DNA of 64,000 nucleotides from a virus. This document shows, in pieces, positions 1-64,000 of the stretch (within the stretch, counting starts at the first letter, position 1; every line of letters begins with the position of its first letter). Location: the IMG/VR virus record IMGVR_UViG_3300026538_000054, positions 1 to 64,000 of that record; one strand, given 5' to 3'. Made by a program: the position numbers and the translations under genes. Below the pieces are notes generated by a model. That model worked only from the letters and a program-made list of their open reading frames with translations, made no database searches and was not told where the DNA came from.

Positions 1-717
1 ATGGCCGTCCAGTCTTTAGACCACGACCCCCTGCTTGCTCTTTTCCGGCGCGACTGTGAGCGCACCCGCGCCGTCTATCTCCACGAAAGAGCCGGCTTTC
101 TCCACCGCACGCAAGGCGGTCCTCTCGAAGTCCACCTGGACAGGCCCTGCCCCTGGGATGGCGGCCGCGGCCCGTCAGGGAAGAAGATCAACTCGTCATG
201 GCCCGGCCTCGTGGACTTCGCCTGGAAGAACGGTGTTGATCCGACGGACCTGGTCGCTGCGGCCTTTCTTGGCTGCTCGAACCAAAGGCCGCCTTTGCCC
301 GACATGCTCAAGACGCAGGCCGCCCTGAGCGCGGCCAGGAAGTATCGCGAGGCCCTTCTCGTCAAGTTGACGGGCAGGGCCAGGGCGGACCTTGATCGGC
401 TGGGCGCCAGGCTCTACGCCCAGAGGCGCGCTTACCCGCTTCAGGACGGCGAGCGACAACTTCGCGAGGTGTTGTCACTCGCCTCGTTCTCGCCCTTGAT
501 TGCTTTCTGCGCCGCGCTCGAGGCCGGCGCTACGAACCTGGTTCGGGAGCTCTTTGACGCCGCCTTTCTTGAGTATCTTCCTTCGAGGGCCGAGTGGGCC
601 CGAGTGCTGGGCGACCGATTACCCGACGACTTCCCCGAGCTGGCCGACCTTCTTTCAGGTCGGCTCAGAGAGGGATGGTTCGCGCCTCGCGACAAGGAAC
701 GCACTGATGCTCTCTGA
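1..717 (+). CDS. Hypothetical protein, possibly 5'-truncated
   Basis: Open frame of 238 codons that begins with ATG at the first base of the window, so the true start may lie upstream. The product is mainly helical with scattered Arg/Leu and ends in TGA at 715-717. I recognise no family. Its 3' end overlaps the start of the helicase gene by 11 bases, which implies translational coupling and a role in the same replication operon. Confidence 0.6.
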   Translation: MAVQSLDHDPLLALFRRDCERTRAVYLHERAGFLHRTQGGPLEVHLDRPCPWDGGRGPSGKKINSSWPGLVDFAWKNGVDPTDLVAAAFLGCSNQRPPLPDMLKTQAALSAARKYREALLVKLTGRARADLDRLGARLYAQRRAYPLQDGERQLREVLSLASFSPLIAFCAALEAGATNLVRELFDAAFLEYLPSRAEWARVLGDRLPDDFPELADLLSGRLREGWFAPRDKERTDAL

Positions 718-2383
718 GAAGAAAGGCCGGGGCGGTCAGGTGGAAAGCGCCAAGCTGCGCTACCGACTGCAGAGCGAGCAGAAGGACCAGATGCTTCGCC
801 ACGCCCTCAGGCTGCCCGAGCTCTTCCCGATCGCCAGGGACAGGCTCAAGGATGGACTATTCGACCCGCGCTTCGAGCGGCACTACTTACTGACCCTGGA
901 GTCGGTCTTCGCTTGCGTGGACCGCTACGCAGGCGGCGCTCTGCCCAAGTCGGTGGAGGCCCTCCACGCCATGACGCGGGCGGAGATGGCGGCCAGGCTC
1001 GCCGCCGGCCCGCCAGACCCGGGCATGGCGCAGTTACTGCTGGGCGATGGCGGGCTGCTGGACTTCCTCTTTGACGAGACGTCCGTTCTCGACCACGCCT
1101 GGGGCCGGTCCCTGCTCGTGGACTTCCTGCGCGAGCGATCCGTCTACGACCCCCTCTGCGAGCTGATCGCCACGGTCGGCAGGGCCTCGGTGCCTGAAGG
1201 GCTCGGCCCGTTGCTCGAGCAGGCCCGAAACAGCGACCTGCAACTGGAGGCGCTCAAGGCGACATCAGCCCGTTCGGCGGCGGCGTTCGGCCACAAACTG
1301 CGACCGCTCGACAAGACCTCCACCGGTATTGACTTCCTCGACGACTTCATGGCTGGCGGCGACGCCGCGTCGGAGGTCTACGGCGTACTGGGCGGGTACG
1401 GCAGTGGCAAGACCGCGTTGGCCATTCAGTCGTGTTATGCCAAGTCGCTGCAGTTCCAGTACGAGGCCGACTGCAAGGGCAAGGACTTACAGCACTGTCA
1501 TCTGTTCACGTACGAGGCCGACTACGCCGAGTGCGTCCGACGGTTCTGGGCGCACGCCGCCAGGATCAGGATGGACTCGCCCGGCATGCCCGAGCTCGAG
1601 CCCGAGTTGCTCTCACACACGGGCCAGCTCAGGGAGTACGAGCGTTGTCTCTTCGCCAAGGAGATCGCCAGGGAAGGCATTGATAACTTCCCTGGCGAGT
1701 TCGAGCGACTGCAGGCCGCCCGAGAGTTGATGGCCAGGAACGTGTGGGTGCATGACTACTCGGGCGCAGACGAGAACCGGCAGAGGGGAACGGGCTACGT
1801 CGACGAGATCGTGGCCGAGCTCATGGCCGCTACCAGGGACGGTCGGCCGCCTGGCGCCATCTTCGTCGACTACGCCGGGCTGGCGGCCAAGCGCTACCTG
1901 CTCGCCCGCGGCCGGAGCATGGACGAGCTGCGCCATTACGTCGGCGGCATGCCGGACGAACTCATGCAAAAAGTGACCCGGCCCTTCAACTGCCGGGCCT
2001 GGCTCTACCACCAGCTCTCGGCGGCGGCGAACGCCAAGGGATTCACCAGCACCTTTCGTTACACCGACTCCGCCGAGGCCAAGAACTTCGGCGAGAACGT
2101 CGCGTTCTGCTTCCAGTTGGGCGTCCGGGACAAGGCGACCAACTGCCTGCAGTTTTTCTGCGACAAGACACGAAGAGCCAAAGGCGCGGAGGCCCCGGTC
2201 CTCCTCTATCTCCGAGGCGAGATCAACACCCTGGAGCGGGCGACCGACATGACCATCAACCCCTCCCTGGGAAGGCCCGTCTCCAAGTCCGACGCCTCTT
2301 ACCTGGACATCGCCATACCGCCGCAAGGCGGGCAAAAGAACAAGGCCGCGCCTGATGTTCAGGGCGTGGCCGACCTGGATTGA
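707..2383 (+). CDS. DnaB-like replicative helicase (RecA-fold ATPase)
   Basis: A 558-residue protein. The start is set at the ATG at 707, which overlaps the previous stop, because the in-frame extension upstream to 500 only shadows gene 1. A Walker A motif GGYGSGKT lies at about residues 229-236, preceded by the DnaB-typical STGIDFLDDF context, and a Walker B-like AIFVDYAG at about 384-391. The C-terminal part has a QLSAAANAKG and FFCDKTRRAKG pattern, as in SF4 helicases and related phage proteins. The N-terminal 200 residues are helical, as in primase-interacting domains. The next gene is a primase, so the two probably act together at the phage fork. Confidence 0.85.
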   Translation: MLSEKKGRGGQVESAKLRYRLQSEQKDQMLRHALRLPELFPIARDRLKDGLFDPRFERHYLLTLESVFACVDRYAGGALPKSVEALHAMTRAEMAARLAAGPPDPGMAQLLLGDGGLLDFLFDETSVLDHAWGRSLLVDFLRERSVYDPLCELIATVGRASVPEGLGPLLEQARNSDLQLEALKATSARSAAAFGHKLRPLDKTSTGIDFLDDFMAGGDAASEVYGVLGGYGSGKTALAIQSCYAKSLQFQYEADCKGKDLQHCHLFTYEADYAECVRRFWAHAARIRMDSPGMPELEPELLSHTGQLREYERCLFAKEIAREGIDNFPGEFERLQAARELMARNVWVHDYSGADENRQRGTGYVDEIVAELMAATRDGRPPGAIFVDYAGLAAKRYLLARGRSMDELRHYVGGMPDELMQKVTRPFNCRAWLYHQLSAAANAKGFTSTFRYTDSAEAKNFGENVAFCFQLGVRDKATNCLQFFCDKTRRAKGAEAPVLLYLRGEINTLERATDMTINPSLGRPVSKSDASYLDIAIPPQGGQKNKAAPDVQGVADLD

Positions 2384-3444
2384 CCACCGTGGACGTCCTT
2401 AGGCCTGCGCTTTACTTCGCGCTCCAGTCCCTGTTTCGTCACGTCAAGGTCCTGCGACACGGCGAGCCCTTCGCCGCAGTCAAGACGGCCGACACCTTCT
2501 ACGCGCAGCACGGCTTCACGCTCGATATCTCCGCATGGGGGGAGACGTACGTCGTCTGTTGCCCCTTCTGCAACGACACCAGGAACAGGCTGTACGTTTG
2601 CCACGCCTGGGGCCTTCCCGAGTCCTTCGGCCGGCAGTCCTGGCGGTTCGTCAAGTGCTTCAACGACGACTGCCTGAAAGAGCCTGGTAATAGGCGCTCG
2701 CTCGCCCACATGGTCTTCGAGCAGGCCATGTTCTCCTATGGCAAGAGCGACGTGGTTCTTCAGGCGTCGCCAGGAGCCCCGAAGAGGACATCCGGGCCTG
2801 TCTCCTACCCTGGCGTCTGCTACCCCTTGTCTCAGCTCACAGGGCCTCACCCGGCCAGGCAGTACGTGATCTCACGCGGCCATGACCCTGACGAGCTGTG
2901 GCGACTTTATGGCGTGGCCTGGTGCATGGACGCCTGCTCGCAGGCCCTTGCTCTCGCCTCAGGGAGGTTGATCATCCCGCTGCGCGCCGCCTCGGGCGAC
3001 ATGGTCTCCTGGCAGGCCCGCTACATGGGCGAGACGGACTGGAAGCTCACGCCCAAGTACTACAACTGCCCGGACGCGCCACGATCCGGTTTGCTCTACG
3101 CCCTGGACCGAGCGTCAAGCGCGCCTGTGCTGGTAGTGGTTGAAGGCGTCACGGATGTGTGGCGCTATGGCGATGGCGCCGTCGCCATTTGCGGCAAGGA
3201 GGTCTCCTGCGAACAGGCGACCCTTCTCATCAAACACGCCAGGGATCGTCCGATTGCGATCCTTCTCGACCCTGAGGCCTGGGAGGAGTCGGGAAAGGCC
3301 TTCTCAAGATTGGCCCTGGCCGGCGCGAAGTTTCTTTTCCGGATCAAACTTCGCGCCGGGCCTGATCCCGGCTCTCTTCCACGCCCGCTTCTTCGCGCTA
3401 TTGTCAAGCAGGCCCTTCTCGCGAACTACCCGGAGTTTGCCTGA
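2380..3444 (+). CDS. DnaG-like DNA primase (zinc finger plus TOPRIM)
   Basis: A 354-residue protein. The likely start is TTG at 2380, which overlaps the helicase stop. Cysteines C60, C61, C64, C74, C93 and C98 form an expanded CHC2-like zinc-binding region. A TOPRIM core follows, with the acidic motif LVVVEGVTD (E255) and ILLDPEA (D297). It is shorter than full DnaG and lacks a recognisable helicase-binding C-terminus. It probably makes RNA primers for the phage polymerase encoded just downstream. Confidence 0.8.
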   Translation: MTTVDVLRPALYFALQSLFRHVKVLRHGEPFAAVKTADTFYAQHGFTLDISAWGETYVVCCPFCNDTRNRLYVCHAWGLPESFGRQSWRFVKCFNDDCLKEPGNRRSLAHMVFEQAMFSYGKSDVVLQASPGAPKRTSGPVSYPGVCYPLSQLTGPHPARQYVISRGHDPDELWRLYGVAWCMDACSQALALASGRLIIPLRAASGDMVSWQARYMGETDWKLTPKYYNCPDAPRSGLLYALDRASSAPVLVVVEGVTDVWRYGDGAVAICGKEVSCEQATLLIKHARDRPIAILLDPEAWEESGKAFSRLALAGAKFLFRIKLRAGPDPGSLPRPLLRAIVKQALLANYPEFA

Positions 3445-3475
3445 GTAGGAGATCCACGAGAACAAGGATTGAAAC
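3445..3475 (+). promoter_or_regulatory. 31-base leader element, copy A
   Basis: GTAGGAGATCCACG is followed by AGAACAAGGATTGAAAC and then immediately by the ATG of the DNA polymerase. About 26 of 31 bases match the element at 14479-14509. The AAGG part is placed as a ribosome-binding site. The 3' end GGATTGAAAC is also the usual end of many type I CRISPR repeats, so a solitary foreign-type repeat is an alternative reading. Confidence 0.6.
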
Positions 3476-6400
3476 ATGGACCACCAAAGGCTGATTCCTC
3501 CTATGGAGGAGAATGAGTTGCCGCCGGGCCCCTCCTTTCTCGAGCAGGCCGAGCTCATGGGCGGCGGCAACTCCCTTGTAGAACTGCGACGAGACGTTCT
3601 CTACCGAAACGGGACGTGTCTGAACGTTCGGGTCAAGAAGGCGATCGTCACCGTCTCCTGCATCATCGGGCATCTCTGGGGCGAGGAGCTGCCCAGAGGC
3701 CCCGTCCCGGCTGACGTGATGGTCGTTGGCAAGTGGCCCGGCGATCAGGAGGCCTCGGCCCGAAGAAACCTGACCGGCCCGTCGGGCATCATGCTCTCCG
3801 AGTGTCTGAAAGAAGCCGGCGTCACGGGTGACGTGCAGGGAGGCCTCTACGTCACCAACCTGGTCAAACACCCCAGGGCCGACCCGTCTACGGACCAGGT
3901 CTCCTCCACGCAGTTCAAGGACTGGGCCCCGGTCCTTTCCGACGAGATCGCGCTGGTCAGGCCCAAGCTCATTCTCGCCCTGGGCGCCGAGGCCGCCAAG
4001 GCCGTGCTTGGCGCGAAGACGGCCGTCAAGGACGCGCAGTGCTGCTACTTCGAGCGGCAAGTCAGGGCCTTTGGCGAACATCCCGCCTACGCGGCCAGGG
4101 TCGTGGTGGTGACCCACCCTGCGGCCGTGGTGCGCTCCCCGGAGCAGCGCGCCTTCTTCATGGACGGGCTGCGTTACTTCGCAGGCGCCCTTCAGGGCAA
4201 GGTGCAGGCCAAGGAAGCGCCTGTGGACCATCGCGTGGTCTTTGAAGAGGACGAGCTTGCGCAAGTCGTGGACATGGTGATTCAGCGAGGAGGTCCGTCA
4301 CCCCTCATCGTCGTTGACGCCGAGTGGCACGGCGAGCACCAGTCGGAGAACGGCGCTTACCTACGTACCATCCAGTTCTCCGATCAACCGCGCTTCGGCT
4401 GCTGCGTGGTCTTGAGAGGGCAAGGAGGCGGCCCTGGTTTCTGCCCGTCGATCTCCCGCGCCGTCCCTCACCTGCGCAGGCTGTTGACCTCCTCTCCCGG
4501 AAGAGAAGTGCGCATCGCCGGCCACCATCTGCGTGCCGACATCCCGCGCATTTATCACGAGCTGGACAAGGAGCTGGGGCTGGCCCTGATGCGCCAGTAC
4601 GAGGCCGCCAAGAGCCCGGAGGAGATGCGCACCAGGGGCGGCCACGACACCATGCTCATGGCCCACGCGATCAGGGAGACCGGCTTCGCCGAGGGCTTCA
4701 AGCTGGAGTACGTGGCGCAGTCGCTTTTGGGGATGAAGCGCTGGAACGTCGAGCTGGAGCAGTGGAAGCACGACTACTGCCTCAAGCGAAAGATCCCGCA
4801 GAAACATCTGGAGGGTTATGGCGAGTGTCCTGACGAGGTTTTGCACCTTTACTCGATATACGACGTGGATGGCCCACAGAGGCTGCTCGAGCTCTTCACC
4901 AGGCCCGGCGGGCTTCTCGATGCGGACGAGCACGGCAACTCCTCCTGGTTGCCCTACTGGATCAGCATGCGGGCGCAGCAAGCATGGCTCGAGATCGAGA
5001 TGACTGGCCTCTACACCGACAAGAAGGAGAGAGGCCGAGAGCTCACGGAGACCTATCACCAGGCCGCCGTCGCGCTTCTTCAGGAGCTGAAGGTTGACGC
5101 GAACTGGACTGCGTTCAACCCTGGCAGCCACTTCGACTGTCGGGAGCTGCTTTTCGGCGAGCAGTACGCGGGCCGGAAGGACGACCGGACCAGGCCTCAG
5201 GGCGCGGTGTCGCTCTATCTCACTCCCGTCAGGACCACGGGCAAGCCGCCCAAGAACTGGGAAAAGGTGGTAGCTCGCAATGAGCAAGGGCTTTATACGC
5301 CATCGACTGACAAGGAGGTCCTGGGCATCCTTGCGCCCGGTAACCCCCTGGTGAAGAAGCTGCGCAACTGGCGCTTCCTGAGGCAGGTCACTACCAACTC
5401 TCTCAGGGCCCCTGAGACCGACGATGATGGACTGGTGGTGGAGGGCGATGACGGCGAGCCCTTGCAGCTGGGTGGTCTCCTGGGCTCGGTCCGCAGGGAT
5501 GGCCGGATCTACTCGCACTTCTTCCAGACGCAGGAGACAGGCAGGGCGCGATCCGTTAGGCCCAACCTGATGAACTGTACGAAGAGGAGGGAGAAGGACT
5601 ACAAGAAGATCCTTGGTGCGCACTACAAGTACGCCGTCCGTAGCATGTTCACGGCCACGCCCGTGGCGGAGGGCGAGGACCCCTGGCTGCTTGTGGACTT
5701 CGATCTCAAGGGTGCCGAGCTGATGATGACGGCCATCCAGGCGGCCGATCCCGTCATGCTTGACCATTGCCGTCGCAACAACCTGGATGAGGACGACCCG
5801 AACTATTACGACATCCACTCTGCGACGGCCGTGCGAGCCTTTAAGCTGCCATGCCCGCCTACCAAGAAGGGCCTGGAAGGTATCGGCAGGGAGAACTTGC
5901 GCATAGCCGCCAAGTGCGTTGTCTCAGGCTCCAGGCTCCAGACCACGGCTGGCTGGTTTCTGGTCGACTCGCTAGCGGGCGATCTTCCGCCTGACCAGGG
6001 CCGTCTCCATACCGGTGGCCTGGGAGTAGTCAATCACGTCTCGACGACGCCGGTCGTTGGCGTCTACAACGGCGGCGTCAAGCCGTGTCTGCGGGTCGAG
6101 ACCGAGGACGGCTACTCGCTGGAGAGTACGTACACGCATCGCTACTGGGTCATGGGCCCTGACGGCGACATGGTCTTCAAGCAGGCTGGCGATCTTCGGC
6201 TCGGCGACTGGGTGGTTGTGCGTGACGCGGTCGGCCCCTTCGGCGACGATATTGCGTTCCCGAAGGTCCCCTGCTCGCCCAGGACGAGCTTCAAGCCCGT
6301 CGATTTCCCCGAGGAGTTCACCGAGGACTGGGCCGCCTTCCTGGGCCTTTATATCTCTGAGGGCTGGTCCGATCCGGTGAGCGGCGCGGTGGCGATGCAC

Positions 6401-7882
6401 CTTGCGCGAGAGAAAGACCCCGAGCTGGCGGACTTGACGATCGATTTGTACAGACGCCTGTTCGGGGGCCGACCACGTTTTGAAAGCGCCTTCCCCACTG
6501 GCTACCAGGAGCAGACGCGCTACCTGATTAGTTCTGTGGCTCTCGCTCGGTGGATCTACGCGTTCTGCCCAGGGAAAGCTGAGCAGAAGCGCGTGCCGGA
6601 CTTTGTCTTCCGCTGGCCGGAACGGTTGCTAGCGGTTTTTCTGCGCTGGTTGTTCGAGGGCGACGGCTCGATCACCAGGAACAAGACGTCCTTCAAACCG
6701 CGTTACTCGACGTCCAGCCTGGGCCTGGCTCGCGACGTCCGTACGCTGCTTCTCTCCTTCGGCATCACTTGTCACTTGGTCAAAGAGCGACGAGAGGGAT
6801 ACGACAACGACTATTACGCCATAGAGGTCAAGTCGCATCGGTCGAGGATGCGTTTCGCCGAGAAGATCGGCTGCGTTACGAAGTTGAAGACCGACCGGCT
6901 CAAGGTGACCTCGCGATACCAACGAGACTGCTACCCGATACCAGGGCAGCTCAACCGTCTTTTGGCAGTCATGCCCGGCTTGCGCGGCGTGGCCAGGGAG
7001 AAGTGTCGGGAGTGCATCCGGGAGAACGTGCGCGTCGCGTTCAACCGCGTTCGGCTCGTGATGATTATCAAGTCGGCAGACGAGGCGCTTCTGGACGAGA
7101 ACGGTCGCAAGTCCCTGGCAGCGCTTCGTGAGCTCCATCTGGCTCAGATGACGTTCCAGCAGGTAACGGCGTTGATAGACATAGGCGAGCGGCAGGTTTA
7201 CGACGTTCAGACCACTGACGAGCAGAGGCATATCGTCTCCTATGACGGTCTGTTAACTCATCAAACTTGTCTGTTCGGCCTACTGTACGGACGTGGAGAT
7301 GATGCCGTCGTTCGGGCCGTCAAGGAAGAGGAGGTGGACATCACCGCTGAGGAGGCGGCCACGGTTCGCGAGGGCATCTTTGAGGCCTACGCCGGCTTGT
7401 TGCCCTTCTTCGCGTCGGCACAGAGATGTGTGATCAGGCCTGGGCATATCACGAACTGCTTCGGACGACATCGTCGTTTCCCGATGACGAACGATCGGGA
7501 AGCGCTTGAAAAGATGAAGAGGGAGGCTGCCAACTTCAACATCCAGTCGGGCATCGCCGACCTGGTCAGCCGTTGGATGGACAAGCTCTACTCTTACCCC
7601 GGCCGCTTCTTCTCCGACGGTTCGCCGCGCTATCGCCTGGTGTTGCAGCTGCACGATGCGCTCATGGCCGAGTGCCGGGCCAGCCAACTGAGTTGGTTCT
7701 GCGAGGTCGTCATCCCTTCCACCCTGGCCTCCATCCCCGTCTACCGCTGTGACATGGACGGTAAGCGGCTCTCCGCCGAGCCGTTCCATCTCTCCACCGA
7801 CATCGACGTGCAGTACCGCTGGGGCGAGACGCTCACGCCCGAGTTGGCTGATAAGTTGCATGTTCCGCCCGACCTGATCTAG
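3476..7882 (+). CDS. Family A DNA polymerase with N-terminal UDG-like domain, containing an intein
   Basis: 1468 codons including the intein; the spliced protein would be 1018 residues. Residues about 78-235 look like a uracil-DNA glycosylase superfamily domain: GKWPGDQEA (85-93), TNLVKHPR (127-134), ILALGAEA (166 on) and THPAAV (213-218). A DEDD-type 3'-5' exonuclease domain follows, with D281 and E283 in VVDAEWHG. The family A polymerase domain has motif A DFDLKGAEL from D741, motif B RIAAK continuing as TCLFGLLYG across the intein, and motif C LHDALMAE with D1394. The gene sits downstream of helicase and primase. Fusion of a UDG-like domain to the polymerase suggests scanning or repair of uracil during replication; whether it is active is unknown. 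Confidence 0.9.
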   Translation: MDHQRLIPPMEENELPPGPSFLEQAELMGGGNSLVELRRDVLYRNGTCLNVRVKKAIVTVSCIIGHLWGEELPRGPVPADVMVVGKWPGDQEASARRNLTGPSGIMLSECLKEAGVTGDVQGGLYVTNLVKHPRADPSTDQVSSTQFKDWAPVLSDEIALVRPKLILALGAEAAKAVLGAKTAVKDAQCCYFERQVRAFGEHPAYAARVVVVTHPAAVVRSPEQRAFFMDGLRYFAGALQGKVQAKEAPVDHRVVFEEDELAQVVDMVIQRGGPSPLIVVDAEWHGEHQSENGAYLRTIQFSDQPRFGCCVVLRGQGGGPGFCPSISRAVPHLRRLLTSSPGREVRIAGHHLRADIPRIYHELDKELGLALMRQYEAAKSPEEMRTRGGHDTMLMAHAIRETGFAEGFKLEYVAQSLLGMKRWNVELEQWKHDYCLKRKIPQKHLEGYGECPDEVLHLYSIYDVDGPQRLLELFTRPGGLLDADEHGNSSWLPYWISMRAQQAWLEIEMTGLYTDKKERGRELTETYHQAAVALLQELKVDANWTAFNPGSHFDCRELLFGEQYAGRKDDRTRPQGAVSLYLTPVRTTGKPPKNWEKVVARNEQGLYTPSTDKEVLGILAPGNPLVKKLRNWRFLRQVTTNSLRAPETDDDGLVVEGDDGEPLQLGGLLGSVRRDGRIYSHFFQTQETGRARSVRPNLMNCTKRREKDYKKILGAHYKYAVRSMFTATPVAEGEDPWLLVDFDLKGAELMMTAIQAADPVMLDHCRRNNLDEDDPNYYDIHSATAVRAFKLPCPPTKKGLEGIGRENLRIAAKCVVSGSRLQTTAGWFLVDSLAGDLPPDQGRLHTGGLGVVNHVSTTPVVGVYNGGVKPCLRVETEDGYSLESTYTHRYWVMGPDGDMVFKQAGDLRLGDWVVVRDAVGPFGDDIAFPKVPCSPRTSFKPVDFPEEFTEDWAAFLGLYISEGWSDPVSGAVAMHLAREKDPELADLTIDLYRRLFGGRPRFESAFPTGYQEQTRYLISSVALARWIYAFCPGKAEQKRVPDFVFRWPERLLAVFLRWLFEGDGSITRNKTSFKPRYSTSSLGLARDVRTLLLSFGITCHLVKERREGYDNDYYAIEVKSHRSRMRFAEKIGCVTKLKTDRLKVTSRYQRDCYPIPGQLNRLLAVMPGLRGVAREKCRECIRENVRVAFNRVRLVMIIKSADEALLDENGRKSLAALRELHLAQMTFQQVTALIDIGERQVYDVQTTDEQRHIVSYDGLLTHQTCLFGLLYGRGDDAVVRAVKEEEVDITAEEAATVREGIFEAYAGLLPFFASAQRCVIRPGHITNCFGRHRRFPMTNDREALEKMKREAANFNIQSGIADLVSRWMDKLYSYPGRFFSDGSPRYRLVLQLHDALMAECRASQLSWFCEVVIPSTLASIPVYRCDMDGKRLSAEPFHLSTDIDVQYRWGETLTPELADKLHVPPDLI
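5915..7264 (+). other. Intein with LAGLIDADG homing endonuclease, in polymerase motif B
   Basis: 450 residues (814-1263 of the precursor). It starts with Cys (CVVSGSRL, splicing block A), has a block B-like ESTYTHRYWV, two LAGLIDADG motifs (FLGLYISEGW near 955 and FLRWLFEGDGS near 1055) and ends with block F/G YDVQTT then LLTHQ. The next residue is Thr. Removing the segment restores a standard motif B (RIAAK-TCLFGLLYG), which fixes both borders. The last intein residue is Gln rather than the usual Asn, a known but less common variant. The two dodecapeptide motifs suggest the homing endonuclease may still be functional. Confidence 0.93.
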
Positions 7883-7891
7883 GAGACAATC

Positions 7892-8254
7892 GTGATCGAA
7901 ACGCCCGGCCAGCGCCGGGTCCTGTTACCCGACGACGAGCCTACGCCTGACCAGCTCCCGGTCAACAAGTCGCCCCCGACGGACGAGGATCTCCTGGCCT
8001 ACCAGGACGCGGCCACGCCCGAAAGCGCCGAGTACCTGTCCCTGGCGATCTTTCTCCGACGAACGCGGGCCCTCTTGCCTGACGGCCTGGACCTGCGCGC
8101 GGCGGAGAGAAAGCTCTCTCGCCTAAGTCGAAAATCAGGCCGGCCCGTCAAACGGGCCCCTGATGGAAAGGGCGGGCTGGTCGCCTGCTTCGCCCTCGAA
8201 GTGCTGGTATTCTTTTGCTCTGCGAACGAAAAATCGCGAAAAACTTCTTCTTGA
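7892..8254 (+). CDS. Hypothetical protein
   Basis: 120 codons from GTG at 7892, ten bases after the polymerase stop and preceded by AGGAGA. Acidic, proline-rich N-terminus; basic middle (RAAERKLSRLSRKSGRPVKR). No family recognised. Its position in the replication operon suggests an accessory replication role, which is inference only. Confidence 0.55.
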   Translation: MIETPGQRRVLLPDDEPTPDQLPVNKSPPTDEDLLAYQDAATPESAEYLSLAIFLRRTRALLPDGLDLRAAERKLSRLSRKSGRPVKRAPDGKGGLVACFALEVLVFFCSANEKSRKTSS

Positions 8255-8325
8255 CGCTTTAAGTCATTCTTCCCTCTCTTGCGTGGTATTCTGAACTTCT
8301 GTACAGTTACAACCAAGTTCACGAG

Positions 8326-10035
8326 ATGCTTCCCATGCAGCACCGCAACCCACCTCCCGAGCCTCGCTTTGACTGGGGCCGCGACGCCGACCGAGCCCAG
8401 GGCTCCTTTGGCAACCATCTGCTCAAGGCGGGCATCAACGCCGTCTTGAAGAAGCCGTCCTACACGGCCGGCGAGACGGTGGTCCGTCCCTTCCCGAGCC
8501 TCTCCTACCAGGACGTCAACCAGTTCGAGCCCTACCGCAAGAACGCCCAACTCGACAGTCGCTTCGGCAACTGGATCAGGAAGTACGACTGCGCCTGGAG
8601 CGTCGGCCAGGGCCCGCAGCGCAAGACCTTCCTGACTCACGATCCGGGCTCGGGCAAGCCCTACGACCCCGACGGTACGCCCCTCAACATCCTCTACAAC
8701 GCGATCTACCAGGCCAAGAAGCGCGAGGAGGACATTCGCCGCAACCCGAACTTCGTGATGCTCTTCGAGAGGGAGCGCGATGCGGGCCCGCCCCTCGAGA
8801 GGACCAAGACCGTCTACCTGATCCAGGGCATGGTGATCCTGTCGGACGGCAAGCCGACCTACTCCCACGACCGACCGCCCCTGGGAGGGGGCGGGCCGAC
8901 GTCGCCGTCGTGCATCTTCATGATCTCGGGCGGCAGCCCGATGGGCAGCTTCTCGGCGGGCAACCAGCTCTGCAGCCAGCTCAACGAGGAGAGGCTGGAC
9001 TACCAGGGGCCGGCCGACGACTTCGAGGCCCGTTACGTCCACGGCGACCCGGTGGCCCCGGAGCATGGCCGGTTCTTCCATTTCCGAAAGTCCGGCACGG
9101 CCGTTACGGCCCCCGGCGCCGGGCCAGGCGGCCCCGCCGGCTGGCGAGCGGCCCCGGCCGTACAGCAGGCCGTCCAGGGCGGGCGCCAGCAGGCCCTCCA
9201 GGGCGGCTACGACGTCTGGGTCTCCAACGGCCCTTTGTTCGACAACAGCACGCCCTACATGGGCTCGGCGGAAGACCTGGAGATGATCCGGCAGAAGTGG
9301 ATCTACTGGGAGGACGCGCTGCACTTCCCGGACTACGAGGAGCAGGCCTACTACCTCAACCAGGTCTTCCCGCCCAACGCCATCGTCTACGCCTTCCAGG
9401 GCGCCAAGAGGCACTGGATCAGTGACGAGACCTGGAGGGCGTTCAACGGATCGGTGACCGCTCAGGCCTTGACGCCCGACGCTGTGCGGCAGCCGCAGTT
9501 CGCGCCGCCGACGGCTCAGCAGGGCGCGCCGGCGGGCGGCGGGCAGGGTTGGCGAGGCGCTTCGGCGGCACCTCTCCAGCAGCCGCCGGTGGCGAGGGCT
9601 AGCCAGCCGCAGGTCGCCCCGCAAAAGCAGCAGGCGGCCCCCGGCCAGATGGACATGCAGGCCGAGCTCGACCGGCTGCGCGCCCTCGTCAGGCAGGGCC
9701 AAACTCAGGTCGCGGCGGCCGAGGCTTCGGTGTTACGCGGCCCGAGGGCCCAGGAGCTTGTGGACTTCCCGCCGCGCGACGACATGCCGGCCAGCCCGCT
9801 GGACACCGTCATGGGCGGCGACGAGCCGACGGTCTACCAGGCCGGCCAGCCGGTCCAGATCGGCGGTCACGTCGGTCACCCCGACGGGCGACAGCTCGCG
9901 GTGGACCCGGTGGTGCCCAGGGGAGGCATGCCGGACGAGCCGGCCCCGGTCGAAGGCGATAACAGCGCGCCCGTCTTCTCTCGGCTGGCCGACATGCTGC
10001 GCCAGCGACGCGGCGAACAGCAGCCGCCCAAGTAA
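8326..10035 (+). CDS. Hypothetical protein with Gln/Pro-rich tail; candidate ssDNA-binding protein
   Basis: 569 residues. Residues 1-280 are rich in aromatics and charged residues (FGNWIRKYDCAWSVG). The region from about residue 385 is low-complexity, rich in Gln, Ala and Pro, ending in an acidic stretch and a basic DMLRQRRGEQ tail. Placement between the polymerase and a RecA-like gene, the aromatic content and the disordered tail recall phage single-strand-binding proteins, but I see no diagnostic motif, so this is inference. The 71 bases upstream contain an extended -10-like TGGTATTCT. Confidence 0.55.
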   Translation: MLPMQHRNPPPEPRFDWGRDADRAQGSFGNHLLKAGINAVLKKPSYTAGETVVRPFPSLSYQDVNQFEPYRKNAQLDSRFGNWIRKYDCAWSVGQGPQRKTFLTHDPGSGKPYDPDGTPLNILYNAIYQAKKREEDIRRNPNFVMLFERERDAGPPLERTKTVYLIQGMVILSDGKPTYSHDRPPLGGGGPTSPSCIFMISGGSPMGSFSAGNQLCSQLNEERLDYQGPADDFEARYVHGDPVAPEHGRFFHFRKSGTAVTAPGAGPGGPAGWRAAPAVQQAVQGGRQQALQGGYDVWVSNGPLFDNSTPYMGSAEDLEMIRQKWIYWEDALHFPDYEEQAYYLNQVFPPNAIVYAFQGAKRHWISDETWRAFNGSVTAQALTPDAVRQPQFAPPTAQQGAPAGGGQGWRGASAAPLQQPPVARASQPQVAPQKQQAAPGQMDMQAELDRLRALVRQGQTQVAAAEASVLRGPRAQELVDFPPRDDMPASPLDTVMGGDEPTVYQAGQPVQIGGHVGHPDGRQLAVDPVVPRGGMPDEPAPVEGDNSAPVFSRLADMLRQRRGEQQPPK

Positions 10036-10053
10036 GCCCTCCACGTTCCTGTC

Positions 10054-10078
10054 GGCGAGGCGGCCGGGCCGCCTCGCC
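10054..10078 (+). terminator. Hairpin terminator
   Basis: GGCGAGGCGG and CCGCCTCGCC form a 10-bp GC stem with a 5-base loop, followed by TTTTC. It lies just after the stop at 10035 and before the RecA-like gene. Confidence 0.7.
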
Positions 10079-10106
10079 TTTTCACCCTTGAGCGGAGGGA
10101 GCTCTA

Positions 10107-11423
10107 TTGGCCAAAAAGAAGCAACAAACTGATGAATCGCAGACACCCAAGGGCGCTGATTCTCTGGACGCGGTGTTCCAGGCGGCCCAGAGGGACATGC
10201 GCAAGCACTGGGGTGAGCGGCAGTACGTAGGCGGCGCGGAGGAGAGCAGGCTCTTTTGCCTGGACGCGCCCTTGGCCCTGCAATCACTGCTCGGCCTTCC
10301 GGGCCTGCCTCTGGGCAGGAGCTACGTCTTCGTCGGCGAGCCGGGCTCTTGCAAGAGCGCCGGCATGTACGAGGTCGGCCGCATCTTCAGGCGAGCAGGC
10401 GGCGGCTTCACCCTGATCGAGACCGAGAAGAAGGAGAGTGCTTCTCTTCTCAAGAGCATCTCCGGCTACGACAACCGGAGGCGAGCGGTCTACTACGCCC
10501 GGACCGTGGAGGAGTGGCAGGAGTGCGTGACCGCCAACCTCGACGCCACGCGGAAGATGCTGGCCGAGCACGACCCGCCCAGCGCCTATCCGTGGTTCTT
10601 CATCGTGGACTCGATCGGCGGCGTTACCACGGCCAGCGTCGGCGAGGCGATCGAGTCCGAAGGCGCCGCCAAGTTGGTACAGCCGCAGGCGGCCAACATT
10701 CTCAACACCTACCTGAAGCGGATGGGGCACTGGTTTGACCTGAGCCCGTTCGCCGTCGGGTTCGTGAACCACCTGAAGTTGTCCCCGGACCGCCACGGCA
10801 ACAGAAACGTGCGAAACATGCAGGGCGGCTACGCCCCGCGCTTCCACGAGTCGCTGGAGATTGAGTTTCAGCCGGTTGGCCGGCAGTTCGAGAACCGCTC
10901 ACCCGTCCACGAGCTGGGCCGACGCATCCGGCTCAAGATCTACAAGAACTCGTTGGCCGGCGAGGGGCAGCCCCTGGAAGTGGAGATGCGCTGGTACTTC
11001 GAGGAGCTAGCCGCGGGCGGCCGCATCCAGCGCACCTACTGGGACTGGGAGACCGCCCTGGTGGATCGCCTGCTGGATAGCGACTTGCCCGCCAAGGTGA
11101 GAAAGGAGATCGACGCCCTTGTTGACATCCGGCCCGTCAACAAGGGGAAGTCCGTCTCATTCGCCAGTGAGCGGCTGGGCGTGTCGGAGAAGGAGCCCGT
11201 GAGCGCCAGGAAGTTGGGTTGCCTGATCGAGGCGAACCAGGAGCTGCGCCGCGCTTTGCGGGGCCCGCTCGGTATCCAGGACCGCTTTGTTTTTCAGCCC
11301 GGTGTCGACATCGACGGGCAGAGGCGCGAGGCGGTCCAGAGGATCGTCGCCATTCCGGGCGACGGGCTTGATCTTGCGACCTTGCCCGATGACCCGCAGG
11401 GCATGGAGGGGGCCCGTGCTTGA
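10107..11423 (+). CDS. RecA/UvsX-like recombinase
   Basis: 438 residues from TTG at 10107, with a good ribosome-binding site (GGAGGG at 10094-10099). Walker A GEPGSCKS at residues 77-84, an IETEKKES strand with a candidate catalytic Glu, and Walker B WFFIVDSIGG with D168. A segment with VGFVNHLK may be the DNA-binding loop region. The overall pattern is that of phage RecA/UvsX ATPases that drive strand exchange. It overlaps the next gene. Confidence 0.82.
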   Translation: MAKKKQQTDESQTPKGADSLDAVFQAAQRDMRKHWGERQYVGGAEESRLFCLDAPLALQSLLGLPGLPLGRSYVFVGEPGSCKSAGMYEVGRIFRRAGGGFTLIETEKKESASLLKSISGYDNRRRAVYYARTVEEWQECVTANLDATRKMLAEHDPPSAYPWFFIVDSIGGVTTASVGEAIESEGAAKLVQPQAANILNTYLKRMGHWFDLSPFAVGFVNHLKLSPDRHGNRNVRNMQGGYAPRFHESLEIEFQPVGRQFENRSPVHELGRRIRLKIYKNSLAGEGQPLEVEMRWYFEELAAGGRIQRTYWDWETALVDRLLDSDLPAKVRKEIDALVDIRPVNKGKSVSFASERLGVSEKEPVSARKLGCLIEANQELRRALRGPLGIQDRFVFQPGVDIDGQRREAVQRIVAIPGDGLDLATLPDDPQGMEGARA

Positions 11424-11970
11424 CCAGCCGCGCGAGTATGAGCCGGACGGCCCTGACCTGGGCGAGGTGCAAAAGCGATTTAGCGCCAAGCTGCGCGAGC
11501 AGCGAAAGCACCGGCTGGAGGAGTCGGTGCTCAAGCGGCTCTTCAAGCACCTGGGCCTGGAGGGCATGTCGCCCGACGTCAGGCGGCGGACCAGCGTTCT
11601 TACTGGCGTGCCCCGACTCGGTTTTGCCGCCTTCACGGATCTTTGCCCGCAGTTCCCTTTCCGGTTGGTAGCGCGCCCTACGGGCTGGTTGCACCAACTG
11701 GAGCTGACGGCCCTTCTGTCGCCCGGACTGCTGCGCTCGCGAGGGCGCTTTGACTGGGGCGATCTGCTCGACGAGAACTTCTTGCCGGGCGGCAGCCCGC
11801 CGGCCTTGGTTCTCGGCCCCTGCACGAAGGTGCCGGGCCGTGCCCTGGTGTTCACCCTGGCCAACGGCCTGGAGAGAGGACCGTGTTTTTTTCTGGGCGG
11901 CGAGAAGGAAACGCGATTCGTTCTGCGCTCTCTAATCGCCTTTCTCGACGAGATACGATCGAGTTGGTAG
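11416..11970 (+). CDS. Hypothetical protein
   Basis: 184 residues from GTG at 11416, overlapping the recombinase stop by 8 bases. Charged, coiled-coil-like N-terminus (VQKRFSAKLREQRKHRLEES), then a mixed fold. No family recognised. The coupling suggests a partner of the recombinase. Confidence 0.6.
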   Translation: MLDQPREYEPDGPDLGEVQKRFSAKLREQRKHRLEESVLKRLFKHLGLEGMSPDVRRRTSVLTGVPRLGFAAFTDLCPQFPFRLVARPTGWLHQLELTALLSPGLLRSRGRFDWGDLLDENFLPGGSPPALVLGPCTKVPGRALVFTLANGLERGPCFFLGGEKETRFVLRSLIAFLDEIRSSW

Positions 11971-11973
11971 CTG

Positions 11974-11993
11974 ATTCTTTTCCGGAAAAGAAT
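11974..11993. promoter_or_regulatory. TTTTCCGGAAAA palindrome, 20-bp version
   Basis: ATTCTTTTCC and its exact complement GGAAAAGAAT form a perfect 20-bp palindrome immediately after the stop at 11970. It is the longest member of a family with copies at 21696, 32250, 37809, 56959 and 61101. It directly precedes a CRISPR-repeat-like element. Confidence 0.7.
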
Positions 11994-11996
11994 TGC

Positions 11997-12033
11997 CTAC
12001 CAAAGCCCTCTGTAGCGGGCTAGAAGCTGCAAA
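11997..12033 (+). repeat. Solitary CRISPR-repeat-like element
   Basis: 37 bases with the array-repeat core AAAGCCCTCTGTAGCGGGCT followed by AGAAGCTGCAAA. The GCCC/GGGC stem bases are kept. A truncated second copy begins near 12049 (CTACCAAAGACCTCTG). It lies about 65 bases upstream of the next gene start and in the same sense. Confidence 0.85.
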
Positions 12034-12097
12034 CGGAAAACGAACGCGCTACCAAAGACCTCTGTGTCGTCCAGGACGGCGAGGACGGAAAGCACTC

Positions 12098-13162
12098 GTG
12101 ATCGTGTCCGAACGCAAGAGAACTGGTCTGTACCTCGCCCACGAGAGACGGCTTTTCCTTGATGAGCTGCCTCGACTGGGTTGCGCTTCGGTCGTGGTCA
12201 GATCGCCAGAGGACCTCCTGCTCGACGACGCCCGGTCAGAGAGGTTTCTCAAGACACGCCGTGGTCTCTACCTGGCCCGGTCGGCCTGGGCGTCTCTGGC
12301 CAGGGCCATCCAGCCAGGGCTGAGGCGTCGACTTGAGAGGTTGAGACGGCCCGTCACGCCCAAGGACTGCCTCTTGCGTCGTGGCCGTTCTGAGCTGTTC
12401 CTCAAGGTCTGGAACGACGCGATTAGGTCGCACTTCGCCAACGTCAAGGGGCGCAGCCTCCTGGTCCGGCACGGCCAGGCCCTGACGTCCGTTTCAAACG
12501 ACTACGTCCTTCTGAGCCCCTGGGAGCTGTGGTCGTCCCTGGATGAGCAGGCGGAGCGGCTGGGCCTTTCTTTCTTCGCCGCCTCCCTGACGGGCGTCGA
12601 TCGGCTCTTCTACTGGGCTGCGCCTGAGCAGGGCGAGGACGGGCCGCAGGTCGTTTTTTGCTGCCGCGACGCGCCGAGCGCTCCCTGGAGGGCGATTACG
12701 CTGTGTTACGGTTTGCGGCCCGGCGGTGGTTCTCCCGCGGCTTGCGCGCTTGGCCAGTGGCCCACGGTTGCCGTGCCGCATGATCATCGTTTGAAGTCGA
12801 TCCTGCCGGGCGCTGCGGGCATGCTCGAGCGACCGACTGTGGACGACCTGCCTTCCAGGCTTGAGCGCCTGCAGGGGCAGACGTTCCAACCGTCCCGACG
12901 ATCGGGCCGAAGGCTTCTTCAGTCCTTGACGGGCGCGGGCCCGCTGTATCGACTGGCGCTGGGCCGAGCCTGCGACTGGCTGTGTCGCTCGCCGGCCTTT
13001 CGAGGCGAGGCCGACCTGGAGGACTGCTTTTCTGCGCTTCTGTCTCTGGCGGAACGGGCCGGCGGCAGAGCGCGTTTCCTGTACGAGAGGACGGCCGGCA
13101 AGGTGTTGGCCTCCTGCAACCCAATGGAGGGTGTACCGTGCCTAGAAAGAAGCAGACCATGA
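12098..13162 (+). CDS. Hypothetical protein
   Basis: 354 residues. The open frame extends back to 11993, but that part is the CRISPR-like repeat; GTG at 12098 with GAGGACGG upstream is the better start. Arg/Leu-rich, with repeated LARSAW, LARAIQ and LRRGRSELFLK patterns. No family recognised. The last 25 bases overlap the next gene. Confidence 0.6.
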   Translation: MIVSERKRTGLYLAHERRLFLDELPRLGCASVVVRSPEDLLLDDARSERFLKTRRGLYLARSAWASLARAIQPGLRRRLERLRRPVTPKDCLLRRGRSELFLKVWNDAIRSHFANVKGRSLLVRHGQALTSVSNDYVLLSPWELWSSLDEQAERLGLSFFAASLTGVDRLFYWAAPEQGEDGPQVVFCCRDAPSAPWRAITLCYGLRPGGGSPAACALGQWPTVAVPHDHRLKSILPGAAGMLERPTVDDLPSRLERLQGQTFQPSRRSGRRLLQSLTGAGPLYRLALGRACDWLCRSPAFRGEADLEDCFSALLSLAERAGGRARFLYERTAGKVLASCNPMEGVPCLERSRP

Positions 13163-13983
13163 GCGAGGCGGACCGCCTCAGGCTCGTGGAGCAGTTGACC
13201 CGGGAGCAACAAGAGAAGCTCGACGTTTTGACCGGTCTGGAGGCGGAGAAGAACGCCGGCGAGCTCCGTACCACCTGGTTGTTCGGGCGTGAGCTGGTGG
13301 AGTGCCTGGACGAACACGACAGCGGGCAGTCGTTCATCGAGATCGTGGCCAAGATCGTGGGCTGCGGCCCGGCCATGCTGCGCAAGCGCATCCACTTCGC
13401 CCAGCGCTTCGACGACGAGGAGATCGCCGCTCTCCTCAAGCTCAAGCGGTCCGGCTCCGGCGCCCCCCTCGAGTGGAGTCACGTGGTCCAGGTCCTGCCC
13501 ATCGAGGACAAGGACCAGCGCTGGAACCTGCTACTCACGGCCGCTTCGCAGGGCTGGTCGTCGAAGCGCTTCAAGACCGAGGTGGCCGCGGTCATCCCGA
13601 AGGAGAGGCGCCGCCCCAACAAGGGCCGAACGCCCGAGGTCCCGAAGGAGGTCGACGGAAAGATCTCGGACATCCAGGACCACCTGACGACCTGGACCAA
13701 ACGGGCCGCCCTGTGGGCCGACGAGAAACAGGGCCTGTTGGCGGCCGTGATCAAAGAGCCGGTCGAGCGGCTGAAAGAGGGCTGGGGCGCCAAGCTCACC
13801 AGTATCGCGGCGCAGGCCGAGGCGTTGGAGGGCGTGCTCAGGATGGTGCGAGACCACGCCGTTGAGTCCAAACGACTGCTGGACAAGGCCCTGTCGGATG
13901 GCGCCGCCACCGGGCCCGAAGAGCCCGAGGACAAGGACCCTGTCTCGGCGGACGAGTCGGTCCTTCAGGGCATGTTCTCGTGA
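13138..13983 (+). CDS. Hypothetical helical protein, possible DNA-binding
   Basis: 281 residues from GTG at 13138 (ATG at 13159 is an alternative). Highly helical and charged. The first 140 residues (LFGRELVECLDE, MLRKRIHFAQRF, WSHVVQVLP) loosely resemble the N-terminal helix-turn-helix region seen in DUF1016-like or plasmid partition proteins. The second half is coiled-coil-like. Ends in an acidic tail. Function unknown; the resemblance is weak. Confidence 0.6.
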   Translation: MPRKKQTMSEADRLRLVEQLTREQQEKLDVLTGLEAEKNAGELRTTWLFGRELVECLDEHDSGQSFIEIVAKIVGCGPAMLRKRIHFAQRFDDEEIAALLKLKRSGSGAPLEWSHVVQVLPIEDKDQRWNLLLTAASQGWSSKRFKTEVAAVIPKERRRPNKGRTPEVPKEVDGKISDIQDHLTTWTKRAALWADEKQGLLAAVIKEPVERLKEGWGAKLTSIAAQAEALEGVLRMVRDHAVESKRLLDKALSDGAATGPEEPEDKDPVSADESVLQGMFS

Positions 13984-13998
13984 GGAGGCACTTTCTTT

Positions 13999-14382
13999 AT
14001 GCGATTTGAGGCGTCCTTCGTGGACGTTGAAGCAGCGCTGAAGGCCGGCGAGAAGCCGGCCGACATCATCACCAGCAGGCCGAGCGCGTGGAAGAGCCTG
14101 ACGTCGCCCGTGCCCCTTGACGGGGCTCCGTTGAAGGATGGTCAACTGGGCGACAACTTGGGCGAAGCGGCGCGGGTGCCGCTCTTCCCTTACCTCACGC
14201 GCTTCGACCCGGCCTCCGCCCTGGCCTTCGCTTTTCAGATGGGGCTGGTGGTTGCCAAGCTCGCCCCTGGAGCGAAGGCCTGCCGGGTGTCTCTTGGCCA
14301 GATCGTTCAGGCCCTGCCGCCAGAGGGCGGACAGGGCCCGATGTTCCGGTTCTGGATGGGCGTCGCCCTGGAGATGACCTGA
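13999..14382 (+). CDS. Hypothetical protein
   Basis: 127 residues, ATG at 13999 after GAGGAGGCAC. One hydrophobic stretch (PASALAFAFQMGLVVAKL) may be a core helix rather than a membrane segment. No family recognised. Confidence 0.55.
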   Translation: MRFEASFVDVEAALKAGEKPADIITSRPSAWKSLTSPVPLDGAPLKDGQLGDNLGEAARVPLFPYLTRFDPASALAFAFQMGLVVAKLAPGAKACRVSLGQIVQALPPEGGQGPMFRFWMGVALEMT

Positions 14383-14404
14383 TGGCCGTATCGCTCAACA
14401 GGAA

Positions 14405-14441
14405 GTCGCAGCATTGAGCCCGCCGCAGAGGGCTTTGATAC
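14405..14441 (-). repeat. Solitary CRISPR-repeat-like element, minus strand
   Basis: Read on the minus strand it is a 37-base copy of the array repeat with AAAGCCCTCTGCGGCGGGCT and ending ATGCTGCGAC. It lies between two + strand genes, so it is not in the sense of its neighbours. Confidence 0.85.
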
Positions 14442-14478
14442 GGTGTCCAGCTTACCACCTGTGGTGCCGGTCAAGTCG

Positions 14479-14509
14479 GTAAGAGACCTACGAGAAAAGG
14501 GATTGAAAC
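14479..14509 (+). promoter_or_regulatory. 31-base leader element, copy B
   Basis: GTAAGAGACCTACG then AGAAAAGGGATTGAAAC, four bases before the ATG at 14514. Near-identical to 3445-3475. AAGGG may serve as the ribosome-binding site, but conservation extends well beyond that. Confidence 0.6.
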
Positions 14510-14513
14510 AAGC

Positions 14514-15374
14514 ATGGCTGGGTACTCAGTCAAGAAGGTGCTCGCTATCAGGGACAAGCTCGTCTCCGAGTGGCTGACCGTCGCGGATGGCCACGCGATG
14601 GTTGGCGACGTCTTTCTTGACCTGGTCGCCGTCGCCAAGGAAGTCCTGCCCGGCGGGCCCTTCACCGACGTCCTGCGCCGATCCATGGTCGACCTTCTGG
14701 GCCGTACCGCGGACAAGCAGACCTTTCGCGCAGTCGCCTGGAGGCTGGCCGGCAACCATGAGAGACTTGCCCGCGGGGTGGCCGCCTTGCCCTGGCGAGG
14801 GCAGCGGCACAGGGAATGGTGCCCGTCTCGGTGCGTCCTGGTGGAGGCGACCAGGAAGACCGATAGGAGAAAGGAAGGCGCGGTCCTGACCTGGGAAGTG
14901 CTGGCAGGCACGCCAGCCGGCAGGAAGGTCGGGCGTTACTTCTCCCTGGCTGCGCTGGCCCATTCGAGAAGAGAGTGGGGCTTCGCCAAAAGGCGCGTAC
15001 GGCCGGAGAACCATCCGCCCGAAAAGCCGTTTCTGACCTACGAGCGACCCGAGCAACTCTTTGGCCTGAGGGTCCTGTTGCTCTTTGAGCCCTTGACGTC
15101 GACCCTGGAGTCGCCTGTGCCGGCGGCCATCAAGGGAACGCAGTCCCTCCTGAAGTTCAACAGGCCGCTCCTCGCCATGAGAGCTCGCTACGGTTTCGTC
15201 TGCCCGGAGGGATTCAGTCACCCCTGCCACGTCTGCCCACGCGGTCTTGACGCCTGCCCCGTCGCCTGCCGTCTTCGCAGTTGCGACAGGCGTATCTGCC
15301 CGCAGTGCTCCAGGGAGAGCTGGGTGGCGCCGGACCGGCCGCAGGCTTGCCTCGTTTGTCTTTCAAAGGGATAG
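14514..15374 (+). CDS. Hypothetical protein with C-terminal cysteine cluster
   Basis: 286 residues. The C-terminal 60 residues hold many Cys, including CHVCPRG, CRLRSCDRR, CPQC and CLVC, consistent with two or three zinc or metal sites. The N-terminal 200 residues are basic and unrecognised. Preceded by the conserved 31-base leader it shares with the polymerase, so the two may be co-regulated. Confidence 0.6.
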   Translation: MAGYSVKKVLAIRDKLVSEWLTVADGHAMVGDVFLDLVAVAKEVLPGGPFTDVLRRSMVDLLGRTADKQTFRAVAWRLAGNHERLARGVAALPWRGQRHREWCPSRCVLVEATRKTDRRKEGAVLTWEVLAGTPAGRKVGRYFSLAALAHSRREWGFAKRRVRPENHPPEKPFLTYERPEQLFGLRVLLLFEPLTSTLESPVPAAIKGTQSLLKFNRPLLAMRARYGFVCPEGFSHPCHVCPRGLDACPVACRLRSCDRRICPQCSRESWVAPDRPQACLVCLSKG

Positions 15375-15378
15375 ATCC

Positions 15379-15807
15379 ATGACCTTCATGATGCCCAACA
15401 ACCTGCCTGACGGGACCAACACGAGGATCGACCCCGCTTTCAACCTGCGGTTCTTCTGGCCCAGTGTGGCCAAGAGGCTCATGGACGTCACGGCCAAGGA
15501 GCTGGAGGCGGGGACCATGAGCATGACCGAGGCGAGGGCCACGGCCGCCTTCTGCGGTTTCGCCGCCTGTTGCCTCGACCCGAACCAGGGGTCGCCGGAG
15601 CAAGCGGCGCATTCGTCTGGCTTTCTGTTTTTTGACAAAAGGATCAGAGACGCCGTCCTGGCTCGGTTCGGTCAGATCATGACCGCTTCTCTCTGGTGGC
15701 CCCTGAGAGAAGGCACCCTGCAGGGTGAGTGCCCCGTGGACATCAAAGGCCTTTCTCGTATGAGCGAGAACCTGTTCAACATGCTTTCCGGGAAGGTGAA
15801 GCCTTGA
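15379..15807 (+). CDS. Hypothetical protein
   Basis: 142 residues from ATG at 15379, just after the previous stop. Begins MTFMMPNNLPDGTN and has an Ala-rich helical middle. Its stop overlaps the TTG start of the RuvC-like gene. No family recognised. Confidence 0.55.
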   Translation: MTFMMPNNLPDGTNTRIDPAFNLRFFWPSVAKRLMDVTAKELEAGTMSMTEARATAAFCGFAACCLDPNQGSPEQAAHSSGFLFFDKRIRDAVLARFGQIMTASLWWPLREGTLQGECPVDIKGLSRMSENLFNMLSGKVKP

Positions 15808-16385
15808 GCAACGACTTCCGGCTTGGCTCGTTCGTTCTCGGCGTGGACCCTGGCAAGGACGGCGGCGTCGCCGCACTTCTCCTGGCGGGTGAACCGATGA
15901 TGACGGTCACCGCCATGCCCACACTGGGCAAGTCTGCCGGCGCTGAGATGGACATCCGCGAGCTCAAGCACTGGCTTGACTCCCTGGTCCTGACAGGTTT
16001 TCTCCAGTTGTCTCTGGTCTGCATCGAGAAGCAGTCGTCCAGGCCCCAGCAGAGCTCCACGGCCATGGGCACTTTCTTGCGCGGCTACGGCGAGCTCCTG
16101 GGCGCTTTCAAATGGGCCGGCGCCCCTTTGGTCTTGGCCACGCCTCAGGACTGGAAGGATGACGTCCTGCGTGGGACCAAGAAGGAAAAGGACGACGCGG
16201 TAGCGTATGTGAAGAGGCGCTGGCCTGCGCTGTCTCTCCTCGCCACCGAGAAGTCACGATCGCCTCATGATGGAATGGCCGAGGCCGTCTGCATCGCCGA
16301 ACACGCCCGCACGCTTCTTCTGGGCGGTGGCAAGTCACCAAGAACGAACAAGAAGAACAAGAAAGACGAAGGAGAAGGTCCGTGA
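15804..16385 (+). CDS. RuvC-like Holliday junction resolvase
   Basis: 193 residues, TTG start overlapping the previous stop. RNase H-fold signature of the RuvC family: LGVDPGKDGG with D15, VCIEKQ with E75, and the C-terminal SPHDGMAEA with D156 and E160. Ends with a Lys/Asn-rich tail. Likely resolves branched phage DNA before packaging. Overlaps the next gene by four bases. Confidence 0.8.
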   Translation: MSNDFRLGSFVLGVDPGKDGGVAALLLAGEPMMTVTAMPTLGKSAGAEMDIRELKHWLDSLVLTGFLQLSLVCIEKQSSRPQQSSTAMGTFLRGYGELLGAFKWAGAPLVLATPQDWKDDVLRGTKKEKDDAVAYVKRRWPALSLLATEKSRSPHDGMAEAVCIAEHARTLLLGGGKSPRTNKKNKKDEGEGP

Positions 16386-17002
16386 TACGCAAGCCTGGCT
16401 ACGGGCCAATGGAGAAAGTCAGGGCAGTGCCCCTTCAGGCGCTCAGGCCCGGCGTCGTTTGTCTGGCCGATCTCGCCTGCGAGTACGCGCTGTTTCACCA
16501 CGGGCTATTCTTCACCAAGGGGCATTTGCTCAGGGACCCCATGAGCGACTTCCTTGCCGTCCAGAAGAGGCCCGTCAAGGCCTTTTACATCGATCTGCCA
16601 GCCAAGCTGGTGTCCGGTACGGACGACATCTACGACCGGCGCGTTTTCGGCGTGGAGCTCCCGGCCTGGTCGGCGGTGTTGTCGTTTCTCGGCACCGTCG
16701 CCGCTCTGGGCAGAAAGCAAGGTCGTTACTGGCGCTCCGCCTTGCAGGTGCTCTCCTGCCCCGACCCTCTGGACAAACGCGATGGCCCGCCGTCCGTCGT
16801 CGCCATCTACCTCTTCGGCATCGACGGCCACGACGCCGCCTGGGGCTATTTGCCCGGGCCCAGAGGATCGCCACCTATGGCCTCAAGCGCTCCTCCTCGA
16901 CCCGACACCGTTCGGCTTGCCAAGAGGTTGATCGCGGGCGAGAACGATCCCTTCCAGGAAGACGAGCAGGAAGAGGCTGCCAAGGAGAAAGAGAAGTCAT
17001 GA
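16382..17002 (+). CDS. Hypothetical protein
   Basis: 206 residues, GTG start at 16382 within the RuvC stop. Mixed alpha/beta (VKAFYIDLPAKL, VVAIYLFGIDG) with an acidic, Lys/Glu-rich tail. No family recognised. Overlaps the next gene start (TCATGAG). Confidence 0.55.
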   Translation: MIRKPGYGPMEKVRAVPLQALRPGVVCLADLACEYALFHHGLFFTKGHLLRDPMSDFLAVQKRPVKAFYIDLPAKLVSGTDDIYDRRVFGVELPAWSAVLSFLGTVAALGRKQGRYWRSALQVLSCPDPLDKRDGPPSVVAIYLFGIDGHDAAWGYLPGPRGSPPMASSAPPRPDTVRLAKRLIAGENDPFQEDEQEEAAKEKEKS

Positions 17003-17346
17003 GTAACAGTGCCGCCACCGGTGTCAAGTACCACGCCGTGTTCGTCCCCGACGGCTCACCGCCTGTTGTCACCGAGACGGACGAGCTCCAGTCGGCCCTG
17101 TCAGCCCTGGGCGCCTCCCTCTCCGGCGAGCAGAGGGGCTGGGCGTATCTTTTCAAGGGGGAGAGGATCTACCTCACGGGCGGCGAGCGGCCGTTCGCTC
17201 TCACCCCTGACGGCCCCTCCTTGCCGCTTCTGCCCGAGCCCGCCCCCGAGCAACTTGCTCCTTCCGGCAGGGTCGGCGACGACAAGGCTGACCCTGCCTA
17301 CGCGGCCTTGACACCAGCTTTTTCCTCGCCGCCCAATACACCTTAA
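16999..17346 (+). CDS. Hypothetical protein
   Basis: 115 residues from ATG at 16999, overlapping the preceding stop. The N-terminal 70 residues look folded (YHAVFVPDGSPPVV); the rest is Pro-rich. Its stop codon lies inside the following promoter-like element. No family recognised. Confidence 0.5.
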   Translation: MSNSAATGVKYHAVFVPDGSPPVVTETDELQSALSALGASLSGEQRGWAYLFKGERIYLTGGERPFALTPDGPSLPLLPEPAPEQLAPSGRVGDDKADPAYAALTPAFSSPPNTP

Positions 17347-17380
17347 TTTCTACCTACTAGGTGTCAATATTTCTTGCCGC
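17341..17380 (+). promoter_or_regulatory. Repeated promoter-like element, copy 1
   Basis: CCTTAA at 17341, 18 bases, CAATAT at 17365-17370 preceded by TGT (an extended -10 arrangement), then TCTTGCCGC. The same layout occurs at 42103, 47051, 58535 and 62021. It is followed at once by a hairpin and then the gene at 17447. Confidence 0.65.
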
Positions 17381-17390
17381 CATTTAGCAG

Positions 17391-17416
17391 GGCCTACCGT
17401 GTCGCAACGGTAGGCC
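17391..17416 (+). terminator. Hairpin with T-run between promoter element and gene
   Basis: GGCCTACCGT and ACGGTAGGCC form a perfect 10-bp stem, followed by TCTTTCGTTTTT. It looks like an intrinsic terminator but lies downstream of the promoter-like element, so it may be an attenuator or a 5' untranslated hairpin. Confidence 0.65.
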
Positions 17417-17446
17417 TCTTTCGTTTTTAGGTGATGGAGGAGGAAC

Positions 17447-17656
17447 ATGGACCGGTTGATTGACGGCCTGAAGGTGCAGAGGACCAGGCGTCGGCAGGAC
17501 GGCAAGGTCCTGGTCTATTTCAAGGCTGAGCCAGGGCTGCCGCGCAGAGAGCCGTTGGCCCTGACGGACAGCGAGTACTCCTGTCGGCTTACTTACCTGG
17601 CCCCATCTCCTGACGACGCGGCCGACTCCTCGGCCGGTGATCTCCAGCAGTCGTAG
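17447..17656 (+). CDS. Small basic hypothetical protein
   Basis: 69 residues, ATG at 17447 after GGAGGAGGAAC. N-terminus LKVQRTRRRQDGKVLVYF. It is the first gene after the promoter-like element and hairpin. No family recognised. Confidence 0.55.
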   Translation: MDRLIDGLKVQRTRRRQDGKVLVYFKAEPGLPRREPLALTDSEYSCRLTYLAPSPDDAADSSAGDLQQS

Positions 17657-17716
17657 AGGCGCGATACGATCGCGTCTGTTGCGTCTGGGTTCGTTTCTTT
17701 TTACGGAGGTGAGAAC

Positions 17717-19060
17717 GTGATGCTTACTGACTTGAACATCGAGAACGCGACGACCAGGCTCGAGTCGATGCCTACGGCGCAGGCCGCGACCGGCGGCACG
17801 CTGGCTGACTCCTTGGCCCGCGGCCGCGCCTTGCCGGGCGATGAGTGGCCCCTGGCGCCCGATGACGTTCTGGCCGGTCTCCTGGTCGAGTCGGGCTTGC
17901 GCCCGAGGGCCTCGGGGCTGCAGCACGACGGTTTGTTAATAGCGGCCCGGGCGCGATTCAAGGAGCTCGTGTGCGAGCTGCCGCCCGTTCTCCAGAGGCG
18001 GCTGGACCACGTCTGGCTCGCCGCGCGCGGTTCCCGCGCCGATTATCTGGCCGCCAACTACGTCGCCGTGACGTTCGCCTCGGGCTCTCGCAGCGCGCCG
18101 TTTGCGCCGTGCGGCTGGATGAACGGGCTGGCTGCGGACGAGCTGGCGGTCGCTCTGCGCTCCACTTCCGACGGCTGGTCCGAGGACCGGCAGCGGCTGG
18201 GCCAGGCCTGGTGCCCGCTCCAGCACGCCCGTGCCCTGGTGGTGAGCCGTCGTCGCTGGGCGGGCTCCGGCGGCAAGGCCTCCTGGCGGCTGGACGTCTT
18301 CGGGTTGTGGCAAGACGAGGGCGGCAATTTGCGCATCGGCGGTCACGAGCCGCTGGACCACGACCACTACAAGGACCACCACTATTTCCGGGCCGATGTG
18401 GGAGGCACGGCCCCGACCCCGGCTTACGACCCGCTACAGCTCGTCACCCGTTATCAGGCTTGCTACCAGCAGGCCCTGGACATGCTCTTCCACCTGGAGC
18501 TGACCGGCTCCTACAACGTCCGCGCCCGGAAGTGTCTGAGCTGGCCGCGTATCGCCCTGGGCCTGCCTGCGGGCGAGCACGAAGGGCACGCGGAAAAGGC
18601 CAGGGGCGAAGGCCTCTTCCTGGGGCTGGCCGCCTGGGCCGACAGGCGACTGACTGGCGATCTGCGGGAGAGCGTGGACGAGCCCTCCCATCTCCTGTCG
18701 TCTTTCTACGGTCGACTGGTCAGGAGGTGGGAGTCGGCGATTCAGGACGGCCATCGGTTGACCTCCACGGACATCGAGGCCGCCATGGGACGGGCGGCCT
18801 TCGCGGAGCTCGTACAGGCCTACAGGCGAAGCTGTCTCTTCCGCGCCGACGGGCTCGAGTGGTTGCCTGCGGACCACTATCGGCCCGGTGCCGTCCCCGA
18901 GGGCCGGCTGATGCTGGTGCTCAGGCCTGACCAGCTTGGTCAGGATGGCGACCCGCTTCTGGCCGTCTCGCAGGTCGTCCCCCTGGGCAGGCGCGGCGAG
19001 CTCCAGCCGGTCTTGTGCGGGCGCGTCGGCCGAGTCATCTACGAGATGACCGGCAAGTAA
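17717..19060 (+). CDS. Hypothetical protein
   Basis: 447 residues. GTG at 17717 has the better spacing to GGAGG (17705-17709); ATG at 17720 is also possible. It contains an HDHYKDHHYF histidine/aspartate cluster near residue 216 that could bind metal. The remainder is alpha-helical. No family recognised. Located before the portal gene. Confidence 0.6.
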   Translation: MMLTDLNIENATTRLESMPTAQAATGGTLADSLARGRALPGDEWPLAPDDVLAGLLVESGLRPRASGLQHDGLLIAARARFKELVCELPPVLQRRLDHVWLAARGSRADYLAANYVAVTFASGSRSAPFAPCGWMNGLAADELAVALRSTSDGWSEDRQRLGQAWCPLQHARALVVSRRRWAGSGGKASWRLDVFGLWQDEGGNLRIGGHEPLDHDHYKDHHYFRADVGGTAPTPAYDPLQLVTRYQACYQQALDMLFHLELTGSYNVRARKCLSWPRIALGLPAGEHEGHAEKARGEGLFLGLAAWADRRLTGDLRESVDEPSHLLSSFYGRLVRRWESAIQDGHRLTSTDIEAAMGRAAFAELVQAYRRSCLFRADGLEWLPADHYRPGAVPEGRLMLVLRPDQLGQDGDPLLAVSQVVPLGRRGELQPVLCGRVGRVIYEMTGK

Positions 19061-19141
19061 GCTCCGGCGTAGCTCAGTGGCTCAAGTGGCGTTGGTGCCT
19101 ATCGGTTATCATGCTCGGCCGTACCAGAGGCCGAGGCCGTT

Positions 19142-19735
19142 ATGAGCGAAGGCGCCTATATCGTCGGCAAGAATGGCGATAGCGATAAGCCACCACGGAT
19201 CGTCATCAACCCTGACTTCGACGGCGGCAAGGAGACCATGCCCTCCCGCCCTGTTGTCAGGGACGTTCCTATCGCCTCAACGCCTCAGGGCCGTTCGGGC
19301 GGGCTTAACGCCGGAACGGCCGTCACGGCCGAGGCCTTTGCAAGCCCGCGCGGGCCTTTGCCGTCGCGCGAGCCGGCCCCTCTTCCCGCTGCCCCTATCG
19401 CTTCTCCACCGCCGGCCAAGAAGCATGTTCGCGTCACCTTTGAGCGAGAAGGCAGGGACGGTCGCCCCGGCGATGTCGTCGAGGCCGTCTTCCACGAGGT
19501 GGTCATCCACGACGACGGGCTTTTCCTCACTCTGGTTTATGACCACGAGGGCGGCTCACAGTTCGTCTACCGTCCGGCCTTTACGGACGAGGCGCTGGCC
19601 GTTTGCGTCCACGGCGAGGACAACCGGCCCGATCGCGTCTTCCTTTGCTTCGCTACGGGCTACCGACTACGACATGGTCGGTTCGAGTATCAAGCCTTGA
19701 CGATTGGCGACGGGGCCCTGGTGGAGGGCCGGTAA
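19142..19735 (+). CDS. Hypothetical protein
   Basis: 197 residues from ATG at 19142. Disordered Pro-rich region at residues 40-95, then a beta-rich C-terminal domain (KKHVRVTFERE, EAVFHEVVIHDDG). Its stop overlaps the portal start (TAATG), so it is probably made together with the portal. Confidence 0.6.
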   Translation: MSEGAYIVGKNGDSDKPPRIVINPDFDGGKETMPSRPVVRDVPIASTPQGRSGGLNAGTAVTAEAFASPRGPLPSREPAPLPAAPIASPPPAKKHVRVTFEREGRDGRPGDVVEAVFHEVVIHDDGLFLTLVYDHEGGSQFVYRPAFTDEALAVCVHGEDNRPDRVFLCFATGYRLRHGRFEYQALTIGDGALVEGR

Positions 19736-21615
19736 TGGGGCCGTCTGCTGATCACCAGGGCCCGAACTGGTTGGGCTACGACTCCAGCTTTCCCAACCCG
19801 TGGTCCGATATCGCCAGTCTGCACATGCCGCAGACTATCCAGCGGGCGCTCTACTACTGCGAGTACGTCGCCAACCAGGATGGGACCTACGCCCAGGCCA
19901 TTAACCGGGTGGTCTCCTACTTCGTCACGGAAGTGGATTGGACGGGCGTCGGCGACGACGAGGCCGACAACTGGCGGAAGTTCTTTGACGAGTCCCTGGA
20001 CATCAAGAACTGGTTGGCGGTCATCGGCAAGGACGCAATCACATACGGCAACTCCTTTTTTTCCGTTCTTCCAGGGTTCAAGCGTTACCTGCGATGCTCT
20101 CGTTGCCATCGGTTCGAGGCGCCTTTGCGCGCCGTCGCCGAGGCGAGAGACCGTCTCAAGTACCGATGGAGCGGCTTCAAGTTCCTTGCCCAGTGTCCGG
20201 CCTGCGGCCACGACGGCGAGATGCAGCATGTGGACCGGAGGGTCTTCGACGAGACGTCATGCCGGGTCAAGCGGTGGTCGCCTCACGACATCGAGATCCT
20301 TTGGGACCCCTTCACCGACGACACCCGGTACGTCTGGAAGATCCCGGAGGAGTACCGGCGCGCGATCAGGAAGGGCGACCTCTTCCACCTGGAGAGGGCC
20401 CCCTGGGAGGTCGTCGAGGCGGTCAGGGACAACCAGCACTTCCTCTTTGAAGACGGATTTGTTTACCACATGCGGGAGTGTGCTCTGGCCGGCATGCGCA
20501 ACCGCGGCTGGGGCATCTCGCGGATGCTCTCCAACTTCCGCCAGACCTGGTACGTGCAGGTCCTGAGGAGGTTCAACGAGGCCATCGCCCTCGACTACGT
20601 CATGCCCTTCCGGCTCTTGACACCGGCCCCTGGCGACAAGCAGGCCGGCACGGACCCGCTCACGAACATGAGCGCTGGCGGCAACGTGGCCCGTATCAAC
20701 TCCATGTTGCGACACAGGAAGCGCGACCCGGCCGCCTGGCACGTGTTGCCCTTCGCCCTGCAGTACCAGGCCCTGGGCGGCGAGGCCAAGCAACTGGCCC
20801 CTGTGGAGTTGATCGCGCAGGGCCAGGAGACGCAACTGGCCAATATCGGCATTCCGATCGAGCTGTGGAAGGGCAGTCTGACCATGCAGACCGCCCCGCC
20901 GGCCATTCGCCTTTTCGAGGCGAGTTGGAGCTCCTTGCCGCACGGCCTCAACGGCGCGCTTCGTTTCTTGAAGCGTGCTGTTGCCCGCATCAGGAACTGG
21001 GAGGAGCCGGACGCCTCGCTCGTGCCGCCGACCCATGCGGACGACCTCACGGCGCAACAGGCGATCCTGCAGCTCATGATGGGCGGGCAGGTGTCCCCCA
21101 CCACGGGCCTGCGCGTCTTGCGGCTGCGCTACCGGGACGAAGCGAAGAAGATACTCGACGACCAGAAGTACCAGGCGGAGCTCCAGGCTCGGTCGCAGAA
21201 GGAGATGGAGAGCGCGGCCCAGATGGAACAGATGGCCAGCCAGCCCGGAGGGGCTGGCCCCGGACAGGCGCAAGGGCAAGGAGGCGGCGCTCCCGCGGAT
21301 CAAGGCGCTCAGGGTGCTCAAGGCGGACAGCAGCCTGCCGGGCCCCAGGGGCAGGCCCTTCAGGACGTCGCCTCGAGCCTCAAGATCGACGAGAACTCGC
21401 CTATCACTCCGCAAGAGATGTTCCAGCGCGCCGACACGGCTGCGTCGCAGTTGCTAGGAATGAGCCCGACCCAGCGCAACAGCGAGCTGCGAAAGATCAA
21501 GCAGTCGAACCCGCATATTCATCCCTACGTGGTCGAGCGGCTGGAGGCCAAGCGACGCGAAGCGTCCAACCAGGGGAGAGAGGCGGTCTTGCAACAGCAG
21601 TACGGCGGTGGATGA
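19735..21615 (+). CDS. Phage portal protein with inserted zinc ribbon
   Basis: 626 residues. Order and patterns match portal proteins: an N-terminal helical region (YCEYVANQDGTYAQAINRV), a central wing, a stem region (RMLSNFRQTWYVQVLRR, then LDYVMPFRLL) and a disordered Gln/Gly-rich tail ending in a short helical module. Between residues about 115 and 165 an insertion carries CSRCHRF and CPACGHDG, a zinc ribbon that is unusual for portals. The C-terminal module (LLGMSPTQRNSELRKI, HPYVVERLEAKRR) recurs in the protein at 29078. The portal forms the DNA gate of the capsid. Confidence 0.75.
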   Translation: MGPSADHQGPNWLGYDSSFPNPWSDIASLHMPQTIQRALYYCEYVANQDGTYAQAINRVVSYFVTEVDWTGVGDDEADNWRKFFDESLDIKNWLAVIGKDAITYGNSFFSVLPGFKRYLRCSRCHRFEAPLRAVAEARDRLKYRWSGFKFLAQCPACGHDGEMQHVDRRVFDETSCRVKRWSPHDIEILWDPFTDDTRYVWKIPEEYRRAIRKGDLFHLERAPWEVVEAVRDNQHFLFEDGFVYHMRECALAGMRNRGWGISRMLSNFRQTWYVQVLRRFNEAIALDYVMPFRLLTPAPGDKQAGTDPLTNMSAGGNVARINSMLRHRKRDPAAWHVLPFALQYQALGGEAKQLAPVELIAQGQETQLANIGIPIELWKGSLTMQTAPPAIRLFEASWSSLPHGLNGALRFLKRAVARIRNWEEPDASLVPPTHADDLTAQQAILQLMMGGQVSPTTGLRVLRLRYRDEAKKILDDQKYQAELQARSQKEMESAAQMEQMASQPGGAGPGQAQGQGGGAPADQGAQGAQGGQQPAGPQGQALQDVASSLKIDENSPITPQEMFQRADTAASQLLGMSPTQRNSELRKIKQSNPHIHPYVVERLEAKRREASNQGREAVLQQQYGGG

Positions 21616-21633
21616 CAGGGCCCTGTCATCCAC
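21608..21633. terminator. 26-bp perfect palindrome after portal
   Basis: GTGGATGACAGGG and CCCTGTCATCCAC, overlapping the portal stop codon, followed by ACGTTTTGATTTTCCC. A strong hairpin that probably ends portal transcription. Confidence 0.75.
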
Positions 21634-21695
21634 ACGTTTTGATTTTCCCTTTCTTTGGCACTGTCTGTCTCTCTTTTAGCGCCATACAAAACTTG

Positions 21696-21707
21696 TTTTC
21701 CGGAAAA
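21696..21707. promoter_or_regulatory. TTTTCCGGAAAA palindrome
   Basis: A 12-bp perfect palindrome with near-palindromic flanks, between the portal terminator and an extended -10 promoter near 21750. Confidence 0.6.
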
Positions 21708-21749
21708 GAACGAGTTAGTATGGTTCTGGTCGGTCACATCGGTGCGAAC

Positions 21750-21758
21750 TGGTATACT
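21750..21758 (+). promoter_or_regulatory. Extended -10 promoter
   Basis: TGGTATACT, a TGn plus TATACT -10 box, 66 bases before the gene at 21824. No convincing -35 box. It lies 43 bases after the TTTTCCGGAAAA palindrome, which may be an operator. Confidence 0.45.
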
Positions 21759-21823
21759 GGAAATAGTTTCTTTTCACTTTTTAACCGGTCTGTTTCCGCG
21801 AAGCGCGCCAGGAGGCGGTACGG

Positions 21824-22627
21824 ATGTCGGACAGAAAAGCTCGTCCGGAAGGCGATGCCAGAGAGCTGGGCCTGAGTCGTCAAGAGATCGACGACGAATG
21901 CAACGAAATAAGTGACAAGCTGTCCTCCTCCGCCAGGCGGGAGGTCATTGAGCGCCATGCTCTCGCGGCCTACGGCGACCGGCCGCACTTGCGAGGGACG
22001 AAGCAGGAGCATGCCCGGGCAGTAGCCAAGGCGGCCACAAGGCTTGCCGCGCAGGTCTTTGGCTCAGATGAGTCCCTGACCCTGGGCGAAAGGCGCATGA
22101 ACTGTCTGCACGCCGAGATGGCGGGGCTTCTCCACGAGGCCTTGCTCTTTACCGGCCTGACCGGCGACGTCGAGATGCTGGCCGTCACTGACGACCCTTT
22201 GCTCAACAGGCTCATCTGCCGCCTGACGCCGGCCGTGGCCGACCCCGAGCCGATCCGGCTGGATCGATTGCGCAACCGCGTGGGCTTCAGTCAGGTGGCG
22301 CAGGTAGTCAAACTGGCCGACTTGTGCCACGACATGGGCCTGGCCTTGAGGCTGATACGCGAACCTCGTACGGGCTGCTTCGAGAGGTTGCGTCTGCTCT
22401 CCAGGGAGGTGGAGGTCTTCTTGAAGCTGGAGGCCACCAGCACGCCTCAGGGCTTTCGTGATCTGTGGCGCTGCTCAGAGGTCCGAGAGATCGTCGGCTC
22501 CTTACGGCGTAGCAACAAGAAGTTGACGGGCTATCTCGACGACCTGGATGCGCGCGAGAAGAAACGCGAGGTCCGACGCGTGCTGGCCGAGGCCCTGGAT
22601 ACGGACGAGGAGCTGACGAACTACTAG
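21824..22627 (+). CDS. Hypothetical helical protein
   Basis: 267 residues, almost entirely helical and charged, ending in ALDTDEELTNY. It is the first gene after a terminator and promoter, so it starts a new transcription unit. No family recognised. Confidence 0.55.
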   Translation: MSDRKARPEGDARELGLSRQEIDDECNEISDKLSSSARREVIERHALAAYGDRPHLRGTKQEHARAVAKAATRLAAQVFGSDESLTLGERRMNCLHAEMAGLLHEALLFTGLTGDVEMLAVTDDPLLNRLICRLTPAVADPEPIRLDRLRNRVGFSQVAQVVKLADLCHDMGLALRLIREPRTGCFERLRLLSREVEVFLKLEATSTPQGFRDLWRCSEVREIVGSLRRSNKKLTGYLDDLDAREKKREVRRVLAEALDTDEELTNY

Positions 22628-22689
22628 TCCGTTTCAGCCTGCAACATATGTCACAATGAACACTGCAACTTGCACAAAGGTTAGCAGCA

Positions 22690-22920
22690 ATGGCATTCTA
22701 CGTGAAGAGCAACGATTCAGACATGATTGACGATGGCTGGACGATCGAGGACGAAGACGGCGTGGTGCTCGCGCATGTCGAGACCGAGGGCATGGCCGAT
22801 GTGTTGTTGACCTACCTACTGGGTCAGGCGGTCCCGCCCGGCGGTTGGCCGTCTGACTGCGAGATCGCCGACCTGGCCGAAGACTACGAGGAAGACGAGG
22901 AGGAGGAAGAGGATGATTGA
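22690..22920 (+). CDS. Small acidic hypothetical protein
   Basis: 76 residues. The C-terminus is almost all Asp/Glu (EDYEEDEEEEEDD). Such proteins can act as DNA mimics or inhibitors, but nothing specific is recognisable. It overlaps the start of the MazG-like gene by eight bases. Confidence 0.55.
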   Translation: MAFYVKSNDSDMIDDGWTIEDEDGVVLAHVETEGMADVLLTYLLGQAVPPGGWPSDCEIADLAEDYEEDEEEEEDD

Positions 22921-23272
22921 GCCGGCCCACGAAGTGGTCATCGCGGTCTTCAAGGACCTCTGCGCCCACGCCTATGCCACGGCCAAAGAGAAGGGCTGGT
23001 ACGACCCGCCCAAGACCTTTGGCGAAGAGATGGTCATGCTGCACAGCGAGGTCTCCGAGGCCGTGGAGCTCTACCGCAAGTCGGGCGATCCGGCCCTGGC
23101 GTACCGCTCTCCGGAGGGGAAGCCGGAAGGAGTGCCTGCCGAGCTGGCTGACGTGTTGATCCGTGTTTTTGACCTCTGCGCTCACCACGGTATTGATATC
23201 GGCAAGGCCGTGATCGAGAAGATGTCTTTCAATGAGCGCAGGCCCTATCGCCACGGGAAAAAACTACTGTGA
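22913..23272 (+). CDS. MazG-like nucleotide pyrophosphohydrolase
   Basis: 119 residues. FGEEMVMLHSEVSEAVE supplies the EExxxxxxE metal-binding helix, and ELADVLIRVFDL the second ExxD motif, as in all-alpha NTP pyrophosphatases. The C-terminal KMSFNERRPYRHGKK is typical of small phage MazG-like proteins. It may hydrolyse modified nucleotides or help alter host (p)ppGpp levels. Its stop overlaps the next GTG start. Confidence 0.75.
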   Translation: MIEPAHEVVIAVFKDLCAHAYATAKEKGWYDPPKTFGEEMVMLHSEVSEAVELYRKSGDPALAYRSPEGKPEGVPAELADVLIRVFDLCAHHGIDIGKAVIEKMSFNERRPYRHGKKLL

Positions 23273-23889
23273 CAGGCACCGTTGACCCGTCCTTGCGCGT
23301 CTTGCTGGAATCATGCGGCGAAGAGCCAGGCGAGGCGGTTCACAGGTTGGCTCTTGCTGACTGGCTGGAAGAGATGGGAGGGCGCGATCTTCCAGCCGTC
23401 TTGCGCAAGGAGGCCAGCCCGGACCACAAGGGCCCCCGCCTGGCCCTTGTCCCTTTTGTGGCTTCTATGTCTGGCCCGTCGGTTAGTAGTAAGAAGACCG
23501 TCGTGTCCGTGCGGTGCGCCTACCAGGCGTTTCTTTTTCTGGCCGGCGAGCTGTTTCGCTTTCTTCCCGTCGCCGACGTCAATCTCTACGACTGGCGGCC
23601 CGTCGGTTTTCATGACCTGTTCATGAGCGGAGACCGATGGGTGCTCAACCAGCCTCGGGGCCTTGTGGGCGAGCCTGACGCGCTGATCTGGGAGGACCTG
23701 ATCCGGGCCGCCGGCGCCTCCGTTGACGCTGTTATGGCCACCAGTTGGGTGTTCGACGACCGCGTAAAGGCCATGGTTTGCCGATCCCTGGCGTGTCTCT
23801 ACTACGGTCGGCGCGTCGCGGGGCGGTTGCCGGTGACCTACCCGAACGCCATCTTGCCGATGCTGTTGGAGATCTACCGTGGTGAGTAG
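23269..23889 (+). CDS. TIGR02996-like domain protein
   Basis: 206 residues, GTG start at 23269 in the stop of the MazG-like gene. The N-terminus LLESCGEEPGEAVHRLALADWLEE is the signature of the TIGR02996 repeat-companion domain, which is greatly expanded in Gemmata-type planctomycetes. The C-terminal 150 residues are unrecognised. A marker of host lineage; function unknown. Confidence 0.7.
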   Translation: MTGTVDPSLRVLLESCGEEPGEAVHRLALADWLEEMGGRDLPAVLRKEASPDHKGPRLALVPFVASMSGPSVSSKKTVVSVRCAYQAFLFLAGELFRFLPVADVNLYDWRPVGFHDLFMSGDRWVLNQPRGLVGEPDALIWEDLIRAAGASVDAVMATSWVFDDRVKAMVCRSLACLYYGRRVAGRLPVTYPNAILPMLLEIYRGE

Positions 23890-23919
23890 TCTGGCGCGTC
23901 TGCCTTCGGGGGGTGAAAA

Positions 23920-24099
23920 GTGCCTACTCGTGACCGCGCGTACAACATGAACGCCCCGAAGTGCAAGGCTTGTTACGGCCTTGGCGAGGTGCCGCACCAG
24001 CACTTGATGCTGGTGCGGTGCTTGGTGTGTGACGGGACCGGCAACGTGTCTGAAGGTGACGAAGACGAAGAGGGAGGCCCTGATGGACCTGGTACGTGA
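23920..24099 (+). CDS. Small zinc-finger protein (DnaJ-type CxxCxGxG pair)
   Basis: 59 residues from GTG at 23920. Two motifs, CKACYGLG and CLVCDGTG, form one DnaJ-like zinc module, followed by an acidic Gly-rich tail. It overlaps the next gene. A similar pair is embedded in the protein at 62547. Confidence 0.6.
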   Translation: MPTRDRAYNMNAPKCKACYGLGEVPHQHLMLVRCLVCDGTGNVSEGDEDEEGGPDGPGT

Positions 24100-24547
24100 C
24101 TCGAAGATGACCGATGAGATCGAGGCGGCCGTGCGTTGGTGGGTAAGCGCCTTGCGCAGCCCGCACTTTGACAACGGCGACGCGCTTACGAGCGGCCTCG
24201 CCAGGATGGCCGCCTTACAGGTGAGTGTGTCGGAGGAGGCCCTGGCTACGTTCGGTCGCCTTCTCTCGGAGAGGCTGCCGGCTTTCCTTCGGGCTGGCTG
24301 GTGGGACAAGGCCATCGCCGAAAACTGCCAGTCTCTTGGCTCTGCCGCCCGCGTGCTCGTCTGCGACTACGGCCCTGGCGGTCTTCTGCGCGACTGCGCC
24401 AGCGACGCCGGCGTGTCTGGGCTGCGGTTCCCTTTCAAGACCTGTATGCGTATCAACCCCGGCTGCGTTCAGGTAGGTTGCGGTTACCGAGCGCCGTTCG
24501 AGGTGATACACGGTGACGTTCAGCCACGCCAGGACGACGAACCATGA
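24083..24547 (+). CDS. Conserved hypothetical phage/metagenome protein
   Basis: 154 residues, ATG at 24083 with GAGGGAGGCC upstream. The pattern EIEAAVRWWVSALRSP, FDNGD, then VCDYGPGGLLRDCASDAG resembles a hypothetical family I recall from phage and metagenome sequences; its function is unknown. Last gene before the CRISPR region. Confidence 0.6.
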   Translation: MDLVRDSKMTDEIEAAVRWWVSALRSPHFDNGDALTSGLARMAALQVSVSEEALATFGRLLSERLPAFLRAGWWDKAIAENCQSLGSAARVLVCDYGPGGLLRDCASDAGVSGLRFPFKTCMRINPGCVQVGCGYRAPFEVIHGDVQPRQDDEP

Positions 24548-24616
24548 CCGAGGAGTAATAGTTCTGGCCAACAAGCAGTTTGAGCACCTTTTGGAGGACC
24601 AGTACGATGGCGAACA

Positions 24617-24653
24617 GTCGCAGCATTCAGCCCGCTGCGGAGGGCTTTGGTCC
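24617..24653 (-). repeat. Solitary CRISPR-repeat-like element, minus strand
   Basis: 37 bases, on the minus strand AAAGCCCTCCGCAGCGGGCT with ending ATGCTGCGAC. It lies in the 401-base gap upstream of cas12. That gap (24548-24948) also holds the + strand copy at 24787; I see no supported gene in it. Confidence 0.88.
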
Positions 24654-24786
24654 AGCGGTCATCGTAGCACGTGCTAACTCTGTCGCCCGTCGAAATGAGC
24701 GCTCGCGAGTGGCTGATACAGGTCTGCGAGGCCCACAGGGCCAGGCAGCCATGGCGTCTTGTTGATTCACAGGCAGGTCCTTAACC

Positions 24787-24823
24787 GCGCCAAGGCTCTC
24801 TGCAGCGGACTAAATGCTGCAAA
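24787..24823 (+). repeat. Degenerate CRISPR-repeat-like element upstream of cas12
   Basis: GCGCCAAGGCTCTCTGCAGC then GGACTAAATGCTGC. Diverged in both stem arms (GGCTC and GGACT instead of AGCCC and GGGCT). It lies 126 bases before the cas12 start, in the same sense, so it could be part of its regulatory region. Confidence 0.75.
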
Positions 24824-24948
24824 ACCAATCGGTCCCACCTTTCAGGCCCCCTCTGTTGCTACCGTACATCCGTTCACAGAGTCAGGGCCTGCGCGGCGGC
24901 GCGGTAGCCGCGGCTGGCGATCCGGCCGACCCATGAAGGAGCGCTATC

Positions 24949-26835
24949 TTGAGCGAACAACTTGACGACACGCCCGAACAACCGAACGAGGTCGAAGAGA
25001 CCAAGAAGAGGAAACAACGCAACAAAGGCAAGCACCCGGCCAGGATCTGGAGCGTCTTCTCCAGATACCTGGTCTCGGGGCGTGAGCACTTCGACAAGCA
25101 GGTGCTCCTGGCCCATCGGTTCAGGAACAAGCTCGTGGAGCTGGAGCTCCAGCGGCGCGCCGCCGCCAACGTCGTGATCGCGCAGGCCTCTTCCGAGCTG
25201 CAGCCTTTGATCGACGCCCTGGCCGCCGCTGAGCAGGTTCTCGAAGTCAGTCTTCAAGAGCTGAAGGCCGTGAGGGCCAAGCACAGGAGAAGGGCTGAAA
25301 GCGCGGCGCAACGAGATGCTGTCACCAACGCGAGGACGGCTAGGAACCAGGCCTCCAAGGCCCTCTCTAAAGCCAGGAAGGACGCCTTCGCTTCCGAGGC
25401 GGCGCAGGTCGGCCTCTGGCTTGCGGAGGAGCACCACTTCCAGGCCGTCCTGGCCGCCCGTCATGCTTTCATCAACGACGGCCTCTACTGGCCGACGGCC
25501 ACGGACGTCCAGGACCGTGCGCGCGCCATGCGAAAGGGTGCCCCTCCCGTCTTCAGGCGGTTCGGCGGCGCGGAGCAAGCGGGCCGCATCGCCGTCCAGA
25601 TCCAGAAGAGCACCGACAAGTCCCAGTCTGAGGGCGGCATCACCTTTGAGGAGGCCTTCTCCTGCTCCCACGGCTTCTTCCGGCTGGAGAAGAAGCCAGG
25701 GCGCGACCCTTTGCCAGAGATCGCCGACCAGCCCGACTACAAGTCCAAACGGCAACAGCTCCTGACCTACGCCCGCGCCTGGCTGCGCGTCGGCTCGGAG
25801 GGCAAGGGCGCCAGGGCCAAGCCCTGCTGGGTCGTCGCCGATGTGCTTCTCACCCGGCAGGCCCCCAAGACGGCGCGGATCGTCCAGGTCTACCTGGACC
25901 ACTCGGTGATCGGCGATCGAGAGCGCTGGCGACTCAGCTTGGTGCTCACCAACCAAGAGGGCTGGCCCAAGCCCAACCGGGCCTCGGGCTGCATGGTCGG
26001 TATTGACCTCGGCTGGCGACTGCTCGATACCGGTGAGCTGCGAGTCGCCTACGCCTGCGGCGCCGATGGACAGCACCACGAGCTGCGGCTGCCCGCCTCC
26101 CTGGTCAAGGTCTGGCGCCGGCCCGATCGCATCCAGCAGGAGAGGGACAACCTCTTCAACGACGTCAAGGCGAGGCTCCTTGAGTGGCTCAAAGGGAGGG
26201 AGGACCTTCCCGACTGGCTCAAGGAGCAAGCGGAGCATCTGCATCTCTGGAAGTCATCCACCAGGCTCTCGCGGCTGGTGGATCACTGGGCCGGTCGAGA
26301 TATCAACTGGTCGAGCCAGAGGCGCATCGCCGGGGACGAGGAGATCCTCGCGTCCTTGCGCGGCTGGGTGAAACGCAACCTCCACCTGCGCGACTACCAG
26401 TATCACGAGCGTGAGCAGTTGGCGGCCCATCGTCTTGATGTCTACAGGAAGTGGGCTGACGGTCTGGCCAGGCTCTACCAGACGGCCGTCCTCGAAGACG
26501 CCGACTGGCGAGACCTAGCGCGACTCCCATCGCCTGAAGACGACGCCGTCAACGAGACCGCGCGCTACAACCAACGCATGGCCTCGCCCGGTCTACTGGC
26601 CTCCGTGATCACGAACATGTTCGCGATCACGAGCAGGGTGGAGTGCGCGAACACCACCAGGGAGTGCTGGCGCTGCGGCCATACGGAGGCGTTCGACGCC
26701 GAGGCGCAGTTGATCAGGGTTTGTCCTGGCTGCGGTGATGCGTGCGACCAAGACGAGAGCGCTGCTCGCGTCCTGCTCGCGAGAGGGCAGGCCCTAAACC
26801 AGTCACAAGTCGCCGAAGCTGCGCCAAGTTCTTGA
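24949..26835 (+). CDS. Compact Cas12-family (type V) CRISPR effector, Cas12m-like
   Basis: 628 residues from TTG at 24949, with AAGGAG upstream. The split RuvC nuclease domain is readable: RuvC-I GIDLGWRL with D353, RuvC-II TAVLEDADW with E516, a zinc ribbon CWRC (573-576) and CPGC (592-595), and RuvC-III DQDESAARVLL with D602. The N-terminal 340 residues are basic and partly coiled-coil, consistent with guide-RNA and PAM recognition lobes. It is larger than TnpB and much smaller than Cas12a. The GxDLGWR plus ELRVAYA signature and the size recall Cas12m/V-U1; other small phage Cas12 types are possible. Characterised Cas12m proteins bind rather than cut DNA, although all three acidic residues seem present here. 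No cas1, cas2 or cas4 is nearby; the CRISPR array follows. Confidence 0.85.
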   Translation: MSEQLDDTPEQPNEVEETKKRKQRNKGKHPARIWSVFSRYLVSGREHFDKQVLLAHRFRNKLVELELQRRAAANVVIAQASSELQPLIDALAAAEQVLEVSLQELKAVRAKHRRRAESAAQRDAVTNARTARNQASKALSKARKDAFASEAAQVGLWLAEEHHFQAVLAARHAFINDGLYWPTATDVQDRARAMRKGAPPVFRRFGGAEQAGRIAVQIQKSTDKSQSEGGITFEEAFSCSHGFFRLEKKPGRDPLPEIADQPDYKSKRQQLLTYARAWLRVGSEGKGARAKPCWVVADVLLTRQAPKTARIVQVYLDHSVIGDRERWRLSLVLTNQEGWPKPNRASGCMVGIDLGWRLLDTGELRVAYACGADGQHHELRLPASLVKVWRRPDRIQQERDNLFNDVKARLLEWLKGREDLPDWLKEQAEHLHLWKSSTRLSRLVDHWAGRDINWSSQRRIAGDEEILASLRGWVKRNLHLRDYQYHEREQLAAHRLDVYRKWADGLARLYQTAVLEDADWRDLARLPSPEDDAVNETARYNQRMASPGLLASVITNMFAITSRVECANTTRECWRCGHTEAFDAEAQLIRVCPGCGDACDQDESAARVLLARGQALNQSQVAEAAPSS

Positions 26836-26840
26836 TAGGC

Positions 26841-26894
26841 TGGAACTTGCGTCGCTTTTGAGCCAGAAGTGGCGCTCGCGCGACGCAAGTTCCA
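26841..26894 (+). ncRNA. Long hairpin between cas12 and array, with anti-repeat-like segment
   Basis: TGGAACTTGCGTCGC (26841-26855) and GCGACGCAAGTTCCA (26880-26894) form a perfect 15-bp stem, six bases after the cas12 stop. The segment GTCGCTTTTGAGCC (26851-26864) resembles the reverse complement of the repeat end, GTCGCAGCTTTGAGCC. It could be the cas12 terminator, a leader structure, or part of a tracr-like RNA. Confidence 0.45.
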
Positions 26895-27015
26895 TACTAG
26901 TTAGTGTTTACGGCGGCTACCGTGTAGCAACTTGTCGTAACGGGTCGTCTGGTTGGTAACGCGCTCGCGTGGCTGGTTGTAACCTCTTGTCCTATCGCGT
27001 GCTACGCTACCGAGG

Positions 27016-28304
27016 GTGACAAAGCCCTGTGCAGCGGGCTCAAAGCTGCGACGGGTCGTGAGCCGTCTGCTCGAGACGGTCGGCGATCTGGTGACAAAGC
27101 CCTGTGCAGCGGGCTCAAAGCTGCGACTCGCTCATGGTTGCGTTCCTTTCGGTGGACCCGGTGGTGACAAAGCCCTGTGCAGCGGGCTCAAAGCTGCGAC
27201 TACAAGACCTGGATGACGATCTTCCCCAACGTCCCGCAGTGACAAAGCCCTGTGCAGCGGGCTCAAAGCTGCGACGTTGTCCGGCGGCTTCGGCTCGACC
27301 TGGATGATCTCGTGACAAAGCCCTGTGCAGCGGGCTCAATGCTGCGACGTACTATGTACCGGAAAAGGCTCTCGAGGAGGCCGTGTGACAAAGCCCTGTG
27401 CAGCGGGCTCAAAGCTGCGACGGCGGCTGTCTTCGAGTTCGCCTCCGGGAGGAGATGGTGACAAAGCCCTGTGCAGCGGGCTCAAAGCTGCGACTAATGC
27501 TCCTTTAACAGGCGGAACGCTTCTTCCGCCGTGACAAAGCCCTGTGCAGCGGGCTCAAAGCTGCGACAAACCGTGCCGAAAGGTATCCTCATGTCCGATT
27601 CGTGACAAAGCCCTGTGCAGCGGGCTCAAAGCTGCGACGTGCTGCTCGGGCTGCTCGGGCTGCTTGGGCTGCTTGGGGTGACAAAGCCCTGTGCAGCGGG
27701 CTCAAAGCTGCGACCGGCAAGCTGGACGTTCAGCGAGCGGCCGACGTGATGTGACAAAGCCCTGTGCAGCGGGCTCAAAGCTGCGACTAGCTGGCTGCCT
27801 TGCACGACTGCGCAAATGCCCGGAAGTGACAAAGCCCTGTGCAGCGGGCTCAAAGCTGCGACTGGGTGCGCGTTGACCAGGACAACCGCGAGCTGATCGG
27901 TGACAAAGCCCTGTGCAGCGGGCTCAAAGCTGCGACTCCAGCAACTGGGGCCCAGGCCGACCCTCGGGCACATCGTGACAAAGCCCTGTGCAGCGGGCTC
28001 AAAGCTGCGACGACCGGCGTTCCTCAAGTCGCAACACGGCCTTGCCAGGTGACAAAGCCCTGTGCAGCGGGCTCAAAGCTGCGACGCACATGTGTTCTTT
28101 TGTCCCCTGCTTCGCCACCGTGTAACAAAGCCCTGTGCAGCGGGCTCAAAGCTGCGACGGTTGCTGCCGACCGCTTGGTCGCGGAGGAGGTTCGCGTGCC
28201 AAAGCCCTCCCCAGTGGGCTAAAAGCTGCGACCGCCACTCCGTCACTTGAATGCTGTCGGTCTTTTTGTGCCAAAGCCCTACGCAGCGGGCTACAAGCTG
28301 CAAC
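27016..28304 (+). CRISPR. CRISPR array, 18 repeats, 17 spacers
   Basis: The repeat is 37 bases: GTGACAAAGCCCTGTGCAGC followed by GGGCTCAAAGCTGCGAC. Repeats start at 27016, 27091, 27164, 27239, 27312, 27385, 27458, 27531, 27602, 27678, 27751, 27826, 27900, 27975, 28049, 28122, 28196 and 28268. Fourteen are identical. 27312 has CAATGCTG instead of CAAAGCTG, 28122 starts GTAAC, and the last two are strongly degenerate, which marks the right end as the trailer. Spacers are 34-39 bases. Spacer 1 (27053-27090) matches this same window exactly at 37632-37669. Spacer 9 (27639-27677) is low-complexity. I found no other internal match by eye. The repeat can form an AGCCC/GGGCT stem. The 121 bases between the hairpin and the first repeat are the leader. 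Confidence 0.97.
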
Positions 28305-28335
28305 GACGTGAATCGCTCCCAAACAGGAGTCAGCG

Positions 28336-29052
28336 ATGCCCTTTAAGTCCGAGGCGCAGCGTGGCTGGATGTTTTCAAACCATCCTTCCATGGCCAGGCG
28401 CTGGCAGAAAGAGACGACCTCGGGCAAGAAACTGCCTCGCTACGTCAAGGATAAAGACAGCAAGAAGAGCGCCATGGAGTTGCTGTTCGGCGTGAAGTCG
28501 GCCGAGGACGACGACTCCGAGTCAGGCCCGCCGCCCAACCTGCGAGACGCCGTCGGCTCCGTTACCACGTGCGGCACGTGCAAGCACTTCGACCCCGCTC
28601 AGGCGGCCTGCAGGAAGTACGGTTACCCGGTTGGCGCCGCCATGACCTGTGACGCCTGGGAAGGAAAAGCAAGCCCGTCGATCTCTTTGGGCATGGCCGG
28701 GCCGGCAGCGCCTACTCCCGCGTCCACGCTCGGGATGACATCTCAGGAAGAGACCAAGTCCGCCGCTGACGCAGGCCCCGTCAAGCCCATTCGGCCCGTT
28801 GGCTTCAACAGCGCTTATGGCCCCACGTCTCTCTTCCGTTCTTCCGTAGGGGCCGCTTCTCCTGCGCAAAGAGCAGGCGGTCTTCCTGCTCTACTTGGCC
28901 ACCTGGCGCGCGGCCCGATCGGTCCCTCGTTACCTGCTAATCTGCAACAGGAGCAGAGGCCGGAAGAAGGCCCCGTCACCACGACGAGTGGTGCGCCCCT
29001 GCCTCAGCCGAAACAGCCCGGTCCTTTCCCTTTGCAGGCCCTGCGCGGCTGA
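28336..29052 (+). CDS. Phage structural-type protein with cysteine motif
   Basis: 238 residues. Begins MPFKSEAQRGWMFSNHP, a start common in phage proteins near the portal and prohead genes. A cysteine motif CGTCKHF, CRKYGYPV and MTCDAWEG (residues about 77-109) resembles small iron- or zinc-binding phage modules. The rest is Pro/Ala/Gly-rich and disordered. It starts 31 bases after the last degenerate CRISPR repeat, so that repeat lies in its upstream region. Confidence 0.6.
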   Translation: MPFKSEAQRGWMFSNHPSMARRWQKETTSGKKLPRYVKDKDSKKSAMELLFGVKSAEDDDSESGPPPNLRDAVGSVTTCGTCKHFDPAQAACRKYGYPVGAAMTCDAWEGKASPSISLGMAGPAAPTPASTLGMTSQEETKSAADAGPVKPIRPVGFNSAYGPTSLFRSSVGAASPAQRAGGLPALLGHLARGPIGPSLPANLQQEQRPEEGPVTTTSGAPLPQPKQPGPFPLQALRG

Positions 29053-29077
29053 GGCGCTCGAACAAAAAGGCTATTTC

Positions 29078-30331
29078 ATGAAGACCGAGATCACCGTTGA
29101 CGCCGACCTGGAGCTGGTGCGCGGCGCGTTTCCGGGCGGTGCCTACGCACAGGCTCGTCAGGCCATCCTGGACAAGCGATGCTGCAAGGTCGTGATCAAG
29201 AAGTTGGGCGAAGGCGTCTGGGAGGCGACCTTCCAGGGCACGGGCGTGGACGGCGAAGAAGATCTGGTTGTCTGGCTGGACAGGCTGCCGGAGAAGGTGC
29301 TTGCTCTCTTCGCGGAGCCCGTGCAGATTGACTACCGGGATGAATTGAAGAAGATGGTCGAGGAAGCGAAGTGCCAGGCGGAGGCTGAGGCTCGGTTGAT
29401 GGAGGCGATGGCGACCGGCGCGTTTCCGCCTTACCCGGTCATCATGCCGCTCCTGCCGGCGAGCTACCGGGAGGAAGTGAAGAAGATCCTCGCAGAGCAA
29501 AAGCGGGACCCGGCGGCCTGGACGAAGGTATTGCCTACCGACATCGAGATGAGACCTGGCAGGTCGACGGAACTGCTCCAGCTCGCCGAAACTGCCGAAA
29601 CTTATGCCCAACACCTTCTCGGTATGGGTGGCGACCAGCGAAGCATCGAGCTGCGAAAGCTCCAGCAGTCGGACTCGGTCCTCTATTCCTACGTGGTCGA
29701 GCGACTGGATACCTGGCGACGGGCCGCCACCGGGCTGCAAAACGTGCCAGGTGCCGACCCCAAGGACGAGACGCTTCAGTCGGTCCGCGTGGACGAAAGC
29801 GCCAACTACCTGCTGCCGGGAGAGCGCGCGTTTCTTGTCCCACGGTCGGTTGTTGCGCAGTTTCTGAACTGCCCGTGCGACCGTTGCCGCAGGTTTCTCT
29901 CGTGTCTCGCCGATGTTGCCGCTGTCGCCATCAAGGAAGACTATTGTCGCGTCAGTATCCGGTGTATCGGCGTCAAGTCGACTAACTGGATCGGGGCCAC
30001 CTCGAGCTTCGGCGAGGCGATGTTCGAGCTTCGCGACATGCCTCCCGCTATCCGGGCCCTCTGGGACAGGCCCGTTACCGTGTCCGCGGCCGACGGTTAC
30101 TATCGGCTCTTTGAGGGCGAAGTTGTCCCTGGCAAGGGAGCGTTCGTCCATGCCGCCTGGCTGAGCGCCATCCTCGCCGTGAGTCCGCCCGAGCTTGTGC
30201 TCGGCCGCCCCTTCCGTCCCATCGTCTGCGACGGCCCTGGTCAGTGGTACTACCTCAGTGACGACGGCAGCAAGCACCCCTTTTCGCTGGCGGCAGCGTT
30301 CAAGGCCAGGGCCATTTTCGTCAAGACTTGA
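29078..30331 (+). CDS. Protein carrying the portal C-terminal module
   Basis: 417 residues from ATG at 29078. Residues about 155-215 (YREEVKKILAEQK, HLLGMGGDQRSIELRKLQ, YSYVVERLDTWRRAA) are clearly related to the C-terminal end of the portal at 19735. The C-terminal 170 residues form a separate unrecognised domain with CPCDRCRRF. Probably a virion protein that interacts with the same partner as the portal tail. Confidence 0.6.
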   Translation: MKTEITVDADLELVRGAFPGGAYAQARQAILDKRCCKVVIKKLGEGVWEATFQGTGVDGEEDLVVWLDRLPEKVLALFAEPVQIDYRDELKKMVEEAKCQAEAEARLMEAMATGAFPPYPVIMPLLPASYREEVKKILAEQKRDPAAWTKVLPTDIEMRPGRSTELLQLAETAETYAQHLLGMGGDQRSIELRKLQQSDSVLYSYVVERLDTWRRAATGLQNVPGADPKDETLQSVRVDESANYLLPGERAFLVPRSVVAQFLNCPCDRCRRFLSCLADVAAVAIKEDYCRVSIRCIGVKSTNWIGATSSFGEAMFELRDMPPAIRALWDRPVTVSAADGYYRLFEGEVVPGKGAFVHAAWLSAILAVSPPELVLGRPFRPIVCDGPGQWYYLSDDGSKHPFSLAAAFKARAIFVKT

Positions 30332-30349
30332 CCGTGGAGGACTGCCACC

Positions 30350-31483
30350 ATGCCGCTCGGCCTTCTTGCCATCGGCCTGACCAAGCGGGCCGGGCCTGTG
30401 CGCGCCTTCCTCGGCGGCCTCAATCCATGGAGCTCCAGGCCCGTCGCGCCGCCCGTGCCGACGGGCCTCCCCTACCCGCGCCCGCCGGTAGCCGCCCCCT
30501 TGGTCGCCTCCCCTCCAGGCGGCGCCGGCTCGCCTCTCTCGCCCAGGGTCGCTCCCGGCGTGGCCGAACTGGAGAACCGCCTGGCCGTCATCAGGCGTTA
30601 CCAGGCCCTGCGTGATACAGCGAGGTCGCGAGCCGGTTCGCCGGCCGCCGAGGCTGCGGCGCAGGAGATCGCTGCTCTGCGCGGCTCGCACTCCTGGCTA
30701 CCTACCACCATGGGCCACATTGACGCCGGCCGGCTGGACCCTGCCAGGATGCAAGCGACGGCCGCCAGACATCGTCTGGCCCTGAACCGACTCAACTACG
30801 GGTCCACGCCCCTGAGTGACTTGAGTCACGCCGACACGCCCGGCATCCTGCGGTCGTCTTTGCCTCTCGACGCTCAAGGGCGCTTCCTCTACGAAGGGGC
30901 CCCGGCTATGCTGAACACCGCTAGGGGTGTGCCTAGCCACGTCTCTACGGTTGGCGACTATCGCGCTTTTCTCAAGCAAGTAGAGGCCGGTAACGACGCG
31001 GCCCGAGGGCGAAGCAGTCGCGCCCACGCCAGTGCGCAGCAGGAGCTGAATAACTGGCGGGCGCGCGGGCAGGCTGTTCCAGGGGCGGTGTTGGCCGCCG
31101 GCGCCCCTGTCGGGCTGGGCGCTGCTGCTCTGCTCTCAGGCCGTGGCGCGGCACCTCCCGAAGGCCAGGTCGCGACAGGAGCGAGCGCTGGCGCTGGGCC
31201 GACGACCACCACTGGCGGCGGAGGAGGCGACAGCGGACAGGCCGCGCCGGACGTAGGCGAGGGCGGTGGCGACTGGGGCGGCTCAGCGACGGCCCCTGGA
31301 GCCAAACAGCCTGATAAGCCTTTCCTTCCTCCCAACCTGACCGACCCCTCCAAGTGGCCCTCTTGGGTCGCCCCGGCCGGCGCCGGCCTCCTGGGCACTG
31401 GCGCTCTGGGCCTGGCCGGCTACGGGCTTTACCGTGGACTTCGCAAGCCAAAGAAGGCCCCGGAAGAGGACGAAGACCAGTAG
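30350..31483 (+). CDS. Virion-like protein with C-terminal membrane segment
   Basis: 377 residues, ATG at 30350. Pro-rich N-terminus, helical middle, then Gly-rich linkers. It ends with one hydrophobic helix (PAGAGLLGTGALGLAGYGLY) and a basic, then acidic tail. The same architecture (Pro-rich, Gly-zipper helix, charged tail) recurs at 31518, 50731, 54807 and 61394. Likely an internal virion or DNA-ejection protein; inference. Confidence 0.55.
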   Translation: MPLGLLAIGLTKRAGPVRAFLGGLNPWSSRPVAPPVPTGLPYPRPPVAAPLVASPPGGAGSPLSPRVAPGVAELENRLAVIRRYQALRDTARSRAGSPAAEAAAQEIAALRGSHSWLPTTMGHIDAGRLDPARMQATAARHRLALNRLNYGSTPLSDLSHADTPGILRSSLPLDAQGRFLYEGAPAMLNTARGVPSHVSTVGDYRAFLKQVEAGNDAARGRSSRAHASAQQELNNWRARGQAVPGAVLAAGAPVGLGAAALLSGRGAAPPEGQVATGASAGAGPTTTTGGGGGDSGQAAPDVGEGGGDWGGSATAPGAKQPDKPFLPPNLTDPSKWPSWVAPAGAGLLGTGALGLAGYGLYRGLRKPKKAPEEDEDQ

Positions 31484-31517
31484 GATGGGCGGGCCGCCCC
31501 TGCAATCGGAGCCTTTC

Positions 31518-32237
31518 ATGACCCTGGACATCATCCACCGAATTGCCGATCGGGCCGCGTACGGCCCGATGCGCCTCTGCGACGTCGTCGGCGAGCTGGC
31601 TGTCAAGAGCGCCGCCGCTGGTGCCGGAGCGCGTGTCAACAAGCCCGATCTGACTACGCCTGCCACTAACAACGGTAGGCCTGGCTCCATGTTTGGTCGG
31701 TTCGGGCCGACCTCGGATGCGGCCTTCGTCTCTGTCGACCCGCATGTCAGCTCGTATGTCACTCCAGCCCCTCCCGGTGCCGCTTCTCACCCCGAGGTGC
31801 GCGTTAGTCCGCCCGTGAACGAGATGGGCGTGCCCCACCCGACGCCACCTCCCCAGCCTGGCGGCCCGCTGCAGACGTTGCTCTCCAATCCGCTCTACAC
31901 GGGCGCGGGCGGGGCCGCTCTCGGCGCTGGAGCGGGTGCCCTGGGCGGCGGTATGCGAGGTGCTCTGCGTGGTGCGGCCACGGGCGCCGGCGCCGGGCTG
32001 GGCCTGCACTACGGCGGTGACCTGGGCGAGCGTTACATCGGCGGCCCTCATGGCCGATACCTCGGTATGGGCGCGGGAGCGCTGGGTGGCGGTCTGGCTG
32101 GCCGCATGGCCTCTGGCCTTCTGCCAGGCGGCGATGACGACGAGGAAGACGACCCGCGAGCCAGGCGGCTCAGGAAGCGGTCCTTCGTGGAGGACCTGGC
32201 TGACAGGGCGGCCGCTGCCTCGGCTGGCGTGAAGTGA
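31518..32237 (+). CDS. Gly-zipper membrane-active virion-like protein
   Basis: 239 residues from ATG at 31518. After a Pro-rich region, residues 130-205 are Gly/Ala-rich with repeated GAGAGALGGG and ALRGAATGAGAGLG patterns, as in Gly-zipper transmembrane proteins. A DDDEEDD cluster and a basic helix follow. The protein encoded at 61394 has a closely similar segment (ALRGIATGGGAALG). Confidence 0.55.
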   Translation: MTLDIIHRIADRAAYGPMRLCDVVGELAVKSAAAGAGARVNKPDLTTPATNNGRPGSMFGRFGPTSDAAFVSVDPHVSSYVTPAPPGAASHPEVRVSPPVNEMGVPHPTPPPQPGGPLQTLLSNPLYTGAGGAALGAGAGALGGGMRGALRGAATGAGAGLGLHYGGDLGERYIGGPHGRYLGMGAGALGGGLAGRMASGLLPGGDDDEEDDPRARRLRKRSFVEDLADRAAAASAGVK

Positions 32238-32249
32238 GGATTGGAATTC

Positions 32250-32261
32250 TTTTCCGGAAAA
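32250..32261. promoter_or_regulatory. TTTTCCGGAAAA palindrome
   Basis: A 12-bp perfect palindrome in the 30-base gap before the deaminase ATG at 32268. An open frame from TTG at 32241 runs through it, but the ATG is the better start, leaving the palindrome in the untranslated region. Confidence 0.6.
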
Positions 32262-32267
32262 CGCTAT

Positions 32268-32750
32268 ATGGCCCGTGGTGCTGCTTGGTGGGACCGGTTC
32301 TTCCTGGGCATGGCGCAGTACGTCTCGACGGCGTCTAAAGACCCCAGCACGAAGGCTGGCGCCGTGGTTGTGGATGACAAACGCAGGGTCGTAAGTGTCG
32401 GCTACAACGGCTTCGCACGCGGCGTGGTTGACGACCCTGCACGCTACACTAATCGCGAGCTCAAGTACAAAATGATCCTGCACGCTGAGCGCAACGCGCT
32501 ACTGTTTGCCGGCCGATCGCTTGAGAACTGCGTCCTCTACACCTGGCCGTTCATGACCTGCTCCGTCTGCGCGGCGATGGTCATCCAGACCGGTATCGTT
32601 CGGTGTGTCGCCCCTCCCATACCTGACCATCTGCAAGCTCGCTGGGGCGAGGACATGGCCCTGGCCGCGACCATGCTCCGCGAGGCCGGCGTCAGTCTGG
32701 TCGTTTATGAGGGGGAGATCAACGAGCGCAAGGACTGTTGCAGCACGTAG
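32268..32750 (+). CDS. dCMP/cytidine deaminase-like enzyme
   Basis: 160 residues. Typical deaminase order: KDPSTKAGAVVVDD, VSVGYNGFARG, the zinc ligand and catalytic Glu in LHAERNAL, and the second zinc site FMTCSVCAAMVIQTG, where the usual Pro-Cys is Thr-Cys. It probably makes dUMP from dCMP for phage thymidylate supply. The 3' end overlaps a CRISPR-like repeat at 32742. Confidence 0.8.
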   Translation: MARGAAWWDRFFLGMAQYVSTASKDPSTKAGAVVVDDKRRVVSVGYNGFARGVVDDPARYTNRELKYKMILHAERNALLFAGRSLENCVLYTWPFMTCSVCAAMVIQTGIVRCVAPPIPDHLQARWGEDMALAATMLREAGVSLVVYEGEINERKDCCST

Positions 32751-32778
32751 CCCTCTGCAGCGGGCTGAAAGCTGCGAC
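32742..32778 (+). repeat. Solitary CRISPR-repeat-like element
   Basis: TAGCCCTCTGCAGCGGGCT followed by GAAAGCTGCGAC; the 5' third is diverged. It overlaps the last nine bases of the deaminase gene, including its stop. Confidence 0.8.
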
Positions 32779-32801
32779 GTCGAGGTGATGACGCCAGGAC
32801 A

Positions 32802-33167
32802 TCACCTCCTTGGTGCTGGCGTGAGGCTGATCCGCGGCGTGCCGTAGTCGCCCTCGGCCGTCCCTCTTAGTCTGCCGTTCAGGCGGACGGACCACTTGTG
32901 CTCCCAGCCATTCTCGCCGAGCTTGCTCGTCACTTTTAGGACGCCGTCCTTGAGCGACCAGCGGCCCGTATACCACGCTCCGTCGATCTCTCTGCTGCAC
33001 TCATACTTGCCGTCTGCGTGGAAGGTCACCTGGTAGTCCTGTGTGCCCCAGATGAGTACGTACTCGCCCTGCAGCCTAATAGGCTTCGTCGCGGGCACCG
33101 GTGCGCTCCATCCAGGGAACAAAGTCGAACCCGTCACGACTGTTGCCAACAAGATTGCGTTTCGCAT
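32802..33167 (-). CDS. Small exported protein
   Basis: 121 residues on the minus strand. N-terminal signal peptide (MRNAILLATVVTGSTLFPGWS, likely cleavage after SAPVPA), then a beta-rich domain (YQVTFHADGKYECSR, GRWSLKDGVLKVTS) like lipocalin-type or META-like exported proteins of planctomycetes. It stands alone against a + strand region and is bracketed by CRISPR-like repeats at 32742 and 33198, which gives it the look of an inserted cargo gene (moron). Confidence 0.6.
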   Translation of the reverse strand: MRNAILLATVVTGSTLFPGWSAPVPATKPIRLQGEYVLIWGTQDYQVTFHADGKYECSREIDGAWYTGRWSLKDGVLKVTSKLGENGWEHKWSVRLNGRLRGTAEGDYGTPRISLTPAPRR

Positions 33168-33197
33168 GGCTTCGCATTGCTCTGACAGGGAAGTGGT

Positions 33198-33234
33198 GTC
33201 GTAGCTTTTAGCCCGCTACGGAGGGCTTCGGCAC
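33198..33234 (-). repeat. Solitary CRISPR-repeat-like element, minus strand
   Basis: On the minus strand: GAAGCCCTCCGTAGCGGGCT then AAAAGCTACGAC. It lies 31 bases upstream of the leftward exported-protein gene and in its sense. Confidence 0.85.
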
Positions 33235-33280
33235 TCTCGGTATCGTAGCATGCCCGGTAGCCCTTTTTCCGGAGACCTTT

Positions 33281-34144
33281 ATGGCTGTGTTCATGGAGCT
33301 CGGCAAGCATGTTGCCGATATGGATCAGGACTGTTACGTCCGGTTGACGGCGCTTCAGAAGATCTCTGGCGACGATCGTGAGCCGCGGACGTACGCGAGG
33401 ACCGTGTCCGGCAAGGCCGCCATGAAGCGGTTGGAAGCGGAGCTGGGCCTGCGCCAGGAGGAGCTCTTCCGGATCGGCAAGGGCGGCGCCAAGTACGCCC
33501 ACCTGCGCGTTGTCGAGCTGCTCGTCAACTGGTGGGGAAAGAGCGACAAGGTCAAGCCGGGGTTCGTCTCTTACTGCAGGCAGCGAATCGCGGACCTACT
33601 GGCCGCCCGAAGCGGCGACCCTGAAGCGAAGTCCCGCGCGAGCGCCCAGACGGCGGCCTTTCAAGAGAGCCAGAAGAAGCTGCACACCTGGCACGGGATC
33701 GGCTTTCACACGGCTAGCGGTTACTTCTACGCCGACGAGATGTGCCGACCCTACGGCAGGCGGCTCGACGACTTTCTGGCTACCCAGGAGGGGCGAGCCG
33801 TTCTGGAGCAGACCTCCAAGAGGTCGAACAGGCCCGTGGCCGACCTGGTGCGGCTCGCCCCTGACGGCGTGAATCGTTTGGTCCACGGGGTGGTGGGCGT
33901 GGCGCTTGCCCACTGGCTGGACGTCGAGTTCTTCGTCTACTGCCAGGACTGGCTGATCCGGCACGGCCTCAACGTCCTGTCGCCCCGAAACGGCGCTCCG
34001 GTCTACGACGAGCTTCACGGTCGAATTGACGCCCTGGAAGAGCAGGCCTGGCAGGCGGCGCAGGAGTTTGCCAGGCTTCGTCGAGATCTGGACATTGCCG
34101 CCGCGTGTATTGAGTACTGCGACGCCAGGCTTCGGCGGTCCTGA
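33281..34144 (+). CDS. KilA-N domain protein (possibly tandem)
   Basis: 287 residues. Residues about 145-225 match the KilA-N pattern: GYFYADEMCRPYGRRLDDFL, APDGVNRLVHGVVGVALAHWL, then EFFVYCQDWL. Residues about 18-105 (VRLTALQKISG, KYAHLRVVELLVNWWG, FVSYCRQRI) look like a second, degenerate copy. A short coiled coil ends the protein. KilA-N domains bind DNA and are common in phage regulators. A half TTTTCCGG site lies just upstream at 33264. Confidence 0.7.
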   Translation: MAVFMELGKHVADMDQDCYVRLTALQKISGDDREPRTYARTVSGKAAMKRLEAELGLRQEELFRIGKGGAKYAHLRVVELLVNWWGKSDKVKPGFVSYCRQRIADLLAARSGDPEAKSRASAQTAAFQESQKKLHTWHGIGFHTASGYFYADEMCRPYGRRLDDFLATQEGRAVLEQTSKRSNRPVADLVRLAPDGVNRLVHGVVGVALAHWLDVEFFVYCQDWLIRHGLNVLSPRNGAPVYDELHGRIDALEEQAWQAAQEFARLRRDLDIAAACIEYCDARLRRS

Positions 34145-34173
34145 ACGGCCCTGAGTATCTGACCTATTACCCG

Positions 34174-34214
34174 GCGGTCGGTGGTGACTGGTTGTTCCAG
34201 TCACCACCGACCGC
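34174..34214 (+). terminator. Strong intrinsic terminator
   Basis: GCGGTCGGTGGTGACTGG and CCAGTCACCACCGACCGC pair perfectly over 18 bp, followed by TTTGTTTTTTG. It ends the KilA-N transcript. Confidence 0.85.
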
Positions 34215-34235
34215 TTTGTTTTTTGAGGTAGTGTT

Positions 34236-35543
34236 ATGTTTCGTGTACGAAGCAGGCGGCTGGGCGTTGAGTGCTTGAGCGAGCGCGTCGTTCCCGCCGC
34301 CATGACCTGGGGCGGTGGCAGCATGCTTGACGCTTCCGTTCTGAGAACAGACAACTGGGCTGGTGGTGTGGTGCCGGGCGCGAATGACAGTGTCACGATC
34401 GGCGTGAGCGATCATCCGCCCTGGGTCCCGGCCGGCTGGCCTGTCACCTGGGGGGCGTTAAGCCTGGCGTCTAACGCCGTCATTCACGATACCGGGTTGT
34501 TAATCATTACCGGGGCTGGCGTCGCGGGCGACTATCCTAGCGTCATTTCCGGCAGCGTCGATTTCCATTACCAGGGACCGCCGAAAGGCCCTGCCCCTGG
34601 CAGGATTGAAGAGAACGGAGTGTTGGCGTTCGAGTCCAGGGGCGCGCTCTGGAACTCGGGCGGGATCGGTGACGGGACCGGACTGGGAACTGTCATTATC
34701 GATACTGGCGGGACGTTAGAGGCTCGCTCGAACGCCGTGGGCTTCAACTGGTGTGATGTCGTTGTCGGCTACAACGGCAAGCTAAACTTAACCAGCTTGA
34801 ACGCCAACCTGCTAACGACGGTTACGGATATAACGATTGAGAATAATGGGCAGCTTAACTTCACCAGCACTGACACGGGACAGGGCGCGCGAGGCGGCTT
34901 GGCGGGTGATGGGCGGGTATTCCTGACGGACGACGGCGTGATCATGAACCAGGCCAGGGTTGCTCCCGGTCAGGGGGTTGGCTGGTTGACGCTCAACGTA
35001 AAGTTGACCATTTCGGGTGGCAACTATACGGTTGACACCGAAAGCTATAGTAAGCACTCCGGTGCCGATCTGATCTTCACCCAAGACGTCTATCAGGACG
35101 GCGGTGCCATGCACCTGCACGGCCGTTGTGACGCCATCTGGTACGACGACGGCGGGATCTTCAAGTTTGAGTTGGGAGATCACCCAACTATCTGCGGCAC
35201 GCTCACGATTGACGACGGCGGCGTGTTGAGCTTCGACCAGTGCGGCAATGAGTCGAAGGTCATCGGCGACCTGATCTTCACCGAGGGCACGTACAACTTG
35301 CCCCTCGGTGACGCGGCGATGGTCCCAAAGCTCCACGTTACCGGCAGCGCGACGTTTGGGTCGAACGAGTTCGGCCCGACCGCCTGCCTGAACTGGTTCG
35401 TCCCGCCGAACCAGACCGCGCCCGCCAACGCCGTCGAGTTCTTCCTGTGCGACGGGACGGTCACGGGCACTCTGGGCGAGCTGCAAGTGCAGCGGTTCCT
35501 GACTGTCGCGGTTGTTAACGGTCAGACGCGCTTCTCGATTTGA
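34236..35543 (+). CDS. Beta-helix surface-type protein with planctomycete N-terminus
   Basis: 435 residues. It begins FRVRSRRLGVECLSERVVPA, which resembles the RLxVExLExRxVPA start of many exported planctomycete proteins. The rest is a repetitive beta-helix with G-T-L, N-G-Q-L-N-F and G-G-V-L-S-F rungs like autotransporter passenger or adhesin domains. Codon and residue use (many Thr, Asn, Gly) differ from its neighbours. It may be a host-derived surface protein or a phage receptor-binding protein. Confidence 0.6.
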   Translation: MFRVRSRRLGVECLSERVVPAAMTWGGGSMLDASVLRTDNWAGGVVPGANDSVTIGVSDHPPWVPAGWPVTWGALSLASNAVIHDTGLLIITGAGVAGDYPSVISGSVDFHYQGPPKGPAPGRIEENGVLAFESRGALWNSGGIGDGTGLGTVIIDTGGTLEARSNAVGFNWCDVVVGYNGKLNLTSLNANLLTTVTDITIENNGQLNFTSTDTGQGARGGLAGDGRVFLTDDGVIMNQARVAPGQGVGWLTLNVKLTISGGNYTVDTESYSKHSGADLIFTQDVYQDGGAMHLHGRCDAIWYDDGGIFKFELGDHPTICGTLTIDDGGVLSFDQCGNESKVIGDLIFTEGTYNLPLGDAAMVPKLHVTGSATFGSNEFGPTACLNWFVPPNQTAPANAVEFFLCDGTVTGTLGELQVQRFLTVAVVNGQTRFSI

Positions 35544-35635
35544 CATATTCGGACCGCCACGAAAGCAACCATGTTTCTCAGCAATTCTCAGCAACAAGGC
35601 CGCTGAGAAGGCCTTCATCTCTGATGGTAGCAACC

Positions 35636-35857
35636 ATGTCAGACTTTGATGTCTTGTATTGCTCGAGCGTCGTCTTCTGCTCCGCCCTGGTTGCCGCGAT
35701 TGTCATCGGCCCCTGGGAACCAGTTCTTCGCTTTTTCGGGCTTCGTCGATCGGCGTGGGCCCTCGGCAAGGTCCGAGGGCTTTGCTGGGCCGCGGCCGCT
35801 CTGGCCGCGGTGTTCTTTCTCGTCTGGCTCGTGCGGCTAATCTTTTTCGGGAGTTAA
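35636..35857 (+). CDS. Small two-helix membrane protein (holin-like size)
   Basis: 73 residues from ATG at 35636, chosen because the open frame upstream runs through a hairpin. Two hydrophobic helices (VVFCSALVAAIVIG and LCWAAAALAAVFFLVWLV) separated by a basic loop. The size fits a holin, but no lysin gene is seen nearby. Confidence 0.5.
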   Translation: MSDFDVLYCSSVVFCSALVAAIVIGPWEPVLRFFGLRRSAWALGKVRGLCWAAAALAAVFFLVWLVRLIFFGS

Positions 35858-35862
35858 CGGTC

Positions 35863-36345
35863 ATGTCAACCAAGGCCAGTCAAGAAGTCGTCATCATCGA
35901 GGCTGAGATCGCCGTCTCCAGGGCGAAGGGGAGGTGCCCCTGGCCCAGCCAGTCCTTCCCGAACGGCTTTGAGTTCTTCTTTGAGCGGCTCCAGATCAAG
36001 CGCATCGAGAAGTGCGCGTACCCCGCGGACCAGGGCCTCGCGGTGCTCAGTCCCTGCGAGGACGACGACTGCGTCACCATCCTGGTCGACGAACCGGCCC
36101 GCCTGGGCGGCGTGCTCCGGCGCTACTACGACCAGGAACGTGCCGAGCTGCGTGTTCCCGGTCGTCTCTGCACTATCTGGCTGGGGGTGAGTCAGTTCAA
36201 GCTCATGGACCTGCTCCAGTCGCAGGCCCCCGAGGCCATCACGGAGGCCCTTGCCCTGGCCGTCCTCGCCCGCAACTACACCACCATCACCGCGCAGGTC
36301 CAGGGTGGGAAGTACACGGAACGGAGAGCGCAGGCCCCGGCGTGA
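35863..36345 (+). CDS. Hypothetical protein
   Basis: 160 residues from ATG at 35863. Mixed alpha/beta (CVTILVDEPARLGG, RLCTIWLGVSQFKL), ending in a basic tail. No family recognised. Confidence 0.5.
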   Translation: MSTKASQEVVIIEAEIAVSRAKGRCPWPSQSFPNGFEFFFERLQIKRIEKCAYPADQGLAVLSPCEDDDCVTILVDEPARLGGVLRRYYDQERAELRVPGRLCTIWLGVSQFKLMDLLQSQAPEAITEALALAVLARNYTTITAQVQGGKYTERRAQAPA

Positions 36346-36385
36346 CCAAGTGCTGTTTCCTTGCTCTTGTGCGGAGGCACTGATC

Positions 36386-36856
36386 TTGAAAGCCGCATCG
36401 ACGGTGTCGCCGGAGTATCGAGAACTGGCCCTGGCAGCACTTGAGCGGGCGGCCGGGCCATTGACCTGGCTGGCGCTGGCGCAACTGGCGTGCGTCGCCG
36501 ACGTCTCGAGCGCCTATCTCGAGTTCGCGGCGGCCCTGAGGGAGTTGGCGGCCTCCGGCCAGGCCCTGAGACAAGGAGGCCCGGCGGGTGATCTTTTCAG
36601 ACGGGTTGATCAACCAACTCAGCTCGGCGACAAAAGACCCGGTCGGCTGGCCCGTGCCCTCACGAACCTGCGAATCAAGCATGGGCTTTCTCAGGAGCAG
36701 GCGGCCTTGCAGCTTGGCTGGCCGCCCACGCGGGTCGTCAGGCTTGAAAATTCGCCCGACGACGAACAGAAGTTGGGTGAGCTCAAGACCTACGCTCGCG
36801 CGCTAGGTAGAGACTTGTTCGTTGCCTTCGCCGTTGCTGTGGGCGAGGCGGACTAG
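36386..36856 (+). CDS. Transcriptional regulator with XRE-type helix-turn-helix
   Basis: 156 residues from TTG at 36386, with GGAGG seven bases upstream. Residues about 86-150 read LARALTNLRIKHGLSQEQAA then LGWPPTRVVRLENSPDD, a classic XRE/Cro-like helix-turn-helix. The N-terminal 80 residues form a separate helical domain (LALAQLACVADVSSAYLEFA) that may sense or dimerise. It is followed by repeats and a 40-bp palindrome. Confidence 0.75.
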   Translation: MKAASTVSPEYRELALAALERAAGPLTWLALAQLACVADVSSAYLEFAAALRELAASGQALRQGGPAGDLFRRVDQPTQLGDKRPGRLARALTNLRIKHGLSQEQAALQLGWPPTRVVRLENSPDDEQKLGELKTYARALGRDLFVAFAVAVGEAD

Positions 36857-36862
36857 CTCGTG

Positions 36863-36899
36863 TAATGCTGGCCCTCTGCAGCGGGCTGAATGCTGCAAA
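36863..36899 (+). repeat. Solitary CRISPR-repeat-like element
   Basis: GGCCCTCTGCAGCGGGCT followed by GAATGCTGCAAA; the 5' part is diverged. Begins seven bases after the regulator stop. The ATGCTGCAAAA end is repeated once immediately after. Confidence 0.8.
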
Positions 36900-36933
36900 A
36901 ATGCTGCAAAAAGAAATGGGCCGAGCGCCAAGC

Positions 36934-36973
36934 AGAGACAAGGCCGGTGGCAATTGCCACCGGCCTTGTCTCT
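36934..36973. terminator. 40-bp perfect palindrome, copy 1
   Basis: AGAGACAAGGCCGGTGGCAA followed by its exact reverse complement, then TTCTCTT. A bidirectional terminator or cruciform between the regulator and the repeat cluster. Confidence 0.75.
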
Positions 36974-37030
36974 TTCTCTTAGCTATCGAGCCGCGTGCGC
37001 CTTTCCCATGCGGGTGTTATGCTGTAGGCC

Positions 37031-37204
37031 GTACCAGAGCCATACGCAGCGGGCTAAAAGCTGCGAAGGATGGCGACCTGTGTCAAAGCCCTGCGCAGCG
37101 GGCTGAATGCTGCGAGAGGATGTCCCACTCCCTGGCCACGGTGGGTGACAAAGCCCTTTGCAGCGGGCTTAAAGCTGCGACGCAGCGGGGTAAGTGCTGT
37201 AACA
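37031..37204 (+). repeat. Cluster of three CRISPR-like repeats plus one fragment
   Basis: Copies at 37031-37067, 37080-37116 and 37145-37181, and a truncated one (GCAGCGGGGTAAGTGCTG) at 37183-37204. The copy at 37145 (GTGACAAAGCCCTTTGCAGC) is close to the array consensus. Intervals are only 12 and 28 bases, too short for normal spacers. The cluster lies directly upstream of the gene that array spacer 1 matches. Confidence 0.85.
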
Positions 37205-37223
37205 GCCGAAGGATGAGCGAACC

Positions 37224-37724
37224 ATGTCCGAACACGAGTTGCTGCGCTCCATCAATCAACGCCTCGCACACATAGGCCGCTCGACGGACGCTATCGCCTC
37301 GGCTGTCTTCCTTATCGTGCGAAAGTTGCTCGATGAGGAGCAAGGTGGCCTGTCGCCCGAAGACGCCGCCAAAGTGCTCGCCCGACTGACGGCCCACGAC
37401 CAAGCTCTCGAGGACATCGTCGCCGAGCAAACCGACGAGAGCTCTTCCACGCTCGGCAAACACCACTCAGTAGCGAGAACCGCGATGGCTATTCCGCAAG
37501 CCTTGCAGGACATCTTGGCCAAGATTGACGCCGACACCAGCGCCCTGGCCGCGGTGGTCCTGGACCTGCGCAACAAGATCAGCACGGGCATGTCCCAGGA
37601 GGACGTGGTCGCCGTACAGACCACCCTGGGTCAGATCGCCGACCGTCTCGAGCAGACGGCTCACGACCCCAACGCGCCGGTGCCGCCCGGCCCTCAACCG
37701 GTCTTCGCCGGCCGCAAGCCGTAA
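37224..37724 (+). CDS. Coiled-coil phage protein, target of array spacer 1
   Basis: 166 residues from ATG at 37224. Two similar helical modules, IASAVFLIVRKLLDEEQGG and LAAVVLDLRNKISTGMS, each followed by a coiled-coil helix, with a PNAPVPPGP tail. Similar short coiled-coil proteins occur beside phage tail and virion genes. The gene is framed by two 40-bp perfect palindromes, preceded by a CRISPR-repeat cluster, and contains the exact protospacer of spacer 1 at codons about 137-149. Confidence 0.65.
   Translation: MSEHELLRSINQRLAHIGRSTDAIASAVFLIVRKLLDEEQGGLSPEDAAKVLARLTAHDQALEDIVAEQTDESSSTLGKHHSVARTAMAIPQALQDILAKIDADTSALAAVVLDLRNKISTGMSQEDVVAVQTTLGQIADRLEQTAHDPNAPVPPGPQPVFAGRKP
37632..37669 (-). 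other. Protospacer matching array spacer 1 (38 of 38)
   Basis: The minus strand from 37669 to 37632 is identical to spacer 1 at 27053-27090 (starts GGGTCGTGAGCCGTC, ends GGTCGGCGATCTG). The five bases 5' of the protospacer on that strand are CGTTG, so TTG is adjacent, as expected for T-rich type V PAMs. The 3' flank (ACCCAG) differs from the repeat, so the array itself is distinguishable from the target. Confidence 0.95.
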
Positions 37725-37808
37725 GGCGGCCAAGAGATCACGTTGTTCGGTAGGTGGTCGGAACGAGCCGAGTGCCCCTCACGGGGAGTCGGCTCGTTTC
37801 GTTTTCCC

Positions 37809-37820
37809 TTTTCCGGAAAA
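37809..37820. promoter_or_regulatory. TTTTCCGGAAAA palindrome
   Basis: Perfect 12-bp palindrome in the gap between the + and - gene blocks. A half-site AACGGAAAA follows at about 37890. The rest of 37821-37925 shows imperfect GGCCTA/TAGCC repeats and no gene. Confidence 0.6.
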
Positions 37821-37925
37821 CGTTTTGTCGCGTGCGTGTTAACCTGGCGACAGGCCTACTCGGCGGCCTAATAGCCGAGAAGTAGCCTAGAACGGAAAAA
37901 GAAACGAGCTAATAGCTAAAAGAAA

Positions 37926-37989
37926 AACGTACCAGGCCACCCGTATACGGGTGGCCTGGTACGTTACTCGTTGACGTTCGTCAACGAGT
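37926..37989. terminator. 40-bp perfect palindrome, copy 2, plus adjacent hairpin
   Basis: AACGTACCAGGCCACCCGTA followed by its exact reverse complement (37926-37965), then ACTCGTTGACG/CGTCAACGAGT (37966-37989), an 11-bp stem. These separate converging transcription units. Confidence 0.75.
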
Positions 37990-38091
37990 GGCCAGGTCAC
38001 GAATAGCCGCGACCAGAACGGTCGCGAAAAACACCATCGCCATGAAGGCGATGGTCATACCTCTTGTCCAGCTCATTTTTTTTTTACTCAT
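37981..38091 (-). CDS. Small single-pass membrane protein
   Basis: 36 residues. ATG at 38091 overlaps the stop of the upstream gene (TAATG). Basic N-terminus MSKKKMSWTRG, then one hydrophobic helix (MTIAFMAMVFFATVLVAAI). It ends the leftward operon. Confidence 0.5.
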   Translation of the reverse strand: MSKKKMSWTRGMTIAFMAMVFFATVLVAAIRDLATR

Positions 38092-38312
38092 TACCCGAAC
38101 ACGCAGACGGCGCTCGGGGTCCTTTCCATCCGAACCTGCTGCTCGCGGATGCGGTAGGTGAACCGCTCCACCCCAAAGACGACGCAATCGTCAGTTTGCG
38201 TCGTCGACCTGCCGCCGGCACAGGCGAGGACGCTCGCCAGCGCATCTTCTCGGCTGGCAAAGACGGCGAGGCCTCCCCCGCCGTTCCAGCTCACCACCCA
38301 GACAGATCTCAT
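38091..38312 (-). CDS. Small hypothetical protein
   Basis: 73 residues from ATG at 38312, which overlaps the stop of the next gene upstream. WVVSWNGGGGLAVFASREDA suggests a short beta-alpha fold. It has the same style as the neighbouring 57-residue protein. Confidence 0.55.
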   Translation of the reverse strand: MRSVWVVSWNGGGGLAVFASREDALASVLACAGGRSTTQTDDCVVFGVERFTYRIREQQVRMERTPSAVCVFG

Positions 38313-38482
38313 CGCAGCTCCTCGACCATCTCCCCGTCGCCCCACCATCCCCGGTCGTTGGGGTGGTCGCTCAGGTACGCTTGGGCCTCCGCGCGGGTGC
38401 GGAAGGCGACACCGAGGTGCTGCGATCCGGCGTGCCCGCCGTCGGTGGAACAGTGGGTGTGGACAGGCACGTAAACTATCAT
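38309..38482 (-). CDS. Small hypothetical protein
   Basis: 57 residues from ATG at 38482, with GGAGGAGGAT upstream. VYVPVHTHCSTDGG, then AFRTRAEAQAYLSDHP. Start and stop both overlap neighbouring genes, giving a tight chain of small leftward genes. Confidence 0.55.
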   Translation of the reverse strand: MIVYVPVHTHCSTDGGHAGSQHLGVAFRTRAEAQAYLSDHPNDRGWWGDGEMVEELR

Positions 38483-38931
38483 TGACTATCCTCCTCCTTC
38501 CGCACGGTGTAGCGCGCGAGCCGCGGGAGCGCGGCTCGCATGTCTTCCAGGCCGTACTCCTGGCCTCGCGGCGGCGCGCCGCTGAACTCGACGGCCGTTA
38601 CGCTGGCGGCCTCTGCGGCCAGGTTCAGCGGGACGTTCCCGGAGGACGTGCTTGCCGCGCACGTCCTCCGGGCGGGCGTCCCCGGTGATCAACTGGATGT
38701 GCCAGTCCTCCGGCGCCGACGGCAGCAGGCCGTCGGCGTACGAGGAGGACTGGTCCCGGGGGTCCAGCGGGTCCTCCTCGTACGCGAGGACCACTTTGTC
38801 CGCCTCGACACGAGCGAGGCGACGAATATCGGGGCGTCGTGTTCCGGCTCGCACGGCAGGGCAACATAGGCGAGCTTCTTCTCGGCCGCCAGCTTCTCGG
38901 CCGCGAAGAAGATCGGATCGGTTTTCTTCAT
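38479..38931 (-). pseudogene. Frameshifted hypothetical gene (two compensating shifts)
   Basis: Coding sense continues through three frame segments: MKKTDPIFFAAEKLAAEKK to PIFVASLV in one frame, then EADKVVLAYEEDP to EDVRGKHVL from about 38815 in a second, then NVPLNLAAEAASVTAVEF to RKEEDSQ from about 38645 back in the first. The final stop overlaps the next ATG, as in an intact operon. Either two small indels have broken the gene or there are two sequencing errors. Confidence 0.65.
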
Positions 38932-38970
38932 CTCTCTCGCTCCTTGCCCCTTGGGGCGGGCTTTCGCATC

Positions 38971-39441
38971 TCACTCCACGTCCGGCCCCTCGGACCGAAC
39001 ACCATCGTCGGCGCAGATCACCAGCCGGCAAATAAAGGCCTGCAGCGGCCAGTCGCCCGCATACTTCAGGTCACCCGCCCGTGGTGGTAAGAGTTCTCGC
39101 CCCAGCCATTCATGCGCCTCGGCGGCCATCTCCCGCCACGACTCCGCTCGTCCACAGAGCCAGGCGACCAGGTGGCCCATGACCGCCGCGTCCACCCCTG
39201 GCCCATTCGCCTTGTGGTTGGCGAGGTCGAAGAGAAGGCCTGCGCCCCGTCTTCTTTCCTCCGCGCCAGCCAGCCGCCCAGCCTCCTTGTCCCTGGCGAA
39301 GGCCTCTGCCGCAGCCCGGCCAGCGCGCCGGTGCGAGGACGGATCGGCGCGCTTCTCCCGTATGAACGCCTCGCCGGCGAGGACGTGAGCGACCACGCGA
39401 AAGGCCACGGCGCGAGGGACCAGGTGCGGCGGGTCAATCAT
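38971..39441 (-). CDS. Hypothetical protein
   Basis: 156 residues. ATG at 39441 (MIDPPHLVPRAVAF) is preferred over the upstream start because AAGAGA precedes it. Helical, with FDLANHKANGPGVDAAVMGH and AEAHEWLGREL. No family recognised. Confidence 0.55.
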   Translation of the reverse strand: MIDPPHLVPRAVAFRVVAHVLAGEAFIREKRADPSSHRRAGRAAAEAFARDKEAGRLAGAEERRRGAGLLFDLANHKANGPGVDAAVMGHLVAWLCGRAESWREMAAEAHEWLGRELLPPRAGDLKYAGDWPLQAFICRLVICADDGVRSEGPDVE

Positions 39442-39548
39442 GATTTTTCTCTTGGCGCCGGGCGCTGTCCCGGCTAACATCTCATTAGTCGAGGCCGAAT
39501 TGAAGCGAGGCCTTCAGCAGTCTCGGAAAACCCCTCCTCGACTTTTCC

Positions 39549-39574
39549 CGCTCCGGCAATCTCTTGCCGGAGCG
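39549..39574 (-). terminator. Hairpin terminator
   Basis: CGCTCCGGCAA and TTGCCGGAGCG, an 11-bp stem with a four-base loop. Read leftward it is followed by GGAAAAGTCG. It follows the gene that ends at 39584. Confidence 0.7.
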
Positions 39575-39583
39575 GCCCCGTTT

Positions 39584-40981
39584 CTACTCCTCGTAGCCGC
39601 ACCCGCGGGGCAGCCGCCCGACTTGCGATAGTGGTAAGCGCCAGCAACGGTTCTTGGCGTCCCATCGCGCTCCGTTGATGGCCTTGATGGCCTCTCTGAC
39701 CGGGTAGGTGTTGCCGGTCACGGTGACCATCGGGTCGGCCTTCCGCGCCGCCGCCTTGGTCTTGCGGCTAACCGCTTTCTGTTCGGCCTCTGCCTTCTCC
39801 TTCTTCGCCGACTCCAAAGCGCCGGCCAGCTCGGCCGCGATGTCCGTGCGGTGGCTGTACTGCTCCCACCCCCGCTTTTGTTCGGCGGCGAGCTCGTTGG
39901 CCGCCTCTTGCCCGATCGCCTCGATGGCCGTAGGCAGCCAATCGGCCAGGGCGGTCTCGTAAGCGGCATTCCTCTCAGCCGTGATACGTCGGGCGACCGC
40001 CGCCAGTACCTCGTGGTAACTATCCAGGGTCGCGGCGTCACCAGACTCGACGTAGGCCGTTGACGCGGTCTTGGCGGCCTCGTCGCAGCCCGCCATCCTG
40101 ACGGCGGCCTCCGTGCAGCCCTCCGTCACGAGCGCGGCCCTGTCAGCCTGGTACGCCTCGACGGTCTCCTGTTCGCGCGCCCGACGGACGGCGATGGCGG
40201 CCTGAGCAGCCTCGATGACCGGCAGCAGGGAGACCGGGACGTAGTAGTGGTCCTGGTGGTCGTCGTAACTGCGGTGAGACAGGTGACCGACCACGCCACC
40301 GTCCGGCAGATCAGCGATGTAGCGCACGTTGCCGGAGCGGAACTTCGCGTCCCGCTCGTCGCTTAGCACTCGCCAGGCGCTGGCGGGTATCAGGCCCTCG
40401 GGGAGGGAGTAGATGTGATGCTGCGCTGAGACGGCGCTCCACGTCGCCTCGATCGCCTTCTTCTTGGCGGCGGCCTCATCCTCGGCCGACCGCTTCGCCG
40501 TCTCATCGGTCTCCCGTTCTTTCCGCTCCTTGTCCGTCTCCTCGACGGGAACGGCGACCCAGCGGCTGTACTTGCCTGGCCCATCCGGGTATTCGGCCCA
40601 GGCGTCCATGTCCTCGATGGCGTCGCTGCTCACGTAGCGCAGCGCGGATGACTCGCTGACCACGAACATGCCGCCCCACTTCTTGGAGCGGAAGATCTCG
40701 CCCAGCTTTCGCCGCTCGTCACGTCGGTTGCCCTGGATACCGTCGCCCGGCCGCGGGATGCGCTTGTGCTTGCGGGCGGGGGCATCATGCTCCGCCCGAA
40801 CGACGTGCCCCGTCTCGGGGACGACCACGACGGCCTGATCGGTCTTTCGCAGGATGCGACTCTCGACGGCACGCCCGGCGTCGGCCAGGGCGTCGGCGGC
40901 GACCAGACGACTGACGGGGTCGCTCAAGTCGAAGGTCATGGTCCCGACGGTGAGAGTCAAGGAGATGGTCTCTATGGACAT
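39584..40981 (-). CDS. Large accessory protein with C-terminal GARWD-type module
   Basis: 465 residues from ATG at 40981, with AAGGAAAT upstream; the longer open frame to 41398 is a shadow. Central charged coiled coil (KERKERETDETAKRSAEDE). The C-terminal 35 residues, VTVTGNTYPVREAIKAINGA then RWDAKNRCWRLP, are a recurrent phage module in which a YPVKxxLK helix precedes GARWD...W. No enzymatic motif seen. Confidence 0.6.
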   Translation of the reverse strand: MSIETISLTLTVGTMTFDLSDPVSRLVAADALADAGRAVESRILRKTDQAVVVVPETGHVVRAEHDAPARKHKRIPRPGDGIQGNRRDERRKLGEIFRSKKWGGMFVVSESSALRYVSSDAIEDMDAWAEYPDGPGKYSRWVAVPVEETDKERKERETDETAKRSAEDEAAAKKKAIEATWSAVSAQHHIYSLPEGLIPASAWRVLSDERDAKFRSGNVRYIADLPDGGVVGHLSHRSYDDHQDHYYVPVSLLPVIEAAQAAIAVRRAREQETVEAYQADRAALVTEGCTEAAVRMAGCDEAAKTASTAYVESGDAATLDSYHEVLAAVARRITAERNAAYETALADWLPTAIEAIGQEAANELAAEQKRGWEQYSHRTDIAAELAGALESAKKEKAEAEQKAVSRKTKAAARKADPMVTVTGNTYPVREAIKAINGARWDAKNRCWRLPLSQVGRLPRGCGYEE

Positions 40982-41037
40982 TGATATTTCCTTTCTTGCC
41001 GGGGAGAACAGGCCCCGGCGGCAGGGTGGCAAAAGAC

Positions 41038-41238
41038 TCAAAGCAGAAACTCGTTGAAAAGGGAACTGGACGCCAGTTTGGTCCTGGTCGCCGGGACCGT
41101 CGCTCTGTGACCGGGATAGGCCCCGCGGCGACGCTCCACCAGCAAGTCCTCTCCGGCACGTACCGCGGCGGCCTCTGCAACCTGCCCCGCATCCTCCAGG
41201 TGATCGGCCAGGGCGATTCGGGCGAGGGTTAGGCGTAT
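41038..41238 (-). pseudogene. Open frame with TIGR02996-like motif and no normal start
   Basis: Minus-strand frame with IRLTLARIALADHLEDAG then QVAEAAAVRAGEDLLVERR, similar to the LALADWLEE signature of TIGR02996 domains. The only starts are ATA at 41238 or CTG at 41259, so it is a remnant or is translated by reinitiation after the gene that ends at 41229. Confidence 0.4.
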
Positions 41239-41648
41239 CGCGCCCGGAGGGCCGTGCAGGCCGCGTAAGTCGCCTCGAAGTCATCGCGCTGCATGGCTGC
41301 GACCACCTCGTCATCCGTGGCCATGCCAACGAAACCGCGGTCGCTCCAGTTCGCCGTAAATCGTCGCATGCGTACGCGGCACGCCTCGGGGCAGTCAAGC
41401 GGACCGATGACGCGCTTCACGGCCGAGGCCGGCACTCTCACGCCCTCGAACAGCGCAACGCTCGGCTGAGCGAAAATCTCGCGCTTCCACTTCTCGATCA
41501 ACCTCGAGGTGCGCTTGCCGCCGTCGTCGTAGTAATAGGTCACTTTTCGGCCGGGCTCGACGACCGGCGCGCCGTCGCTGGCAGCCTGGACCGTTCCGTA
41601 GCCGTCGCCGTAGCCTTGATGCAACTCCACCATCAACAGCGTGGTCAT
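41229..41648 (-). CDS. Hypothetical protein
   Basis: 139 residues on the minus strand. Beta-rich start (TTLLMVELHQGYGDGYGTV), VTYYYDDGGKRTSR, then a CPEACRVRMRRF segment. No family recognised. Confidence 0.55.
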   Translation of the reverse strand: MTTLLMVELHQGYGDGYGTVQAASDGAPVVEPGRKVTYYYDDGGKRTSRLIEKWKREIFAQPSVALFEGVRVPASAVKRVIGPLDCPEACRVRMRRFTANWSDRGFVGMATDDEVVAAMQRDDFEATYAACTALRARYA

Positions 41649-41660
41649 GGTCGCCTCCTG

Positions 41661-42029
41661 TTAATCACCGGCGGCCAATCGGCCGAAGTGGTGTCCGAGC
41701 TGATCGCTCGCCGGGGGCGGGGCGCTCCCGTCCGCCTCATGCCCCACCACGACGCCCTCGAACCGCCAGTAGCCCGCGTACTCGATGCTGCCGTGGTACT
41801 GGCTGTACTCGGGGTCGTCATCCGTGTTCACCGGCCCCAGATCGGCGGTGATCTCCACCAGCGGCACAGGGCCGTCCCGCCCCGCGAAGCAAGACACGGG
41901 AACTCGCTCCCCCACTGCCGGCCGAATGACTTCGCCTGCCGTATCCACCTGGATGGCCCATGTACGCCATCGAACCTTCGCCCCGACAGGGACCGGTTCT
42001 TTCGTGTACGTTGCCACAACATCGCTCAT
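41661..42029 (-). CDS. Hypothetical protein
   Basis: 122 residues from ATG at 42029. Beta-rich (VRWRTWAIQVDTAGEV, PLVEITADLGPVNTDD). It is the first gene after the leftward promoter-like element at 42103-42142. No family recognised. Confidence 0.55.
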   Translation of the reverse strand: MSDVVATYTKEPVPVGAKVRWRTWAIQVDTAGEVIRPAVGERVPVSCFAGRDGPVPLVEITADLGPVNTDDDPEYSQYHGSIEYAGYWRFEGVVVGHEADGSAPPPASDQLGHHFGRLAAGD

Positions 42030-42102
42030 GCTTTCTCTCCTTGACTGTACCTAACTATACCGCGCTGAAATCCGGCGCCAAGCCCGGCCTGGCAGGTAAA
42101 GA

Positions 42103-42142
42103 GCGGCAAGAGATATTGACATCTTTTTGGTAGGAATTAAGC
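42103..42142 (-). promoter_or_regulatory. Repeated promoter-like element, copy 2 (leftward)
   Basis: On the minus strand: GCTTAA (42142-42137), 18 bases, CAATAT (42118-42113) preceded by TGT, then CTCTTGCCGC. A GC-rich hairpin region and then the gene at 42029 follow. Same layout as 17341, 47051, 58535 and 62021. Confidence 0.7.
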
Positions 42143-42144
42143 AG

Positions 42145-42174
42145 CCAGCCCACCCCTGACCAGGGGTGGGCTGG
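42145..42174. terminator. Hairpin terminator
   Basis: CCAGCCCACCCCTG and CAGGGGTGGGCTGG, a perfect 14-bp stem with a two-base centre. It ends the P63C transcript (gene stop at 42232) just before the next promoter element. Confidence 0.75.
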
Positions 42175-42231
42175 TGCGTTTCCTGCTTCGTGTCCGATCT
42201 GTCTTGTACTGGCGTGCCCAGACAAGAAGAC

Positions 42232-43278
42232 CTATTCTTTCTGCGCCGGCAGCAGATCGAGCTGGACTTTATGCCCACGCTTGGGGTAGGCGCGGTTGAC
42301 CATTTGCATCAGGTGGTCCCAAGAGTCGGCAGCGCGCATCAAACCGATCATCGCGTAGAGGTGTTGGGCAAGCGCCGGGTGTCCGACATCATCCGTGAAC
42401 CACTGGTGGTGCTTCGCTTCCCTGCCGCCGCGATCGGTCTTCGGGTTCTTCTTTTCCAGCTCTTCCAGCACTCCAGGAGCAAGGCGGGCATACACCAGGT
42501 CCTTGGTGTAGTTCGCCACGCACTGCGGTCGGTTGACCTTCATGCCCTTCCACTCCCACTTGCGCAGGCGGAAGATTTCCTTGTAGAAGTCATCCGGGAA
42601 CCGCTTCGCCCAGGCGGCGAACTCCTTGCGCAAGAACGCGTCAAGGATCGCCTGGAGGGCCTGTCGGTCGCGGATCTCTTGGTAGCCCGTCGCCTCATCG
42701 ACCAGCGCGATGATAGCGACGTGAGCCAGAGCACGTATCAGCATGTACGCCTTTTCGGCGGTCTGCTTCTGTGAGTCGGTCAGCACGCCAGCGTCCTTGG
42801 CCTTGAGCCAGACATCGCAGATGCGGGGGACCAACTCGGCCTTGAATCCGTAAGCCGTGCGGCCTCCGTGTTGCGGAACGTACTCGATCGGCTCAGTCAG
42901 CGACGCCGCTAAGTCTATGTCGATAAAGGGCTTGAGGTTGTCAGCCATCAAGAAATTGGGGAGTTTAGCGACGCCCTCCGACGAGGGCTCCGCGCCCGTC
43001 TTCTGTTTCGACGGGCCGCTGCCGGTGGTGTGGCGCCCTAGCGCAGCCGACATACCACGTTGCGAGACGACCCGAATGCCGCTCTTGAGGACGGCACAGG
43101 GAATGACTGCATCGCCGATGGTCAGATTGCCTTCGTGAGTCGCCTCAGGTGGCCCCCAGCGAGCGGCCGCGCCCTTCTTGGCGATTTTCTTCCTTTGTTC
43201 TTCCGACAGTTTCGCCGCTCGCGCACGGCCGCCCTTCGACGGGTCAGGGACGCCAGGTGGCTTCTTTTCCGCACTCAT
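42232..43278 (-). CDS. P63C domain protein, paralogue 1
   Basis: 348 residues. Basic N-terminus with a KKIAKKGAAARWG motif. The P63C region follows: CAVLKSGIRVVSQRGM, LPNFLMADNLKPFI, YGFKAELVPRICDVWL, ALAHVAIIALVDEATGYQE, FYKEIFRLRKW and KHHQWFTDDVGHPALAQHL. P63C proteins are common in phages and mobile elements and their role is unknown. It has a textbook promoter with operator-like repeats. A second paralogue is at 53552. Confidence 0.85.
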   Translation of the reverse strand: MSAEKKPPGVPDPSKGGRARAAKLSEEQRKKIAKKGAAARWGPPEATHEGNLTIGDAVIPCAVLKSGIRVVSQRGMSAALGRHTTGSGPSKQKTGAEPSSEGVAKLPNFLMADNLKPFIDIDLAASLTEPIEYVPQHGGRTAYGFKAELVPRICDVWLKAKDAGVLTDSQKQTAEKAYMLIRALAHVAIIALVDEATGYQEIRDRQALQAILDAFLRKEFAAWAKRFPDDFYKEIFRLRKWEWKGMKVNRPQCVANYTKDLVYARLAPGVLEELEKKNPKTDRGGREAKHHQWFTDDVGHPALAQHLYAMIGLMRAADSWDHLMQMVNRAYPKRGHKVQLDLLPAQKE

Positions 43279-43310
43279 GACGCATCTCCTTCATGACAGG
43301 TGATGATCAC

Positions 43311-43359
43311 ATTATCTCCTTGCTCGGCAAGTATGTCAAGGGTAATTTATGCTTGCCGA
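43311..43359 (-). promoter_or_regulatory. Sigma-70-type promoter with inverted-repeat operator
   Basis: On the minus strand: TTGACA (43339-43334), 17 bases, GATAAT (43316-43311). TCGGCAAG (43324-43331) and CTTGCCGA (43352-43359) form an 8-bp inverted repeat that brackets the -35 box, a likely repressor site. It drives the P63C gene 33 bases downstream. The remaining 43360-43604 holds only GCGACGCC repeats and no supported gene. Confidence 0.75.
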
Positions 43360-43604
43360 TCAGGCTGTGGTCGATGGAGACCGGGCGGTAGCCTCAAAGT
43401 GGTGAAGCGCGGTAGTCAGCAGCGAACCGCCGATTTGGTGGCCGGCCTAGAACGCAAAGCTAATGCCTACAAGAACTTGCGCGGCAACAGCAGGAGCTCG
43501 CGGCACCTGCTCGATTGACTAAGTAAGCGACGCCGTTAAGTCGCTGGCTGCAAAGGACTTGCGGCTGCCAGCACCCCAAAAACAGGGTAGTTTAGCGACG
43601 CCGA

Positions 43605-44933
43605 TCAGGGCGCTCGCTGCTGCCCGCCGGCCGCCTGCCTTGACGCTTCCATCAGCCGCTGCGCGCGTGCCTCAATGGCAGCCAGCGTCTCGTCGCTCAT
43701 ATGGCTACGCCTGATGCCTTCGGCCGCCCGCTCCGCCGGCGGGCCTGTTCGCTTGACCGCCTCGCCAATCTGCCGGGCATGCTCCCGAATCACCTCCGGC
43801 GGTATCTCTTCCCCCGACGTGGCCGCGCTAGACGCCACGCCGAGGAGGCGCCCCAGGGCCGTGGCCGGTTCGCGAACGGCTCGTTGAATGTCTTCGTGGC
43901 CCCTGGCGTCCCGGTACATCGCCCTGGCGGCCGGTCCGTGTTGGACGACCAGGCCAGCGGCCTCCGGGGCCGCCGCTCGGTACACCTCTCTAAGCCTGTC
44001 GCGGGTGCCTTGTGGCATTCTTTCGCGCATGAGCCCGAGTTGATCTCTCGCCTCGCCCAGCCCGTAGAGGTCGAGCAAGGTGCTTCGCCCGATGTCGGCG
44101 GGGTCAGCCATGAACCTTTCCCTGGTGTCCGCCCAGGCCTTGCCGGCCACGTTTCGGTAGAAGTGCGGCGGCAGCTTCTTGGCCGAGCTGCGCATGGCCA
44201 GGGTGCTCATCAGGCCCAGGGGTGATGTGCTGCGCAAGGCGTCCCAGCCGGCCGCCAGATAAGGGCCGTGCGATTGCCGCCAGCTCTCCGGGAACACCGC
44301 CGGGCCTTTTTGCCCGTGCTCGTATTGCCCGTGGCGAAAAGCGCCGACGAGAGCGTGCCGGAAGGCGCTTCGGTGAAAGTCGCCCACGGCAGTGTCATCA
44401 CCGCCAGCCCAGGAAGGGGCGTAACTGCCGTATGCCGCCATCGCAGGCCCCATGGCCGACGTGGCCATCACCGAGGTCTTGAATGGCTCTCGGTCAGCCT
44501 CCGGGACCTGCAGGTAGTCGGCCATCCTGTCACCGGCCCGGTTGGCGGCCTGGTAGGCCCCTGTTGCCGCCGAGTAAGCCGCCGAGCCCAGGCCCACCGC
44601 CGGTAGAAGAGCGAACGGTAATCTCACGGCGTTGGCCAGTCGGGGGTTGTTCTTCCTGATCCAGGGGTCGAAGACCGGCGTGGTGGCGAACCTGAGAGAG
44701 GAGCGCAACGGCTTGTCCGCGAAGTTCTCTCCAGGTTTCAGGCCGGCCATGGACCGCAGGTGGGACAGCACAGGCCCTGGCTTCTTGGGCGCTGGCTCTT
44801 CCTCTTCGTCCTCGTCGGCCTCGAGCGGCTTGAGCGCAGTTGGCAACGGAGCGGCCGTCTTGATCAACCGTTTGATCAGCTCGGGCGGTTCGAGAAAGGA
44901 CCTGAGGCCCAGGACTTCGGCGGCGGTCTTCAC
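43605..44933 (-). CDS. Virion-like helical protein
   Basis: 442 residues, GTG start at 44933. Starts KTAAEVLGLR, a decapeptide also found near the C-terminus of the protein at 59317. Acidic linker (EADEDEEEEPAPKKPGP), then long helices with Gly/Ala-rich hydrophobic stretches (LPFALLPAVGLGSAAYSAAT). Probably a structural or ejection protein. Confidence 0.55.
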   Translation of the reverse strand: MKTAAEVLGLRSFLEPPELIKRLIKTAAPLPTALKPLEADEDEEEEPAPKKPGPVLSHLRSMAGLKPGENFADKPLRSSLRFATTPVFDPWIRKNNPRLANAVRLPFALLPAVGLGSAAYSAATGAYQAANRAGDRMADYLQVPEADREPFKTSVMATSAMGPAMAAYGSYAPSWAGGDDTAVGDFHRSAFRHALVGAFRHGQYEHGQKGPAVFPESWRQSHGPYLAAGWDALRSTSPLGLMSTLAMRSSAKKLPPHFYRNVAGKAWADTRERFMADPADIGRSTLLDLYGLGEARDQLGLMRERMPQGTRDRLREVYRAAAPEAAGLVVQHGPAARAMYRDARGHEDIQRAVREPATALGRLLGVASSAATSGEEIPPEVIREHARQIGEAVKRTGPPAERAAEGIRRSHMSDETLAAIEARAQRLMEASRQAAGGQQRAP

Positions 44934-44935
44934 GA

Positions 44936-45394
44936 TCAGGCTCGCTGACTAGCAAGGAGGATGGCGAGCGGGCTGCGGGGTGCAGAGGCTTGTTTCTTCT
45001 TGCCCTTGTCCTCTTTGGGCTTCTTCTCTTCCTCGGCGTCATCGTCGTCTATCGGCCGCTTGTTGCCTCGGGCCTTGTCCCACATCGCGCCCCAGAGGCT
45101 TCGCGGGTAGGACCAGGAAAAGCCCGGCTCGCCTCTGGTGTCGAAACCGAGGCCGCCCAACTGCGGCGGCGCCACGCGCAGCCCTAAGTCTCTGTCGCCG
45201 ATTCGCGCGCCGACGTAGGGATGCGGGATCAGGCCAAGCGCGTGGCTGTAGCCAGCCTCCAGGCCCATGGGGAACTTCTCAGGGTCGCCGAGCAAGTAGC
45301 GCCCGCCGCCCCAGGAGATCACGGCCTCTTTCTCCATCTGTACGGAGAACCACGCCGCCTTCTCTGCCAGCCGCTCGATGATGTCGTTCTGCAC
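44936..45394 (-). CDS. Hypothetical virion-like protein
   Basis: 152 residues. N-terminal amphipathic helix (DIIERLAEKAAWFSVQMEKEA) similar in style to the start of 31518. Gly/Pro-rich middle and a long acidic/basic tail (DDDDAEEEKKPKEDKGKKK). No family recognised. Confidence 0.5.
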   Translation of the reverse strand: MQNDIIERLAEKAAWFSVQMEKEAVISWGGGRYLLGDPEKFPMGLEAGYSHALGLIPHPYVGARIGDRDLGLRVAPPQLGGLGFDTRGEPGFSWSYPRSLWGAMWDKARGNKRPIDDDDAEEEKKPKEDKGKKKQASAPRSPLAILLASQRA

Positions 45395-45453
45395 GTCGCG
45401 TCCTCTTGAGCCTGCTGATTGTACGCTCTCGCCGATAGCTAAAAAGAAAGACG

Positions 45454-45477
45454 CCAGGGCCCCGCAAGGGGCCCTGG
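45454..45477 (-). terminator. Hairpin terminator
   Basis: CCAGGGCCCC and GGGGCCCTGG, a 10-bp stem with loop GCAA, 12 bases after the stop at 45490. Read leftward it is followed by CGTCTTTCTTTTT. Confidence 0.8.
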
Positions 45478-45489
45478 GTCGTTGCTCGA

Positions 45490-45864
45490 TCAGGGCGTCA
45501 ACGTTTCTTTCAGGCGCTTGCGCGCCCTCTCGGTCAGTTCTCGGGCCGCCTCGTTGCCCGCGGCCTCACCCTCCACCTCGATGATGATGGCGGCCTTTAT
45601 CTTGCTCAGGGTATCCCGGCCGTACTCGGCTACTAGCTCGTCCGTCAACTGGTCAACGACCCGCCAGGTCTGTTCCTTCGCCGCCTGGCTCTTCTTGTCC
45701 CACCCGCCTGCCTCTTCCTGGGTCAGTCGGTGAGTGTGTTCGACGCTGACGACCTTGATGTCGAATTGGATGGGCGCTCTGAAGACCGGGCCGCTGTGGG
45801 GCGCGACCATGGCGAACAGCACAACCAGGGCGATGGCGAACAGCGCGCAGATGATCTTCTTCAT
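45490..45864 (-). CDS. Small exported or membrane-anchored protein, cassette member 1
   Basis: 124 residues from ATG at 45864 (MKKIICALFAIALVVLFAMV, a signal peptide or anchor). The mature part is charged and helical (QTWRVVDQLTDELVAEYG). It is one of three leftward exported proteins in a row, each with its own hairpin terminator. Confidence 0.6.
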   Translation of the reverse strand: MKKIICALFAIALVVLFAMVAPHSGPVFRAPIQFDIKVVSVEHTHRLTQEEAGGWDKKSQAAKEQTWRVVDQLTDELVAEYGRDTLSKIKAAIIIEVEGEAAGNEAARELTERARKRLKETLTP

Positions 45865-45886
45865 GGTTCTGATCCGGAAAAGAAAC

Positions 45887-45908
45887 GGCCGGAGCACATG
45901 CTCTGGCC
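45887..45908 (-). terminator. Hairpin between cassette members 1 and 2
   Basis: GGCCGGAGC and GCTCTGGCC with loop ACAT. It closely resembles the hairpin at 46466. The flanking GTTGGTTGACTTAGTCGG is also repeated after cassette member 3. Confidence 0.7.
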
Positions 45909-45955
45909 TGGGAGGTGGAAACAGGTTGTTGGTTGACTTAGTCGGTCTACTCGGC

Positions 45956-46441
45956 CTACTCTTGCAGCCAGTTGATCAGTTTTTTGGCCGCTTCCCTGCC
46001 CTCCGCGTGTTCTGGGTGGGGCGAAGTCGCGATCAATTGCAGCCCGTACCACAGCCGGACCGTGTTCATTTGCTCTCTCGCCCGTTGACCGGCAGGGCCC
46101 TGTTGCGCGCAGTAGTTGTCAACCATAACCGTCACCTCCCGGATCGCCTCCCTGGCTTCGTCGTCGATATCGGCCCTGGTCTTGTCTTTGGCCATGCGCC
46201 ACAGCTTGTCCAGGGCGTCGGCGAGACTGTCCTTGTAGAGCGCGTCGAGGGTCAGCTCGTTCGGCCGTTTTCTCTTCCCAGCCGCCTTCCCGGCTCCACC
46301 GGCGGCGGCCTTCTCGGTCAGGACGGAGGTGGTCGGGCCGGAGCGAACCGAGCGTTCGCTGTCGTCCTGGTCGCGCTTGACACCGCCACAACCGACGGAC
46401 AAGGCCAGCAGACCGACCAGGACGAAAATGAGATTCTTCAT
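45956..46441 (-). CDS. Small lipoprotein, cassette member 2
   Basis: 161 residues. MKNLIFVLVGLLALSVGCGG has a signal peptide with a lipobox (LSVGC). Basic linker, then a helical domain (ADALDKLWRMAKDKTRADID). It starts GGAGAAGGAAAATGAAGAA, the same leader as member 3. Confidence 0.65.
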   Translation of the reverse strand: MKNLIFVLVGLLALSVGCGGVKRDQDDSERSVRSGPTTSVLTEKAAAGGAGKAAGKRKRPNELTLDALYKDSLADALDKLWRMAKDKTRADIDDEAREAIREVTVMVDNYCAQQGPAGQRAREQMNTVRLWYGLQLIATSPHPEHAEGREAAKKLINWLQE

Positions 46442-46465
46442 TTTCCTTCTCCATAAAATGAGAAC

Positions 46466-46487
46466 GGTCGGAGCGCGTGCTCCGACC
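46466..46487 (-). terminator. Hairpin between cassette members 2 and 3
   Basis: GGTCGGAGC and GCTCCGACC with loop GCGT, a 9-bp stem. Confidence 0.75.
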
Positions 46488-46541
46488 TTCTGCTTGCGAC
46501 TTTGTTGGTTGACTTAGTCGGCCTGGGCGGCTGTTACGCGG

Positions 46542-47006
46542 TTACTTCGCCGCCTGCCCGCCGGCGAAGACCATGACGCGTGGCCCCGAGAGCGGACCGC
46601 AGACGGCCAGTTGCGGTTGTCGAACGGCTTCGCGGCCGGTGTAAGGCCCGAACTCGTGGTACTGCGCAAAGCGCGTCCGCTCTCGATTGTCCCTTTCGGC
46701 GACGGCATCCGGCGCGAAGTAGGCCGCGATGTCGGGGGACGGCCACAGCCCCGGCGCCGCGTCAATGGTCCAGTGGCGGGCTTCGTTTTCGTCCCTTTCA
46801 GCGGTAGCGGCCTCAAGGCTCTTGAGCTTGTCCAGCAGGTCATACGCCTTGAGGGACCTGGCGATCTTGGCGTCGCTCTCCGCTTTTCCCTTCACCCAGG
46901 CCTCGTGCTGCTTCCTATCGTGCTCGTCGATGTGGCGAGCGAGCGCCATGGCGAGGACGCCACCGATGCCCGACATGGCCACCAACACGGTCAGAAACTT
47001 CTTCAT
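46542..47006 (-). CDS. Small exported or membrane-anchored protein, cassette member 3
   Basis: 154 residues, MKKFLTVLVAMSGIGGVLAM signal or anchor, then a charged helix and a compact C-terminal region. It is the first gene after the promoter-like element at 47059-47088 and shares its ribosome-binding region with member 2. Confidence 0.6.
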   Translation of the reverse strand: MKKFLTVLVAMSGIGGVLAMALARHIDEHDRKQHEAWVKGKAESDAKIARSLKAYDLLDKLKSLEAATAERDENEARHWTIDAAPGLWPSPDIAAYFAPDAVAERDNRERTRFAQYHEFGPYTGREAVRQPQLAVCGPLSGPRVMVFAGGQAAK

Positions 47007-47029
47007 TTTCCTTCTCCCGAAGTGGAACC

Positions 47030-47088
47030 AGAGGTCTGAGCTAGACCTCTCTCAGGAGATATTGACACAAAAACTATCCGAATTAAGC
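47030..47088 (-). promoter_or_regulatory. Repeated promoter-like element, copy 3 (leftward), with hairpin
   Basis: On the minus strand: GCTTAA (47088-47083), 18 bases, CAATAT (47064-47059) preceded by TGT, then CTCCTG. A perfect 8-bp hairpin AGAGGTCT/AGACCTCT (47050-47030) follows, then the gene at 47006. Confidence 0.65.
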
Positions 47089-47165
47089 AGTTGCCGGCGC
47101 TCTGGTTTGTCGCGCGGAAGTCGCCTAATGTGACCGGGATCGCCCTTCATGCCCGGAGAGACCAG

Positions 47166-47264
47166 ATGACTACCGAACGCGAAGGCCCCGTCGGACTGTG
47201 GCATCCGCCGAGCGGCGAGGGCAAATCAGATACTGGCCTGGACGTCTCAGTTAGTTTGGCATAG
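47166..47264 (+). CDS. Very short open frame, doubtful
   Basis: 32 codons from ATG at 47166, nine bases after CGGAGAGA: starts MTTEREGPVGLWHPPSG. It has a plausible ribosome-binding site and no homology I know. It could be a leader peptide for the module at 47331 or chance. Confidence 0.25.
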   Translation: MTTEREGPVGLWHPPSGEGKSDTGLDVSVSLA

Positions 47265-47273
47265 AACTTGCTA
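47256..47273 (+). promoter_or_regulatory. Putative sigma-54 (-24/-12) promoter
   Basis: TTGGCATAGAACTTGCTA: GG and GC are separated by exactly ten bases as in the TGGCAC-N5-TTGC consensus. It lies 58 bases before the gene at 47331. Confidence 0.55.
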
Positions 47274-47330
47274 TGAGGCGCGTCGCGCACCGCTTGATTT
47301 TGACCGGAGGGTCCGGTACAAAGGTGGAAC

Positions 47331-47762
47331 ATGGCGAAAGACAGCGAAAGCCGCCGTGAGGGTCTGCTTGTTCAGGCCGTCAACCCCGTGGACGGCAAGA
47401 CCTGCACAGTCCAGATTTCTCACGCTCGTATGCAGACGGTGGCGACAAGGGGCCTGATCCACGCAAGCGAATGCGGATACATCGTGCCGGCGATCCTGAG
47501 AGGACCGACGGCGATTTTTGAGGGCCTTCGTCGAGAGGAGGACGAAGACCAGTGGGGCGTGGGGTGGCGATGTTACTGCGGCGTGCCGTCCTGCAGCTAC
47601 AGAAAAGACGGCACGAAGGGGCCGTCTTACCCTGGTCAGGTGTACTTGGTATTTGTGAACTCGGACGGAGTGGCCTATAACTGGCGGTGGGAGAAAGCGG
47701 ACGAAGACAACCAGAAGTTGCCGGTTGGCCACGCGGATAGGTTTAAGAGGCGTTTACTATGA
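47331..47762 (+). CDS. Toxin-like protein of a two-gene module
   Basis: 143 residues. The pattern VPAILRGPTAIFEGLRREED, WRCYCGVPS and YLVFVNSDGVAYNWRWEKAD resembles, from memory, a family of small proteins in planctomycetes and other environmental bacteria that pair with DUF2283-like partners. Its stop overlaps the next start (TATGA). The toxin role is inferred only from this arrangement and size. Confidence 0.55.
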   Translation: MAKDSESRREGLLVQAVNPVDGKTCTVQISHARMQTVATRGLIHASECGYIVPAILRGPTAIFEGLRREEDEDQWGVGWRCYCGVPSCSYRKDGTKGPSYPGQVYLVFVNSDGVAYNWRWEKADEDNQKLPVGHADRFKRRLL

Positions 47763-48187
47763 ATACGGTTTCGGAGAACGATTTCGCCACGAAGGTTATG
47801 TCATTGGTTAACCCGGAAGAGCCGTTCAAGCCCGTTGCGACCTACGACCGGGATGGAGACTGCATCGAGTTCCTGATGCGGCCTGATGCGTTCTACGCCG
47901 AGCGGGTGGACGACCTCGTGACCGTCTACTACAGCCAGGACACGAAGGAAGTCATCGGTTCCCTGATCAAGGGGGTCTCCGGTTTCTGCGCCAACGTCTT
48001 GAAGAAATTGCCGGGCTTCCGGATCGATATCATCGACGGGCGCGTGAAGCTGGTTCATATCTTCCGCGCGAAGCTCTGGTCAAGCGAACGCGACCCCGTC
48101 GCCGGCAAGACCGTGACCTACCGCAAGTTGATTGAGGCGGCCGAGGAGTCGGAGCTCGATGTCGAAGCCGAGAGCTGCGTCAGTTGA
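47759..48187 (+). CDS. Partner of toxin-like gene (DUF2283-like)
   Basis: 142 residues, overlapping the upstream gene by four bases. YDRDGDCIEFLMRPDAFYAE and VYYSQDTKEVIGSLIKGVS recall DUF2283 antitoxin-type folds. The rest is unrecognised. Confidence 0.55.
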   Translation: MNTVSENDFATKVMSLVNPEEPFKPVATYDRDGDCIEFLMRPDAFYAERVDDLVTVYYSQDTKEVIGSLIKGVSGFCANVLKKLPGFRIDIIDGRVKLVHIFRAKLWSSERDPVAGKTVTYRKLIEAAEESELDVEAESCVS

Positions 48188-48216
48188 TCCCGCCCGTTTG
48201 ATTTTCCGCAACAACA

Positions 48217-48252
48217 CGAGACGACGGAGGAAGATATTCCTCCGTCGTCTCG
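48217..48252 (+). terminator. Strong hairpin terminator
   Basis: CGAGACGACGGAGGAA and TTCCTCCGTCGTCTCG, a 16-bp perfect stem with loop GATA. Ends the two-gene module. 48253-48412 holds no gene. Confidence 0.8.
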
Positions 48253-48412
48253 CTTCCGGTCTCGGGACCGGCTGAGGGTGACTGACCCCTCCCCTTTCTT
48301 CCGCTCCCGTGCCTTGTCACCCCTCCTGAATTTCCTTGCTTGTCGGACGAATACCGTCTAGTCTGGTCTGGTAGGGTCTCGTTTCTTCTTGCGCCTGGAA
48401 AGAGGAGGACGG

Positions 48413-50329
48413 ATGGGCGGTCTTCGTGCGGTAACCAGGGCGGGGGTCGTGGCGGTCTTCTGTCTGGTGGTGGGGGGAGTAGGCGTTTTCAACCTGTTGT
48501 CCTGGTCTGCACCGGCGGCCACAGAGATCGTGCTGCCTGGTCAAGCGGCGGCTGTTGCGCGGAAAGGGCTACCGGTCCAGCTGACCGGCGCGCTGCTTCG
48601 CGAAGGTATGAGGCTCATCCCGTGGGCGTCGTTGTTGGAAGTTAACGCCCGCGCGAACTTCACAGTTCGGCTTCAGTCGCTAGGAGTGACCGGCCAGTTT
48701 GAGGTGTCTACGGGACAGTCGGATGACGAACGAGCGCTAGTCGAGGCCGGCAAACGGTTTAAGAGCGAAACCAACGCCATCCTCAAGCAGCAGCTCCTGG
48801 TCATGATCGACACGCTGAAGGAGCAGAAGGAGCGCAACCGCTTGCTCAGGGAGCAGACGCGAGTTGCCCAGCATCTTCTTGACCTCCAGATACGCGCCTT
48901 CGATTACCAGAAGTGGGTTCAGGAAGAAGCCATTTTGCGCAAGAAGGAGTACAGCGTCCCAGTTGACAAGTTAGTGGTCGTCGTGGCGGACTTTTCCAGC
49001 GGCAATCAGGACGAGGGGCGCGAGGTCGCCGACGAGATCGCCCACCACTTGACTGAGCTGTCCCGAAACGGCCTGGACATCCATGTTCTCAATGGCGAGA
49101 TACGGCCGGGCGTCGCGGTGCGAAGCGAGGAGATGGCCCGTGATATTGGCCGGCACTTCCCTGGGACCGACTTCGTCGTGGTCTGGGGCTCGATGTCGCC
49201 ACGCACCGTCGGCCGCTACCGCCCGCATCTGACTTGCGTGCAGTACGTCAAGGGCGCCAAGGCCGCCAGCGTCACCACGTCGATAAACCTTGACCCCGGC
49301 GAGCTGCCGGAGAAGGGCAAGGCGGAGGCTTACCAGCGGGCGTGTTACGAGCGGCTGATCGGCGCGACCTGTGCCGCCATCCCGAGTCTCTACGCGGCCT
49401 ACCAGATCAGACGGGACAAGGTGCCGCAACTGAGCGGTATCTTCAAACTGCTCGGTGACGAACAGCCGGAGACCAAGCAACTAAAGGCGAAGCTCTTGCC
49501 ATTGACCCGGTGGGCCAAGGTCAGTTCGGCTCTGAAGGCCACCCGGTTGTGCCGACTCTCTGACATCTCCTCGGATCGGCCGTTCCCGCTCCGTGTGGTC
49601 AACGAGAAGGATGGCAGCCTTATGGCCCTGGTCACGGATGAGAAGGGCGAACCGCGCAAGTTCTACAACGAGGCGTCGAAGAAACAGGAGTACGTGTACG
49701 TCGACGTGCTTGAGACGACGGTGAGTCAGTTCATCAGGTTCCTGAACGCGAGCGGCGGCAACAAGAAGGGAGGCGGTCACGACTGGCTCTATATGAAGTC
49801 GGACGTCCCGCACTGGGACATTGCCGAGGAGAAAGGGACTTTTATCGAGCGGCCAGATGCTAAGCGCAAGGAGGGGATCGTCCGCGGTCGGCTGCCTGTC
49901 ACCAACATGAGCTGGTTCGGGGCGGTTGCTTACTGCGAGTGGGCCGGCAAGTCGCTGCCGCGTAGAGAGGAGTGGCAGGCTGCCGCCGAGCCTCAGGGCG
50001 GCGGAGAGTTTCCGTGGGGCAAGGACGGAGCTAGTTTTGCCAGGCTTTGCAACGCGGGCAACCGTGACTACCACCTCCACGGCGGCTCGCGCCCTCGTGA
50101 CTGCAGTCGTGTGGGCTGCTTCGACATGGCCGGCAACGTGGCCGAGTGGTGCGCGGACTGGTTTGACGAGAAGGCGGGCAAGCGCATGGTCATGGGAGGG
50201 CACTGCGAGGACACCGAGGTCGCCAACGTCAAGATTACGGCGAAAAAAGGCGAGTACCAGACAAACTACGACTGGAAGATCGGCTTCCGCGGGGTCGTGC
50301 GTATCCCGGTCGATCTCGGGCAGGACTGA
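48413..50329 (+). CDS. Membrane-anchored protein with FGE-sulfatase (C-type-lectin-like) domain
   Basis: 638 residues from ATG at 48413, with AGAGGAGGA upstream. One N-terminal membrane helix (AGVVAVFCLVVGGVGVFNLL), a coiled-coil region, a central domain with VVVVADFSSGNQDEGRE, and a C-terminal FGE-sulfatase/SUMF1-like domain: VYVDVLETTVSQFIRFLN, PVTNMSWFGAVAYCEWAG, LPRREEWQAAA, GCFDMAGNVAEWC and a final GFRGVVRI. Such domains are used in Gemmata signalling and surface proteins and in phage ligand-binding proteins. No reverse transcriptase is visible, so it is not obviously a diversity-generating-retroelement target. Confidence 0.75.
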   Translation: MGGLRAVTRAGVVAVFCLVVGGVGVFNLLSWSAPAATEIVLPGQAAAVARKGLPVQLTGALLREGMRLIPWASLLEVNARANFTVRLQSLGVTGQFEVSTGQSDDERALVEAGKRFKSETNAILKQQLLVMIDTLKEQKERNRLLREQTRVAQHLLDLQIRAFDYQKWVQEEAILRKKEYSVPVDKLVVVVADFSSGNQDEGREVADEIAHHLTELSRNGLDIHVLNGEIRPGVAVRSEEMARDIGRHFPGTDFVVVWGSMSPRTVGRYRPHLTCVQYVKGAKAASVTTSINLDPGELPEKGKAEAYQRACYERLIGATCAAIPSLYAAYQIRRDKVPQLSGIFKLLGDEQPETKQLKAKLLPLTRWAKVSSALKATRLCRLSDISSDRPFPLRVVNEKDGSLMALVTDEKGEPRKFYNEASKKQEYVYVDVLETTVSQFIRFLNASGGNKKGGGHDWLYMKSDVPHWDIAEEKGTFIERPDAKRKEGIVRGRLPVTNMSWFGAVAYCEWAGKSLPRREEWQAAAEPQGGGEFPWGKDGASFARLCNAGNRDYHLHGGSRPRDCSRVGCFDMAGNVAEWCADWFDEKAGKRMVMGGHCEDTEVANVKITAKKGEYQTNYDWKIGFRGVVRIPVDLGQD

Positions 50330-50345
50330 TACCAGGAGAGGCTAG

Positions 50346-50672
50346 ATGTCTGTTGAGCACCAAGCCAGCCAGGGCGTGACGTCGCAGCCCGCCAGCCCGC
50401 CTGTCGCACCTCCGACCGATAGACAGGCCGGGTCCCAGCCGATTTGGCAGTGCTACACGCCCGGCTCGGTCAGGGCCTTTGGGGACATGCGGTTTATCGC
50501 CGGCCTTCTGATGGGCATGGGTGTAGTCGGCACCGCGGCTGTAGTCGCGAAATTTTTCGGTTACGCTCCCTACCTGCCGCCCTGGCTCGGCCTTGCGGGA
50601 CCGGTTCTCTATTTCGTCGGTTGGTGGCTTAACAGCCGTGCTCGACGTGAATTGCAGTCTCCGCAAGGTTGA
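50346..50672 (+). CDS. Small two-helix membrane protein
   Basis: 108 residues, 16 bases after the FGE gene and preceded by AGGAGAGG. Pro/Gln-rich N-terminus, then two helices (FIAGLLMGMGVVGTAAVVA and PPWLGLAGPVLYFVGWW) and a basic C-terminus. Possibly holin-like or a partner of the membrane-anchored FGE protein. Confidence 0.55.
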   Translation: MSVEHQASQGVTSQPASPPVAPPTDRQAGSQPIWQCYTPGSVRAFGDMRFIAGLLMGMGVVGTAAVVAKFFGYAPYLPPWLGLAGPVLYFVGWWLNSRARRELQSPQG

Positions 50673-50693
50673 CAATTCGGTTGTTATCTGCTC

Positions 50694-50732
50694 ATGATCT
50701 CCCCTGGCCCTTCTCTTACCAGGGGAGATCAT
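50694..50732 (+). promoter_or_regulatory. Hairpin that sequesters the ribosome-binding site and start codon
   Basis: ATGATCTCCCCTGG (50694-50707) pairs perfectly with CCAGGGGAGATCAT (50719-50732). The second arm contains AGGGGAG and the first two bases of the ATG of the next gene. A TTGACA lies at 50669. Translation of the large protein would be blocked unless the helix is opened. Confidence 0.7.
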
Positions 50733-53253
50733 GGAGAGCCTCGGTCTCGCGAAATACGCCGCCGACTACTACCGCCGCACCGTACCTGATGCTTTCAGCT
50801 CCGGCCTCGACGACTTCACCGCCGGCTTCGTGCAGTGCTGCTGGGACGAGGACCTCGACGACGAGGAGATGGTAGATCGCATGGTCAAGGCCGCCATGGC
50901 CGACCCGGAGGTCGCTAGCGAGTTCGCGAAAGAGTGTGCCAAGTTCGAGCTGATGGAGAAGCAGGCCGATGGTGTCGGCGCGGCTGTCGCTAAAGGCATT
51001 GGCAGTTGGCTGGCGCCCGCCGGGAGGAGACTGAATGCTCTCAACCCGTTCAGCAGAGGCGCTCGGCCTCCGGTGCCGCACGCTCCCGTGCCGCCAGCGC
51101 CACACGTTCCTGTGCCGCCAGTCGGACAGGCTGCCGGGCAAGCGGCCGGTCATGGCGCGGCCCAGGCGGCGGGCCACGCCGGCGGCGACGCGTTGTCGCA
51201 TCTCCTTTCTGGGCCTGTCGCCTCTGCCGCTCCGCAGCGAACTTACGCGCAGATGTTGAGCGGCAACCCGTTGGCGCGCGGGACGGGCAGGGCGCTTGGC
51301 TATGGGGCCGGCGCGGTTAGCGCTGTGGGCGGTGCCGCTCTAACCGGTCAAATGGTTGCCCCTGGAACCTACCAGCGCTTGACCGAGAGCGACCAGCAGC
51401 GCACCCTCAGAGAAGGCGGCGAGCGCGCGCAGACTCAAGCTCTGCAACAAGACCAACGTCGGCAATTCGGTGAAACGCTGGCGGGCGAGCTGGAGCACGG
51501 CTTCGCAGGCGGCGAGGGCCTGCGCCCTGTCAACCGAGGCATGAACCTCACCGCCCACGGGAACATGCGTTCAGACACGCCATCGGGCTACGCTCTCCTT
51601 GATGCCGGCGACCAGGGCGGCTGGCTGGGCCGCTATCGCCAGAACCTGCCGGAGCAAGACCGGGCGTCCTTTGATCGCACCGCTCCCTATATCGCCGCCA
51701 TCAGGCAGGACCCACGGCTCGTTCAGCTTCTCGCGACCAACCCGACGGGCGCGGCCGGCCAGACTTTCACGCAGGCCCTTGCGCACGGCGCCGTCGAGTC
51801 AGGTAACAGGACCGGCCTCATGGGCGCCAGGCGCAACCCGACGCAGTTTGTCAATCAGCTTCGTGAGCAGTTCCTGCCCGGCGCTCCCGCTCTCGCTTCT
51901 CTCCCCCTGGATCGAGAAGCGATCGGCAAGACCATGGACGCCCCTGTCCCGCAGGGCATAACGGACGCCCAGCTCACGACCTACTTGCAACAACAAGGCT
52001 TCAATCCCGACGCCTTCCGACAGCTCCCTCCTCAGCAGCAGCAACAGCCCGGTCAGACAGGCCAGCCTGACCCTCAACGACAAATCCGTGCCGGTCAGCT
52101 CGTCAACCAGGAGAGCCAGACCTTGCAGACGGCGCTGGGAGGCCCACGCACCCCGGAGGCCATGCGCAACGCCGTCACCACGCTGCAAGACCCGGCTGCG
52201 TTCGAGAGCTATCACCAAGGGCTGGAAAACCTGGAGCAACAAGTTGCCTCCCAGGCGGGCAGGATCTCCCGAGACCGCGCGCTCTACATGACGGATCAAA
52301 TCAGGCACGCGCGCAGCATTGCCGCCATGGCCAGGGCCCAGGGCGTCACGGGACAGCCGATCGTCTCGCTGAACCATTTGCAGGCCAGGCTCAACTCCGC
52401 CGACATGCGGGACCCCGTGGTCCAGACCGCCCTGGACAACATCAAAAAAGACCCCGAGTTCGCGCGCCAGGCCCGCGCCTTCGAGGCGCAATACCCTGAT
52501 GTACACGAGCCGACCGGTAACTTGCTGGAAGACATCTGGGGCCAGGCCGGCAAGGCCTTTGGCGGCTGGGGCAGGACCATGCTCCTGGGCGGCATGGGCC
52601 TGGGCCTCTTCGGCATGCTTTCCGGCCTGACCGGCCAGACCTCCGGGATGGGCATGTGGGGGCCGCTCCTGGGCGGCGTCGGCCTCGCTGGTCTCGCCGC
52701 CACGGGCGGCTCGCAGCAAGGTGCCGGCAACTTGATGGGCGGCCTGGGGAGCCTCTTCGGCATGGGCCAGGCCCCGCAAGGCTTCTCGCCCTTGCAGGCC
52801 CCGCCCGCTCCTGCTCAGCCTGCTCCGGCGCAACCAGCCCCCGCCGCGGGCGCTGCTCCTCCCGCTGCCGCCGGTAACGCGCCTGCGCCTACCCAGCAGG
52901 AGACGGCCGAGCAGAGAACGCAGCGTACGCAACAGACCAGGGCGCGAGTCTCCGAGTTGGTGGGCTCCGGCCGTCCCGCGGATGTTGAGCGTGGCTCGCA
53001 GATGTTCGCCGACATGTTGGTCAGTGACATGCCCGACCGGGCCAGGGAGCTCGTCGATCGGGAGACGCAGTTTAGAATGGCCACCCCGAAGATGATCGCT
53101 GAGCGCTCGGGCGGCGCCCTCACCGAGCAGGAAGCGACCATGCTCCAGCGCAACCTGGTCCCGGTCCTGACCGCCCTTCGGAAGAAGCTCGGCATGCCGA
53201 GCAAGTTCGTCCCTAACCGCTTCATGCCCGGCGGCACGTGGTCGCAGGAGTAG
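50731..53253 (+). CDS. Large virion-like protein (candidate DNA-ejection protein)
   Basis: 840 residues. An acidic helical N-terminus (DDFTAGFVQCCWDEDLDDEE), Pro/His/Ala-rich linker, helical Gln-rich middle, a Gly/Met-rich hydrophobic stretch of about 60 residues (MLLGGMGLGLFGMLSGLTG and more), an Ala/Pro linker and a helical C-terminal domain. Length, low complexity and a membrane-spanning stretch suggest an internal virion protein that enters the host envelope. No enzymatic motif seen. Confidence 0.6.
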   Translation: MESLGLAKYAADYYRRTVPDAFSSGLDDFTAGFVQCCWDEDLDDEEMVDRMVKAAMADPEVASEFAKECAKFELMEKQADGVGAAVAKGIGSWLAPAGRRLNALNPFSRGARPPVPHAPVPPAPHVPVPPVGQAAGQAAGHGAAQAAGHAGGDALSHLLSGPVASAAPQRTYAQMLSGNPLARGTGRALGYGAGAVSAVGGAALTGQMVAPGTYQRLTESDQQRTLREGGERAQTQALQQDQRRQFGETLAGELEHGFAGGEGLRPVNRGMNLTAHGNMRSDTPSGYALLDAGDQGGWLGRYRQNLPEQDRASFDRTAPYIAAIRQDPRLVQLLATNPTGAAGQTFTQALAHGAVESGNRTGLMGARRNPTQFVNQLREQFLPGAPALASLPLDREAIGKTMDAPVPQGITDAQLTTYLQQQGFNPDAFRQLPPQQQQQPGQTGQPDPQRQIRAGQLVNQESQTLQTALGGPRTPEAMRNAVTTLQDPAAFESYHQGLENLEQQVASQAGRISRDRALYMTDQIRHARSIAAMARAQGVTGQPIVSLNHLQARLNSADMRDPVVQTALDNIKKDPEFARQARAFEAQYPDVHEPTGNLLEDIWGQAGKAFGGWGRTMLLGGMGLGLFGMLSGLTGQTSGMGMWGPLLGGVGLAGLAATGGSQQGAGNLMGGLGSLFGMGQAPQGFSPLQAPPAPAQPAPAQPAPAAGAAPPAAAGNAPAPTQQETAEQRTQRTQQTRARVSELVGSGRPADVERGSQMFADMLVSDMPDRARELVDRETQFRMATPKMIAERSGGALTEQEATMLQRNLVPVLTALRKKLGMPSKFVPNRFMPGGTWSQE

Positions 53254-53290
53254 TAAGCACGTCCCACAGCTCCAAGCAGACGTCTTCGCT

Positions 53291-53327
53291 GAGCTCTAGC
53301 GCCACCTACCTGGCGGTACTAGAGCTC
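53291..53327 (+). terminator. Hairpin terminator
   Basis: GAGCTCTAG and CTAGAGCTC, extended by GCCA/TGGC inside. It follows the stop at 53253. 53328-53551 contains GCTTAGCCTAAGC and GTCAGCC repeats but no gene. Confidence 0.65.
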
Positions 53328-53551
53328 TTGTCGTTCAGTGCCTTCTTCTCCTTTTTGCCAGCCGCTACACTAAGCATTTCCGATCTGATTTTTCGTCGTA
53401 AGCCAGTCGCTGATAAGGACTTTCGTCCGCGATACCAGTCTTTTGACCCGACGGATTTGTTGCCTGTCAGCCAGGCGCTGCGTAGCATAGTCATGCTTAG
53501 CCTAAGCACAGCCTGTCAGCCTACTTGGCGACTTAAAAGAGGAGATTGTTG

Positions 53552-54601
53552 GTGGAAAAAGTCATCGCTAAAGACGCTCCCTCACTGAGTGACGGAGCCA
53601 GGGGAGGCAAGAAGCGCGCGGAGGTCTTGACGGCCGAGCAGCGCAAGGCGATTGCCAGGCAGGCCGCGGAAGCTCGCTGGTGCAGCAAACTGCCTGTCGC
53701 CACCCACACGGGGACCATCAAGCTGGCGGACAGGGAGATTGCCTGTGCGGTCCTGGAGACGGGCCAGCGTGTCTTAACGCAGGAATCTTTCCTGGCGCTT
53801 ATCGGCCGATCGATCAAGCAGCGGGGCGGGCAGACCGTGGTTTTGTCCGAGGGCCTACCTCCCTTCCTGGCGGCAGACAACCTCTACGCGTTCATCTCGG
53901 ACGACTTACGGCGCGCCGCCACGCCCATCCATTTTTGCGCGCCGGCGACTGATGAGGGTCGCGGGCACCATCCTCGTCGCGCCTACGGTTACGATGCCAA
54001 CCTGTTGCCGATGGTCTGCGAGGTCTACCTGTCCGCCCGAGATGCCGGGAAGGCAACGCTGCAGCAATCGCACATTGTCGCCGCCTGTGATCTGCTCATG
54101 CGCGGCCTGGCCCGTGTCGGCATCACTGCGCTGGTAGACGAGGCCACGGGGTTCCAGGACTGCCGCGCCCGCGACGCGCTGGCCAAGATCCTGGAGGCGT
54201 TCGTTGCCAAGGCCTTGCGGCCCTGGGTCAAGACCTTCCCGCCCGAGTTCTACAAGGAAATGTTCCGGCTTCGTGGGCTGCCCTTCGCTGAGACGGTTCA
54301 GGGGCCGCGGTACATCGGACACCTGACCAACAACCTGGTCTACAAGCGCCTTGCGCCGGGCCTGCGCGAGGAGCTGGTCAGTAGGAACCCGGTCGGTGAC
54401 GACGGTCGTCGGAAGGCCAAGCACCACCAGTGGCTGACGCGGGACATCGGTCACCCCAAGCTCCTGGAGCACTTGCGAATCGTCACGTTGTTCATGCAGG
54501 CCTCCAAGGACTGGACCTCGTTTCAGCAGCAACTCGACATCGTCTTGCCGATCCTCTCCGCCGACGAGGAGCCGAAACCGAGCAAAAAGAAGAAGGCCTG
54601 A
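53552..54601 (+). CDS. P63C domain protein, paralogue 2
   Basis: 349 residues from GTG at 53552, seven bases after GAGGAGA; TTG at 53546 and 53549 are less well spaced. Same blocks as the protein at 42232: CAVLETGQRVLTQE, LPPFLAADNLYAFI, YGYDANLLPMVCEVYL, GLARVGITALVDEATGFQD, FYKEMFRLRGL and KHHQWLTRDIGHPKLLEHL. The N-terminal KAIARQAAEARW motif is shared too. Confidence 0.82.
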   Translation: MEKVIAKDAPSLSDGARGGKKRAEVLTAEQRKAIARQAAEARWCSKLPVATHTGTIKLADREIACAVLETGQRVLTQESFLALIGRSIKQRGGQTVVLSEGLPPFLAADNLYAFISDDLRRAATPIHFCAPATDEGRGHHPRRAYGYDANLLPMVCEVYLSARDAGKATLQQSHIVAACDLLMRGLARVGITALVDEATGFQDCRARDALAKILEAFVAKALRPWVKTFPPEFYKEMFRLRGLPFAETVQGPRYIGHLTNNLVYKRLAPGLREELVSRNPVGDDGRRKAKHHQWLTRDIGHPKLLEHLRIVTLFMQASKDWTSFQQQLDIVLPILSADEEPKPSKKKKA

Positions 54602-54657
54602 GAGTCACGTCCCACAGCGTCGACTAACCTGTCGCTGTGCGAGGTAAGATGGCAGCG

Positions 54658-54767
54658 GTTCCAAAGCCCTGTGTAGCGGGCTAAAAGCTGCAACCGGTAG
54701 ACGGGGTGGCGCGAGAGCCACGGCTCGGCCGTGCCAAAGCCCTCTGCAGCGGGCTGAAAGCTACAAA
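54658..54767 (+). repeat. Two-repeat mini-CRISPR array
   Basis: Repeats at 54658-54694 (GTTCCAAAGCCCTGTGTAGC start) and 54731-54767 (GTGCCAAAGCCCTCTGCAGC start), period 73 bp with a 36-base spacer (54695-54730). The period equals that of the main array. It lies 39 bases before the gene at 54807 and in its sense. Confidence 0.88.
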
Positions 54768-54806
54768 AAATCTGCAACATGCCGCGGATACCGCCAAGAG
54801 GCTCCA

Positions 54807-56297
54807 ATGCCATCTATCAGACACCAGGGGCCTCTTCTCCTTGGCGCCTCCCGCGCCTTTCACAAGATCGCCGCTCCTCTCTCTGACGACAACCTGGTGC
54901 AAACGGCCAGAGATCACGGCGGCGAGTACCTGGGCGAGATGGCACGGCGCCTGGTCGCCCAGGGCATGCGCGACCAGGTGCAACAGGCCCTTGATCAGTC
55001 CGTGTTCGCATCGGGCATCAACTCGACGAGGGAGAAGCGCCTGCGCCTTAACCAGCTCCTGGTACGGGCCTACCACAGCCCGACGTCCAGGATGCTGGCC
55101 GGCCTGGGCCCTTCTCTTTCAGGCGCCCCTGCCAAGAGAGAGGCCACCGCTCCGGCCGCCTCGCAAGGCGCCGCCATCACCGCGGGAGGGCAAGCTCCTG
55201 CGCCCGCTCCTTTGGTCACAGGCCCCCTCTCTCAGCCGCAAACACAGCAGCCGCTCAAGGACCACTCGCCCGAGCGCATCTACTCCGAGGGCGTGCCGGA
55301 AAGACAACCAACCACGCAGCGGGAGCTCATGCAGGACCGGCAAGCTCTTCAGCCTTCGAGGGAGGTCCGCGAACAGACGCCCGGCAGTGCGGCCGACCTT
55401 TATCACGACTACGCCAACTGGGCCGAAGAGAACCTCGGCAAGTCCATGGGCCTGGAGACCGCCTGGGGCCTCGTCCCCTTACTGGGCGGCGCGCCTGACG
55501 TCGCGAAGGGCATGGCGGCCATGGATGAGGGCCGTCGCTGGGACGCGATGCGCCACTACGGCATGGGCCTTCTCGGCACCATCCCTGGCGCGAAGTTGTT
55601 GACCCGAGGAGGCATGGGACTAACCGCCGGCATGCGCGCCGCTCAGGTGGCTGGTCGAGTTGCTCAAACGGCCAGTCACGTAGCGCCTGTGGTCACGGCT
55701 GGCGCGCGTGGTCTGCAAGCCGTCGAGCATGCCGCCCCTGCCGTGGCCTCGGCCGCCGCTCCGTCGCTAACTCGCAGGGTCGCCACGACCACGGGCCGTG
55801 TGGTTGGTCAGACCGCCGGTCAGATTGCTGCCGGCGGCGCCATCGGCGCCGGCGCCGCGTTGGGAGAGTCCATCGAGAACGCAGGCACTCTAAGGCAGTC
55901 GCTTGCCACGGCGGACCAAGCAGAGCGGTCACGTGCTCAGGCCTTCCTCGACCAGGTCAACAAGAGGCGTGCTTATCTCAACTCCCTGGTGCCAGGGGTC
56001 AACATCGGGGCCCAGGCCCCCGCCACCCTGGAGGCCGTCTCTCAGCCCGGTGCGCTTTCGCGTTTTTCCACCGAGGCCGATCTCCACGAACTGGCCGCCC
56101 ATCCTGCCTGGCAAGAGACTGTCAGGCGACACACCCCCGGCTGGGGCGGCGCTGCCAGCAGAGAAAGTCTTCTGGGGCACGTGTCCCAGAACCTTGGCTT
56201 CGATCTCTCCAGGCCTGTTGCGCCACAGGCCGCTCCCGCTGCGCCGGCGGCCCCTGCGCCAGCTCCTGCCCCGACGCCCACGCCGCCTGCGCCTTGA
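54807..56297 (+). CDS. Virion-like protein
   Basis: 496 residues from ATG at 54807. Helical N-terminus, a Pro/Gln linker, then an Ala/Gly-rich helical core (MGLETAWGLVPLLGGAPDVA, GAIGAGAALGES) and an Ala/Pro tail. The middle resembles hydrophobic segments of toxin-carrying or ejection proteins. No enzymatic motif seen. Confidence 0.55.
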   Translation: MPSIRHQGPLLLGASRAFHKIAAPLSDDNLVQTARDHGGEYLGEMARRLVAQGMRDQVQQALDQSVFASGINSTREKRLRLNQLLVRAYHSPTSRMLAGLGPSLSGAPAKREATAPAASQGAAITAGGQAPAPAPLVTGPLSQPQTQQPLKDHSPERIYSEGVPERQPTTQRELMQDRQALQPSREVREQTPGSAADLYHDYANWAEENLGKSMGLETAWGLVPLLGGAPDVAKGMAAMDEGRRWDAMRHYGMGLLGTIPGAKLLTRGGMGLTAGMRAAQVAGRVAQTASHVAPVVTAGARGLQAVEHAAPAVASAAAPSLTRRVATTTGRVVGQTAGQIAAGGAIGAGAALGESIENAGTLRQSLATADQAERSRAQAFLDQVNKRRAYLNSLVPGVNIGAQAPATLEAVSQPGALSRFSTEADLHELAAHPAWQETVRRHTPGWGGAASRESLLGHVSQNLGFDLSRPVAPQAAPAAPAAPAPAPAPTPTPPAP

Positions 56298-56394
56298 GCG
56301 CGATTCGTTTACATCAGGTTCGCTCAGATACAATCAAGGGCCGACACGGCCTGGCGGCCGCGCTGTCTTTTTTGGCCGCAAGGCGAGTTGAAAT

Positions 56395-56817
56395 ATGAGC
56401 ATGTTGGTGGAAAGACCGGAGAAACTGATCCAGGTCCTCGAGCAAAGTCGCGACATCCTGCGGGAGATCCGAGACGGCATAGGCGGTGCTCCGCAGGAGC
56501 GCCCGGCTGATAACGGGCCTGACTTGTGGCTCTCGATCGAGCAGGCGGCGAAGCACGCTGCTCTCTCGCCTACCACGCTGCGTCGGGCCATCAAGCAAGG
56601 CCTTCTCGACGCCAAGAACGTCTCTTTGGGCAAGAAGCGCCCGACCTATCGGGTCACCATGCGACAGCTCAACAACTTCATCGAGAACGGAGGCGCCCCG
56701 GCGGACGAGCGCGTGCTCGAGTACCGGAGCCGCCACCTCCCTGAGCTGGCCCATGAGAACGGCGACGTGCTCGACGCCGACGTGGATGTCGAGACGAACT
56801 CAGGTGACCCGTCGTGA
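56395..56817 (+). CDS. Helix-turn-helix protein, excisionase-like
   Basis: 140 residues. Residues about 45-100, LWLSIEQAAKHAALSPTTLR then RAIKQGLLDAKN and PTYRVTMRQLNNFIEN, are a HTH_17/MerR-type fold as in excisionases. It faces the integrase gene across a repeat-rich gap, which supports a role in excision control. Confidence 0.65.
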   Translation: MSMLVERPEKLIQVLEQSRDILREIRDGIGGAPQERPADNGPDLWLSIEQAAKHAALSPTTLRRAIKQGLLDAKNVSLGKKRPTYRVTMRQLNNFIENGGAPADERVLEYRSRHLPELAHENGDVLDADVDVETNSGDPS

Positions 56818-56820
56818 TCG

Positions 56821-56930
56821 GTTGCGGCATCCAGCCCGCCGCACAGGGCTTTGACACACGGTGAGACTGGGCGTAGCGTCATCGGTTCACGATGTTGCAG
56901 CTTTCAGCCCGCTGCAGAGGGCTTTGGAAC
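56821..56930 (-). repeat. Two-repeat mini-CRISPR array, minus strand
   Basis: Copies at 56894-56930 and 56821-56857, both minus strand, period 73 bp, spacer 36 bases (56858-56893). It lies four bases after the excisionase-like gene and antisense to it, so it cannot be its promoter. Confidence 0.88.
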
Positions 56931-56958
56931 AACGGCTAGATTATCAACAGGGAAGTTC

Positions 56959-56970
56959 TTTTCCGGAAAA
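56959..56970. promoter_or_regulatory. TTTTCCGGAAAA palindrome
   Basis: Perfect 12-bp palindrome between the minus-strand mini-array and the solitary repeat at 57069. The gap also holds a GGGGCGGCCGG/CCGGCCGCTC inverted repeat (57025-57066). Confidence 0.6.
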
Positions 56971-57068
56971 CGTGTTGTAGGCCCCGAAAATTCCTCTCCT
57001 GGGCGCGTATAAGAATAGTAGGGAGGGGCGGCCGGGTAAGGCCGGGACGGACCTGCCGGCCGCTCTTC

Positions 57069-57105
57069 CCATCTAAGCCCTGTGCAGCGGGCTCAATGCT
57101 GCAAA
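57069..57105 (+). repeat. Solitary CRISPR-repeat-like element
   Basis: TAAGCCCTGTGCAGCGGGCT followed by CAATGCTGCAAA. Very close to the array consensus, including the CAATG variant seen in array repeat 5. It faces the 3' end of the integrase gene. Confidence 0.88.
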
Positions 57106-57118
57106 GCGTTGTCGAATA

Positions 57119-58249
57119 TCAGCGACCCATCCTCTCTTTCTCGTCGGCCTTTTTCAGCGCTTCCGCAGCCAGGTCGCCCGCCCGCGAGACGTCCTCGGCG
57201 CTCAGGTGCAAGTAGTGCTTGGCCATGGTCAGGCTGGTCCAGCCGCCCAGAAGCTGCAACTGCGGCCCGGTGGCCCCGCCTCTGGCCGCCTGGGTCAGGA
57301 TCGTGTGTCTGCTGGAGTAGGCCACGAGTTGTTCGCCGTCTTTTTCTTCCACGCTCGCTCTTTCTCTCAGCCGCCGAAACCAGACGCAGAAGTAGTCCTT
57401 GGTCCAGCGACCGCCCTCGGAGTTGGGAAAGAGCGGCAGGCTCTCCACTCCCGGTCGCTTCTTCTCCAGCCAGACGATCATCTTCATGAGCGGCGCGGGC
57501 AGGCTGATCACCCTGGGCGCCTTGGCCTTGGTCGTCCTGGCCGTCTTGTGCTGCCTGAGGATCAGGAGCCGCTTCTCTTTATCCAGCATCGAGCGCTGCG
57601 CCGTTCTCATCTCCCCCGGCCGCATGCTGGTGAGCCGCAGCGCGTAAAGGGCGATCTTCTGCTCGGGCGCCTTGCAGGCCGCGAGTAGCCTGCGAAACTC
57701 CTCGTTGGTCATGAGCCTGGACCTCGGCTCGGCGGACAGCCTCTTGACGCCGGCGGCCGGGCCGTCGTCGGCGAGCAGCTCGGCCTCTTTCCAGCCCCAG
57801 CGCCAGAGCCTTCGCAGCGCCCTGATCACGTTGTTGACCGTGGCCGGCTTGTACTTCTCGGCCATGTCGTTTCGCAGCTTGAGCACGTCCGCCTTCTTGA
57901 CCCTCCCCACGCGCCAGCCCTTCCAGGCCCTGAGGGCGTAGCGGAACTGCTCCTTGTAGAACTCGTAGGTCCTTTCCGCCTTCGTGGCCTTGACGTCGTC
58001 GAGGAAGAGATCAACGAGCTTGGTCAGGGGCATGTTGGCCCCTTCTCGTCCTCCCTGCGCCTGTCGGCCCTGGAGCTTCGCCAGGGCCTTGGCCGCCTCC
58101 GCCTCGGTGTCCGCCAGGAAGGTCCTCTCCTTGCCGGCGTCGGTGTACCAGCCGTCTCTCCAGAAGAAAGGCTTCGCTCTTCGGGGCACGCGCCACCTCT
58201 TTTCCGGCCCTAACCTGTCCGATCTCGTCTGATCAACTAAAACTGACAC
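57119..58249 (-). CDS. int: Tyrosine recombinase (integrase)
   Basis: 376 residues on the minus strand; GTG at 58249 is the longest start and may be slightly too long. An N-terminal KPFFWRDGWYTDAGK segment, a SAM-like core-binding domain (residues about 75-160) and a catalytic domain with R210 (TSMRPGEM), K235, R314 and H315 in YSSRHT (Tyr replaces the usual first His), W337 and the nucleophile Y346 in MAKHYLHL. It suggests a temperate phage or integrated element. Repeats upstream form a candidate attP. Confidence 0.85.
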   Translation of the reverse strand: MSVLVDQTRSDRLGPEKRWRVPRRAKPFFWRDGWYTDAGKERTFLADTEAEAAKALAKLQGRQAQGGREGANMPLTKLVDLFLDDVKATKAERTYEFYKEQFRYALRAWKGWRVGRVKKADVLKLRNDMAEKYKPATVNNVIRALRRLWRWGWKEAELLADDGPAAGVKRLSAEPRSRLMTNEEFRRLLAACKAPEQKIALYALRLTSMRPGEMRTAQRSMLDKEKRLLILRQHKTARTTKAKAPRVISLPAPLMKMIVWLEKKRPGVESLPLFPNSEGGRWTKDYFCVWFRRLRERASVEEKDGEQLVAYSSRHTILTQAARGGATGPQLQLLGGWTSLTMAKHYLHLSAEDVSRAGDLAAEALKKADEKERMGR

Positions 58250-58517
58250 GAAAACTGACAGGGGTCTGTTTCACATTACCCATCTCCAACAGCCGTAAGA
58301 GGTTGCGACCTGGAAAGACAAGAAAGCTCGCACGCCTGGCACATGGGCGAGCGCTGTTCCAACGCCTTCACCTCTTCTGCGCCTTAGCTCAGCTAATGCC
58401 TTTCATCGCAACCACTTACGGCAACCAAGTCAACGAGCGACACGCTCGATGACGGTGCTTTTCTTACCTGATTGCGACTCGTTTGACCACGGGAAAACTG
58501 ACAGGAAAACTGACACC
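58237..58517. other. Candidate attP region with integrase arm-type repeats
   Basis: GAAAACTGACA-type repeats occur in pairs at 58237-58262 and 58493-58517. Between them GCCGTAAGAGGTTGCGA (58292-58308) and TCGCAACCACTTACGGC (58406-58422) form a 17-bp inverted repeat with one mismatch. Paired arm repeats flanking core-like sites beside int is the usual attP layout. No gene is seen in 58250-58534. Confidence 0.5.
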
Positions 58518-58534
58518 ACCCTGGCAGGTATTAA

Positions 58535-58574
58535 GCTAAAATCTCTCCTGAAACGTGTCAATATCTCTTGCCGC
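58535..58574 (+). promoter_or_regulatory. Repeated promoter-like element, copy 4
   Basis: GCTAAA (58535-58540), 18 bases, CAATAT (58559-58564) preceded by TGT, then CTCTTGCCGC. It lies 36 bases before the gene at 58611. Confidence 0.7.
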
Positions 58575-58610
58575 TCTTTAGCCAGCGGTTACTGTTCCGC
58601 GTACGGAGAG

Positions 58611-58880
58611 ATGTCCATGAGCGACGAGACGAAGACCGTGGCGCCCCTGACGAACGCCAAGCCCGAGACCAGGCCGCTGACCCCGTTCGTACTTCGCTGT
58701 CCCTGCTGTAACGAGGAGAAAGCCAGCTTCGCGCTGTTCCTCGGCAACCTGGGCGACGGCGAAGAAATGCAATGCCAGGAGTGCGACCATACCGTCAACC
58801 TGGATGATGTGAGGGACCTCATCGATCGTTGGTCGGTGTTTCTGGCCTGGCTGGCGTTGTTGCCGGCCGGGAAGGGTTGA
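58611..58880 (+). CDS. Small zinc-ribbon protein
   Basis: 89 residues from ATG at 58611, with CGGAGAG upstream. CPCC and CQEC (residues about 31-56) form a zinc ribbon. The C-terminal helix is hydrophobic. First gene after promoter-like element 4. Confidence 0.6.
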   Translation: MSMSDETKTVAPLTNAKPETRPLTPFVLRCPCCNEEKASFALFLGNLGDGEEMQCQECDHTVNLDDVRDLIDRWSVFLAWLALLPAGKG

Positions 58881-58908
58881 GCGCAGTGCGTAGAAAGGAG
58901 TGTGTGCG

Positions 58909-59166
58909 ATGTTGATCCGTCTGGTGTTGCCGCCCGAGAAGGCGACATTCGCCTGCGTCAAGAAGCTGCCTGGTCTGGATGGTCTGAAGCTCGACGCAAA
59001 GTACGGCCTGGTGCCGATCGGCGGACATGGCTACGTGGTGAGAGCGAAAGGCCCGCCCGAGAACGTCAAGCCGCGGGTCAGCCCGGAGATCCAGAGTTGG
59101 TATCCGGGCCCGCAAGTCTCACCCGTCGGTGAGAAGAAAGGCGAGGGCACAGTATGTCGATCGTGA
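58909..59166 (+). CDS. Small hypothetical protein
   Basis: 85 residues, ATG at 58909 after AAAGGAG. Beta-rich (IRLVLPPEKATFACVKKL). A 15-codon frame starting at 59154 overlaps its end and is probably not real. Confidence 0.5.
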   Translation: MLIRLVLPPEKATFACVKKLPGLDGLKLDAKYGLVPIGGHGYVVRAKGPPENVKPRVSPEIQSWYPGPQVSPVGEKKGEGTVCRS

Positions 59167-59213
59167 AGATACAAGTGACGGCCGAGGACATCGCCACTTG
59201 AGCACCGGCAACG

Positions 59214-59243
59214 CCACAGCGATCCCTGGGGGGATCGCTGTGG
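59214..59243 (+). terminator. Strong intrinsic terminator
   Basis: CCACAGCGATCCC and GGGATCGCTGTGG, a 13-bp stem with a four-base loop, followed by TATTTTCTTCCTTTT. Confidence 0.85.
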
Positions 59244-59251
59244 TATTTTCT

Positions 59252-59288
59252 TCCTTTTAGCCCTCTACAGCGGGCTAAAAGCTGCGAC
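59252..59288 (+). repeat. Solitary CRISPR-repeat-like element
   Basis: TTAGCCCTCTACAGCGGGCT followed by AAAAGCTGCGAC. Its 5' bases merge with the T-run of the terminator. It lies 28 bases upstream of the gene at 59317 and in its sense. Confidence 0.85.
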
Positions 59289-59316
59289 ATGGACGTGAAC
59301 AACGAGTACCGCCAAG

Positions 59317-61029
59317 ATGCTTGCCCTTGACGATCCTGACCTGCGCGCCTTTATCGCGCGCACTGCTGCCTCGACCTACTCGCTTGGCAAGGAGGCGGTC
59401 TCCCTGGTCAAGAAGGGAGGCACGCCCGAGACGACCCACGCCCTGGCCGGCAGGCTCTACCTCTCCCGCTCGGGGTGGCTGCTGCTCAGCGTCCCCAACG
59501 CCCTGGTGCGAGGCGCCTTCGACGCCCTGGACGAGCCAGGATTGGAGCTGCCTTCGGGTCACAATGGTGGACGACTAAACTCTCACATCTCTGTTATTTC
59601 GCCCCGCGAGATGGAGAAGGCGAACCTTGACCCTGAGGCCGTGTCCGAACGCGGACACTCGTTCCACTACACCCTGGGCCCGATCCGCACGGTCAGGCCG
59701 AAGAACTGGGAAGAGATCGAGCGTGTCTGGTACATCCAGGTCAAATCGCCTGAGCTGGAGAAGTTGCGTTTGTCCTACGGTCTCTCGGCCAGGCCTAATA
59801 ACGACAAATTCGATCTGCATTGTACGATAGCGGTAAGGCGCCGAGGTGTTCTACGAAGTAATACCGAAGTCAAGAAGGAGGCTGCTACGGACAGAGCGAC
59901 GCGTGGAGAGCGCGTGTTCACCAGTATGGTCCCGCGCGCTGCGTTGGCTTACGTTCGGCGGCATGGGTTGCTGGGTGGCAAGGCCCTCATGGACCGGCCG
60001 GACGCTCTGGCCGCTGCGGCCAGCAGTAGAGGGCTTAGCACGGGCGAACTCAGGGCTGATATCCAGCGCACCCTGGACGGCTGGAAGAGGGGTGAGGCTG
60101 GCGGGCCGAATGTCTTTTTCCATCTCCCGCCTGACGAGACGCAGTTTCCGGACAATCACCCCTTCAGGAAGCATGACCTGGTGCCGGTGAGGGTTCGGTT
60201 CGACGAGCTTGTGCGCGACGCTCCGGACACCAGGGTCTACGGCATGGAGCTGGAGCCCTACGACCCTGCCAGGCACGTCACAGGCATGGAGCGGCACCGC
60301 TATCTGAAGCCTGACGAAGTGGATACCTTTCTCAGCAAGTCTCCGCGGGACCTCTGGGCCAACTACGCCGACCCTGACAAGAGCGGCTACTACGCCCCCA
60401 ACGTACCGCACGCTTCGCTGCACACGCCGGACGGCACCGTGCCGGCGAGATATCTGGACTTTCCCGATGAGCTTGATGAGGGGCCCAGGCTGCCAACGGC
60501 GCTTAGAGGCTTGAAGTCCGCGGGCGCTTCTTCACCGGTCGAGAAGGCCAAGGAGCTTCTCGCCTCCTGGGGTGATGACGCGCCGTCCATCTACCTTCAC
60601 CAGACCGACAAGAAGGCCTGGCTGATGGTCGGCGACTGGCATGAGAGCGAGTCGGTCAAGAAGTGGTGTGAGGAGCTGGAGAAAGCCCTGCCCGGCTACG
60701 AACTACAGTGCGAGAGCGAGGCCCAGCCCGTGTCCGTGAAACCAGGGAAAGAGAAGGACGGCTGGCTGCGTGTGAAGACCGCTGCCGAGGTGCTGGGCCT
60801 CAGGGTCACCCGTGTCGCTCTTGGCCTGCCACATGCTCTTGCTTGTTTGAGCGGGTGCAGCGAATCGCCCGCCCAGGAAGACAAACCGCCCGACATCTAC
60901 GACAAGACGGAGGCGTTGAAGCACCCGACCACCGCGGCGGATGAGCCACCGCCACCGGCCGACGAAGACGAGTCGCCCGCCGAAGAGCTCTTTGAGGACC
61001 TCGAAGACCTTGACGACGCTGTGAGATAA
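59317..61029 (+). CDS. Multidomain protein with N-terminal 2H-phosphoesterase-like domain
   Basis: 570 residues from ATG at 59317. Residues 40-180 contain two HxS/T motifs, SHISVI (H90) and LHCTIAV (H168), the hallmark of 2H phosphoesterases, which cleave cyclic or 2',5'-linked nucleotides. A central domain (residues about 260-385; NVFFHLPPDETQFPDN, RHVTGMERHRYLKPDEVD) is unrecognised. The C-terminus repeats the KTAAEVLGLR decapeptide of the protein at 43605 and ends in a long acidic tail. It may act on nucleotide signals in the host; inference. Confidence 0.6.
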   Translation: MLALDDPDLRAFIARTAASTYSLGKEAVSLVKKGGTPETTHALAGRLYLSRSGWLLLSVPNALVRGAFDALDEPGLELPSGHNGGRLNSHISVISPREMEKANLDPEAVSERGHSFHYTLGPIRTVRPKNWEEIERVWYIQVKSPELEKLRLSYGLSARPNNDKFDLHCTIAVRRRGVLRSNTEVKKEAATDRATRGERVFTSMVPRAALAYVRRHGLLGGKALMDRPDALAAAASSRGLSTGELRADIQRTLDGWKRGEAGGPNVFFHLPPDETQFPDNHPFRKHDLVPVRVRFDELVRDAPDTRVYGMELEPYDPARHVTGMERHRYLKPDEVDTFLSKSPRDLWANYADPDKSGYYAPNVPHASLHTPDGTVPARYLDFPDELDEGPRLPTALRGLKSAGASSPVEKAKELLASWGDDAPSIYLHQTDKKAWLMVGDWHESESVKKWCEELEKALPGYELQCESEAQPVSVKPGKEKDGWLRVKTAAEVLGLRVTRVALGLPHALACLSGCSESPAQEDKPPDIYDKTEALKHPTTAADEPPPPADEDESPAEELFEDLEDLDDAVR

Positions 61030-61051
61030 GCGAGTTCTTTTACGGCCTCGG

Positions 61052-61163
61052 CAACAAGGCCGCCAGAGAGGCCTGCGTGTAGGATAGCGACCGGAAACTG
61101 TTTTCCGGAAAAGATTGGCTTCCCTCGCTAGTCTACACACAGGCCTCTCTGGCGGCCTTGTTG
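61052..61163. repeat. 112-bp element with 31-bp inverted terminal repeats
   Basis: The left arm 61052-61082 (CAACAAGGCCGCCAGAGAGG start) and right arm 61133-61163 are inverse complements at 30 of 31 positions. A TTTTCCGGAAAA palindrome (61101-61112) sits in the centre. It looks like a MITE or a large cruciform. Related fragments are near 35591 and 61333. Confidence 0.65.
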
Positions 61164-61207
61164 TCAGGAACGGAAAAGCAGCTTACGGTGCTGCTACGAT
61201 GACCGCT

Positions 61208-61315
61208 AGACCAAAGCCCTCCGCAATGGGCTAAAAGCTGCGACGGAGGCGGGAATACGCGACGACGCGACGTTCTACTTGCCAAAGCCCTCTGTAGCGG
61301 GCTAAAAGCTGCAAT
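61208..61315 (+). repeat. Two-repeat mini-CRISPR array
   Basis: Repeats at 61208-61244 (AAAGCCCTCCGCAATGGGCT core) and 61279-61315 (AAAGCCCTCTGTAGCGGGCT core), period 71 bp with a 34-base spacer (61245-61278). It lies 78 bases before the gene at 61394. Confidence 0.88.
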
Positions 61316-61393
61316 GTTAGGTGGCGCCTGTGTGGCCTTCCCGGCGGCCCGGTTGCCAGGGACGGAAAAGATCGACTCTAGAGGGGCACGCTC

Positions 61394-61993
61394 GTGAAGT
61401 CGCATCACGCTCCGGTCGTCATGGTCCCTGTCGGTGGCGAGGACGCTCCTGTGTGCCCGCACTGCGGCCAGGTCATCTCTCCTCAGGACGTCTACCGAGA
61501 CAAGCGTGGTTGGACGTTTCACCGTCCTTGCTTCCGCGCCGGCAAGGGCTCGGTGCTCCTGGAAGAGCCAAGGCCTTCCGGCCTTCCCTCCCTGGAGAAA
61601 GAGGCCAGCAATCCGTCTCTGGCCAGGCCCAGAGCGTTGAACGCGCTGGACGACACGGACAGGGTGCGTCGAAACCTGCTCACGCTTGGCTCAGCACAGC
61701 CGCCGGGCACTCTGCCTTCCGCACCGAGTTTTCTCACCCCTGGAGTGGTTCTTCCCGCTGCCGGCGCTGCGGGAGGCGCTCTGCTCTCAGGCGGCGATGA
61801 GGACGAAGAGGCGGAACGACGCATCCCGGCCAGGCTGCGCGGGGCGCTTCGCGGTATTGCGACCGGAGGCGGTGCCGCGCTGGGGCAGCACCTGGCCGGC
61901 GAGGCGACAGGTGGTGACCTGGGCTCTCGCGCGGGCGGCGGCCTTGCAGGGGGCGCCCTGGCCCTTCTTCTTTCCAGGGCGATACCGAAATGA
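61394..61993 (+). CDS. Zinc-finger and Gly-zipper membrane protein
   Basis: 199 residues from GTG at 61394. CPHCGQ with FHRPC (residues about 21-46) is a short zinc-binding segment. The C-terminal 75 residues (ARLRGALRGIATGGGAALG, GGGLAGGALALLLSRAIPK) are Gly-zipper helices like those at 31518. Likely virion-associated. Confidence 0.55.
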   Translation: MKSHHAPVVMVPVGGEDAPVCPHCGQVISPQDVYRDKRGWTFHRPCFRAGKGSVLLEEPRPSGLPSLEKEASNPSLARPRALNALDDTDRVRRNLLTLGSAQPPGTLPSAPSFLTPGVVLPAAGAAGGALLSGGDEDEEAERRIPARLRGALRGIATGGGAALGQHLAGEATGGDLGSRAGGGLAGGALALLLSRAIPK

Positions 61994-62020
61994 GACCAGC
62001 ACAGGTGCTCATTCCGACCA

Positions 62021-62060
62021 GCTAAAAAACGACCGAAAAGGTGTCAATATCTCTTGCCGC
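62021..62060 (+). promoter_or_regulatory. Repeated promoter-like element, copy 5
   Basis: GCTAAA (62021-62026), 18 bases, CAATAT (62045-62050) preceded by TGT, then CTCTTGCCGC. A short CCGG/CCGG hairpin with TTTTT follows (62058-62084), then the gene at 62106. Confidence 0.7.
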
Positions 62061-62105
62061 CGGTCTATCTCAGGCCGGCTTTTTCGTTTCATGCAAGAGG
62101 TGGAC

Positions 62106-62531
62106 ATGATCTTCCTGGACCGATCCGCGCTGGACCACGTCAAGTTCGCCCGCGTCATCGCTGTTCACAGGATCGTCCCGCCGGTCTATGAAGAGATTAG
62201 CGAGGGCCGTGTAACCTCCACGGGCTACCGCGTGGAGTGGCAGTCCTTCCGGGCCTCGGTGCTCCGGGGAGAACAGCCCGCTCCGCCCGAGGGCTGGCGG
62301 CCCCTCTGGGCGCGTCTGGTCGAGAAGATACGCCGGGCCCTGGCCTCCTCCGAGGCGCACGAGGCCGTCGCCCAACTGGTCTACGAAAGCGGCCTGGAGC
62401 GACTGGATGGCCCCCTGGTCGCTCCGCCTGCCGATCCCGACGAAGAGGCGCAGGGCCTCTTCGCCTGCGCCATCGCCGACCGGCCGTCCCACGGCCCCGT
62501 GGAGGCCCTGCGGAAGTTGATCTGGGCCTGA
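62106..62531 (+). CDS. Hypothetical protein
   Basis: 141 residues. ATG at 62106 is preferred over ATG at 62091 because AGAGG lies between them. Helical (EWQSFRASVLRGEQ, ARLVEKIRRALASSEAHEAV). No family recognised. Confidence 0.55.
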   Translation: MIFLDRSALDHVKFARVIAVHRIVPPVYEEISEGRVTSTGYRVEWQSFRASVLRGEQPAPPEGWRPLWARLVEKIRRALASSEAHEAVAQLVYESGLERLDGPLVAPPADPDEEAQGLFACAIADRPSHGPVEALRKLIWA

Positions 62532-62546
62532 TAGGAGAAGTAGCAC

Positions 62547-63338
62547 GTGCCCGAAGAGGAATGGCTGCTGCCCGTCGGGGCGCTGGAGAAGCTGAACTAC
62601 GTGTCGCCGAAGTCATCGTTCAGGAAGCTGCGACTCTTCGCCTGCGCGTGCTTTGCCGCAGTGGACATTCCTCTGTGCGAGGCGGAAGAGAGCCAGATCG
62701 ACTTCGGCGAACAGGCCGCGGAGTCGCCGAATACCTGCTTCGGCATCAATATGCGATTCGAGTGGCTCGCCTGGCGCGAGGCGAACAACAAGCCGACAGG
62801 AGGTACACAACTACCGTGCATCCATGATGATCCGCTTAGCGCCGCGGAAGAGTCGCTTTTCGATTCCGCCTCCCTTGTCGCAGCCGTGCTGGATTGCCCA
62901 GCGACTGGCCACCTGTACGCCGAGAAGATTACCTCCAGGCTCAGGTCCCTGGTGTGGGACCTCTTCGGCAACCCGTTCCGGCCCGTGGAGATCAGGAAGA
63001 AGTGCCGGCGTTGTGCAGGCGTCGGCAGGTACAAGACAGTCGTCTATGTCGGCGACGGGAAAAGCGGGAGGATGGATCGCCACTGCCAGGCCTGCCGGGG
63101 CGTCGGGTGGTTTCAGCCTGACTGGCGCTCCTCTCGCGTGATCTCTCTGGCACAGCCGGCCTACGACGAGCGACTCCCTTCAAGAGAACTGGACACGGCA
63201 CGGCTCTTTGTCCTCTCCGACGCCATGGAGGAAGAGGCCGACGCGAGCCTTGATATCAGACTGCTCGAGCACCTACGCTCACCAGGGCCGCACTACCGCG
63301 GGTGCTGGGCCCTGGACCTCATCCTGGGAAAGGAGTGA
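62547..63338 (+). CDS. Gemmata-type paralogous family protein with inserted zinc module
   Basis: 263 residues, GTG start at 62547. EEEWL, FRKLRLFACACFAAV, WDLFGNPFRP and LEHLRSPGPHYRGCWALDLI are the conserved blocks of a family highly expanded in Gemmataceae. A CRRCAGVG and CQACRGVG pair (DnaJ-like zinc module) is inserted after the GNPFRP block. Function unknown; strong host marker. Confidence 0.75.
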   Translation: MPEEEWLLPVGALEKLNYVSPKSSFRKLRLFACACFAAVDIPLCEAEESQIDFGEQAAESPNTCFGINMRFEWLAWREANNKPTGGTQLPCIHDDPLSAAEESLFDSASLVAAVLDCPATGHLYAEKITSRLRSLVWDLFGNPFRPVEIRKKCRRCAGVGRYKTVVYVGDGKSGRMDRHCQACRGVGWFQPDWRSSRVISLAQPAYDERLPSRELDTARLFVLSDAMEEEADASLDIRLLEHLRSPGPHYRGCWALDLILGKE

Positions 63339-63344
63339 TTTCTT

Positions 63345-63992
63345 GTGACCGAGCAGGAATGGCTGAATAGCAACAACCCTCATGCGATGTTGGTCTGGAT
63401 GAAGCAAGAGGGGCGGGCTGTTAGCCTGCGCACGTTGCGGCTGTTTGCCGCGGGCTGTGCGAGGAACGTCAATCCGCCTCGCGGAAGCAGCCTTATCGCC
63501 CAGGGCTTGAGCGTGGCGGAGCGTTACGCCGACCGTCAGGCCACCGCTCGTGAGCTTGCAAACGCCTCGCTTCAAATGCCCAAGGGCTGTATCCAGGGTA
63601 GGGCCCTGTGGGGCAATAGAGAACTGTGGGCGGGAGTGGAGGACATTCTGTGGTATCGCAGCTCAATGGGGCTGATGGACGCCTTCTTGTTGCGGGATCT
63701 GGTTGGCAATCCGTTCAGGCCCTGGTTGAGCGAGCCCGCGACGGTGAACGAACTTGATGCCCGTCCCGGCGCGCAGATTTTTCTTTACCGCTGGTCGCAC
63801 GCCAACGACCATCTGGCCTGGTGCCTGGCGGATGTTTGTTACGAGAAGAACGACTGGAGGTCCTTGCCCGTCATCGCTGACGCCCTCGAGGACAACGGCT
63901 GCGAGGCCGCAGACGTCCTGACGCACCTTCGGTCCCCCGGCCCTCACGCCAGGGGATGCTGGGCCCTGGACCTGGTCCTTGGAAAGTGGTGA
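63345..63992 (+). CDS. Gemmata-type paralogous family protein
   Basis: 215 residues, GTG start. EQEWLNSNNPHAMLVWM, LRTLRLFAAGCARNV, LVGNPFRPWL, LPVIADALEDNGCEA and LRSPGPHARGCWALDLVLGK match the blocks of the upstream gene, without the zinc insertion. Adjacent paralogues suggest tandem duplication or capture from the host. Confidence 0.75.
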   Translation: MTEQEWLNSNNPHAMLVWMKQEGRAVSLRTLRLFAAGCARNVNPPRGSSLIAQGLSVAERYADRQATARELANASLQMPKGCIQGRALWGNRELWAGVEDILWYRSSMGLMDAFLLRDLVGNPFRPWLSEPATVNELDARPGAQIFLYRWSHANDHLAWCLADVCYEKNDWRSLPVIADALEDNGCEAADVLTHLRSPGPHARGCWALDLVLGKW

Positions 63993-64000
63993 GAGAGAGG

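Follow-up and report, generated by a model that had tools for sequence, protein, structure and literature searches.

What role can a pair of CRISPR repeats have in the gap between the excisionase and integrase genes of a phage? The window, i.e. the whole 64,000-nt stretch of viral DNA that we analysed, carries such a mini-array on its minus strand: two 37-nt CRISPR repeats (56930-56894 and 56857-56821) flanking a 36-nt spacer. A preliminary description, made from the sequence alone, took it for a possible source of guide RNA placed at the lysis-lysogeny control region.

A two-repeat mini-array beside the excisionase-like gene

A repeat search recovers the two copies as direct repeats (56821-56858 and 56894-56931), 82% alike and with starts 73 nt apart; on the minus strand both read GTNNCA-AAGCCCTNTGCRGCGGGCTNNANGCYGCAAC. 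The gene to the left (56395-56817, plus strand) is excisionase-like (HTH_17; phrog_66, E-value 1.5e-6) and the gene to the right (57119-58249, minus strand) encodes a tyrosine integrase (phrog_1, E-value 6.8e-48). These searches confirm what had been described, namely two minus-strand repeats 73 bp apart next to an excisionase-like gene and, given the 37-nt repeat, a spacer at exactly positions 56858-56893. A third copy of the repeat (57075-57105, plus strand), absent from the preliminary description, stands alone between these two genes and reads into the integrase gene at its 3′ end, in antisense.

The repeat that would be transcribed first (56894-56930) keeps the crRNA pseudoknot, and in the second one (56821-56857) a pseudoknot pair is changed on both sides (GCGGC/GCCGC versus GCAGC/GCTGC). 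A -10-like GATAAT (56940-56945, minus strand) is found 21 nt ahead of the first repeat core, and a sequence scan places a TTTTCCGGAAAA palindrome further upstream (56959-56970). A generic sigma-70 scan of positions 56300-57200 returned zero promoters and does not list this GATAAT; Rfam and tRNA searches of the 64-kb window were both empty. The orientation of the repeats had been taken to exclude a promoter role, which is a weak argument because the mini-array seems to bring its own promoter.

The repeat belongs to a type V-M system of the phage

The window corresponds to positions 102146-166145 of a contig (C51) within a 5.39-Mb assembly. This contig is 199,122 bp long and, because its ends overlap by 100 bp, is probably a complete circular phage; it has phage replication genes, a baseplate protein and a weak terminase match. 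It also encodes a 628-aa Cas12m-type effector (24949-26835, plus strand; PADLOC Cas12u1, E-value 4.9e-75; PDB 23vw_A Cas12m, E-value 2.8e-52) whose RuvC positions read D-E-D. Directly behind the effector gene sits the main array (27016-28304, plus strand), with 18 repeats (16 near-identical and 2 degenerate at the far end) and 17 spacers.

The mini-array repeat is that of the phage itself. When the assembly was queried with the array repeats, all of the matches (36/36) fell on C51, and in a wider search (E-value up to 10) 41 of the 48 matches did so, the remaining 7, on other contigs, having E-values of at least 0.2. C51 resembles known type V-M (Cas12m, or V-U1) systems in its effector family, in the array adjoining the effector gene and in a 36-37-nt repeat with a pseudoknot, the last judged from covariation only. 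One report describes D-E-D Cas12m variants as binding DNA without cutting it and Cas12m as processing pre-crRNA (PMC11013384); another describes the Cas12m2 crRNA as a pseudoknot scaffold with 17-bp pairing and silencing through binding (PMC10442227). Type V-U systems are described from huge phages (PMC7162821), and V-M has been reported on plasmids and some prophages.

Repeat copies are dispersed between phage genes

With up to three mismatches, the 19-nt repeat core occurs 32 times in the window compared to 0.07 times expected (100 shuffles). Seventeen of these matches form the proper array beside the cas12m gene (27022-28292). On the entire contig, we found 36 dispersed copies besides the 18-repeat array (up to 7 mismatches over the 28-nt core), 18 of them within the window. 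The copies are mainly intergenic: at up to 8 mismatches and with the 16 near-identical array repeats excluded, 36 of 45 lie entirely outside called genes on a contig that is 9.2% intergenic by our own gene calls rather than those of a standard gene finder. The 45 include the 2 degenerate array-end repeats as well as a chance match read in reverse at 32740-32767.

For example, two further mini-arrays lie on the plus strand (54664-54767, two repeats 73 nt apart, and 61214-61315, two repeats 71 nt apart), as does a cluster of three repeats with starts 49 and 65 nt apart (37037-37181). Single plus-strand repeats are found at 12003-12033, 32748-32778, 36869-36899 and 59258-59288, and at 24793-24823, 128 nt ahead of the cas12m start. 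On the minus strand, single repeats at 14405-14435 and 24617-24647 are opposite to both of their adjoining genes, and another at 33198-33228 has the pseudoknot GTAGC/GCTAC; the copies at 24617 and 33198 have a -10 box at -19. In places the repeats of C51 are only 44-53 nt apart, giving guides that are too short.

Dispersed copies keep the pseudoknot

In the C51 repeat core, we tested the pseudoknot pairs 2-6/15-19 and 10-14/24-28. Across the copies 97.6% of cells are paired and three pairs have changes on both sides; the compensated copies include the second repeat of the mini-array. The covariation score is 0.122 compared to 0.095 under shuffling (1 of 500 as high) and at most 0.046 under sliding, the shuffle leaving the relatedness of the copies in. 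In an unrelated phage with its own repeat (G102, see below), 97.0% of cells are paired with 5 double-change pairs in 26 cells, and the score is 0.346 compared to 0.218 when shuffled (0 of 500 as high). Covariation in these sequences thus supports the conclusion that compensatory changes preserve the crRNA pseudoknot in dispersed copies.

The copies do diverge from the array consensus and some clusters resemble tandem duplications, as would be expected if they were functionless relics, i.e. decayed array fragments spread by recombination. Nonetheless, double changes preserve the pairing in both repeat families tested, which are unrelated, the copies are mainly intergenic and -10 boxes stand at fixed distances from them, and we regard relics as improbable.

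Promoter signals upstream of dispersed units

In C51 the best -10 match lies exactly at -19 in 10 of the 33 units that come first in their cluster, the main array among them. Under a strict -10 rule, 5 of 7 units with an opposed upstream gene have a box, compared to 5 of 20 with a co-directional one (p value = 0.065, weak when taken alone). In a second phage with dispersed repeats, G109, all 6 units with an opposed upstream gene have a -10 at -13 or -11, compared to none of the 3 others and a background of 2.8%, and the main array of G109 has TATAAT at a distance equal to that of its dispersed units. With C51 and G109 pooled, 11 of 13 compared to 5 of 23 units have -10 boxes (Fisher p value = 4e-4). 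When applied at the G102 position, the -10 rule picked out none of 25 units; five antisense units of G102 have a nearly identical upstream stretch in common, with a TAAGCT box. Because -10 boxes recur at fixed distances in C51 and G109, the dispersed units appear to be built for transcription, either by their own promoter or by read-through.

For the mini-array this makes a source of guide RNA plausible, as had been suggested: its repeat is common to the V-M array of the phage, the pseudoknot is kept and a GATAAT box precedes it on the minus strand.

Spacer targets

The mini-array spacer has no seed of at least 12 nt elsewhere in C51 (seeds of at least 10 nt were searched for). In the bacterial genome that shares its bin with the phage, the match is a 17/18 partial one at the far end of the spacer, at chance level (E-value 1.4). 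Exact 22-mers gave no match in viral_contigs, plasmids gave none, and in the phage set the mini-array has a single match, on the second repeat, and none on the spacer. As a set, the dispersed guides match C51 itself no more often than shifted controls do.

The main array has matches in the phage itself, where 2 of its 17 spacers match genes. Array spacer 1 (27053-27090) matches 38/38 on the minus strand at 37632-37669, inside the gene at 37224-37724; its 5′ flank there, GTTG, is TTN-like and compatible with the TTN reported as the PAM of GoCas12m (PMC11013384). Spacer 15 (28086-28121) matches another C51 gene at 34/36, with 5′ AATC. The best matches of the other 15 spacers have 8 mismatches (a low-complexity spacer, against itself) or at least 12. 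For spacer 1, exact 22-mers gave no convincing target in viral_contigs. Two other candidates for array targets were rejected: among 60 related genomes searched with the main array, the best non-self match is weak (E-value 3.8e-5, 88% over 41 nt), and one plasmid match (E-value 5e-6) involves an array spacer of low complexity.

These results bear on the proposed control of lysis-lysogeny through targeting of int, xis or attB. The mini-array does sit between convergent xis and int genes, and transcription from it could continue into xis in antisense. However, no target in attB or in xis/int was found, given that seeds of 12 nt or longer are absent elsewhere in the phage and the bacterial match is at chance level. 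The special place given to this site found no support either: like units occur at many unrelated loci, and because the repeat is scattered genome-wide in C51, as are those of three other Cas12m phages, the xis/int neighbourhood is one site among many. We therefore consider this role highly improbable.

Dispersed repeats recur in other Cas12m phages

The effector alone as query found no close relatives in viral_contigs; the Cas12m alignment A1 gave 29 viral loci and 2 genome loci. An array finder detected arrays at 19 of the 29 viral loci, two of which (L048 and L054) represent a single phage, with 100% identity over 15,212 bp. Because their extra copies are second arrays (L031, L041) or lie mostly near the array (L032, L056), these four loci were not counted as dispersed. 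A repeat-pattern scan of genome_contigs found nothing, and a candidate from such a scan, L025, was discarded as a chance-like hairpin.

When whole records were checked, scattering of a phage's own repeat was also seen in three other Cas12m phages, whose repeat sequences are unrelated, but not in two further ones. In G102 (177,773 bp) the repeat is a different one, present in 37 copies; five make up a short array, and 33 of the 37 are intergenic compared to 7.0% expected. G103 (109,753 bp) has 7 array copies and 7 others, one of them doubtful, and G109 (locus L030; 201,946 bp) has 11 array copies and 9 others. By comparison with C51 and its solitary or paired, often promoter-driven repeats, Rctr197k and G113 (192-197 kb) showed only compact arrays: no copies outside the array in Rctr197k (197,311 bp) and, with 3 mismatches allowed at most, none in G113 (192,260 bp). 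Close to a transposase-like gene (L017:14574-14828), Rctr197k carries another short CRISPR array, unrelated to its Cas12m array.

On a Cas12m tree of 27 of the 31 proteins (L036, L049, L050 and L053 were left out), C51, G102 and G103 are not grouped; 3 changes are needed, at least 2 of them forced by supported branches, with L030 (G109), whose copies were found later, not labelled as dispersed. The tree fits separate gains of scattering as well as repeated losses.

The placement of the units allows another reading, in which repeats in mRNA leaders and intergenic regions would be bound or processed by Cas12m and would thereby control the adjoining genes, antisense units acting via antisense RNA. 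Many C51 copies are indeed co-directional and just ahead of a gene, and three repeats of G109 end 11-16 nt ahead of a start codon. On the other hand, units opposed to both neighbours occur in C51, G102 and G109, and the mini-array itself reads against the next gene; we hold regulation by RNA leaders to be rather unlikely.

Proposed function of the mini-array

The reading that we prefer, and which we judge to be evenly poised between right and wrong, is that the locus is a promoter-driven two-repeat V-M mini-array, one of the sites formed by the 36 dispersed copies, and that it would supply the phage's own Cas12m with RNA directed at a competing mobile element. Transcription would start at about the first repeat base. 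The RNA would then fold into the Cas12m crRNA pseudoknot, as covariation suggests, and the match between repeats predicts that the phage's Cas12m would load it. By analogy with characterised Cas12m proteins, the complex would bind DNA matching the spacer and block transcription without cuts. The likely target would be a competing mobile element and not the phage's own int and xis genes. At solitary copies, where the downstream sequence is fixed by the adjoining genes, the product may mainly occupy Cas12m.

In favour of units that produce guides we count the presence of effector and array in one genome, the intergenic bias, the covariation, the -10 boxes and the 2 of 17 spacers that match phage DNA. 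Against it we count that a target of the mini-array spacer was found in none of the sets searched, that the guide set does no better than shifted controls, that the promoter comparison in C51 is weak by itself and that the -10 rule picks out no unit in G102.

Part of the data points elsewhere. In G109, 7 of 9 guides overlap the adjoining coding sequence. Together with the short-spaced repeats of C51, this fits better with occupancy of Cas12m or with a guide taken in place; guides that are too short or lie in coding sequence argue that selection there keeps the repeat and not a chosen guide. One possibility is a self-directed RNA anti-CRISPR, in which the repeats would act as decoys, tying up the Cas12m of the phage or of a relative infecting the same cell and thereby adjusting its dose; they could, for instance, limit silencing by the array spacers that match the phage. 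The promoter-then-repeat anatomy is that of the Racr solitary repeat units (SRUs) described in one report (PMC10651486), and the guides within coding sequence and the two self-matching spacers would suit such decoys. Nevertheless, the same report describes Racr SRUs without cas gene association, and the two-repeat units with repeats 71-73 nt apart retain spacers of normal length. Decoys are in our view unlikely, though worth keeping in mind.

As a minority view, some Cas12m phages may carry a distributed CRISPR: dozens of units, sited at promoters, ahead of start codons or in antisense to 3′ ends, would make Cas12m-bound RNAs, the guides of which would be cut in place from neighbouring sequence of the phage. 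Relatives without a unit could then be silenced at many homologous sites, the phage's own copy being safe because the repeat fills the PAM position, or the RNAs could tune Cas12m as a self-made anti-CRISPR.

Comparison with known viral repeats

Some of the dispersed copies of C51 are solitary intergenic repeats directly preceded by a putative promoter, which is the arrangement described for the Racr SRUs of phages (PMC10651486). Unlike those units, said to lack cas association and to mimic a host repeat, C51 has a cognate cas12m and array, its array repeat matches only the phage contig in the assembly, and its copies number dozens, some being paired around a spacer as in the two-repeat mini-array. 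The latter, with one spacer between two repeats, also resembles the viral mini-arrays linked to inter-virus competition, which are described as having one or two spacers, carrying host-like repeats and targeting related viruses (PMC11656645, PMC8616872). In contrast, the C51 repeat is the phage's own, has no significant match on other contigs and is not host-like relative to the bacterial genome binned with it, which need not be that of the host.

In searches of the open-licence PMC literature, we did not find scattered units beside the phage's own cas12m. So far, viral SRUs have mostly been interpreted as inhibiting host CRISPR or as orphan fragments. Here, single repeats match an effector encoded by their own genome, retain their fold and are seen again in phages whose repeats are unrelated in sequence. 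This makes testable the idea that phages use a cleavage-free Cas12 as a genome-wide, RNA-addressed silencer, or that RNA decoys restrain it.

Other dispersed elements in the phage

The TTTTCCGGAAAA palindrome found upstream of the mini-array has 13 exact copies on C51 (window positions 11978, 21696, 32250, 37809, 56959 and 61101, and 7 more). With up to one mismatch it occurs 16 times on C51 compared to 0.15 expected, mostly between genes and several times near dispersed repeats, and it is likely an operator or promoter element. A second element, GGTGTCAATATCTCTTGCCGC (up to 3 mismatches), has five intergenic copies (17360, 42103, 58554, 62040 and, beyond the window in the same numbering, 76187) and is perhaps a promoter class.

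C51 also encodes two P63C-domain proteins (42232-43278, minus strand, and 53546-54601, plus strand). Finally, two genes are directly preceded by similar 32-nt leaders (3445-3476 and 14479-14510) that end in GGATTGAAACA at or just before the start codon, an ending that we take to resemble the end of a class 1 CRISPR repeat.
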